From an uncultured Bacilli bacterium (GTDB lineage Bacteria; Bacillota_I; Bacilli_A; RF39; UBA660): a DNA stretch of 37,630 nt. A program made the translations under genes and the position numbers. Numbering within the stretch: position 1 is the first letter of the stretch; the number at the start of each line of letters is the position of its first letter. A model generated the notes under the pieces. The model saw nothing but the letters and a program-made list of their open reading frames with translations, made no database searches and was not told where the DNA came from. Of this stretch, positions 1 through 37,630 are shown piece after piece. Where the stretch lies: positions 1 through 37,630 of the forward strand of contig CANRAL010000010.1 in NCBI GenBank assembly GCA_947628585.1. Direction: 5' to 3'.

Positions 1-216
1 TTTTTAAAATACTTAGATAAATTAGTATTTAAAGATAATTTAATAGACGAAAACAACATAAGTGATTTAAACAACAGTCTAGAATCTATACTTTATAATA
101 ACAAATTCAAATCTATGATCAGTATGGCAAGAAATAATTGGCTTGAAATACCTATTGAAGAAGCAATCTCATCAATTTTAAAATTTATTTCATCATTAGA
201 ATTAGTTGAGGTATAA
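1..216 (+). CDS. C-terminal end of an unidentified protein (partial)
   Basis: The frame is open from the first base to a TAA at 214-216, giving the last 71 residues of a protein that starts outside the window. The segment is Asn/Ser/Ile-rich and looks helical. The pattern of a short helix, an 'SILYNNKFKSM' stretch and a final amphipathic helix loosely resembles the end of GT4-type glycosyltransferases, but I cannot identify the family and this is only a guess. The ribosome binding site (GAGG, 208-211) of the next gene overlaps its last codons, so the two are likely co-transcribed. Confidence 0.55.
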   Translation, partial: FLKYLDKLVFKDNLIDENNISDLNNSLESILYNNKFKSMISMARNNWLEIPIEEAISSILKFISSLELVEV

Positions 217-219
217 CTT

Positions 220-768
220 ATGAACAATAATGAAATTGTAAATTTAATATATGAGAAAGAATTAGAAATAAAAAAATTGAAAATTGAAATTGAAGAATTA
301 AAAGATAAGTTGAATAAACCAATTATTAATGATACTGAATTATCTTTAACTAGAGAAGAAAAAGTCAAAGTATTTATGAATTACTTTAGAGGTAGAGATG
401 ATGTTTATCCATATTTATCAATAGATAAAAATAATCCTAAAATTAAATATTATATCCCAGCATGTGTAAATGACTATGGATATGCAGCAAGTCCAAGTAG
501 TACAAGTAACTGGACTACAACTTTATATAAATATAATTCAATAACAAATAATAACTGGATGTACAGGGGCTTATGGGAATGGACTATTTCCCGTAATTCG
601 GGGACTAGTAGCAGTGTGTTCGCTGTGGACAGCAATGGCTATGTCTACTACAGCTACAACGTTAATGACGCCGCGTTTGGCGTGCGTCCTTCCTTCTATC
701 TTTCATCAGATGTTCAAATTAAAAGTGGTGATGGCAGTTATGATAATCCATATCGTTTATCTATCTAA
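220..768 (+). CDS. Chimeric protein: TOTE-primase-like N-terminus fused to a variable surface-protein cassette
   Basis: 182 residues in two unrelated halves. Residues 1-34 form a Lys/Glu-rich coiled coil. Residues 42-84 carry FRGRDDVYPY (56-65) and a YYIPAC.N motif (77-84), which resemble the start of the archaeo-eukaryotic primase domain of TOTE conflict proteins; that family continues for hundreds of residues, so only its start is here. From about residue 84 the protein becomes the distal part of the surface-protein C-domain also found in the 9411 and 18809 genes: DYGYAAS, NNWMY, EWTISR, GVRPSFYL and GDGSYDNPYRL. There is no signal peptide, unlike the paralogues. Codons for residues ~114-160 are far more GC-rich than the rest. 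It could be a real recombinant gene, a pseudogene made by recombination, or an assembly join. The ORF is certain; a function is not. Confidence 0.7.
   Translation: MNNNEIVNLIYEKELEIKKLKIEIEELKDKLNKPIINDTELSLTREEKVKVFMNYFRGRDDVYPYLSIDKNNPKIKYYIPACVNDYGYAASPSSTSNWTTTLYKYNSITNNNWMYRGLWEWTISRNSGTSSSVFAVDSNGYVYYSYNVNDAAFGVRPSFYLSSDVQIKSGDGSYDNPYRLSI
561..700 (+). other. GC-rich variable-cassette core, candidate diversity-generating retroelement target
   Basis: My hand count gives 71 G/C in 140 nt (about 51%) within DNA that is otherwise strongly AT-rich. The stretch holds many NNC codons (TAC TAC AGC TAC AAC near 646-660) and ends in a GC-rich run around GACGCCGCGTTTGGCGTGCG. It encodes the part of the cassette that aligns poorly among the three paralogues. 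Such features fit a variable region with a GC-rich homing site, but no template repeat or reverse transcriptase is in the window. Confidence 0.4.
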
Positions 769-771
769 TTT

Positions 772-808
772 GAAAATATAGTAATTGTAAAATTATTATA
801 TTTTTTTT
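772..808 (+). terminator. Rho-independent terminator of the chimeric gene
   Basis: Arms 773-785 and 792-804 pair over 13 positions with one G-T wobble around a 6-nt loop, followed by a T run. It lies directly after the stop at 768. Confidence 0.75.
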
Positions 809-817
809 ATTTTCATA

Positions 818-846
818 TTGCATTAAAAATAAACATATGATATATT
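818..846 (+). promoter_or_regulatory. Sigma-A promoter of the ABC/GntR operon
   Basis: TTGCAT at 818-823, a 17-nt spacer, and TATATT at 841-846. It lies 36 nt upstream of the ABC ATPase start, and the predicted transcription start falls inside or beside the palindrome at 851-864. Confidence 0.65.
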
Positions 847-850
847 GTAA

Positions 851-864
851 TTGTACTAGTACAA
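851..864. promoter_or_regulatory. Palindromic operator, probable GntR/YtrA binding site
   Basis: TTGTACTAGTACAA is a perfect 14-bp palindrome just downstream of the -10 box, followed by a further TAGTAC half-site at 867-872. A repressor bound here would block initiation. The best candidate is the GntR-family protein encoded as the last gene of this operon (3609-3959). The link is inferred from position. Confidence 0.6.
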
Positions 865-882
865 ATAGTACAAGGAGGAAAT

Positions 883-1779
883 ATGATAGAACTTAAACAT
901 TTAAGTAAAAGTTTTGGAACATCGAAAGATGTTTTAGAAAATTTAAGTTGTAAAATTCCTGACAATGCTATCTATGGTTTAGTAGGTGCTAATGGGGCAG
1001 GTAAATCAACTTTACTTCGCATTATTAATAGTATTTATAAAGCTGATAAAGGAAAAGTTATAATTGATAAAAAAGATGCTATTGATAATGAAACTTTAAA
1101 AAAAGAAATGGTTTTTATTCCCGATGATTTATTTTTCTTTAATGGGTATTCTTTATACAATATGGCTAAATTTTATCAAGCAATGTATCCTAAATTTGAA
1201 ATTAGTTTTGTTATTAAAGAAGCTCACAAATTAAAATTAGATTTAGATACTAATATTCAAACTTTTTCTAAAGGGATGAAAAGGCAATGTGCTTTACTTT
1301 GTGCTATTGCTACTAATGCTCATTATATGTTCTTTGATGAAACATTTGATGGCTTAGATCCTATTGTTCGTAAACATTTTAAACAATTACTAGCTAATCA
1401 AATGTTAAAACAAGATACGACGATTATTATGACAAGTCATAATTTAAGAGAATTAGAAGATATATGTGATAATTTAGGATTATTATATAAAGGTAATATT
1501 TTATTTGAAGGAGATATAGCTACTTTAAAAACTAATATGATTAAAGTTCAAATATCTTTAAAAGAAGAATTTGATGAAAATAACTTTAAAGATTTTAAAG
1601 TATTATCTTATAAAAAAGTAGGAAAAGTAGCGACAATAATTTTAGAAGATGCTCTTGATAGTAAAGAAAAATTAAAAAAAATGAAACCGATAATATTAGA
1701 CTATTTACCTCTTACTTTAGAGGAAATGTTTATTTATCAATTGGAGGCTAAAGGATATGAATTTGATGAAGTACTTTAA
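883..1779 (+). CDS. ABC transporter ATP-binding protein (YtrB-like)
   Basis: 298 residues, the ATPase of an exporter. The Walker A motif GANGAGKST is at 35-43, followed by an FSKGMKRQ signature and the Walker B segment YMFFDETFDGLDP, with a switch His in the TSHN segment. The C-terminal ~80 residues are an accessory domain, as is common in ABC-2/YtrB-type ATPases. A strong AAGGAGG sits 4 nt before the ATG. It is the first gene of a three-gene operon with a permease and a GntR regulator, the arrangement of YtrABC-type systems that respond to cell-envelope stress. The substrate cannot be told from sequence. Confidence 0.93.
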   Translation: MIELKHLSKSFGTSKDVLENLSCKIPDNAIYGLVGANGAGKSTLLRIINSIYKADKGKVIIDKKDAIDNETLKKEMVFIPDDLFFFNGYSLYNMAKFYQAMYPKFEISFVIKEAHKLKLDLDTNIQTFSKGMKRQCALLCAIATNAHYMFFDETFDGLDPIVRKHFKQLLANQMLKQDTTIIMTSHNLRELEDICDNLGLLYKGNILFEGDIATLKTNMIKVQISLKEEFDENNFKDFKVLSYKKVGKVATIILEDALDSKEKLKKMKPIILDYLPLTLEEMFIYQLEAKGYEFDEVL

Positions 1780-3589
1780 TTATAAATTTTTAAAAGAAAA
1801 TTTAAAACAAGGAAAAGGTATAATATTATTTTTCTTAATGATATTACCATTTGCTAATATTGTTTCTTTATTTATTCATAATTTAAATCATAAATATATT
1901 ATATCTTTTGCTAATTTATCATTATTAACTTATATAGGAATGTTTATTATTCCTTTAGTTATAGCTTATGTTTTATTTGGGTTTATCTTTAAGAAAAAAA
2001 GTGTTGATTTTTATTTAAGTCAACCTATAAATCGTAAAAGTATATATATTACTAATTTAATAGGGGGTATATGTTTAATTACTTTTACTTTAATAATTAA
2101 TGTTTTAATTTTTAAAATTTTTGGAGTTTTTACTAATATTAGTATGCCAATGAGTTTAATAACGGATTATTTTATTTATTTTCTAGTTAGTTATATATTC
2201 TTCTATTTACTATATATTTTAGGTTTTTCTTTGTCGGGAAATCTATGGACTAGTTTAGTTGTTTCCTTATTACTATTATGTTTTGTTCCTTTCTTAAGAG
2301 TTGTTAATAATTATTTTATTAATTTAAATAATGTTTATCTAGTTTGTCCTAATGGTTCCCTAAATTGTGATAATAATATTATATCTGCAGATAGAGCCAT
2401 AAATGAACATAGTTTTGTTACTCCTATAAGTTTTCTTTTTAACTCCATATACCGAAATATAGATGTTATTCATACTGCTATTTTTGCTCTTATCTATTTA
2501 TTCCTTAGTTATTATATCTTTAATAAAAGAAAAATGGAAAATAATGAATCTAGTTTTAAAAATCCCCGTATTCATTTTTTAGTTAAAACCTTAACGGTAA
2601 TTCCTTTATGTTTTATAGTTTATCTATGTTTAACAGAAAGTACTTTTGATGAAACATTAATATTAATAGTTTTAAGTTTTGTTTATTATATAATTTATGA
2701 TTTAATTACTCGGCGTTCTATATATAAATTTCCTTTAACATTATTTGTTTTCATTGTAACTTTAGGAATCTCTTTAGGAATATTTACTGGTTATAAGAAA
2801 TTTTCTAATAAAGATATTATTTTAAATAATGTAACGGAAATTAAAACTGAACGTTATGATATTAAAAATAAAGATGTAATTAATAAAATATTACAAGATG
2901 AAATTGATTATAAATATTATGATTATACTAATTATACGCATATGTATGCTACTATAACAAATGATAATATCAAATATACAGCTATATTACCTATAAAAGA
3001 AACATTATTAGCTAGTTTAGATGAATATCTTTTACCTGAAGCTTTTGATATAGCGGAAAGTGATTATGCTAGTTTATATTATAATGAAAGTTTTCCAATA
3101 ACAGATAATTTTCGCAATATGTTAAAAGATTATCAACCGGGTAATAATGTTTATGATATAAGTTACGATTTATATAAATATGTTAATCATGATTATCAAA
3201 AAATTAGTATAATTGTAAATGAAGAAAGTTCGTTAACAGATTATACTATGAAAATATTAAATAGTGATTTTATTAAAGAATATAAAAATGATAATAATGT
3301 TTATAATTATATAGATATTTTAGGCTTTAATGATGAAGATTTAGCTAACAGTTATGGATTATTAAGATACATTTTAAATGCTAATAAACAAGAATTTATA
3401 AAATATTTGGAAGAACATCAAAATGATAAAATAACGAAAGATTATATTAAAATTATGAGTAATAATCGTTGTTATTTTATAAGTGATATTGTTAGTTTTA
3501 AAGAATTATTTAATAAATTTAAAGAAAATGTTCAAAATGATACCGAATACCAACGCTTATTAAAGGAAAATAATGAGTATTATAAATGA
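1757..3589 (+). CDS. ABC transporter permease of the YtrA-regulated system
   Basis: 610 residues. The first ~350 contain many hydrophobic segments (about ten membrane spans), with the sequence VDFYLSQPINRKSIYITN after the second span, typical of ABC-2-type permeases that partner YtrB-like ATPases. The remaining ~250 residues are soluble, acidic and Asn/Tyr-rich, and probably face outward. The start overlaps the ATPase gene by 23 nt, implying translational coupling; a second ATG at 1766 is also possible. GGAGG at 1743-1747 serves the first start. The gene is extremely AT-rich, like its neighbours. Confidence 0.88.
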   Translation: MNLMKYFNYKFLKENLKQGKGIILFFLMILPFANIVSLFIHNLNHKYIISFANLSLLTYIGMFIIPLVIAYVLFGFIFKKKSVDFYLSQPINRKSIYITNLIGGICLITFTLIINVLIFKIFGVFTNISMPMSLITDYFIYFLVSYIFFYLLYILGFSLSGNLWTSLVVSLLLLCFVPFLRVVNNYFINLNNVYLVCPNGSLNCDNNIISADRAINEHSFVTPISFLFNSIYRNIDVIHTAIFALIYLFLSYYIFNKRKMENNESSFKNPRIHFLVKTLTVIPLCFIVYLCLTESTFDETLILIVLSFVYYIIYDLITRRSIYKFPLTLFVFIVTLGISLGIFTGYKKFSNKDIILNNVTEIKTERYDIKNKDVINKILQDEIDYKYYDYTNYTHMYATITNDNIKYTAILPIKETLLASLDEYLLPEAFDIAESDYASLYYNESFPITDNFRNMLKDYQPGNNVYDISYDLYKYVNHDYQKISIIVNEESSLTDYTMKILNSDFIKEYKNDNNVYNYIDILGFNDEDLANSYGLLRYILNANKQEFIKYLEEHQNDKITKDYIKIMSNNRCYFISDIVSFKELFNKFKENVQNDTEYQRLLKENNEYYK

Positions 3590-3608
3590 AAAAATATAAA
3601 GGTGAATA

Positions 3609-3959
3609 ATGAATATTATAATTGATTATACGTCACGAGTACCCATTTATGAACAAATTGTTTTAGCTATTGAAAGACAAGTTGCTTTAGGTATTTTAAA
3701 ACCTAAAGAAGGAATTTTATCTATTCGAGAATTAGCTTTAAATTTAAGTATAAATCCTAATACTGTTAAAAAAGCTTATGATATTTTAGAAAATAAAAAA
3801 ATTATTGTTTCACGGTCGACTAAAGGTACTTATATTGCTGATGATATTTCTTTAGCTAAAAAAGAAAAAATAAATAGTTTATTAGAAGAAATGCATCAAA
3901 AAATGACGGAGTTAGAAAATTTAGGTTTAACTAAAGATGAAATTTTAAAAAAGTTATAA
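3609..3959 (+). CDS. GntR-family transcriptional regulator, YtrA subfamily
   Basis: 116 residues: an N-terminal winged helix-turn-helix (about 8-75, with VPIYEQIV, SIRELALNLSINPNTVKKAY and a wing ending KGTYIAD) plus a short helical dimerisation tail, the compact YtrA layout without a ligand-binding domain. The usual GDKLPSVRELA is replaced by EGILSIRELA. RBS AAGGTGA. It is the last gene of the ABC operon and probably represses the operon promoter by binding the palindrome at 851-864, so the system would be autoregulated. Confidence 0.92.
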   Translation: MNIIIDYTSRVPIYEQIVLAIERQVALGILKPKEGILSIRELALNLSINPNTVKKAYDILENKKIIVSRSTKGTYIADDISLAKKEKINSLLEEMHQKMTELENLGLTKDEILKKL

Positions 3960-3960
3960 A

Positions 3961-3983
3961 AGTGTTCCTTAGGGAGCATTTTT
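3961..3983 (+). terminator. Terminator of the ABC/GntR operon
   Basis: AGTGTTCC and GGAGCATT pair, with wobbles, around a 4-nt loop and are followed by a T run. It lies right after the GntR stop. Confidence 0.7.
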
Positions 3984-4043
3984 AATTATTCTCTTGTTTT
4001 AAAAATTTAGGATTTATTGTATAATTATTAATAGGTGATTATT

Positions 4044-5126
4044 TTGAAGATTATTGTTTCGGCCGGGGGAACGGGAGGACATATTTATCCTGCTTTAGCC
4101 CTTTTAAAAAAGTTTCAAGAAAAAGAAAAAAATTTAGAAATTTTATATATTGGAACTCATAATCGAATGGAAAAAGATCTTATTCCTAAAATGGGATATA
4201 AATATGAAGCTTTAGAAATATATGGTTTTAGTAAAACGAAAATGATTCAAAATATGAAAAATATTTCTTATTTAGTAAAAGCTTATAAAAAATGTTTAAA
4301 AATAATGGAAAAATTTCAACCAGATGCTGTTATTGGCTTTGGAGGTTATGTTACATTTCCTGTTATAAAAGCAGCGAAGAAATTAGGTTTTAAAACTTAT
4401 TTACATGAACAAAATAGTATCCCAGGAAAATCAAATATTTGGTTAAGTAAAATGGTTGATACAGTTTTTGTATCTATTAAAAGTAGTGAAAAATATTTTC
4501 CTAAAGCTAAAAAAATTATTTATTCAGGTAATCCTTGTGGTGATGGTGCCTTAACAACTAAAAAAATTAATAAAGAAACTTTAGGATTTGCTAAAAATAA
4601 AAAATTAATTGTTATTGTCGCGGGTTCTCTTGGTAGTAGAACGATAAATGAAAAGTGTAAACCCTTTTTATTAATGGCAAGTGATAAACCTTATGAAATA
4701 CTTTATATCACGGGTAAAAATTATTATGAAGATTTTATTAAAGATACGGTATTTCCGCATAATGTTAAAGTAGTACCTTTTATTGATAATTTAAATAGTT
4801 ATCTATTAGATGCTTATTTAATAATTACCCGTTCTGGGGCCTCTACTATTAGTGAAATTTTAGCTTTAAATATCCCTAGTATTTTAATCCCTAGTCCGTA
4901 TGTTGCTAATAATCATCAATATTATAATGCTTTAGATTTAGTTAATTTAAAAGTTGCCGAAATGATCGAAGAAAAAAATTTAAAAACCGATATTTTAGAA
5001 ATAACAATTAATGAATTAATAAATAATAAAACTAAATATCAAGAAATGGTTAATAATTTAAAAAAAATTGCTACTAAAGAAGCTAGTCTTATTATTTATG
5101 AAGAAGTAAGAAAGAATATAAAATGA
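4044..5126 (+). CDS. murG: MurG, UDP-GlcNAc:lipid I N-acetylglucosaminyltransferase
   Basis: It adds GlcNAc to undecaprenyl-PP-MurNAc-pentapeptide to make lipid II at the inner face of the membrane. The N-terminal SAGGTGGHIYPALAL loop, HEQNSIPGKSN and the C-terminal TRSGASTISE donor-binding motif are all present, and the length is normal. I take TTG at 4044 as the start: it gives the family's MKIIVSAGG N-terminus and sits 6 nt after AGGTGA. A GTG at 4035 lies inside that ribosome binding site. A TATAAT -10 box is at 4020-4025. First gene of a murG-murB-divIB cluster ordered as in Bacillus; its TGA overlaps the murB ATG. Confidence 0.95.
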   Translation: MKIIVSAGGTGGHIYPALALLKKFQEKEKNLEILYIGTHNRMEKDLIPKMGYKYEALEIYGFSKTKMIQNMKNISYLVKAYKKCLKIMEKFQPDAVIGFGGYVTFPVIKAAKKLGFKTYLHEQNSIPGKSNIWLSKMVDTVFVSIKSSEKYFPKAKKIIYSGNPCGDGALTTKKINKETLGFAKNKKLIVIVAGSLGSRTINEKCKPFLLMASDKPYEILYITGKNYYEDFIKDTVFPHNVKVVPFIDNLNSYLLDAYLIITRSGASTISEILALNIPSILIPSPYVANNHQYYNALDLVNLKVAEMIEEKNLKTDILEITINELINNKTKYQEMVNNLKKIATKEASLIIYEEVRKNIK

Positions 5127-6007
5127 AAAAGATATTAGAAAAATATGGCGAAGTAAAAGAAAATATCGATTTAAAGAAATATAATACATATGGAATTGGG
5201 GGTAAAGCTAGATTTTTAGTTAAACCCTTAGATATTTCTAATTTAGTTTCTTTAATAAAATATTTAAAACAAGAAAATATGGCTTATTTTCTTTTAGGAA
5301 GTGGCTCTAATGTTATTTTGCCAGATGAAGATTTTTTGGGCGTTATTATTCGTTTAGATAATTTAAATAAAATAGTTATTCAAGATGATTTAGCGTTTAT
5401 TGAAGGGGGAGTTCCATTAACTTTCTTTAGTAATTATTGTCTATCACTAGGTTACACTAATTTAGTTTTTTGTAATGGGGTTCCTGGGACTGTTGCTTCA
5501 GCTTTAGTTGGTAATGTGGGTTGTTTTAAACATGAAATATATGAATATTTAGTCGATGTAACTATTTTAAATGAAAAAGGAAATATTGAAAAAATTGCTA
5601 AAGAAAATATTCAATATAGCTATCGTTATACGGAATTTAAAAAGCGAAATATCGTTATTTTAAAAGCAACATTTAAATTAGAAAAAGGGAGTGTTTCTAT
5701 AGCCGAAGAGAAAATTAAGGAACAAATTTTATTTCGACAAAAAAATCAACCTTTAGGTACTAAAAATGCCGGTTCTGTATTTGGAAATCCTTTAAATAAT
5801 AGTGCAGGAAAACTTATTGAAGAAGCTGGCTTAAAAAATAGAAGAGTTGGGGGAGCTGTCGTCAGTACGAAACACGCTAATTTTATAATTAATGATAATA
5901 ATGCTAAAAGTAGTGATATAATATCTTTAATTGAAATAATAAAAAAAGAAGTAAAAGAAAAGTATAATATTGATTTAAAGTTAGAACAACAAATAGTTAA
6001 ATGGTGA
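5123..6007 (+). CDS. murB: MurB, UDP-N-acetylenolpyruvoylglucosamine reductase
   Basis: FAD enzyme that reduces the enolpyruvyl group with NADPH to give UDP-MurNAc. Visible are the FAD-binding LLGSGSNVILPD (57-68) and GVPGTVASALVGNVG (119-133) segments, the YRYTEFK region, the proton-donor serine in NAGSVFGNP (Ser218), and a C-terminal LKLEQQ segment carrying the conserved Glu (about 288). 294 residues, normal for the shorter Gram-positive type. It overlaps murG by ATGA (5123-5126). Confidence 0.95.
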   Translation: MKKILEKYGEVKENIDLKKYNTYGIGGKARFLVKPLDISNLVSLIKYLKQENMAYFLLGSGSNVILPDEDFLGVIIRLDNLNKIVIQDDLAFIEGGVPLTFFSNYCLSLGYTNLVFCNGVPGTVASALVGNVGCFKHEIYEYLVDVTILNEKGNIEKIAKENIQYSYRYTEFKKRNIVILKATFKLEKGSVSIAEEKIKEQILFRQKNQPLGTKNAGSVFGNPLNNSAGKLIEEAGLKNRRVGGAVVSTKHANFIINDNNAKSSDIISLIEIIKKEVKEKYNIDLKLEQQIVKW

Positions 6008-6012
6008 AGATT

Positions 6013-6783
6013 ATGGAAAAAAAGAAAAAGAAGAAGTTATCAATTAAAGGATTAATAGTTATTATACTTATGTTATATTTAACGATAATGGCTGTTTATT
6101 TTTTATCTAAAATGCCTCCGAATGAAATAATTATTTCTGGTAATAATTTAACAACTGATTCGGAAATAATTAATATAACTAAGTTAAATAATAATACTCC
6201 TTTTTGGCGTTTTAATACTTATGGTTTTAAGAAAAAAATTAAGTCTTTACCTTTAATTAGTAATGTAAAAATAAAAAATTATATTTTTAAAGTTAAAATA
6301 GAAGTAGAAGAAGAAAAAGTAATGTGTTATTATGAAAGGGAAAATAAATATATTTTAAGTAATAATGAAATGGTTACATTAGATAATATTAAAGGAGTAC
6401 CAACTTTAATAAATTTTGTACCTAGTGATATTTTAACTAAATTTATTACCAAATTAGATAAAATAGATTCTTCTATAATTAATTTAATTAGTGAAATAAA
6501 ATATGATGTTGCAGTTTTAGGGGACGTAACTATAGATGATGAAAGATTTTTACTTAAAATGAATGATGGTAATAGTGTTTATGTTAACATTGTTAATTTA
6601 GAAAAATTAGATAAATATAAAAAAGTAATAGCAACTTTAGATAATGATGGTAAAGGAATATTATCCTTAGATAGTAATTTAAATACTACAAGTTTTATTA
6701 CTTATGAAAAATATGCCGAAGAGAAGAAGAAAGAAGTGGAAGAAAATGAATTACCAGAAGATGTTGGAGGAACTAGTAACTAA
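6013..6783 (+). CDS. divIB: DivIB/FtsQ cell-division protein
   Basis: Bitopic divisome protein. A very basic cytoplasmic stretch (MEKKKKKKLS) precedes one membrane span (about 14-35), then a POTRA-type domain (NEIIISGNNLTTDSEIINIT... onward) and a beta domain. The C-terminal tail is Glu/Lys-rich. An ATG at 6001 overlaps the murB stop, but ATG 6013 has a better-placed GGTGAAG and the usual short N-terminus. Position after murG-murB supports the call, since sequence conservation in this family is low. Confidence 0.85.
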   Translation: MEKKKKKKLSIKGLIVIILMLYLTIMAVYFLSKMPPNEIIISGNNLTTDSEIINITKLNNNTPFWRFNTYGFKKKIKSLPLISNVKIKNYIFKVKIEVEEEKVMCYYERENKYILSNNEMVTLDNIKGVPTLINFVPSDILTKFITKLDKIDSSIINLISEIKYDVAVLGDVTIDDERFLLKMNDGNSVYVNIVNLEKLDKYKKVIATLDNDGKGILSLDSNLNTTSFITYEKYAEEKKKEVEENELPEDVGGTSN

Positions 6784-7351
6784 GTTAGATTATCGACCTA
6801 AATTATTACTTCATAGTTGCTGTGGTCCTTGTTCGACTACTTGTATAAGTTATTTAATAAATTATTTTGATATTACCGTATTTTATTATAATCCTAATAT
6901 TGAACCAAAAGAAGAATATGAAAAACGGAAAAAAGAACAATTAAAATTTTTAAAAAATTTTTCTAGTCCTGAAAAAATAAATTTTTTAGACTGTGATTAT
7001 GAAAATGAAGAATTTAAAAAAGTTGTTGTAGGACTAGAAAAGGAAAAAGAAGGAGGAAGACGTTGTAGTAAATGTTTTACATTAAGGCTTAGAAAAAGTG
7101 CCATGGTAGCCAAACAAAATAATTATGATTATTTTGGAACTACGTTAACCGTTAGTCCTCATAAAAATAGTTTAGTAATTAATAAAATAGGAGAAGAAGT
7201 AAGTAAAGAATATAATATACCTTTTCTTTATAGTGATTTTAAAAAACATGATGGGTATAAAAAATCAATTGAATTAAGTAAAAAGTACGATTTATATCGG
7301 CAAAATTATTGTGGGTGTAGTTATGGAAATAATAATCAAAAGTATAATTAG
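6746..7351 (+). CDS. queH: QueH, epoxyqueuosine reductase
   Basis: Last step of queuosine synthesis in tRNA: reduction of epoxyqueuosine by the QueG-independent iron-sulfur enzyme. Cysteine motifs are SCCGPCST near the N-terminus, RCSKCF in the middle and NYCGCSYG near the end; TVSPHKN.. is also typical. ATG 6746 gives the usual MNYQK...KLLLHSCC start; an in-frame ATG at 6704 would add a basic, unconserved 14 residues. It overlaps divIB by 38 nt, so it is translated from the divIB transcript. Confidence 0.9.
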   Translation: MNYQKMLEELVTKLDYRPKLLLHSCCGPCSTTCISYLINYFDITVFYYNPNIEPKEEYEKRKKEQLKFLKNFSSPEKINFLDCDYENEEFKKVVVGLEKEKEGGRRCSKCFTLRLRKSAMVAKQNNYDYFGTTLTVSPHKNSLVINKIGEEVSKEYNIPFLYSDFKKHDGYKKSIELSKKYDLYRQNYCGCSYGNNNQKYN

Positions 7352-7787
7352 ATGGATAGGATTTATTCTTTGGTTTATTTATTTAGGTATTGAGTTATTT
7401 AAAGAAATAAATCAAAAAAATATGCAAAAAAATTATCCTAAATATATAAAAAAGAATATTTTAAATGTTTTAAGACTTGATAAATTAATATTAATTATTG
7501 TCTTTATTATTTATACAACTTTTCATAATAAAACAGTAAATATTTATTTATTTGCAATAATTATGTTATATTTATTAGTAAATTTATTATATGAAAAAAA
7601 TAAAATTAAAATTAATTTAAAAAAAGAATGGAAATATTACTTAAGTTTTATTTTAATTAGTATAATACCTATAATATTTTATTTAGTAACCAAAAAGATA
7701 ACAATTACGCATTTTATTATGTTGGGAATATTATATTTATTTCAAATTATATTTATGTTTTTAACTATGATATTTGAAAAAAACTAG
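7323..7787 (+). CDS. Small multi-span membrane protein of unknown function
   Basis: About 154 residues with four likely membrane segments: one near the start (IGFILWFIYLGIELF), then LILIIVFIIYTTF, YLFAIIMLYLLVNLLY and a C-terminal pair. Loops are Lys/Asn-rich and there are no catalytic motifs. The start overlaps the end of queH; a GTG at 7311 is an alternative. It ends the mur/div/queH run. I do not recognise the family. Confidence 0.7.
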   Translation: MEIIIKSIIRWIGFILWFIYLGIELFKEINQKNMQKNYPKYIKKNILNVLRLDKLILIIVFIIYTTFHNKTVNIYLFAIIMLYLLVNLLYEKNKIKINLKKEWKYYLSFILISIIPIIFYLVTKKITITHFIMLGILYLFQIIFMFLTMIFEKN

Positions 7788-7807
7788 TAAATTAAAAAAT
7801 AATGTAA

Positions 7808-7889
7808 TATAATTTAATTAAGAAAGAGGTTAGTCTGAAAAATAATCTTTTCAAGACTATGTGTGCCTTGAACGAAGTGAAAGGAATGT
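7808..7889 (+). promoter_or_regulatory. -10 box and structured 5' leader of nfeD
   Basis: TATAAT lies at 7808-7813. The leader that follows holds an 11-bp hairpin with a single bulge (7831-7841 with 7848-7859, 6-nt loop). Downstream, CCTT at 7866-7869 can pair with the AAGG of the ribosome binding site (7881-7884). This could be a regulatory RNA controlling translation. It matches no riboswitch consensus I know. Confidence 0.4.
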
Positions 7890-8321
7890 GTGGTTTTTAT
7901 GAATTGGGTATTTTGGTTAAGTATTATTGTTCTTTTAACTTTTATTGAAATTAGTACTACTAATTTAGTTTCTATTTGGTTTATTGCTAGTGGAATAGTA
8001 AGTTTAATATTTTCTTTAGTTTATGATAATTTATATTGGGAAATTGCTTTATTTGTTATTCTAGGAGTTATTTTATTAATATTGACCCGGCCTTTAATTA
8101 ACAAATATTTTAAAAAAGAAAGTGTTAAAACTAATTTAGATAGAGTTGTGGGAATGACGGGAATATGTACTGAAGAAATAAAGAAAAATACTATAGGTGA
8201 AGTTAAAGTTGATGGTAAAAAATGGAGTGCTTATAGTAATGAGTTAATTAAAGTTGATGATGAAGTCTACATTGAAAAAATAGATGGAGTTAAATTAAAA
8301 GTTAGAAAGGAGGGAAAATAA
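7890..8321 (+). CDS. NfeD-like membrane protein
   Basis: 143 residues: two membrane spans near the N-terminus (about 5-26 and 30-65 in a helical hairpin) followed by a soluble OB-fold-like domain (RVVGMTGICTEEIKKNTIGEVKVDGKKWSAYS...) typical of short NfeD proteins. These pair with SPFH/stomatin proteins to organise membrane microdomains or quality control. GTG 7890 is 4 nt after AAGGA; ATG 7899 is the alternative. It overlaps the stomatin gene by TAATG. Confidence 0.88.
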   Translation: MVFMNWVFWLSIIVLLTFIEISTTNLVSIWFIASGIVSLIFSLVYDNLYWEIALFVILGVILLILTRPLINKYFKKESVKTNLDRVVGMTGICTEEIKKNTIGEVKVDGKKWSAYSNELIKVDDEVYIEKIDGVKLKVRKEGK

Positions 8322-9214
8322 TGGAAATATTTTTAATTATTTTAGTTATTGTTTTATTATTAATAATACCTAATATTAAAATTGTACCTCAAGCAAAAAG
8401 TTATGTTATTGAACGACTTGGTTCTTATTATACAACTTGGCAAAATGGGTTACATTTTAAACTTCCTTTTATAGATGCTATTTCTAATAAAGTTACCTTA
8501 AAGGAAGTTGTTAAAGATTTTGCTCCCCAACCAGTTATAACTAAGGATAATGTTACAATGCAAATTGATACGGTTGTTTATTATTCAATAACTGATCCTA
8601 AATTATATACATATGGTATTGAATTTCCAGTTAGTGCTATTGAAAATTTAACGGCTACAACTTTAAGAAATTTAATTGGGGATTTAGAATTAGATCAAAC
8701 TTTAACTAGTCGGGATATAATTAATACTAAAATGCGAGCTATCTTAGATGAAGCAACGGACCCTTGGGGTATTAAAGTAAATCGGGTAGAAGTTAAAAAT
8801 ATTATTCCTCCTCGGGATATTCAAGAAGCTATGGAAAAACAAATGCGAGCTGAAAGAGAAAGAAGAGAAAAAATTCTTCAAGCCGAAGGGGAAAAGAAAA
8901 GTAGTATTTTAATAGCTGAAGGGGAAAAAGAAAGTGCTATTTTAAGAGCTGAAGCTGAAAAGGAAAGTAATATTCGCATTGCCGAAGGTCAAGCCGAAGC
9001 TTTATTAAAAATTAAACAAGCGGAAGCTGATGGTATAAAACTTCTTAAAGAAGCTAAAGCTGATGAATCAGTATTAAAACTTAAAAGTTATGAAACTTTA
9101 GCAAGTATTGCTGATGGTAAAGCAACTAAAATTATTGTTCCCGCGGATTTACAAAATATTGTTACGTTTGGAACAGTATTAAAAGAAACAATGCAAAATA
9201 AAGAAGAAAAATGA
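8321..9214 (+). CDS. SPFH/stomatin-family membrane protein
   Basis: 297 residues. One N-terminal membrane anchor (3-20) leads into a prohibitin/band-7 domain (IVPQAKSYVIERLGSY...LHFKLPFID...) and then a long Ala/Glu/Lys coiled coil (about 165-250, repeated AEGEKES blocks) ending in a VPADLQNIVTFGT tail typical of QmcA/stomatin. Forms large oligomeric rings at the membrane. It is immediately downstream of NfeD, a classic pairing. Confidence 0.93.
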   Translation: MEIFLIILVIVLLLIIPNIKIVPQAKSYVIERLGSYYTTWQNGLHFKLPFIDAISNKVTLKEVVKDFAPQPVITKDNVTMQIDTVVYYSITDPKLYTYGIEFPVSAIENLTATTLRNLIGDLELDQTLTSRDIINTKMRAILDEATDPWGIKVNRVEVKNIIPPRDIQEAMEKQMRAERERREKILQAEGEKKSSILIAEGEKESAILRAEAEKESNIRIAEGQAEALLKIKQAEADGIKLLKEAKADESVLKLKSYETLASIADGKATKIIVPADLQNIVTFGTVLKETMQNKEEK

Positions 9215-9243
9215 CTTTACAAAAGTGTAAAGTCTTTTCTTTT
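9213..9243 (+). terminator. Terminator after the stomatin gene
   Basis: A perfect 9-bp stem (GACTTTACA / TGTAAAGTC) with a 4-nt loop, then a T-rich run. It overlaps the stop codon. The same core recurs at 18608 and 22104, next to the second surface gene. Confidence 0.9.
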
Positions 9244-9256
9244 GGAAGGGGATTCC

Positions 9257-9285
9257 TTGAAATAAATATTTATATATAGTAAAAT
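9257..9285 (+). promoter_or_regulatory. Promoter of the first surface-protein gene
   Basis: TTGAAA at 9257-9262, a 17-nt spacer ending in TATATATAG, and TAAAAT at 9280-9285. The same layout (including GTAAAAT) is at 18654-18682. Confidence 0.75.
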
Positions 9286-9410
9286 GGGCTATAGAAGAGT
9301 ATTTATGAGGATATAAATTTAAATAGAATAGATAGGATAAATTGTAAATAACAATAATAATGATGTATTCTAATAATGAATGCGCATAATAATAAAAATA
9401 GAGGTTTGTT
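9286..9410 (+). promoter_or_regulatory. Conserved 5' leader shared with the second surface gene
   Basis: About 125 nt of untranslated leader. It shares with 18683-18808 a segment right after the -10 (GCTATAGA versus ACTTTAGA), an ATTGTAAA box at the same distance (9341-9348 here), an AATAATGAA/C segment and an AGAGG ribosome binding site. Position-by-position retention over AT-rich DNA suggests duplication of the whole control region, or a shared regulator. Confidence 0.55.
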
Positions 9411-11090
9411 ATGGAGAATAAAAGAAGGTCGTTAATATTATTAATAATTGGAATAGCAACTATATTTATGGTAGTATTAGGGGCCGCTTTTGCTTTCCTT
9501 CAAACCGGGGGAAGTAATATTGGAATAGGCAATGTTGGTTCTACTACGGGAACCATTGATAGTTTAACTTTAGCAACTGAAGGAGAAATTGCTTTAAGTA
9601 TTAATGAAGAAAATTTTGGCTTAAATATGGGGGATAAAGTAGCGACAACTACAGCGATGGCTTCATTAATAGCGAATAATACAACTAATCAAGCAGATGA
9701 AACTTATAATATTTATTTAGTTATAAATGAAAATACTTTTCTATATACCAATGGGGTAGAAAATCCCGAGATTATGCTATCAATAAAGAAAAATGGTAGT
9801 GAATATACAAATGTACAAGACTTAAATTTAATGACAGGTATAAATATAGAATATCCTACTGATGAAGAAGGAAGTTTAAAAAAAGAAACAATAAGTGGTT
9901 ATGATATAACCACGAAATCTGGTTTAATAAAGATCGCTGAAGAAGAAAAAATTACTGCTAATGGCTTAGAAACAGTAGATAATTGGGAAATAAGAATTAT
10001 ATTTAGAAATTTAGATTTGGATCAAAGTTCAAACGGTGGTAAAAAACTTACGGCTAAATTAATAATTCAAAAAAATCCTCTTGCTACGAATATAATGGAT
10101 GTATGTCAAAGTAATAGTAATTTGGCTGATTGTTTAGTTAAATTACATAATGAAAGTGAATATGTTATAACTAAGTTACTTTATCATGATCAAGCTGAAG
10201 ATTATCCGGGCGAAATAAATTATGAATTAGAGGCTGGAGATTTATCATATCGCTATAGTGGTGCAAGTGCAGAAGTAAATAATTATGTGTGTTTTGGTAC
10301 CGATACTTGTAGTGGAGAAGATGATAGTCATTTATATCGGATAATTGGAGCGTTTAAAAATAGTAATGATAAATATGAAGTTAAGTTAATAAAAGCAACC
10401 GAAGCTACAGCCACGGAACTGGGAAATCAAGGTGCTAATTACTCGAACAAATATTATAAATGGAATGGTTCTAGTAATTTAAACGTATGGAAAGATAGTA
10501 ATTTAAATACTGTAAATTTAAATGATTATTATTTGAATACTTATTTAGATACCAAATGGGAAGAAATGATTGAATCTCATCTTTGGCAAGTCGCAGGTAA
10601 TGATAAAGACTTTATAAGAGACGAAAGAAATGCCTTTGAAACTTATGATTATGAAGTAGGAAATAATAAAGTAACTTTAAGTAATTTAGGAAAGTGTGCG
10701 ATCGATACATTAGGAACCACTTGTACTATTGATGAAATTGTTCATAATGCCAAAATCGGTTTAATGTATTTAAGTGATTATATGTACGCGGCTAAGTCTT
10801 TATATTGGTCATATAAAGGTTATATATCTGGTTCTGGTCATACTACCGATTATGGTGCCACTTTAAATAATGACTGGTTACATATAGGTGATCATGATGA
10901 ACACACTCTAACTAGATTATATGATTCTGATCATATAACTCATATTATGAGTATTGCTAGTGATGGCCATGTAAGCCCTCAAAATACGGATGATGCAAAT
11001 CGAGTAAGACCAACATTTTATCTAAAAACTAGTGTTAAAATAGTATCTGGTGATGGAACAATAAATAATCCATATATAATTTCTGAATAA
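9411..11090 (+). CDS. Modular surface protein with N-terminal anchor and lectin-like C-domain
   Basis: 559 residues. A basic N-terminus and hydrophobic segment (about 7-30, ending LGAAFAFL) resemble signal peptides of SipW/TasA-type secreted proteins. A beta-rich domain (about 31-215) is paralogous to the start of the 18809 protein (shared NFG.NMG, LIANNTT, Y.ITTKSG). A Cys-containing C-domain (about 225-559) has RYSG, NYVCFG..C, YRIIG.FKN, VKLIKA, SNLN.VNLN, AKIGLMYLSDY, VRPTFYL and GDGT.NNPYI. This last part recalls DUF6273/FGE-like C-type-lectin folds, an inference from the VRP(A/F)-type ending. It probably binds ligands at the cell surface. It has its own promoter and terminator. Confidence 0.85.
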   Translation: MENKRRSLILLIIGIATIFMVVLGAAFAFLQTGGSNIGIGNVGSTTGTIDSLTLATEGEIALSINEENFGLNMGDKVATTTAMASLIANNTTNQADETYNIYLVINENTFLYTNGVENPEIMLSIKKNGSEYTNVQDLNLMTGINIEYPTDEEGSLKKETISGYDITTKSGLIKIAEEEKITANGLETVDNWEIRIIFRNLDLDQSSNGGKKLTAKLIIQKNPLATNIMDVCQSNSNLADCLVKLHNESEYVITKLLYHDQAEDYPGEINYELEAGDLSYRYSGASAEVNNYVCFGTDTCSGEDDSHLYRIIGAFKNSNDKYEVKLIKATEATATELGNQGANYSNKYYKWNGSSNLNVWKDSNLNTVNLNDYYLNTYLDTKWEEMIESHLWQVAGNDKDFIRDERNAFETYDYEVGNNKVTLSNLGKCAIDTLGTTCTIDEIVHNAKIGLMYLSDYMYAAKSLYWSYKGYISGSGHTTDYGATLNNDWLHIGDHDEHTLTRLYDSDHITHIMSIASDGHVSPQNTDDANRVRPTFYLKTSVKIVSGDGTINNPYIISE

Positions 11091-11095
11091 TTTGA

Positions 11096-11124
11096 GGAAA
11101 AGATTTTCTTTTCCTTAATTTTTT
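11096..11124 (+). terminator. Terminator of the first surface-protein gene
   Basis: GGAAAAGA and TCTTTTCC pair perfectly over 8 bp around a 3-nt loop, followed by a T run at 11119-11124. Confidence 0.8.
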
Positions 11125-11154
11125 GGTAAAATAAAACAGAAAGGTTGTGTTAAT

Positions 11155-11529
11155 ATGTTAAAAGAATTTAAAAAGTTTATTGCCAGGGGAAATGTTTTAG
11201 ATATGGCTGTCGGGGTAATCGTAGGAGGGGCTTTCTCAGCTATAATTACTAGTTTAGTAAATAATATTTTTACTCCTATTATTGGTCTTATTCTCGGAGG
11301 TGTTGATTTTTCAAATCTAGCTATTACTTTTAAAGATACCAAAATTATGTATGGAGCTTTTATTCAAAGTGTTATTGACTTTTTAATTGTCGCATTCTGC
11401 TTATTTATCGTAGTTAAAGTAGTTAATACTATAACTCATCGGAAAAAAGAAAAAGAAGAAGAAAAGAAACCAGAAAAAACTCCAGAATTAAAAACATTAG
11501 AAGAAATAAGAGATTTACTTAAAAAATGA
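11155..11529 (+). CDS. mscL: MscL, large-conductance mechanosensitive channel
   Basis: 124 residues with the conserved N-terminus (FKKFIARGNVLDMAVGVIVGGAFSAIITSLVNN), where the first span forms the pore, a short periplasmic-type loop, a second span (about 65-90) and a charged C-terminal helix bundle. It opens under membrane tension to release solutes during hypo-osmotic shock. A weak TAAAAT -10 box lies about 30 nt upstream; RBS GAAAGG. It overlaps the next gene by ATGA. Confidence 0.95.
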   Translation: MLKEFKKFIARGNVLDMAVGVIVGGAFSAIITSLVNNIFTPIIGLILGGVDFSNLAITFKDTKIMYGAFIQSVIDFLIVAFCLFIVVKVVNTITHRKKEKEEEKKPEKTPELKTLEEIRDLLKK

Positions 11530-12158
11530 AATATACCTTTAGTAATGGTGTTACTGTTGAATATGAAATAATTCGTAAAAATAATAAAAATATTTATTTT
11601 CGCTTTAAAGATGATTTAAAATTATATATTTCAGCTCCCATGTATATAAGTATTAAAGAAATAGAAAAATTAATTTTAAAAAATGAAGATTCTTTATTAA
11701 AAATGTATACTAAAATAGAAAATAAAATTTTAGAAGATGATATGATTTACTATTTAGGAAAAAAGTATTTGATGGTAATTGATGAAAATTGTTCTGAAGT
11801 AAAAATTTTAGATAATAAAATAATAGCTAAAAATAATGAAGAAATAACTAAATTTATAAATAGAGAAATGTTAAGAATTTATTCTGAAGAAATGGAAATA
11901 GCTAAAAAATGTTTTAATAATTTGCCAGAATTTACTTTTAAAACTCGAAAAATGAGTACTAGATGGGGTGTTAATAATATTCGTAAAAAAGTAATTACTT
12001 TAAATACTGAATTAATTAAAAAAGATATTGAAGCTATTGATTATGTAATTATTCATGAGTTATGTCATTTTTATGAACCAAATCATAGTAAAGAATTTTG
12101 GCATTTAGTTTCTTTAGCTTGTCCCAAATATAAAGAAATAAGAAAGAGTTTAAGATAA
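11526..12158 (+). CDS. YgjP-like metallopeptidase domain protein
   Basis: 210 residues. The zinc site HELCH is at 177-181, with a third ligand His187 in PNHSKEFW. RKMSTRWG (about 141-148) upstream is typical of the YgjP/DUF45 family. The substrate is unknown; the family is predicted to be a zinc peptidase. The N-terminal ~100 residues are beta-rich, as in relatives. Coupled to mscL by a 4-nt overlap and followed 1 nt later by the RNA methylase. Confidence 0.9.
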   Translation: MKYTFSNGVTVEYEIIRKNNKNIYFRFKDDLKLYISAPMYISIKEIEKLILKNEDSLLKMYTKIENKILEDDMIYYLGKKYLMVIDENCSEVKILDNKIIAKNNEEITKFINREMLRIYSEEMEIAKKCFNNLPEFTFKTRKMSTRWGVNNIRKKVITLNTELIKKDIEAIDYVIIHELCHFYEPNHSKEFWHLVSLACPKYKEIRKSLR

Positions 12159-12159
12159 T

Positions 12160-12861
12160 ATGGAAATAAAAAGTTTACAAAATAGTAAAGTTAAATATTG
12201 GGTTTCTTTAAATAATAAAAAAAATCGCGATCGCGATCGCGTTTTTATAGTCGAAGGTGATCATTTATTAAAAGAAGCTAAAAATAAAAATTTACTTTTA
12301 GAAACTATTAGTACAATTGATCCTTTTAAAGATTATTTTGTAACTAAAGAAATAATGGCTAAAATAAGTAATCAAAAAAGTATTAGTCCCGAGATAGGTA
12401 TTTGTAAATATCTTCCCGAACAAGATATAAAGGGAAACGTTTTAATTTTAGATCGACTTCAAGACCCTGGCAATTTAGGAACAATTATTCGTAGTGCCGT
12501 TGCTTTTAATTTCGAAACTATTATTTTAAGTGATGATTCAGTAGATTTATATAATGATAAAGTCATTAGAGCTAGTGAAGGAATGTTGTTTCATATTAAT
12601 ATAAAAAGAGCTAATATAGAAGCCATAATTCCTTTATTAAAAGAAAAGGGTTATAAAGTAATTGGTTCGGTTGTTAGTCAAAATAAAAATATTCTTCCTA
12701 AAGAAAACGTAGCTTTAGTAATTGGTAATGAAGGTAAGGGAATAAGTCCTAAAATAAAGGAATTTTGTGATTCCTTCGTTCATATTCCTATGGAGCCCAA
12801 TTGCGAAAGCTTAAATGCCGGAGTTGCTGCCTCTATTTTAATGTATGAGGTATATAAATGA
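12160..12861 (+). CDS. SpoU/TrmH-family RNA 2'-O-methyltransferase
   Basis: 233 residues. An N-terminal substrate-binding region (VFIVEGDHLLKEA) precedes a SPOUT knot domain with motif 1 LQDPGNLGTIIRSA, motif 2 ALVIGNEGKGIS and motif 3 IPM.PNCESLNAGVAASI. It methylates a 2'-hydroxyl in rRNA or tRNA using SAM; the exact site cannot be read from sequence. Codons 20-25 (RDRDR region) carry an unusual GC-rich palindrome. It overlaps rimM by ATGA. Confidence 0.9.
   Translation: MEIKSLQNSKVKYWVSLNNKKNRDRDRVFIVEGDHLLKEAKNKNLLLETISTIDPFKDYFVTKEIMAKISNQKSISPEIGICKYLPEQDIKGNVLILDRLQDPGNLGTIIRSAVAFNFETIILSDDSVDLYNDKVIRASEGMLFHINIKRANIEAIIPLLKEKGYKVIGSVVSQNKNILPKENVALVIGNEGKGISPKIKEFCDSFVHIPMEPNCESLNAGVAASILMYEVYK
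12226..12241. repeat. GC-rich perfect palindrome inside the SpoU methylase gene
   Basis: A 16-bp palindrome made of alternating CGCGAT units with two GATC sites, flanked by A and T runs. It encodes Arg-Asp-Arg-Asp-Arg. Its pure GC-rich composition is striking in this AT-rich gene. Confidence 0.8.
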
Positions 12862-13349
12862 AAGATTTTATTTTAATAGGTAAAATAGTAGCTACTCATG
12901 GAATTGAAGGTAAAGTTAAAGTAATAAGTGATACTAATCATAAAGATAAAGTATTTCAAGTAAATAATAATATTTATATTGATAATTCTAAATATATTAT
13001 TAATAGTTATCAAATAAGTGGAAAATACGTTATATTATCATTTAAAGATTATTTAAATATTAATTTAATTAATCCTTTCTTAAAAAAAGATATATATATT
13101 AAAAGAAAGGAAATTTCTTTAGAAAATAATGAATTTTTATATGCTGAATTAATAGGTATGGGAATAAGCGAAAATAATAAAAAAATAGGTATTGTTAAAG
13201 AAGTATTAGAAGGGAAAAAGTATCCCTATTTAAAAATAAAAAATAGTAAAGAATATTTAATTCCTTTAGTAGATTATTATATTAAAAAAATTGATCGAGA
13301 AAAAGAAATAATAGAAGTCGAAAATGTGACAAATTTAATGTCAATATAA
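12858..13349 (+). CDS. rimM: RimM, 16S rRNA processing / 30S maturation factor
   Basis: 163 residues, with the N-terminal RimM beta-barrel (GKIVATHGIEGKVKV) and a C-terminal PRC-barrel (ELIGM.ISENNKKIGIVKEV...IPLVDYYIKKID). It assists assembly of the 30S head. Divergent but with clear family hallmarks, and it sits two genes before trmD, its usual neighbour. It overlaps the SpoU methylase gene by 4 nt. Confidence 0.9.
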   Translation: MKDFILIGKIVATHGIEGKVKVISDTNHKDKVFQVNNNIYIDNSKYIINSYQISGKYVILSFKDYLNINLINPFLKKDIYIKRKEISLENNEFLYAELIGMGISENNKKIGIVKEVLEGKKYPYLKIKNSKEYLIPLVDYYIKKIDREKEIIEVENVTNLMSI

Positions 13350-13415
13350 AAGAATTTTTCATTTTTCCAAAATTATTATTTCTTTTTTTGCTATAATTTT
13401 TCTTGGGAGGCAGTA

Positions 13416-14030
13416 ATGGTTGATTTAAAAATATTTTTAGAACAATTATCCAAAGAAGATTTATTAAAATTAAAAAATAATCCTTCCTTAATTGAAGAAA
13501 TAATAAATGAAAAAAGTTATAAAACGGATTATGATGTTTTAGAAGTAGCTCGAAGTTATAAAATAAATAAATCTTTAGCAAGAATTATGATTCCGCCTTA
13601 TAAAATAATTACTGATGCAATACTGGCGAAAGAATTATTAGCCCAAGATGGTTTATTATATTTTCAATTAAGTCCAGAGTTAAAAGAAAATAAAGAACTA
13701 ATTACTATTGCCTTTTACCAAAATCCTTATATTTTATACACAATGGAAGAACGTTTATTAAAGTTAGTTACTTCGAAAAGTCCTAGCGAAATTAAAAAAA
13801 TATTAGAAGAAACTATAGGAAAAGAAAATATGTTAAAAAGTATTTTAAATACTGTTACTGAAAAAGATGAAGTACCTAATGATTTAAAAGAATTAAAAAA
13901 TGATGCTTTAGAGTTAGATAGAGAAAAAATAATAGCTAGGCAAAAGTTAATTTCTGAAGAAATCCAAAAAGGAAAAACCTTAGAAGAAATATATGACGAA
14001 TTAATAAAAGGAAAAAAAGAAGGCCGATAA
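13416..14030 (+). CDS. Helical protein of unknown function between rimM and trmD
   Basis: 204 residues, predicted largely alpha-helical and highly charged, with no membrane segment or signal peptide. The middle part (LSPELKENKELITIAFYQNPYILYTM) resembles the helical repeat pattern of DUF4116, a weak similarity. The C-terminal ~60 residues look like coiled coil. GGGAGG gives a strong ribosome binding site, and a TATAAT -10 box lies at 13392-13397. It has its own terminator, so it may be expressed separately. I do not recognise a function. Confidence 0.75.
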   Translation: MVDLKIFLEQLSKEDLLKLKNNPSLIEEIINEKSYKTDYDVLEVARSYKINKSLARIMIPPYKIITDAILAKELLAQDGLLYFQLSPELKENKELITIAFYQNPYILYTMEERLLKLVTSKSPSEIKKILEETIGKENMLKSILNTVTEKDEVPNDLKELKNDALELDREKIIARQKLISEEIQKGKTLEEIYDELIKGKKEGR

Positions 14031-14052
14031 TCAATATTTCGGTATTTTTTCT
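14024..14052 (+). terminator. Probable terminator upstream of trmD
   Basis: CCGA-AAT with one bulged T pairs with ATTTCGG around a 4-nt loop, followed by a T-rich tail. It overlaps the end of the unknown gene. Confidence 0.6.
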
Positions 14053-14102
14053 TTTAAATAATTAGTTTAGTGTAGTATAATAAGTTTATAAAAGGAGAAA
14101 TT

Positions 14103-14777
14103 ATGAAAATTGATGTATTAACTTTATTTCCTAATCTTTTTACCAATTTTTTAGAAGAATCAATTATTAAACGGGCTATAACTAAAAAATTAGTAGAAAT
14201 CAACATTATTAATTTTCGCGATTATTCTCCTTTAAATAATCATCAAGTAGATGATACCCCTTATGGTGGTGGCGCGGGAATGGTTTTACGTTGTGAACCT
14301 ATTTTTGAATGTCTCGATAAAATAAAAACCAAAGATTCTTTTGTTATAATGCTTACCCCTGGGGGCCTAACTTTTAACCAAAGTAAAGCCCAAGAATTTG
14401 TGAAACATAAGCATATAATATTAATATGTGGTCATTATGAAGGCTTTGATGAAAGAATTAAAACATTAGTTGATGTGGAACTTAGCATTGGTGATTTTGT
14501 TCTCACGGGAGGGGAAATTCCGGCCCTCGCAGTTATTGATACTATTACGAGATTAATCCCCGGAGTTATAAATAAAGAAAGTTTAGAAACCGAATCTTTT
14601 AATAATAATTTACTCGATTATCCTAATTATACTAAGCCTAGAGTTTATCGCAACTTAGAGGTTCCACCCGTTTTAGTAAATGGCGATCATGAAAAAATCA
14701 AAAATTATCGCTTACAAGAACAAATTAGAATAACAAAGGAAAAACGTCCGGATTTGATGGAGGATAAAAATGAGTAA
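14103..14777 (+). CDS. trmD: TrmD, tRNA (guanine-37-N1)-methyltransferase
   Basis: 224 residues, with the SPOUT trefoil knot: IDVLTLFPNLF, DDTPYGGGAGMVLR, TPGG..FNQ, ICGHYEGFDERI, LSIGDFVLTGGEIPA and the C-terminal YTKP..Y motif. It methylates N1 of G37 next to the anticodon to prevent frameshifting. RBS AAGGAG; TATAAT at 14076-14081. The 3' end overlaps the next gene by 8 nt. Confidence 0.96.
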   Translation: MKIDVLTLFPNLFTNFLEESIIKRAITKKLVEINIINFRDYSPLNNHQVDDTPYGGGAGMVLRCEPIFECLDKIKTKDSFVIMLTPGGLTFNQSKAQEFVKHKHIILICGHYEGFDERIKTLVDVELSIGDFVLTGGEIPALAVIDTITRLIPGVINKESLETESFNNNLLDYPNYTKPRVYRNLEVPPVLVNGDHEKIKNYRLQEQIRITKEKRPDLMEDKNE

Positions 14778-15180
14778 TTATATTATTAAAAAAGTTAGTA
14801 TCAAAAAAGCCAAGGTTAATTATCCCAATAATGAAGGTTATATAATTCATCCTAAAAAATATGATAATATAACAAAGATAGCTATTTATGATGAAGATAT
14901 AACTAACCAAATATTATTAAAAAAACTAAATAAAGATTATAAAAAAATTGTAACTTATATATATAACATTTTAAATGAAGATACTGGTGGTAATGCTTTA
15001 CAAGCATATACTGAACTTGATCGGCTTAAACATATTTTATTATATAAGTATCAAGAAAAAATAGATCGAAAAATATTAGAAAATTATTTAAAAAAATTAA
15101 GCATTTTAGAAATGGAAATAAATAAATTAATGTTAAATATGATAAATAGAGAAGAAATAAAAAGAGGTAGTAGTCGATGA
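14770..15180 (+). CDS. Small helical protein of unknown function
   Basis: 136 residues, Lys/Asn/Ile-rich. The first ~45 residues look beta-rich, the rest helical (ELDRLKHILLYKYQEKIDRKILENYL onward). No signal peptide or membrane span. GGAGG sits well for the ATG at 14770, inside the end of trmD. It overlaps the next gene by ATGA. Function not recognised. Confidence 0.75.
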   Translation: MSNYIIKKVSIKKAKVNYPNNEGYIIHPKKYDNITKIAIYDEDITNQILLKKLNKDYKKIVTYIYNILNEDTGGNALQAYTELDRLKHILLYKYQEKIDRKILENYLKKLSILEMEINKLMLNMINREEIKRGSSR

Positions 15181-15461
15181 AAAAGAAATTAATTTTTTCC
15201 TTATTAGGAATAGTTTTAGTTATTGCTTTGGCAATTGTTTATTTTACAACTTTGAGAACATTTAGTGTTATATTTGATTCGCAAGGAGGAACTTGGTTTA
15301 AAACAGAAGAAGTAAGAATAAATAAAAAAGCCCAAGAACCAGGTGAACCTATTTTGGAGGGTTATACATTTTTAGGTTGGTATTTAGATAATGAATTATA
15401 TGATTTTAATCGTCCTGTTACCAAAAACATTACTTTGGTGGCCAAATGGAAGGAGAATTAA
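15177..15461 (+). CDS. Membrane-anchored InlB B-repeat (Flg_new) protein
   Basis: 94 residues: an N-terminal membrane anchor (about 5-24) and one complete Listeria-Bacteroides repeat, FSVIFDSQGGTWFKTEEVRI...P..EGYTFLGWYLD...YDFNRPVTKNITLVAKW. In surface adhesins such repeats occur in tandem; here there is only one, so it is a minimal cell-surface protein. Coupled to the preceding gene by a 4-nt overlap. Confidence 0.85.
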   Translation: MKKKLIFSLLGIVLVIALAIVYFTTLRTFSVIFDSQGGTWFKTEEVRINKKAQEPGEPILEGYTFLGWYLDNELYDFNRPVTKNITLVAKWKEN

Positions 15462-15467
15462 AAATAA

Positions 15468-16328
15468 GTGGAAAGATATAAACAAGTAAGAATTGCCAGT
15501 ATTCTCGGAATATTTGGTAATTTCTTTTTAGCTATAATAAAATTAATTGTTGGTTTTATTTCCCAAAGTCAAGCTATGTTAGGCGATGCTTTTAATAGTT
15601 TAAGTGATATTTTATCATCATTTATGACTTTTTTAGGTAATTATATTGCGAGTAAACCTAAAGATGATGATCATAACTTAGGACATGGAAAAGCCGAATA
15701 TGTTTATTCTTTGTTCATTAGTTTTATGATGTTTATCTTAAGTTTGAAAGTAGCTAAGGATTCTATTATTTCTTTTTTTCATCCTAATTTGTACCATTAT
15801 TCCATATTATTAATAATTGTATCTTTAATCACAATTATGGTTAAATTAGGTCTTTATTTTTATACTAAAAAATTAACTAAACAAAATAATAATTTGTTAT
15901 TAAAAGCTAATTATAAAGATCATCGTAATGACTGTATTATTACAACCTTTACGCTTATATCAGCCTTTCTAGCTTCCCATAATATTATTATATTTGATAG
16001 TATAGTAGGTTTAGGTATAGCCATATTTATTTTTATTGAAGCCTTAAAAATATTTAAACAAAGTTATGATGTTTTAATGGATAAATCAATAAGTAATGAA
16101 GCGAAAAAGGAAGTTTTAAAAATTATTGAAAAATATCCCGAAATAAAAAAAATAAATCATTTTAATTCCACCCCGGTAGGATATAAATATTATTTATCTT
16201 TTACTATTTTTGTTAATGGTCATATGTCTACTTTTGATTCCCATGCTATAGCCAACAATTTAGAAAAAGAAATTATTCAAAAAATCCCTGAAATATATTT
16301 AGTTATCATTCATGTTAATCCTCTTTAA
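15468..16328 (+). CDS. Cation diffusion facilitator (CDF) transporter
   Basis: 286 residues, with about six membrane spans and a cytoplasmic C-terminal domain. The metal-site residues are visible in GDAFNSLSD (Asp40, Asp47) and the HxxGHGKAE loop (69-77), and again in a KDHRND segment of span 5. It exports divalent cations (Zn, Mn or Fe) using the proton gradient; which metal is uncertain. I take GTG 15468 as the start, with AAGGAG 12 nt away, a rather long spacing. Confidence 0.92.
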   Translation: MERYKQVRIASILGIFGNFFLAIIKLIVGFISQSQAMLGDAFNSLSDILSSFMTFLGNYIASKPKDDDHNLGHGKAEYVYSLFISFMMFILSLKVAKDSIISFFHPNLYHYSILLIIVSLITIMVKLGLYFYTKKLTKQNNNLLLKANYKDHRNDCIITTFTLISAFLASHNIIIFDSIVGLGIAIFIFIEALKIFKQSYDVLMDKSISNEAKKEVLKIIEKYPEIKKINHFNSTPVGYKYYLSFTIFVNGHMSTFDSHAIANNLEKEIIQKIPEIYLVIIHVNPL

Positions 16329-16360
16329 TATAAAACATTTGTCATATTTTGTCGAAACCC

Positions 16361-16388
16361 TTGCTTTTTTCATTTAAATAGTTAAAAT
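16361..16388 (+). promoter_or_regulatory. Promoter of a candidate small RNA
   Basis: TTGCTT at 16361-16366, a 16-nt spacer and TAAAAT at 16383-16388. The predicted start (~16395) coincides with the first base of the 15-bp inverted repeat. Confidence 0.5.
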
Positions 16389-16394
16389 AGATAC

Positions 16395-16501
16395 TTTGTT
16401 ACTGGATAGTATCTATAGGGGATTTTGGAAAAATAAAAAACTTTCTATCCAGTAACAAATAATTATAATTTTTTAATCTCCTTGATAAAAGGAGATTTTT
16501 T
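16395..16501 (+). ncRNA. Candidate small RNA with long hairpin and intrinsic terminator
   Basis: A perfect 15-bp inverted repeat (16395-16409 with 16445-16459) encloses a 35-nt A-rich loop. It is followed, after a short linker, by a second perfect 9-bp hairpin (16475-16483 with 16489-16497) and a T run, which is an intrinsic terminator on the + strand. A promoter stands just upstream. There is no ORF or ribosome binding site. The 3' half is antisense to the end of the UvrD-like gene, so it could also affect that mRNA. It matches no RNA family I know; SRP, 6S and tmRNA hallmarks are absent. It may instead be only a terminator plus a repeat scar. Confidence 0.45.
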
Positions 16502-17842
16502 AAAGAGTGGTGTAAATAAATATACTTCATTTCTTGTTCGCGTTAGAGCCACATAAAAAAGTCTTCTTTCTTCGGCATAAAGAAAATTATCCTCATCTTT
16601 TATTAATTCTTTAATTAATTTATTATTTTCTAATTTGTTAGGAAATCCATATAAAGAATCTTCCAAATTAATAATAATAACGACATCAGCTTCTAATCCT
16701 TTAGAAGAATGAACGGTTAAATATTTAATTACTTTATTTTTATAACTAAATTTATCATTTTCTAAATTAACTTTTATAAATTTATTTAAATCAAAATTAT
16801 TCCTACCTAATATTAAAATATCATCATATTTTTTAATTACCTTATTAAGTAATTTATAAAAACTTTTTTTCTTAAAATAATACTTTATAATAATTGGTTT
16901 TTTTAAATGTTTATTACTTAATAATTCTTTTTTAATTTGTTTTTTATTTTTCATAATAAACTTAGAAGAAATATCTATTAATTCTTGACTATTACGATAA
17001 GTATATTTTAGTTTATGAATAACTGCATCTTCGACAATATTAGGAAAATTTAAAAAAATATTAACATCACATCCCGAAAATTTAAATATAGATTGATAAT
17101 CATCACCAACTACAAATATTTTAGCTTGGGTATTTTTTCTTAAAGAATTTATTAAATTCCATCTGATTAAAGAAGTATCTTGAAATTCATCAATAATGAT
17201 ATATTTATAGTTTTTGTAATTATTAGTATATTTGGTGGCTTCTATAATTAAATCATCAAAATCATAAGAATTAGTACTTTTTAATTCTTTATTATAACTT
17301 GCTAATATTTTAAGAATCAAAGTCATTAAAATATTATCGTATTTAAATATTTTCTTTAAATCATTTATATCTTTATTATTAGTTTTATATAAGCCAATAA
17401 AAGATATTATTATTTTTTTAATTTCTTTAAAAGTATTACTATTTAAAAAATTATCATAATCATAATAATTAACATATTTTAATAATTTTGTTTTTTCTTC
17501 TTTAGTTAAACAATAAAAATATTCATTAGTTAAATACTCTAGTGTATCATCTGGAGCTATCTTAAAATCAATATTATTATATTTTAAAATATCAATAGCT
17601 AATTTATGAAAAGTAAAAATATCATTTATCGCAATTTTTTCTTTTAAATCATTAACACTTTTATTAGTAAAAGATATAATTAAAATTTCTTCTTTTTTAA
17701 TTCCTTTAGCTAATAAATAATTAATTTTTCCCCGGATTGTAAAAGTTTTCCCAGATCCCGCGGCTGCGATTAAGAGCGTGTTTTTTTCTTCTTTTATGGC
17801 TTCCATTTGATATTCATCAACTTTTTTACCATCAATTAACAT
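16463..17842 (-). CDS. Compact UvrD/Rep-like superfamily 1 DNA helicase
   Basis: 459 residues, shorter than the usual 650-750 of UvrD/PcrA. Motifs: Q motif (Gln12), Walker A AAAGSGKT (26-33), ISFTNKSVNDLKEKI (Ia), IIIDEFQDTS (II), VVGDDYQSIFKFSG (III), YTYRNSQEL (IV), TVHSSKGLEADVVII (V) and EERRLFYVALTRTRN (VI). The set is complete, so ATPase activity is expected; the reduction falls in the 1B and 2B insertions. Likely role in DNA repair or recombination. It is transcribed away from the 17958 gene. Confidence 0.92.
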   Translation of the reverse strand: MLIDGKKVDEYQMEAIKEEKNTLLIAAAGSGKTFTIRGKINYLLAKGIKKEEILIISFTNKSVNDLKEKIAINDIFTFHKLAIDILKYNNIDFKIAPDDTLEYLTNEYFYCLTKEEKTKLLKYVNYYDYDNFLNSNTFKEIKKIIISFIGLYKTNNKDINDLKKIFKYDNILMTLILKILASYNKELKSTNSYDFDDLIIEATKYTNNYKNYKYIIIDEFQDTSLIRWNLINSLRKNTQAKIFVVGDDYQSIFKFSGCDVNIFLNFPNIVEDAVIHKLKYTYRNSQELIDISSKFIMKNKKQIKKELLSNKHLKKPIIIKYYFKKKSFYKLLNKVIKKYDDILILGRNNFDLNKFIKVNLENDKFSYKNKVIKYLTVHSSKGLEADVVIIINLEDSLYGFPNKLENNKLIKELIKDEDNFLYAEERRLFYVALTRTRNEVYLFTPLFKKSPFIKEIKKL

Positions 17843-17877
17843 AAAAATCCTTTCTTTTTATGTTTTATCCCTAAATA

Positions 17878-17906
17878 AATTTATCATATTTAAAATTACA
17901 TAGCAA
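17878..17906 (-). promoter_or_regulatory. Promoter of the UvrD-like gene
   Basis: On the minus strand, TTGCTA (17901-17906) and TAAATT (17878-17883) with a 17-nt spacer. Its -35 box directly abuts that of the opposite promoter. Confidence 0.55.
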
Positions 17907-17935
17907 TTGTTTTTTTATTAAACATATGTTAGAAT
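17907..17935 (+). promoter_or_regulatory. Promoter of the coiled-coil membrane protein gene
   Basis: TTGTTT (17907-17912), a 17-nt spacer and TAGAAT (17930-17935), 22 nt before the ATG. Confidence 0.6.
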
Positions 17936-17957
17936 AGGTATTTGTTTGAGGTGAATT

Positions 17958-18626
17958 ATGAACGAATTACAAGTAAAAGAAGTCGAAATATTTAGCAAAG
18001 TGTGTGATAATGAAAAAGATTTAAATCTTTTAAAAGACGATTTAGAAGTTTTAAAAAAAGAAAATAAAGAAGAGTATTCTAAAGTTAAAGAAAATTTATT
18101 ACAAAAAGAAATTTTAATTTCTCTTATAGGAGGATTATTTGTAGGTACTATTTTCGTAGGTATTCATGGCTTTAGTACTCTTAATAATATTATCAATGCT
18201 TTATTTTCTTTTATTGCTGGAGCTGCCTTTGGTTCATGTGTAACATATTTAGCTATTGATAAAAGATATAGTAAGAAATTAGATGAAATAAAAAAATATT
18301 ATGATGATAAAGATAAAACTTTAGATGATTTAATCGAAAAGCAAAAAAATATGCATCATACTAATCAAGATATTATTAGTGAAGTAAGAACTATAACTAG
18401 TCCTATAAGGGAAGAAGAAAATTTATTAACAAATGGTTCGATAGATGAATTAGTGGCTTATTATAATATAGATAAAGATAATAAATTAATAATTGAATAT
18501 TTATTATTAACAATTAAATGTTATAATAAAGCCGACAATATAGAATCTAAAACCTTTTATGGCAATTGCTTACAAAAACTATATGATGATAATCATAGTA
18601 GAAAAAGAACTTTACAGAAAATGTAA
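17958..18626 (+). CDS. Coiled-coil membrane protein of unknown function
   Basis: 222 residues. An N-terminal charged coiled coil (1-52) leads to two membrane segments forming a hairpin (ILISLIGGLFVGTIFVGIHGF and ALFSFIAGAAFGSCVTYLAI, about 52-100), then a second coiled coil (about 105-160) and a short helical C-domain. There are no enzymatic motifs and no recognised family. Both ends probably face the cytoplasm. RBS GAGGTG. Its last codons lie inside the terminator hairpin at 18608. Confidence 0.75.
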   Translation: MNELQVKEVEIFSKVCDNEKDLNLLKDDLEVLKKENKEEYSKVKENLLQKEILISLIGGLFVGTIFVGIHGFSTLNNIINALFSFIAGAAFGSCVTYLAIDKRYSKKLDEIKKYYDDKDKTLDDLIEKQKNMHHTNQDIISEVRTITSPIREEENLLTNGSIDELVAYYNIDKDNKLIIEYLLLTIKCYNKADNIESKTFYGNCLQKLYDDNHSRKRTLQKM

Positions 18627-18638
18627 AGTTTTATTTTT
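18608..18638 (+). terminator. Terminator before the second surface gene
   Basis: A perfect 9-bp stem (AACTTTACA / TGTAAAGTT) around a 5-nt loop, then a T-rich run. It overlaps the stop codon of the preceding gene. Its core and its distance to the next -35 box match the element at 9213. Confidence 0.85.
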
Positions 18639-18653
18639 AGAAAAATCAAACTA

Positions 18654-18682
18654 TTGATATATATATATATATATAGTAAAAT
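18654..18682 (+). promoter_or_regulatory. Promoter with AT-dinucleotide spacer, second surface gene
   Basis: TTGATA at 18654-18659, TAAAAT at 18677-18682, spacing exactly 17 nt. The spacer is an uninterrupted AT dinucleotide tract (18657-18675, 9.5 units). A gain or loss of one unit would change the spacing by 2 nt and so the promoter strength. Confidence 0.75.
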
Positions 18683-18808
18683 AGACTTTAGAATAGAGTA
18701 ATAAATAATAAAATGTGTCAACTTAGAAAGTATTAATTGTAAACTACATCTATATAGATGTATACTAATATTAAGAATAATGAACATAATAGTAAAAGAG
18801 GAATTTTT
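18683..18808 (+). promoter_or_regulatory. Conserved 5' leader of the second surface gene
   Basis: About 126 nt, collinear with 9286-9410: an ATTGTAAA box at 18736-18743, an AATAATGAAC segment and an AGAGG ribosome binding site. It additionally has a palindromic hairpin CATCTATATAGATG just after the ATTGTAAA box. Confidence 0.55.
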
Positions 18809-21800
18809 ATGAAGAATAGGAAAAATCTTATTTTATTAATAATCGGAATATTAGCAATATTAATAATAGTAGTTGGAGCAACTTATGCCTATTTAAATGG
18901 TATTTATGGTAATACCACAACAGGAAATATGAGTGCCACAACTGGTAGTGTCGATACCTTAACTTTTTATGCTGGAGAACCTCTTACAATTGAAGCAAGT
19001 GAAAAAAACTTTGGTAAGAATATGGGAAATATAAAGAAAGATACAAATATAAATGCTCATTTAATAGCTAATAATACCACTCATGAAGCTCATATGTCTT
19101 ATAATATGTTTTTAGTAATAACTAAAAATGATTTTGTATATACAACAGATGATAAAAAACCAGAATTATTATTAAGAATATATGATGAAAAGGGAATAGA
19201 AGTAACAAAGATAGAAGGATTAGTATATCATGAAAAAGATGAAAAAAATCCAAATGATGTAAGTGGCTTTGATATAACAACCAGAAAAGATTCATTTTTA
19301 ATAGAAAGTGATATAGCAATAGATACAGTAGATGGAGAGGAAATCCATAATTGGAAAATAGAAATAGAATTAGTAAATTTAGCAAGTGATCAAAATAAAA
19401 ATACAAATAAAACATTTGAAGGTCAAATATGGATGACTAAAGAAAAAATACCAACATATAAAACAAGGGAAATAACAGAAGTAGTAGCAGAAAGTACCGG
19501 TTATGATAAAATAGAAGCCAGTGTAAATGTAACTGAAGGAACAAAAGAGATAAGTAAATATTATTTTGCTATAAAAAAAGAAGATGAAGAAAAGATAAGA
19601 CTAAGTGACTTAGACTATCAAGAAACTGAAGACAATTATTATGAGTTTGATGGGTTAAGTGCAAATACCAAATATTTAGTATATGCATATGTAGAAGATG
19701 AAGAAGGAATAGAAAGTGTTGAAAAAACGAAAGAAGTAGTAACAGATGAATATAAAGAACCAATAATAACTAGTGTAACATATGAAGAAAGTTGTGATAA
19801 AGAAACTTTAAAATGTAAGATAACAGCAAATGTAATAGGAGAAGTAAGAGATGGAAAAACCTTAACCTATTATTATGGAATAAATATTCCAACAGAAGAA
19901 CAAAATAATGAAGAAAGATATGTAATAGATGGAAGTAGTCATACATATGAAGGATTAGAATATACAAATGAATATGAAATAGAAATATATGTAAAAGATG
20001 ATAATGAATATAAATCAAGTATTCATAGTGAGAAAAGGAAAACGGAAAACTATAAATTAGGGCAAATAAATAAAGTAAAAGAAAGTCATACCTGGGGAAG
20101 TATAAGTATTGAAATAGAAGAAGAACAAGATGGAACAAATCCTATAGCAAGTCATAAATATAAGTTAACTGATATAAATGGTACAACTATTGAAGACTGG
20201 GTAACAGGAGGAAAAAGTTATAGTAAAAATGGATTAAGTGAAAGTACCGAATATATAGTATATGTAAAAGCAGTAGATAGTAAAGGAAAAGAAGGAGAAG
20301 CCTATCCTGTGAATATAACAACTGATGCCTATCAAGTACCAGAGATAAGTGTAGTAACAAGTAAGAATGCTAGTACCATAAATATCGAAGTAACAGCAAC
20401 ACCCCATGATGGAAGTATAAAAGAATATTGGTATAGTATGGATAATGGAAGTAGTTGGGTAAAGAAAGCAGCGAGTACAGCAAATAGTAATAAACATAGT
20501 TTCACAGGATTAACAGAAGGAGCAAGTAAACCAATAAAAGTATTAGTAATAGATAGTAATAATAGAGAATCATTACCATATACAGCAACGATAGTATTAG
20601 ATAGTTTACCAAAGGTAAGTAGAGTTACAGAAAGTCATACAGCAACAAGTATAAGTTTGACCCCAGAAATAACAATAGGAACCAATCCAATAGCAAGTTA
20701 TAAATATAAAATAACATTAGAAAATGGAACAATAATTCAAGATTGGATAGAAGGAGGAACAACATATAGTAAAAATGGTTTAACAGCAGGAACAGTATAT
20801 AAAATATATGTAAAATTAGTAGATAATCAAAATCAAGAATCAGTAGAATATCCATTAACAATAACAACAGATAGATTACCAATAGTAAGTAGTGTAACAG
20901 TGTCAAATACTGGAGCTGACTTCTTAACGTTTAATATAACGGGAAGTAAAACAGATATCGATATAACGGGATATAGTTGTACGTTAAAACAAGGAGGGAT
21001 AGTAGTACAAGGCCCAATAGCAGCATCCTTAATAAATAGTTTAAGTGCTACATGTACCTTTAATAGTTTGGCATCTGGAACAACATATACAGTAGATGTA
21101 ATAGCAACAGACAGAAATGGTAATCATTCATCAGTAACAACGGGAAGTGGAACTACGGATAAGCCAATAGAGAATGATTTTTTAACAGATGCTAAAGAAG
21201 GAACATTTTTACATCATGATAGCTCTTTAACAGATGGAGCAAATGATGATTCATGGCGTTATAGTGGGATAGATGCTGATGTATATAATTATATCTGTTT
21301 TGGGGCAAGTTCCTGCGATATAAATTCAGATTATATGTACCGAATAATCGGATTGTTTAAAAATAAAGATGGCAAATATGAAATGAAATTAATTAAAGCT
21401 AAACCAGCAACAAGTGCTCAATTAGGAACAAATGGAGCATACTATGCTCAAGAAAATAATGAATATTATTGGAATAATAGTGCCCAAAAAAACAACAATA
21501 ACAACTGGGCCGAAAGTAATTTAAATGTAGTAAATTTAAATACAAATTATATAAATAAAATTAAAGAGATAGATTCAGGTAAATGGTTTGATATGATAAG
21601 TGATCATGAATGGATAACCGCTGGAAATAATGGTAATATTACTAAGAGTGTAAAAAATGCTTATGAATATGAAATAAGATATCCTAATGTTGGAACAGCA
21701 TATCCAAATGCCGCCCCAACCGTACCTGCGAAAGTGGGATTAATGTATGTTTCAGATTATGGATATGCTTCATCTAGAAATGCTTGGTCTGATGTTCTTG

Positions 21801-22054
21801 GTATGGGCACTCTTGTAAGCGAAATAAATTTATATAATTGGATGTATATTACTGGCCAATATGAATGGACAATTACTCGTGATAGTTCTAATACTGATTA
21901 TGTATATTTTTCAGGTTCAACTATATCTTATGTTGGTATTAATGAAAAATCTGCTCATTATAAAGTTCGTCCTGTTATTTACTTAAAAAGTGATGTCGAA
22001 ATTATTTTGGGTTCTGGTAAATCAACTGATCCTTATATTATTAAATTAGTGTAA
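18809..22054 (+). CDS. Giant modular surface protein with six Fn3-like repeats and lectin-like C-domain
   Basis: 1081 residues from ATG 18809, which follows AAAGAGGA; an upstream in-frame start at 18758 has no ribosome binding site. A signal anchor (about 6-30, ending VVGATYAYL, SipW/TasA-like) and a beta-rich domain (31-212) match the 9411 protein. Six Fn3-like modules of ~90-100 residues follow, starting near 213, 316, 415, 508, 598 and 688, each ending in an ITTD-type strand; modules 3 and 5 are near-duplicates (TNPIAS.KYK, SKNGL). The C-domain (785-1081) repeats the 9411 pattern: RYSG, NYICFG..SC, YRIIGLFKN, SNLNVVNLN, AKVGLMYVSDYGYASS, EWTITR, VRPVIYL and a tail ending DPYI. Probably an adhesin or ligand-binding protein. 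The C-terminal tail appears to have been swapped (see 22055-22099). Confidence 0.88.
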   Translation: MKNRKNLILLIIGILAILIIVVGATYAYLNGIYGNTTTGNMSATTGSVDTLTFYAGEPLTIEASEKNFGKNMGNIKKDTNINAHLIANNTTHEAHMSYNMFLVITKNDFVYTTDDKKPELLLRIYDEKGIEVTKIEGLVYHEKDEKNPNDVSGFDITTRKDSFLIESDIAIDTVDGEEIHNWKIEIELVNLASDQNKNTNKTFEGQIWMTKEKIPTYKTREITEVVAESTGYDKIEASVNVTEGTKEISKYYFAIKKEDEEKIRLSDLDYQETEDNYYEFDGLSANTKYLVYAYVEDEEGIESVEKTKEVVTDEYKEPIITSVTYEESCDKETLKCKITANVIGEVRDGKTLTYYYGINIPTEEQNNEERYVIDGSSHTYEGLEYTNEYEIEIYVKDDNEYKSSIHSEKRKTENYKLGQINKVKESHTWGSISIEIEEEQDGTNPIASHKYKLTDINGTTIEDWVTGGKSYSKNGLSESTEYIVYVKAVDSKGKEGEAYPVNITTDAYQVPEISVVTSKNASTINIEVTATPHDGSIKEYWYSMDNGSSWVKKAASTANSNKHSFTGLTEGASKPIKVLVIDSNNRESLPYTATIVLDSLPKVSRVTESHTATSISLTPEITIGTNPIASYKYKITLENGTIIQDWIEGGTTYSKNGLTAGTVYKIYVKLVDNQNQESVEYPLTITTDRLPIVSSVTVSNTGADFLTFNITGSKTDIDITGYSCTLKQGGIVVQGPIAASLINSLSATCTFNSLASGTTYTVDVIATDRNGNHSSVTTGSGTTDKPIENDFLTDAKEGTFLHHDSSLTDGANDDSWRYSGIDADVYNYICFGASSCDINSDYMYRIIGLFKNKDGKYEMKLIKAKPATSAQLGTNGAYYAQENNEYYWNNSAQKNNNNNWAESNLNVVNLNTNYINKIKEIDSGKWFDMISDHEWITAGNNGNITKSVKNAYEYEIRYPNVGTAYPNAAPTVPAKVGLMYVSDYGYASSRNAWSDVLGMGTLVSEINLYNWMYITGQYEWTITRDSSNTDYVYFSGSTISYVGINEKSAHYKVRPVIYLKSDVEIILGSGKSTDPYIIKLV

Positions 22055-22099
22055 TAGTGAAAAGGATTAGTTGATGATCCATATCGTTTAGAATTATAA
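22055..22099 (+). pseudogene. Relic of an alternative C-terminal cassette tail
   Basis: After the TAA of the surface gene come TAG and TGA, then, still in the same frame, GLVDDPYRLEL and a TAA at 22097-22099. This matches the cassette ending seen in the 220-768 gene (NPYRLSI); GAT.ATCCATATCGTTTA is shared at 17 of 18 positions. It is the leftover end of another cassette copy. Confidence 0.7.
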
Positions 22100-22103
22100 A
22101 TTA

Positions 22104-22140
22104 AAAAACTTTACTTAATGTTTTGTAAAGTTTTTCTTTT
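22104..22140 (+). terminator. Terminator of the second surface gene
   Basis: An 11-bp stem (AAAAACTTTAC / GTAAAGTTTTT) around a 10-nt loop, then T-rich. It has the same ACTTTAC/GTAAAGT core as the terminators at 9213 and 18608. Confidence 0.85.
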
Positions 22141-22147
22141 GAATAAA

Positions 22148-22176
22148 TTTACTTATTATAATATTCATGATAAAAT
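22148..22176 (+). promoter_or_regulatory. Promoter of the MacB-like ABC transporter gene
   Basis: TTTACT at 22148-22153, a 17-nt spacer and TAAAAT at 22171-22176. A leader of about 70 nt follows. Confidence 0.55.
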
Positions 22177-22217
22177 ATGATAGAAAATAATATATTTTAT
22201 GAAAGGAAATATATAAA

Positions 22218-22247
22218 ATGTTTTTTATTATATATTTATATAGGTGA
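22218..22247 (+). CDS. Possible 9-residue leader peptide (uORF)
   Basis: ATG 22218 preceded by AAAGGA encodes MFFIIYLYR and stops at a TGA (22245-22247) that lies within the AGGTGAT ribosome binding site of the transporter gene. AAATATATAA (before and into the start) and TTATATATTT can pair to form a hairpin across it. Translation of this peptide could open or block the downstream site. It is suggestive but AT-rich chance cannot be excluded. Confidence 0.35.
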   Translation: MFFIIYLYR

Positions 22248-22253
22248 TAAAAA

Positions 22254-25200
22254 ATGATTGAAATTAAAAATATTAGTAAAATATATAAGACAGAAGGGTA
22301 TGTTCAAAAAGCTTTAGATGATGTAAGTGTTAATTTTCGTAAAAGTGAATTTGCTTCTATTTTGGGTCCTTCTGGTTCTGGTAAAACAACTTTTTTAAAT
22401 ATTATTGGTGGATTAGATGAATATACATCTGGAGATATTATCGTTAATGAAATAAGTACGAAAAAATTTAAAGACCGGGATTGGGATTCATATCGGAATC
22501 ATCGGGTAGGTTTTATCTTTCAAAGTTATAATTTAATTAGTCACCAAACTGTTCTTAAAAATGTAGAATTAGCTTTAACTTTGTCGGGAATTAATAAAAG
22601 TGAAAGAAAGAAAAAAGCTATAAATGCTTTAAAAGAAGTAGGGTTAGAAAAACATATCTATAAAAAACCAAGTCAATTATCTGGTGGGCAAATGCAAAGA
22701 GTTGCTATTGCTCGAGCTTTAATTAATGATCCAGAAATAATTTTAGCGGATGAACCAACTGGGGCTCTTGATTCTGATACGTCAGTTCAAATAATGGATA
22801 TACTAAAAAAAATATCTAACGATAAATTAGTAATTATGGTTACTCATAATCCTGAATTAGCCCAAAAATATTCTAGCCGAATAATAAATATAAGAGATGG
22901 TAAAATAATTTCAGATTCTAATCCTTATGATGGTAAAATAAATACTAAAGAAACTTTAATAGAAGCTCAAAAAAAATCTAAGAAAACAAAAATGTCTTTT
23001 ATAACAGCCTTATCTTTATCTTTTAATAATTTAATGACTAAAAAGGCTCGAACTATTTTAGTTTCCGTTGCTGGTTCTATTGGTATAATAGGTATTGCTT
23101 TAATTTTAGCGGTTTCGACTGGATTTCAAAATTATGTTGATTCCATTCAAGAAGATACCTTAACGTCTTATCCATTAATAATTAGCCAAGAATCAGCCGA
23201 TTTAACTAGTCTTTTACTTTCTATGCGTAGTGGTAATAATTCTTCTACTAATTCCAATGAAGTTAAAGAACAACAATATATAACTTCTATGCTTTCAAGT
23301 ATTCGGGCTAATGATTTAAAAAGTTTTAAAAAATATCTTGAAAAAAATAATGATAAAATAAAAAATGATATTTCTAATATTCAATATTCATATAGTGTTG
23401 ATCCTAACATTTATACTATTGATGCTACAAGTAAGCTTACTCAAATAAACCCTAGTGATGTATTTAGCTCTATGATGGGAGAAAATAATCTAATGAGTTC
23501 TTATTCATCTATGACTTCTATTTTTTCACAAATGGTAGATAATCGAGATGAGATTACAAAAGACTATAATTTACTCGCAGGTAAATGGCCTAGCGAATAT
23601 GATGAAATGATTATAGTTTTATCTGAACCCAATACAATTTCGGATTTATTAGTTTATTCTTTAGGACTTAGAGATTCTTCTGAACTTACAAAAATGATTA
23701 CTAGCATTATGAGTGGGGAAGGAATAGATATTAATAATGAACCTTTAACTTTAACTTATGATGATTTAATGAATGTTGACTTGCGCTTAATAAAACCCGC
23801 GGATACTTATCGCTATAATTCTAAATATAAAGTTTATGAAGATATGACAGAAGATGCTGATTATATGCAAAATTTATATGATAATGCTCTTAAATTAAAA
23901 ATTGTCGGTATTGTTTCCCCAAAAGAAGGCGTTACTTCTATGGCTTTAAATCCTGGTGTAGCTTATAGCTCGCAGTTAGTAGATTATTTAATAGATTATG
24001 CTAAAGATACGGATATAGTTAAAAAACAATTAGAAAATGATACCATTGATATTTTCTCAGGTAAAGAATTTGATAGTAAAACTAATGATTTTGATTTTAA
24101 ATTTGCCGATTTAGTTAAAATAGATAATAAAAAATTACAAAGTGCTTTTAATATTAATATTGATGAAAAAACATTAGAACAACAAACTCAAGGCTATATG
24201 ACGGAAATAAGTGAAGCCATAACGACAGATATTACTCCAGCGAGGGATGTATTTAATAATAATTTAAAAGACTTTACTAAAGAAATTTTTACTACTATTG
24301 ATGGTGAATTTTCTTTAAATGATATTGATAATATTGTAAATAATTATTTAGCTAATAAAGCAGATGTTTTAAAAGAAATGGAAAATAATTATGTTATTCC
24401 GGAAAGTGCTCTTAAAACAACTTATACTGGTTTATTAAAAGGTTTATTACAAACTTATATAACAGGCTATAATACTTATATGCATTCTTTAAATTCTGAG
24501 TTTGTCATAGATACGGAAAATCCAAAAGCTACAGTTATTGAAGAACTTGAAAATACCATTATTACATCTTATTTAGATAGTTCCACTATAACAGGGACTA
24601 TAGATGTTATGGCTAAAAATATGACTGAGGCTTTAATGAAAAAAACAATTCTTTTGAAAATTGGCGAATTAACTTCCAATTTAACGAATAGTTTTGCTAC
24701 TTCATTTAATGTTGATGAGAAAAAAATTGCTTCGGCTTTTTCATTAAACTTTACTACTGATGAATTAACAAGAATAGTTGAAGCAATGATGAATCAAACT
24801 AAAAAAACGCAAAAATCTAATTTAATTTTATTAGGATATCAAGATAAAGAAGAACCTACTTATATATCTTTTTACTTTAATAGTTTTGATGGAAAAGAAC
24901 GTTTCCTATCATTTATAGATGAATATAATGATAATGCTACCGAAGAACAAGAAATAAAATATTCAGATACGACGGGTATTTTAATGTCTTCTGTTAAAAC
25001 AATTGTTAATGCCGTTAGTTATGTTTTAATTGCTTTTGTTTCTATTTCTTTAGTTGTATCAAGTATCATGATTGGGGTAATCACTTATATTTCAGTTTAT
25101 GAAAGAACAAAAGAAATTGGAATCCTTAGGGCAATAGGAGCTTCCAAAGGAAATATTTCCTCAATATTTAATGCGGAAACCTTTATTATTGGTTTATTGT

Positions 25201-25418
25201 CGGGATTATTTGGTATTGGTATATCTTATGCTTTAATTCCTATAATCAATAAAATTTTACATCATTTCACAGGAAACATTCCTTTAAGAGCATCTTTAGC
25301 ATTAAATAGTGCCATAATTCTAATTATTTTAGCTATTATTTTAACTTTAATAGGTGGTTTAATTCCAGCGAGAGCTGCATCGAAAAAAGATCCTGTTGAA
25401 GCCTTAAGAACGGAATAA
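22254..25418 (+). CDS. Fused ABC ATPase-permease, MacB/FtsX-like exporter
   Basis: 1054 residues. ATPase domain (1-~230): Walker [11 protein letters not shown]-loop FIFQSYNLI, signature [15 protein letters not shown], Walker [13 protein letters not shown] and MVTHN. Then a first membrane span (about 262-290, [21 protein letters not shown]), a very large extracellular region (about 290-920), and three C-terminal spans with the FtsX/MacB signature [20 protein letters not shown] and the ending [15 protein letters not shown]. Fused transporters of this type in Firmicutes usually act in antimicrobial-peptide resistance or lipoprotein/peptide export; which applies here is not known. RBS AGGTGAT. 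Confidence 0.92.
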
Positions 25419-25427
25419 AAAATAATT

Positions 25428-25457
25428 AAACATCGTTTTTTCGAAAATGATGTTTTT
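25428..25457 (+). terminator. Terminator of the MacB-like transporter gene
   Basis: A near-perfect stem (AAACATCGTTTT / AAAATGATGTTT) with a 4-nt loop, followed by T residues. Confidence 0.75.
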
Positions 25458-25520
25458 TAAATAAAAAAAATTTATCTTTCGTTTTAAATATCTTAATAGT
25501 ATAATATTTATAGGTGTTTT

Positions 25521-25835
25521 ATGGAATTAGAAAGTAAAAAATTTCAGGAAAAGGATGAAGGATTTATCTGTCTTAATTGTCATAAAAAAGTTAATCCTTT
25601 AGGTTATACTTCACGGGATCATTGTCCTTTTTGTCTATATAGTTTTCATGTAGATAATTATCCGGGAGATAGATTAAATAATTGTCATGGTTTAATGAAA
25701 CCCATCGATATTGAAAAATTTAAAAATACTTATAAAATAATTTATAAATGTGAAAAGTGTGGAGAACTACATAAAAATATTATGGCTAATGATGATGATA
25801 TGGCTGTAATTATTAATTTATCTAAGAAGGAGTAA
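25521..25835 (+). CDS. RNHCP-domain zinc-ribbon protein
   Basis: 104 residues with the RNHCP signature: a CLNCHKKV cysteine pair, then SRDHCPFCLYSFHVDNYPGDR and NNCHGLMKPI, and a C-terminal CEKCGELHKN pair. Two zinc-binding Cys pairs are thus intact. The molecular role of the family is not established. A TATAAT -10 box is at 25500-25505 and AGGTG serves as RBS. It is 3 nt upstream of polA and probably co-transcribed. Confidence 0.9.
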   Translation: MELESKKFQEKDEGFICLNCHKKVNPLGYTSRDHCPFCLYSFHVDNYPGDRLNNCHGLMKPIDIEKFKNTYKIIYKCEKCGELHKNIMANDDDMAVIINLSKKE

Positions 25836-25838
25836 AAA

Positions 25839-28403
25839 ATGAAGAAGTTAATTTTAGTAGATGGTAACAATTTAATGTTTCGTTCGTATTATGCTACTGC
25901 TTATAGTGGTAATATGATGACTAATTCTAAAGGTTTACCAACTAATGCTTTATATGGTTTTGTTTCTATGATTAATAAAATAATTATTGAAGAAAAACCT
26001 GTTTATATGGCTGTAGCTTTTGATATTGGTCAAAATTTTCGAAAAAAAGAATATGATTTTTATAAAGAAGGAAGAGTAGCAACTCCCGAAGAGTTAAAAA
26101 TTCAAATGCCTATTGCTCGTGATATTTTAGATGCAATGAATATAAAACATTTGGAACTTGCTCCTTATGAAGCTGATGATATAATTGGAACAATTGTAAA
26201 AATGACCGAGAGTGATCCCGAATTTTCATCGACAATTGTTTCAAGTGATAAAGATTTATTACAATTAATTAGTGAAGAAACGGAAGTAAAATTACTTAAA
26301 CAAACTGGTTTTATTCGTTATACTAAAGATAAATTTATTGAGGATTATGGAATTATGCCTATTAAAATGATAGATTTAAAAGCTTTAATGGGTGATGCTT
26401 CCGATAATATTCCCGGAGTAAAAGGAATAGGTGAAAAAACTGCTTTAAAACTTTTACAAGAATATGAATCTTTAGAAAATCTTTATAATAATATTGATGA
26501 AATAAAAGGTAAAACTCAAGAAAAATTAATAGAGGATAAAGACAATGCTTTTATGAGTAAAAAAATAGCTACAATTTATCGTGATGTACCTTTAAATATT
26601 AATTTAGAAGATTTAAAAATTGGCAAAATTAAACCAAAATTAACCGAATTATTTAAAGAATTAGAATTTTTCTCTTTATTAAAAACAATGATGGTACCAA
26701 TTAAAGATGATAGTGAAAGTTTAGATGTTGAAGAAATAACTGATTTAACAAAATTAGATTCTTTAGAAAATGATATTGCTATTTATTTAGAACTTGATAA
26801 CAATAACTATCATATAGCTAATATTATGGCATTAACAGTTAAAGATGCTCATCATATTTTTTATGTAGATAAAGATTTAGTAATTCCTACTTTAAATAAA
26901 ATAAAAGATAAAAATATTACAACTTACGATGCTAAAAAAATTATATGTAAAACTAAAATAAAAATTAATTGTGTTTGCGATATAATGATTGCCTCTTATC
27001 TATGTAATTATAATTTTAAAGAAGATATAGCTTTCTTAATGCAACAATTTAATGAAAAAATAGATTTCTATGATACTTTTTTAAAAGATCCTAAAATGAC
27101 TGAAAAAATAAAAGAATTTTTAGGAAAAAAAGTTAATTTTTTATATAATTTTAAAGATGAAATGTTAAAAAGATTAAAAGAAAATAATTACTTAGATTTA
27201 TTTAATAATATTGAAATGCCTTTATTATATGTTCTAGCCGATATGGAAATAACTGGTATTAAATGTGAAAAAGATGTTTTAGAACAAATGAAAACTTTAA
27301 TAAAAGAAAAAATAACTAATATTGAAAAAGAAATTTATTTAGACGCGGGAATGGAATTTAATATTGGTTCTCCAAAACAATTGGGAGAAGTTTTATTTGA
27401 TAAAATGCAATTAGGAGTAGGAAAAAAGAATAAAACGGGTTATAAAACCGATGTTAAAGTTTTGGAAAAATTAATGGGGAAACATCCTATTATTGAAAAG
27501 ATATTAGAATATCGTAATTTAACTAAAATTTATAATACTTATTTGGAAGGATTAGAAAATTTTATATTAGAAGATGGAAAAATTCATACCATTTATAAAC
27601 AAACTTTAACTCGTACGGGTAGACTTTCTTCTATAGAACCTAATTTACAAAATATTCCTGTTCGCGAAGAATTAGGTCGGAATATTCGTAAAGCTTTTGT
27701 TCCTAGTAATGATTTACTTTTATCCGCGGATTATTCCCAAATTGAATTGCGAATTTTAGCTCATATTTCTAATTGTCCTACTTTAATAGAAGCTTTTAAA
27801 AATGATGAAGATATTCATAGTAAAGTAGCTAGTGATATTTATGAAGTACCAATAGATGCTGTTACAAAGAAAATGCGGAGAACGGCAAAAGCTGTAATTT
27901 TTGGAATTGTTTATGGTATAAGTGGTTTTGGCTTAGGAGAAAATTTAAATATATCGCGAAAAGAAGCCGATGACTTTATTAATAAATATTATGAGTTATA
28001 TCCTGAAGTAAAAAATTATATGGATGAAATAATTTCTAAAACTCATTTTTTAGGATATGTAACTACTTTATTTAATCGTAAAAGAGTAATTGATGAAATT
28101 AATAATACTAATTATATGATAAGACAAATGGGAGAAAGAATGGCTTTAAATACTCCGATTCAAGGTACAAGCGCGGATATAATGAAGTTAGCTATGATTA
28201 ATGTTTATAAACGTTTTCAAGAAGAGAAAATCGAAAGTAAAATATTATTACAAGTTCATGATGAAATAATTATTGACTGTAAAAATACGGAACTAGATAA
28301 AATTAAAAAAATTGTTAAAGAAGAAATGGAAAATGTTTTTCCTTTAAGTGTTCCTTTAAAAATAGAAATTAATACTGGTGTTAACTGGTATGATGCAAAA
28401 TAA
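25839..28403 (+). CDS. polA: DNA polymerase I
   Basis: 854 residues. The 5'-nuclease domain (1-~290) keeps its acidic motifs (LVDGNNLMFRSYYA, YEADDIIGT, VSSDKDLLQL, GDASDNIPGVKGIGEKTA). The middle 3'-5' exonuclease region (~300-470) has lost its DxE motif, as in Bacillus PolA, so proofreading is not expected. The polymerase domain has motif A SADYSQIELRILAH (~630), O-helix RRTAKAVIFGIVYGISGFG (~679) with the finger Phe, and motif C QVHDEI (~805). In the O-helix the common Asn of AKAVNFG is Ile. The polA...mutM order matches Bacillus, interrupted here by the repeat RNA unit and one gene. Confidence 0.96.
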   Translation: MKKLILVDGNNLMFRSYYATAYSGNMMTNSKGLPTNALYGFVSMINKIIIEEKPVYMAVAFDIGQNFRKKEYDFYKEGRVATPEELKIQMPIARDILDAMNIKHLELAPYEADDIIGTIVKMTESDPEFSSTIVSSDKDLLQLISEETEVKLLKQTGFIRYTKDKFIEDYGIMPIKMIDLKALMGDASDNIPGVKGIGEKTALKLLQEYESLENLYNNIDEIKGKTQEKLIEDKDNAFMSKKIATIYRDVPLNINLEDLKIGKIKPKLTELFKELEFFSLLKTMMVPIKDDSESLDVEEITDLTKLDSLENDIAIYLELDNNNYHIANIMALTVKDAHHIFYVDKDLVIPTLNKIKDKNITTYDAKKIICKTKIKINCVCDIMIASYLCNYNFKEDIAFLMQQFNEKIDFYDTFLKDPKMTEKIKEFLGKKVNFLYNFKDEMLKRLKENNYLDLFNNIEMPLLYVLADMEITGIKCEKDVLEQMKTLIKEKITNIEKEIYLDAGMEFNIGSPKQLGEVLFDKMQLGVGKKNKTGYKTDVKVLEKLMGKHPIIEKILEYRNLTKIYNTYLEGLENFILEDGKIHTIYKQTLTRTGRLSSIEPNLQNIPVREELGRNIRKAFVPSNDLLLSADYSQIELRILAHISNCPTLIEAFKNDEDIHSKVASDIYEVPIDAVTKKMRRTAKAVIFGIVYGISGFGLGENLNISRKEADDFINKYYELYPEVKNYMDEIISKTHFLGYVTTLFNRKRVIDEINNTNYMIRQMGERMALNTPIQGTSADIMKLAMINVYKRFQEEKIESKILLQVHDEIIIDCKNTELDKIKKIVKEEMENVFPLSVPLKIEINTGVNWYDAK

Positions 28404-28413
28404 AAAAATATTG

Positions 28414-28443
28414 TTGACAAATAGTAAATATTTATAGTATATT
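28414..28443 (+). promoter_or_regulatory. Strong promoter of the tandem-repeat RNA
   Basis: A consensus TTGACA at 28414-28419, an 18-nt spacer and TATATT at 28438-28443. This is the only perfect -35 box I noticed in the window. The predicted start, ~28450, is the first base of a hairpin. Confidence 0.75.
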
Positions 28444-28466
28444 TAAATTGCATAAGAAATTATGCT

Positions 28467-28651
28467 AAAAAGCGGTGTACCCAGCCATTAAATTGGGAGT
28501 TGAAAAAGCGGTGTATCCGGCCATTAAACTGGAAGTTGAAAAAGCGGTGTACCCGGCCATTAAACTGGGAACTAAAAAAGCGGTGAATCCAGCCATTAAA
28601 TGGGAAACGAAAAAAGCGGTGTATCCAGCCATTAAGTGGAAACGAAAAAAG
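28467..28651 (+). repeat. Tandem 36-bp repeat array, five units
   Basis: GCGGTG begins at 28472, 28508, 28544, 28580 and 28616, an exact 36-bp period, with a degenerate sixth start near 28651. Each unit contains AAAAAGCGGTG, a central CC(A/G)GCCATTAA and a right arm TGG. Units are directly contiguous, without spacers. The array is much richer in G and C than the flanks. Confidence 0.9.
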
Positions 28652-28652
28652 C

Positions 28653-28687
28653 AGGTTAAATTTTGATTCTAACCTTTTGTTTTATTT
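28653..28687 (+). terminator. Intrinsic terminator of the repeat RNA
   Basis: A perfect 6-bp stem AGGTTA/TAACCT with an 11-nt loop, followed by TTTTGTTTTATTT. The tail overlaps the weak -35 region of the next gene. Confidence 0.6.
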
Positions 28688-28723
28688 AAAATAATTGTAT
28701 AATTAAATTAATAGGTGATATAA

Positions 28724-29359
28724 ATGTTTAAAAGAAAACCGATAATTGGAATTATTCCAGGAATGCTTGCTAAAGATGTTGAAGAATATAATTGGGCTGT
28801 TCAAAATAATAAACCGTTAGGAGTTCCTTATTTTGAAGATATGGAAATTAATAATGTTATAAAAGCTGGAGGTATTCCTATTGGCATCTTAAGTAATGAT
28901 ATTACATATTATAAAGATGTATGTGATGGTTATTTAATAACATATGAGTATTTATATTATCCTTCTCATAAAGAACTAATAAGAACTGCTTTAAAAAATA
29001 GCAAACCTATACTTGGAATTAATATGGGAACAATAGGGATTATTAAGGCCTTAAATATAGATAATAATTTTACAATAATTGATAGATCTAGCATAAATTT
29101 ACCGACATCCTTTAATATTAAATTAGAAAAAGATACAATTTTAGCAAATATTTATAAAACTGATAATATTGAAGTGTGTAGTGCTTATTCTTTAAAATTA
29201 AAAAAAGAAGTGAAAGAAATAAAATTAAATGGAGTTAATGCTGAGTTGGTAAATGCCCTAGAGTATAATAAAAATATATTAGGAACACTATATCATTTTA
29301 AAAATATTAATGATATTTCCTTACATAAGTGGCTAATAAGTAAGGCAAAAAATAGTTAA
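28724..29359 (+). CDS. Degenerate class-I glutamine amidotransferase-like (peptidase C26-like) protein
   Basis: 211 residues. The fold signature of gamma-glutamyl-GABA hydrolases is recognisable (KPIIGIIPG at the N-terminus, AGGIPIGIL, CDGYLIT, KPILGINMG), but the catalytic elbow, normally GICRG, reads GINMG, so the nucleophile Cys is Asn100. The PGG loop and the HHQ histidine are also missing, and the terminal QFHPE-like site reads LYHFKN. It is therefore probably inactive as a glutaminase; it may bind a ligand or act as a scaffold. RBS AGGTGAT; TATAAT lies ~25 nt upstream. The assignment rests on pattern resemblance. Confidence 0.7.
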   Translation: MFKRKPIIGIIPGMLAKDVEEYNWAVQNNKPLGVPYFEDMEINNVIKAGGIPIGILSNDITYYKDVCDGYLITYEYLYYPSHKELIRTALKNSKPILGINMGTIGIIKALNIDNNFTIIDRSSINLPTSFNIKLEKDTILANIYKTDNIEVCSAYSLKLKKEVKEIKLNGVNAELVNALEYNKNILGTLYHFKNINDISLHKWLISKAKNS

Positions 29360-29378
29360 GTAAAGGATAGTGAAGATT

Positions 29379-30197
29379 ATGCCAGAAATCGCTGAAGTGG
29401 AAACTGTAAAAAACACTTTAAAAAAACAAATTTTAAATAAAAGGATAAAAGATGTTAAAGTATATTATGAAAAAATGATTGAAAGTAATATTAATACTTT
29501 TAAAAGGGATTTAATAGGGGATGAATTTATTGATATTAAAAGAAGAGGAAAATGGTTAATTTTTGAACTTCATAATCATTATTTATTAAGTCATTTACGT
29601 ATGGAAGGTAAGTTTTTTCTAAAAAATACAAATGAGGAATTAGCTAAACATGAACATGTAGTTATAACATTTGAAGATAATTTAGATTTAAGATATCATG
29701 ATACTAGAAAATTTGGTCGAATGAATTTAATTTCAAAAGAAGAGTTAGAAAATACCGAATGTATAAAAAAACAAGGTTTAGAACCTGGAGATAAAGCTTT
29801 AACAGCATCATATTTGCAAAAAAAATTAAAAAATAAAAGTTTACCAATTAAAAGTGTATTATTAGATCAAAGTATTATAAGTGGTCTAGGAAATATATAT
29901 GCTAATGAAGTATTATTTTATGCTTTAATTAATCCTTTAAAAAAAGCATCTTCATTAACTTTAGAAGAATGTAATAGAATTGTTGAAGGAGCTAATGTAA
30001 TAATCAAAGAAGCAATTAAAATGGGTGGTACAACTATTAAAAGTTATACTTCTTCTTTAGGGGTTACTGGGCGATTTCAAACTAAATTAAAAGTCCATAA
30101 AAAAGAAGGACAATTATGTCCTCATTGTAATAATAAAATTGTTAAGATTAAAGTAGGAGGGCGTAGTACCTATTATTGTCCTAATTGTCAAAAATAA
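29379..30197 (+). CDS. mutM: MutM/Fpg, formamidopyrimidine-DNA glycosylase
   Basis: Bifunctional glycosylase/AP lyase that removes 8-oxoguanine. ATG 29379 is chosen because the enzyme needs Pro2 and Glu3 (MPEIAEVETV); an upstream GTG at 29370 would bury them. Lys58 is in RRGKWLIF, the H2TH region is LPIKSVLLDQSIISGLGNIYANE, and the C-terminal zinc finger is LCPHCNNKI...RSTYYCPNC. 272 residues, normal length. The gene ends at the first base of the opposing transglutaminase-like gene. Confidence 0.95.
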   Translation: MPEIAEVETVKNTLKKQILNKRIKDVKVYYEKMIESNINTFKRDLIGDEFIDIKRRGKWLIFELHNHYLLSHLRMEGKFFLKNTNEELAKHEHVVITFEDNLDLRYHDTRKFGRMNLISKEELENTECIKKQGLEPGDKALTASYLQKKLKNKSLPIKSVLLDQSIISGLGNIYANEVLFYALINPLKKASSLTLEECNRIVEGANVIIKEAIKMGGTTIKSYTSSLGVTGRFQTKLKVHKKEGQLCPHCNNKIVKIKVGGRSTYYCPNCQK

Positions 30198-30226
30198 TTA
30201 CTTAAATTCTAAGTAATATTTTTTTT
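30197..30226 (+). terminator. Terminator of mutM inside the opposing gene
   Basis: A perfect 8-bp stem ATTACTTA/TAAGTAAT with a 5-nt loop, followed by a run of T. It lies within the last codons of the minus-strand gene. Confidence 0.75.
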
Positions 30227-31145
30227 CATAATTATGTTCTTCAATTGTGGTATCACCTTTATCCGCTTCAGCTATAGCCTCATCATTTACGAGAAAATAA
30301 GTGTGAAATAAATAATCTTTACCATCATTACTAACAGGATCATCCCATGTAACATCAATATGTAACCAATTATTTTCATAATTAATAGCATTCCAAACGT
30401 GTCCAGAATCGGAATAACTTATTAATTCTGGAGGAGTTGCTACTTTATAATTATCATAACCTAGTTTAGTTAAAAAAATGGCTAAAGCATCAGTATATCC
30501 GTTACAAGTTCCATATCCTTCAATAATTGGTCCATAAGCCGTATAGGAATTATATTTACTTTTTTCATTTTCATTACGTTCAACATCATATTTAACATTA
30601 TTTACTAAATAATCATGAACTGTTTTTATTTTATCATATTCTTCTAAATCCGGAGTAATTATTTCGGAAATTATTCGATCAATTTCTTTTTCGATAAGAT
30701 TAATTTCTTCTTTTTTATATAAATGGGTAACATTATAAGTTATTTCACCACTTAAAGAAATTGAAGTATCAATATTTGTAGCACTATTAAAAGGATGAAC
30801 ATAATTATTAATATGGCTAAATACTACTTCATCATCACTTAATTTTTCGACATCATTAATACATTCAGTATATTCCTTAGGACAATAAAAAGTAAAAGTA
30901 TCCCAACCATTATCTAAAACCGAATAAACAATATTTAATAAATCTTGATATGAATAAGGAATATAATCTTTACTTTCTTGAATAAATAAATAATCTTTAT
31001 TTTTCGTATAATTGTTGCCTGGCTTAATAACTAAAGTAGGTTTTTTACTGATTTCGGCCGCTAGAAAATCGGTTATTGGATTAAAATAAACAATAACGCC
31101 TAAAAATAAAGCAATTGTTATAATTAAAAATAATATTTTTTTCAT
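30198..31145 (-). CDS. Secreted or anchored transglutaminase-like protein
   Basis: 315 residues. An N-terminal signal anchor (about 4-22) precedes an extracellular region with a transglutaminase/protease-like core: the catalytic triad is visible as Cys214 in EGYGTCNGYTDAL, His249 in SGHVWNAI and Asp264 in HIDVTWDDP. The preceding YDKIKTVHDYLVNNVKYD helix is typical of this superfamily. It acts outside the membrane, perhaps in peptidoglycan or protein processing; the substrate is unknown. A purine-rich RBS (AAAAGGAGG on its strand) precedes the ATG. Confidence 0.88.
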   Translation of the reverse strand: MKKILFLIITIALFLGVIVYFNPITDFLAAEISKKPTLVIKPGNNYTKNKDYLFIQESKDYIPYSYQDLLNIVYSVLDNGWDTFTFYCPKEYTECINDVEKLSDDEVVFSHINNYVHPFNSATNIDTSISLSGEITYNVTHLYKKEEINLIEKEIDRIISEIITPDLEEYDKIKTVHDYLVNNVKYDVERNENEKSKYNSYTAYGPIIEGYGTCNGYTDALAIFLTKLGYDNYKVATPPELISYSDSGHVWNAINYENNWLHIDVTWDDPVSNDGKDYLFHTYFLVNDEAIAEADKGDTTIEEHNYEKKYYLEFK

Positions 31146-31170
31146 ATTTTTTCCTCCTTTTCATCATATC

Positions 31171-31204
31171 AAAAAAAAATGAAGTAAACAATTAATTACT
31201 TCAT
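31171..31204 (-). terminator. Terminator of rpsT
   Basis: On the minus strand ATGAAGTAAT and (T)TTACTTCAT pair around a short loop and are followed by nine T. It overlaps the rpsT stop. Confidence 0.8.
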
Positions 31205-31459
31205 ATTTTTTACTTTTTCTGTCAATCTAGATTTTTGTCTATCAGCCGTATTCTTTTTTATTAATCCTTTGCTAACAGCTTTGTCAGTATATTTTTGAAT
31301 ATCTTTTAATAATTCTTGGGCTTTTTCTTTGTCATCCGCCATAATTGCTTTTTCACAATTTTTTATTAAATTACTAACTCGCATTTTTAATTCGTGATTG
31401 TTTGCAGTTTTTTTGGCAATAACTTTAACTGCTTTTTTTGAACTTTTAATGTTTGGCAT
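31196..31459 (-). CDS. rpsT: Ribosomal protein bS20
   Basis: 87 residues, Lys-rich, with the classic MPNIKSSKKAVK N-terminus, three long helices and the NTADRQKSRL segment. Binds the 5' domain of 16S rRNA early in 30S assembly. RBS GGAAGGAG on its strand. In Bacillus, rpsT also stands divergent from gpr-spoIIP-yqxA-lepA; here gpr is missing. Confidence 0.95.
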   Translation of the reverse strand: MPNIKSSKKAVKVIAKKTANNHELKMRVSNLIKNCEKAIMADDKEKAQELLKDIQKYTDKAVSKGLIKKNTADRQKSRLTEKVKNMK

Positions 31460-31489
31460 TATTTTCGCTCCTTCCTCGTTACTTAAATA

Positions 31490-31518
31490 ATTCTAACAAA
31501 AAAATCCTATTTTAGCAA
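31490..31518 (-). promoter_or_regulatory. Promoter of rpsT
   Basis: On the minus strand TTGCTA (31513-31518) and TAGAAT (31490-31495) with a 17-nt spacer, about 30 nt before the start codon. The rest of the 31460-31650 gap is AT-rich and shows nothing else I can name. Confidence 0.6.
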
Positions 31519-31650
31519 GTAAAATCACGAACATTTTCGCTTCATCTCTAAATTCTAGTTTTAAATTTAAAATTTATGCAAAAAAATAATATTTTTTCTT
31601 TCTTTCGACAAATTATTTATCTTGAAAGGTATATATTATAATTGATGCTT

Positions 31651-32595
31651 ATGAAAAAAAGATTTAAAACAAGAAATAAATTTAAAGATTTTTGTTTTAA
31701 GACAATTTTTTTAATTATAATTGTCATTTTTTCCTTTGGATTATTTTTTAAATTTTTTTATAATAAAATAGATATAAATATTGATAATAAAAAATATTTA
31801 AATTATTTAATAAATGATTCTTTAGGAAATTATAATATTGGCGATATAACTAGTTTAACTAGTACAGAGTTTTTATTAAAGTATTCTTTGGGAATAGATA
31901 AAGCCGATACTTATGTTTCTAAAGAAGTAACGAGTGATATTAATATAAATGAAGAAGAAATTAAAGAGCCTATTATTTATTTATATAATAGCCATCAAAC
32001 TGAAGAATATACTACGCCTTTTTTAGAAAGCTTTAATATAAATAATACGGTTTTAATTGCTTCCTATATTTTAAAAGAATATTTAAATGATTTAGGACTA
32101 AAAGCAATTGTTGAAGAAAATAAAGTAGCTGATATTTTAGATAAGAATAATTGGAAATATGGTTATAGTTATAAAGCTAGTCGAGAACTATTAGAAAGTA
32201 GTTATCAGGAAAATCCAACTTTAAAATATTTTTTTGATGTTCATCGGGATAGTAGTAGTTATCAAAATACAGTTACTGAAATAGATGGTAAAAAATATGC
32301 TAGAGTATTATTTGTCGTAGGATTAGAACATCCTAATTATGAAGAAAATTTACAAGAAACGGAAAAAATAAATGCGAAAATAAAAGATTTTAATGTTTCG
32401 TTAAGTCGAGGAATAATGAAAAAAAAGGGGCAAGGGGTAAATGGAATATATAATCAAGATTTTAGTAAATATACATTTTTATTAGAAATCGGGGGACAAT
32501 ATAATACGATTGAAGAAATTAATAATACTTTAAAAGTATTAGCTAAAGTTTTATATGATTATATCTTAGAGGTTGAAGATGAAAAAGAAAACTAA
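31651..32595 (+). CDS. spoIIP: SpoIIP, stage II sporulation peptidoglycan hydrolase
   Basis: About 314 residues. N-terminal membrane anchor (FKTIFLIIIVIFSFGLFF) and an extracellular amidase/endopeptidase domain with YLYNSHQTEEY (zinc His), YFFDVHRDSS and the C-terminal LLEIGGQYNT motif. With SpoIID and SpoIIM it digests septal peptidoglycan during engulfment. The start is uncertain: TTG 31642, ATG 31645 and ATG 31651 are in frame and none has a good ribosome binding site. Presence of spoIIP and the Bacillus-like order suggest endospore-forming capacity or ancestry. Confidence 0.92.
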   Translation: MKKRFKTRNKFKDFCFKTIFLIIIVIFSFGLFFKFFYNKIDINIDNKKYLNYLINDSLGNYNIGDITSLTSTEFLLKYSLGIDKADTYVSKEVTSDININEEEIKEPIIYLYNSHQTEEYTTPFLESFNINNTVLIASYILKEYLNDLGLKAIVEENKVADILDKNNWKYGYSYKASRELLESSYQENPTLKYFFDVHRDSSSYQNTVTEIDGKKYARVLFVVGLEHPNYEENLQETEKINAKIKDFNVSLSRGIMKKKGQGVNGIYNQDFSKYTFLLEIGGQYNTIEEINNTLKVLAKVLYDYILEVEDEKEN

Positions 32596-32902
32596 TCATT
32601 TTTTGCAAATATTAGGACTTTTATTTCTTATTTTTATTGGTTTATTTATAGCTAGTAAAAGTGGTTATTATGAATCGCCCCTAAATGATAAAGTAGTTTT
32701 GACGGATAAACAAATAGCTAAATTTGAAAAAGATGTTATAAATGGGGAAGTAGTAGATTTAAATTCTTATCTTTTAGAAGATCGAAAAGATTATGCCAAT
32801 AAATTTACAAAAGCCGGAGATAAATTTACTGATTTAATGGAAAGTTTTTTTAATGATGGTTTAAAAGGCGCATTTAAAGTTTTAAAAACTTTGTTTTTAT
32901 GA
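32579..32902 (+). CDS. Small membrane protein in the yqxA position
   Basis: 107 residues: one N-terminal membrane span (HFLQILGLLFLIFIGLFIA) and an acidic/basic outer domain ending in an amphipathic helix (FFNDGLKGAFKVLKTLF). It lies between spoIIP and lepA, the place of yqxA (DUF3679) in Bacillus; homology is suggested by position and size only. ATG 32579 follows GAGG by 6 nt and overlaps the end of spoIIP, so it is likely co-expressed. Confidence 0.75.
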   Translation: MKKKTNHFLQILGLLFLIFIGLFIASKSGYYESPLNDKVVLTDKQIAKFEKDVINGEVVDLNSYLLEDRKDYANKFTKAGDKFTDLMESFFNDGLKGAFKVLKTLFL

Positions 32903-32919
32903 AAAAATTATAGTATAAT
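32891..32919 (+). promoter_or_regulatory. Promoter of lepA
   Basis: TTGTTT at 32891-32896, a 17-nt spacer and TATAAT at 32914-32919. Its -35 box lies inside the end of the preceding gene. Confidence 0.65.
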
Positions 32920-32936
32920 CTTTGTAGGTGATAGCT

Positions 32937-34727
32937 ATGGCAAAGCCAATTCGTAATTTTTCAATTATAGCCCATATCGATCATGGTAAGAGTACTCTCG
33001 CGGATAGAATATTAGAAATTACCCATGCTGTTGATGCTAGAGAAATGAAAGATCAACTATTAGATAGTATGGATTTGGAAAGAGAACGGGGAATTACTAT
33101 TAAGTTAAATGCTGTTGAATTAAATTATAATTATTTAGGAAAAGATTATACTTTAAATTTAATAGATACCCCAGGACATGTCGATTTTTCCTATGAAGTA
33201 TCCCGTAGTCTTGCAGCTTGTGAGGGAGCTATATTAGTTGTTGATGCTGCCCAAGGAATTGAAGCTCAAACTTTAGCTAATCTTTATTTAGCTATGGAAA
33301 ATGATTTAACTATCATTCCCGTTATTAATAAAATTGATTTACCAAATGCTGATATTCCGCGCGTTAAAGAAGAACTAAAACAAACTTTAGGATTTAAAGA
33401 AGAAGAAATAATTTTATGTAGTGCCAAAACTGGGGTTGGTGTTTCTGATATCTTAAAAGCTGTTATCGAAAGAATTCCGGAACCAAAAATAAATAAAGAT
33501 TTACCTACTAGAGCTTTAATTTTTGATAGTTACTTTGATTCTTATCGCGGCGTAATATTATTAGTAAAAGTTGTCGATGGCCTAATTAAAATTGGGGATA
33601 AAATTAAAGGAATGGCTAATCAAAATACTTTTGAAGTTGTAGAATTAGGAACACATCGCCCTAAAATAAATAAAAAAAATGTTTTAGAAAGTGGGGAAGT
33701 TGGTTTTATCGCGGCTGCCATAAAAGATATAGAAAGTGTATCTGTAGGTGATACTATTACAACTATAGGTCATGAAGCCAAAGAAGCTCTTTCAGGTTAT
33801 AAACCAATGAAGCCTATGGTTTTCTCGGGGTTGTTCCCAACTGAACCTAATAAGTATGAAGAATTAAAAGAAGCTTTAAATAAATTAAAACTTAATGACG
33901 CAGCTTTAACTATTGAAATGGAAACCAGTGCGGCTTTAGGCTTTGGTTTTCGCGTAGGATTTTTAGGCCTTTTACATATGGATGTTGTTATAAGTCGGAT
34001 TGAAAGAGAATTTAATTTAAATATTATTGCTACTAGTCCAAGCGTTATTTACGAAGTTACTTTAACGGATAATACAACTATATATATTGATAGTCCTCAT
34101 AAGATGCCAGATAAAGTAAAAATTAAAGAAATAAAAGAACCTTATATTTATACTAACATTATTGCGCCATCAACTTATATGGGACCTATAATGGAATTAT
34201 GTCAAAATAAAAGAGGTATTTATAAAGCCGTTGATTATATTGATAAAGAACGGATTAACGTTCATTATGAAATACCTTTAAGTGAAATAGTTTATGATTT
34301 TTATGATAAATTAAAGAGTACAACTAAAGGTTATGCTTCCTTTGATTATGAAATAGCCGAATATTTACCAAGTGATCTTGTTAAAATGGATATTTTATTA
34401 AATGGAGAAGTAGTAGATGCTTTAAGTGTTATTATTCATAAAGATTTTGCTTATAGTAAAGGTCGTATTATTGTTAATAAATTAAAAGAATTAATTCCTC
34501 GGCAAATGTTTCAAATCCCCATTCAAGCTAGTATAGGATCAAAAATAATTGCTCGGGAAAATATTAGTGCAATGCGTAAAAATGTACTAGCTAAATGTTA
34601 TGGGGGCGATGTCTCTCGCAAAAGAAAATTATTAGAAAAACAAAAAGAAGGCAAAAAGCGGATGAAAATGGTTGGTTCAGTTGAAGTACCTCAAGAAGCT
34701 TTTTTAGCCATATTAAGTGAGGAGTAA
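32937..34727 (+). CDS. lepA: LepA, elongation factor 4
   Basis: Translational GTPase that acts on stalled or assembling ribosomes. The G domain is complete: AHIDHGKST (G1), RGITIK (G2), DTPGHVDF (G3), NKID (G4) and SAKTG (G5). The LepA-specific C-terminal domain is present ([24 protein letters not shown]). 596 residues, normal. ATG 32937 follows AGGTGAT; the GTG at 32928 belongs to that ribosome binding site. Confidence 0.97.
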
Positions 34728-34730
34728 AAA

Positions 34731-35408
34731 ATGCAAGAAAAATTAAATAATGAAGAAATAAGAAATTTTATTAAAACTATTTGTCCAAATGATTTAAGTT
34801 ATAAAGAATTTATTACTAAAGTATCTATAACTTTTGGTTTAAGATTTAGTACGATAAGTAATTTATTTGATTATCCTTTATTTGATGTTGGTAGACTTTT
34901 AAGAGAGCCATTCATTAAAGAAGATAGTTTAGGAAATAAAAGAATTATTAGAACAGTGGATAATTTATATAGTTATTGCTTTAAAGATCAAGAAGTAGCC
35001 TTAACCGAATTTTATGATTATATTTATGATTTATATCAAGCGTATTATCTTAAAGATAAAGAAAAAATAGTTTATTTAAGGGGTTTAATAAATGATATAC
35101 CTTTTTTCCAATTTAAGAAAAATTATCAAAAAGATAAACCTTTGAGTGATTCGGATATTTTAACTATTGTTAAATTTCAACTTAAATATTTTTATACTCC
35201 CTTTCAAATTATTGGTTATTTAGGTATTTCCAGTAAAGATTATAATGCTGCCATTGATAGATTAAAAGAACTTGATAAAAATCTATATGATTATTATGAA
35301 AAATTAGTAAAAGAATATTGCTATCACGATAAAGTTTATGAAAAAATAGCCGTTTATGATTTTTATGATAAAATGGATAGAAAAAATCATTTACGTAAAG
35401 GTAAATAA
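34731..35408 (+). CDS. Helical soluble protein of unknown function
   Basis: 225 residues, mostly helical and charged, rich in Tyr/Phe/Lys/Asp, without signal peptide or cysteine motifs. A segment PFQIIGYLGISSKDYNAAIDRLKE could be a helix-turn-helix-like element, which is speculative. It begins 3 nt after lepA with GGAG and overlaps hemW by TAATG, so the three form one operon. Family not recognised. Confidence 0.78.
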   Translation: MQEKLNNEEIRNFIKTICPNDLSYKEFITKVSITFGLRFSTISNLFDYPLFDVGRLLREPFIKEDSLGNKRIIRTVDNLYSYCFKDQEVALTEFYDYIYDLYQAYYLKDKEKIVYLRGLINDIPFFQFKKNYQKDKPLSDSDILTIVKFQLKYFYTPFQIIGYLGISSKDYNAAIDRLKELDKNLYDYYEKLVKEYCYHDKVYEKIAVYDFYDKMDRKNHLRKGK

Positions 35409-36487
35409 TGGCTAAAGCGGTATATATTCATATTCCTTTTTGTCGTAATATTTGTTCTTATTGCGATTTTTGTAAATTTCTATATAACGAAAAATGGGCT
35501 ATAGTTTATTTAGATGCATTAAAACAAGAAATAATGGATCGTTATTTAGATGATGAAATTAAAACTATTTATATTGGAGGAGGTACTCCTTCCCTTTTAA
35601 ATAAAAAAGAATTAGAATATTTATTTAAAATAGTGGAAATATTTAAAAAAACTAATGATTATGAATTTACTTTTGAATGTAATATAGAAGATATAAATAA
35701 AGACTTATTAAGTATTTTAAAAGCAAATGGAGTAAATCGCTTAAGTATTGGAGTAGAATCATTTAATCCCCAAAAATTAGAATTTATGAATCGAAAAGCT
35801 GATTTTTTAGATACTTTATCGAAAATAAATCTCTGTCGGGAATATGGTTTTAATAATATTAATGTTGATTTAATTTATGCTATTCCGGGAGAAACTTTAA
35901 AAGATTTAAAAGAAGATTTAAAATTATTTTTAAAATTAAAAGTAGAACATATTAGTACTTATAGTTTAATGATTGAAGATCATACTAAATTAAAAGTATT
36001 AAAGACTGAAGCAATTGATGAAGAATTAGATTATTTAATGTTTTTAGAAATTAATAAAGCTTTAAAAAATTATCATCATTATGAAATAAGTAATTTTGCT
36101 TTACCTGGATACGAGTCAAAACATAATTTAACATATTGGTATAATGAAGAATATTATGGTTTTGGCTTAGGGGCTTCTGGTTATATCTTAGATGTACGTT
36201 ATGATAATACTAAAAATTTAAAAAAATATTTATTAAAAGAATATGTAGCTAATGAAGAAATTGTAAAAGGCCAAGAAAAAATGAATTATGAAGTAATGCT
36301 TGGTTTAAGATTAAGGGATGGAATAAATTTAGCTAAATTTAAAGAAAAATATGGACTTTCAATTACGGATGCTTATGATTTAACTAAAGTTATAAAAAAT
36401 AAAGATTTAATAATAAAAAATGGATATATTTATATAAATCCGGGTAAAATATATGTAATGAATGAAATATTATTAAAGTTTTTATAG
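35408..36487 (+). CDS. hemW: HemW-like radical SAM protein
   Basis: 359 residues. The CxxxCxxC cluster motif is in YIHIPFCRNICSYCDFC with the extra Cys typical of HemW/HemN-like proteins. YIGGGTPSLL, SIGVESF and DLIYAIPGET follow, with a C-terminal HemN_C-like winged region. HemW is now viewed as a haem chaperone and not as the coproporphyrinogen oxidase. The lepA-hemW order is conserved in Bacilli. Confidence 0.92.
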   Translation: MAKAVYIHIPFCRNICSYCDFCKFLYNEKWAIVYLDALKQEIMDRYLDDEIKTIYIGGGTPSLLNKKELEYLFKIVEIFKKTNDYEFTFECNIEDINKDLLSILKANGVNRLSIGVESFNPQKLEFMNRKADFLDTLSKINLCREYGFNNINVDLIYAIPGETLKDLKEDLKLFLKLKVEHISTYSLMIEDHTKLKVLKTEAIDEELDYLMFLEINKALKNYHHYEISNFALPGYESKHNLTYWYNEEYYGFGLGASGYILDVRYDNTKNLKKYLLKEYVANEEIVKGQEKMNYEVMLGLRLRDGINLAKFKEKYGLSITDAYDLTKVIKNKDLIIKNGYIYINPGKIYVMNEILLKFL

Positions 36488-36495
36488 GTGATTAT

Positions 36496-36909
36496 ATGCT
36501 AGAATCTTTAGAAGTTTTAAATGGTGAAATGTCTCCGAAATTTGATTCATTAAATGAAACATATACGGTAAATGTTTCTAATGATATATCTAAATTAGAA
36601 CTTAATTATAAAGTAAAAGATAATTCTTTAGTCAATATATATGGAAATTCTAATTTTCAAATAGGGGAGAATATTGTTACTATCGAAATAATGAATGAAT
36701 TAGAAGAAGTTAGCATTTATAAACTAATTGTTACTAAAGAAGAAGAAAAAATAGTTAGTAGTTTGGAAACTAATTTTGTTCCAATTGAGACTCCTAAAGA
36801 ATTGCCTAGTTATGTTGCTCCTTTAATTGCTAGCATTTGTTTTTTATTAATATTAATTACCTTTGGAATACTATTTCCCCATAAAAGGCATAAAAAAAAG
36901 TCATTTTAG
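36496..36909 (+). CDS. Cadherin-like beta-sandwich domain with C-terminal membrane span
   Basis: 137 residues. Residues 1-85 match the Cadherin-like beta-sandwich pattern: LESLEVLNGEMSPKFDSLNETYTVNVS..., then GENIVTIEI and a final YKLIVT strand. A membrane span (about 109-128) and a short basic tail (HKRHKKK) follow. There is no N-terminal signal peptide, odd for a domain normally exported; the protein may insert with its N-terminus outside, guided by the positive tail. AGGTGAT sits 4 nt before the ATG. Confidence 0.75.
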   Translation: MLESLEVLNGEMSPKFDSLNETYTVNVSNDISKLELNYKVKDNSLVNIYGNSNFQIGENIVTIEIMNELEEVSIYKLIVTKEEEKIVSSLETNFVPIETPKELPSYVAPLIASICFLLILITFGILFPHKRHKKKSF

Positions 36910-36933
36910 TATAAATTACTAAGGTGATTTTTT

Positions 36934-37533
36934 TTGAAATATATATTCCATAGAGGATACCATAATAGTAAAGAGGAAGAAAATAAAATTACGGCATTTA
37001 TAAATGCTTTTAATAATCCTAATGCTTATGGAATTGAAACTGATGTTAGAGAAACATTAGATCATGTTTTTGTTTTATATCATGATCCTTTATTTGAAGG
37101 AAAACTAATTAATAAATGTTTATATAAAGATTTAAAAAAACAAAATATTCCTTCTTTAGAGGATTTATTAAAAATTAAAACTGATAAAATTATTTTATTA
37201 GAAATAAAAGATTTTAATCTTAATCTGAATAAATTTATTAGTATTTTAAATAAATATAAAAGAAATATTTATATTATGAGTTTTAATAACAAAGTTATTC
37301 AAAAAATTTTAAATAAAACAACTAAATATAAATTAGGAACTTTAAATTATGTTTTTAATACGATAGATAATTATCCATTTAATTTTATATGTATTTTAAA
37401 TAGTTTATTAACTCCTTATGTAATAGATAGTTATAAAAGAATTAATGTTGAAGTTTTTAGTTATGGTATTACTAAATCATCTCTTATTAATAATAAAAAT
37501 ATTTTATATATTATTGATAATAAATATTTGTAA
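36934..37533 (+). CDS. Glycerophosphodiester phosphodiesterase
   Basis: 199 residues, compact. Catalytic and metal-binding residues are visible: His6-Arg7 (FHRGYH), Glu35 and Asp37 in IETDVR, His50 in YHDP, and LLEIK downstream. It hydrolyses glycerophosphodiesters to glycerol-3-phosphate and an alcohol. TTG is used as start after AGGTGAT, as in murG. No signal peptide, so it is cytoplasmic. The C-terminal third is shortened relative to the usual ~240 residues. Confidence 0.88.
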   Translation: MKYIFHRGYHNSKEEENKITAFINAFNNPNAYGIETDVRETLDHVFVLYHDPLFEGKLINKCLYKDLKKQNIPSLEDLLKIKTDKIILLEIKDFNLNLNKFISILNKYKRNIYIMSFNNKVIQKILNKTTKYKLGTLNYVFNTIDNYPFNFICILNSLLTPYVIDSYKRINVEVFSYGITKSSLINNKNILYIIDNKYL

Positions 37534-37630
37534 ATTTTTATGAAGTTATTTATTTATGCTGTGTATTAGATATTGGGTGATAAAACAATACAAAAATTAA
37601 AAAAGATATGTTATGATATATATGTTGAAG

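Follow-up and report, generated by a model that had tools for sequence, protein, structure and literature searches.

Features of the region downstream of polA

The analysed window is a stretch of 37,630 nucleotides, in which the gap following polA (25839-28403, + strand; PF00476 and others) contains, on the + strand, a promoter, a GAAA-capped hairpin, five units, each about 36 nt long, and a weak terminator. The promoter (28414-28443, TTGACA-18-TATATT) matches the consensus at 11 of 12 positions and is followed, at the expected start, by a 6-bp leader hairpin (28450-28465, GCATAA-GAAA-TTATGC), which gave -4.4 kcal/mol and a z of -4.6 when scored alone, while mononucleotide shuffles of a 40-nt segment around it gave no information. 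Both elements had been postulated in the original prediction and were recovered as described. A leader hairpin is readable between the promoter and the first unit in several related arrays as well, with changed arms (GCATAA/TTATGC, GCATATA/TATATGC and ACATAAC/GTTATGT).

The five units, also predicted, start (A followed by GCGG) at 28471, 28507, 28543, 28579 and 28615, that is, exactly 36 nt apart. They occupy 28471-28506 (unit 1, 67.2 bits), 28507-28542 (unit 2), 28543-28578 (unit 3, 69.8 bits), 28579-28614 (unit 4, 66.8 bits) and 28615-28649 (unit 5, 63.1 bits) of the + strand, and the fifth is 35 nt long. Tandem Repeats Finder ranked this array (28467-28635, period 36, score 231) at the top of the window; the second-best one, a 33-nt repeat of 2.8 copies at 8881-8974, lies in the ORF 8321-9214. 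The intrinsic terminator was only partly as anticipated: a 6-bp stem with an 11-nt loop is present at 28653-28678 (+), but it is weak (-3.8 kcal/mol, z about -1, compared with -10.9 kcal/mol for its counterpart in the congeneric genome G023) owing to a one-base change in the 5′ arm, and it is absent from the list of a simple terminator scan. The layout up to the next gene comprises one promoter and one weak terminator.

Each repeat unit is predicted to form an H-type pseudoknot

The original prediction assigned a simple hairpin around GCCATTAA to each unit, thereby missing a second pairing. The units follow the plan GGU..CCCA.GCC..UGGG, where the CCNN/NNGG pairing (S2) interlocks with that of the loop GCC to the upstream GGU (S1), which predicts an H-type pseudoknot. 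In unit 1, S1 joins 28474-28476 with 28484-28486 and S2 joins 28480-28483 with 28494-28497. The outer S2 pair is C-G, U-A and C-G in units 1-3, exactly as described before. The predicted irregularities of the last two units were corrected in part, as a one-base shift restores four pairs in unit 4, and all four pairs are complete in unit 5, whose loop is one base shorter, so the pseudoknot can be formed by all five units. The known fold of ToxI, the antitoxin RNA of type III toxin-antitoxin systems, is a pseudoknot of the same kind (PMC5086642, PMC8860590).

Covariation was evaluated in two sets of units. In the gap-free set of 29 units, S1 was invariant, while the S2 pair 10-27 was C-G in 18 and U-A in 11 units and the pair 12-25 was C-G in 25 and U-A in four, with no mispair in either. 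A covariance model of the ToxI unit (R1) gathered 118 units, 109 of them distinct, and here S1 also varied and compensated (U-A/A-U/C-G, G-C/A-U and U-G/U-A/C-G at its three pairs). The outer S2 pair occurred in all four Watson-Crick types (U-A 59, C-G 37, G-C 9, A-U 1). Over the distinct units, 92.9% of the cells could pair, compared with 30-52% in slid registers, and both-sided changes were found in 67 cells against 20.3 in shuffles, distributed over five pairs. Since R1 contains only S2, the S2 counts on the R1-made alignment are biased toward structure, and the covariation of S1 owes nothing to the model. When the whole 251-nt RNA was folded with nested pairs only, it was no more stable than its shuffles (z +0.77) and neither strand gave a signal, because the pseudoknot is invisible to nested folding. 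Rfam searches at the gathering threshold and at E values up to 5 gave chance matches only and no family. Across the relatives the changes follow base pairing and not codons, which upholds the earlier view that the RNA structure, rather than a peptide, is what is kept.

Homologous arrays precede toxN in related genomes

The original prediction had proposed searching related genomes for the unit and examining covariation and copy number; this search returned homologous arrays, usually of three units, in which both helices covary. Counting the own genome, nine of 30 congeneric genomes contain the pattern GCGGTGNANCCNGCCATTAA, which the reversed control lacks. As in the window, G018, G019, G020, G024 and G027 have the array immediately 3′ of polA, and there a terminator and then a protein gene come after it. 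The encoded protein matches PF13958 (ToxN_toxin) at 1e-47 to 1e-50, the ToxN structures 4ATO, 2XD0 and 7D8O, and AbiQ in PADLOC. The units of the relatives are 34-37 nt long, a range that includes those of the window, and over its first 30 nt unit 3 matches, without a single difference, the unit that closes the toxN-bearing arrays of G018, G019, G020 and G023. Moreover, the AAAAA linkers between the window units resemble, at the sequence level, the A-tracts in which ToxI precursors are cleaved.

Considering the tandem arrangement, the homologous arrays before toxN at the same locus and the pseudoknot that covariation in both helices predicts for each unit, we concluded that the window array is very probably a ToxI-type antitoxin RNA of the ToxIN family (type III) without its toxin gene; this high confidence concerns its identity and not any present-day benefit. 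Neutralization of ToxN and processing by it are predicted for the array. In a complete ToxIN system toxN directly follows the array and its terminator, whereas here the next gene is C26-like. The locus is therefore classified as a ToxI antitoxin locus and not as a ToxIN system, because the defining toxin gene is absent. Accordingly, the "self-contained" transcription unit of the original prediction is by origin one half of a toxin-antitoxin locus.

Synteny of the polA-mutM interval and loss of toxN

Type III modules of the genus are inserted on the 3′ side of polA, as seen from the synteny of G018, G019, G020, G023, G024, G026 and G027; this side is a hotspot for such systems. On the right, the window contains a gene of the C26-peptidase/glutamine-amidotransferase type (28724-29359, +; PF07722, 2.2e-5), which follows toxN in G023, and mutM (Fpg; 29370-30197, +), the conserved right flank of the locus. 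The gene order is polA - CptIN - toxI_a toxN_a - toxI_b toxN_b - C26 - mutM in G023 and polA - toxI_a toxN_a - one toxI_b unit - mutM in G019. The window terminator aligns with the toxI_a terminator of G023, and the segment 28673-28723 aligns with the flank preceding mutM in G019 and the C26-like gene in G023; therefore, a deletion between these points most probably removed toxN, and 28673-28723 is its scar. Promoter and leader align closely between the window and the toxN-bearing array of G023, although the polA genes of these two genomes differ at 50% of their fourfold sites.

The toxin was not found elsewhere in the own genome either. PF13958 had no match in this 95%-complete assembly, while the same search was positive in 17 of 30 congeneric genomes; a congeneric ToxN protein found nothing at E values up to 10; and R1 detected no second ToxI array.

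Further type III loci were noticed in these genomes. In G023 (contig C14, L083:4655-7690), the three tandem modules between polA and the C26 gene are one CptIN and two ToxIN systems of different repeat types. Behind toxN, both G018 (L078:6020-6160), whose contig ends soon after, and G019 (L079:3840-3990) have a second ToxI array, different in type and with no toxN of its own seen; in G019 it is a single unit with a compensated C-G to U-A change in S2 relative to G018. The own genome has two CptN loci (G000:C26:11460-11921 and G000:C12:16109-16551; L139, L140, L141), one intact-looking with a two-unit array, and the other interrupted by stops and preceded by an array of its own.

Orphan ToxI arrays in the family

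A set of 243 genomes of the family was searched both for arrays, with R1, and for the toxin. Arrays were reported in 48 genomes, 46 of which remained after rejecting the matches of G136 and G216, which look like coding sequence. At least 14 of the 46 array-bearing genomes (G000, G033, G036, G041, G061, G075, G088, G100, G119, G131, G139, G164, G191 and G208) have an array that lacks a full ToxN next to it, a minimum since adjacency was checked directly at the fetched loci only; the array at the contig end of G033:C26 was not counted as orphan. Thus, about three in ten array-bearing genomes among those searched hold at least one toxin-less array. In 11 of the 14, PF13958 had no match at E 0.001, G191 among them keeping only a short toxN stump; G041, G061 and G208 have toxN elsewhere in the genome, separate and with its own array. 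The genes following orphan arrays are unrelated to one another, which is evidence against a new partner protein.

The states before and after toxin loss can be compared a second time, in G270 (toxN present) and its congener G041 (orphan), where the flanks are 77-85% identical and the locus is orthologous. About 490 nt of toxN in G270 correspond to about 40 nt in G041, so almost the whole gene was lost, and the three units are about 94% identical without any change in the core pairs. Other loci represent further stages of toxin decay. The toxN of G020 at the polA site is frameshifted and its array is intact; C-terminal toxN stumps follow intact arrays in L111, L129 and G191; toxN is internally deleted in L122; and single-unit remnants were found in L100, G088, G119 and G131. 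Several other orphans are three-unit arrays with clear terminator-like inverted repeats. The core pairs are intact in 143 of 144 cases in the detected orphan arrays and in 526 of 534 in the toxN-linked ones, figures to be read with the preference of R1, the model that found the arrays, for intact units.

At about 3734-4238 of L097 (G020), toxN is split into two frames by an apparent short tandem duplication. The unit pattern also had lone matches in L098, L112, L125, L130, L134 (cellular) and L138 (viral), which did not belong to arrays and were put down to chance. In viral contigs, the pattern used found no ToxI array and one toxN query found no ToxN relative.

Origin and possible role of the orphan array

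In intact systems, ToxN cleavage within the A-tracts of the precursor releases pseudoknots that trap the toxin, the two assembling as a closed inactive ring (PMC8860590, PMC5086642). By analogy, the window promoter would direct the synthesis of a precursor in which A-tracts lie between the five pseudoknots and which ends at the terminator, while the leader hairpin is possibly a 5′ stabilizer of this antitoxin precursor. With one end at the toxI terminator and the other before the next gene, the deletion would have taken toxN and, judging from the relatives, probably also a second module, leaving the antitoxin alone. Such one-sided remains would arise because a cell can lose toxN as long as it has toxI, but it cannot lose toxI first. 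Judged by its sequence, the remaining array should still be a competent ToxN decoy, and it is most likely a fairly recent leftover still making antitoxin. Any benefit would come from neutralizing ToxN arriving with plasmids, phages or transformation.

Several explanations of the array can be considered. The original prediction offered a repeat-peptide gene with 12-residue units, and one frame is indeed open through the array; however, it has no ribosome binding site, as already stated there, and no ATG either, the 34-, 35- and 37-nt units of the relatives break the frame, the substitutions track pairing instead of codons, and Pfam found nothing in the peptide translations, making a coding function extremely improbable. 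The proposed protein sponge came close, as the homologous arrays are ToxI, that is, ToxN-binding RNAs. An unrelated small-RNA sponge or a riboregulator of the downstream gene could account for the own promoter and terminator, but it is very unlikely when identical units stand before toxN in many genomes and the genes after orphan arrays share nothing. It is also improbable, though somewhat less so, that the array is the partner of a ToxN whose gene falls in the few percent missing from the own assembly: G041, G061 and G208 exemplify such a coexistence, but the toxin and array searches of the own genome were negative.

The two remaining readings concern why the array persists. That it is a neutral relic, in which toxN was freely lost first and the toxI stumps stay and will decay, is somewhat the more probable and is supported by the series running from the frameshift through toxN stumps to lone units, as well as by the weak terminator of the window; the intact promoter, leader and five units of the window and the three-unit orphans with clear terminator-like repeats speak against it. 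Selection for a trans-acting antidote, directed against addiction or against mobile ToxN abortive-infection modules, is a tenable but less probable reading. It would fit the structural integrity of the orphan units, the five units of the window compared with mostly three in toxN-linked arrays, the recurrence of orphans in many species, and the precedents of phage pseudo-ToxI (PMC3475682) and CcdA anti-addiction (PMC7354431). The preference of R1 for intact units, the degraded window terminator, the reduction of several other orphans to one unit, and the failure of the single toxN query to find a relative in viral contigs weaken it. The two readings do not exclude each other, and a recent relic that is still competent is slightly favoured here over an antidote maintained by selection. 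It is a rather speculative extension that solitary chromosomal ToxI arrays constitute a widespread antitoxin-only class in the family, selected as RNA immunity against mobile ToxN and dose-tuned by repeat number. Whether RNA antitoxins are kept against incoming ToxN or are left behind on the only safe exit from toxin addiction is now a testable question.

Comparison with known systems

The toxin protein has been the starting point of the published type III surveys (PMC5086642), and because of this toxin-less arrays are invisible to them. In the literature searched, which includes few subscription journals, no account of orphan type III antitoxins on chromosomes was found. The window array resembles the ToxIN/AbiQ systems in its tandem units of about 36 nt, promoter, predicted H-type pseudoknots, A-rich linkers and terminator, and in the adjacency of the relatives' arrays to ToxN; the corresponding repeats are 36 nt x 5.5 in ToxI of Pectobacterium atrosepticum, 34 nt x 2.9 in that of B. 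thuringiensis and 35 nt x 2.8 in antiQ. It differs from them in lacking toxN, in its unit number, five against the three usual in the lineage, and in its weakened terminator. CptIN, which occupies the same polA site in G023 and has CptN homologues elsewhere in the own genome, differs in both toxin and repeat family.

Orphan antitoxins are known from type II systems, such as the chromosomal CcdA acting against addiction (PMC7354431), which is similar in the missing toxin and the possible protection in trans, but is a protein and not an RNA. A parallel in RNA is the pseudo-ToxI of phage PhiTE, whose toxin-less repeats suppress ToxN once expanded to 4.5-5.5 units in escape mutants (PMC3475682), so that in the phage they work as decoys and the repeat number matters. 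Those repeats are phage-borne and were selected in the laboratory, whereas the window array is chromosomal and appears to have been left by the deletion of toxN.
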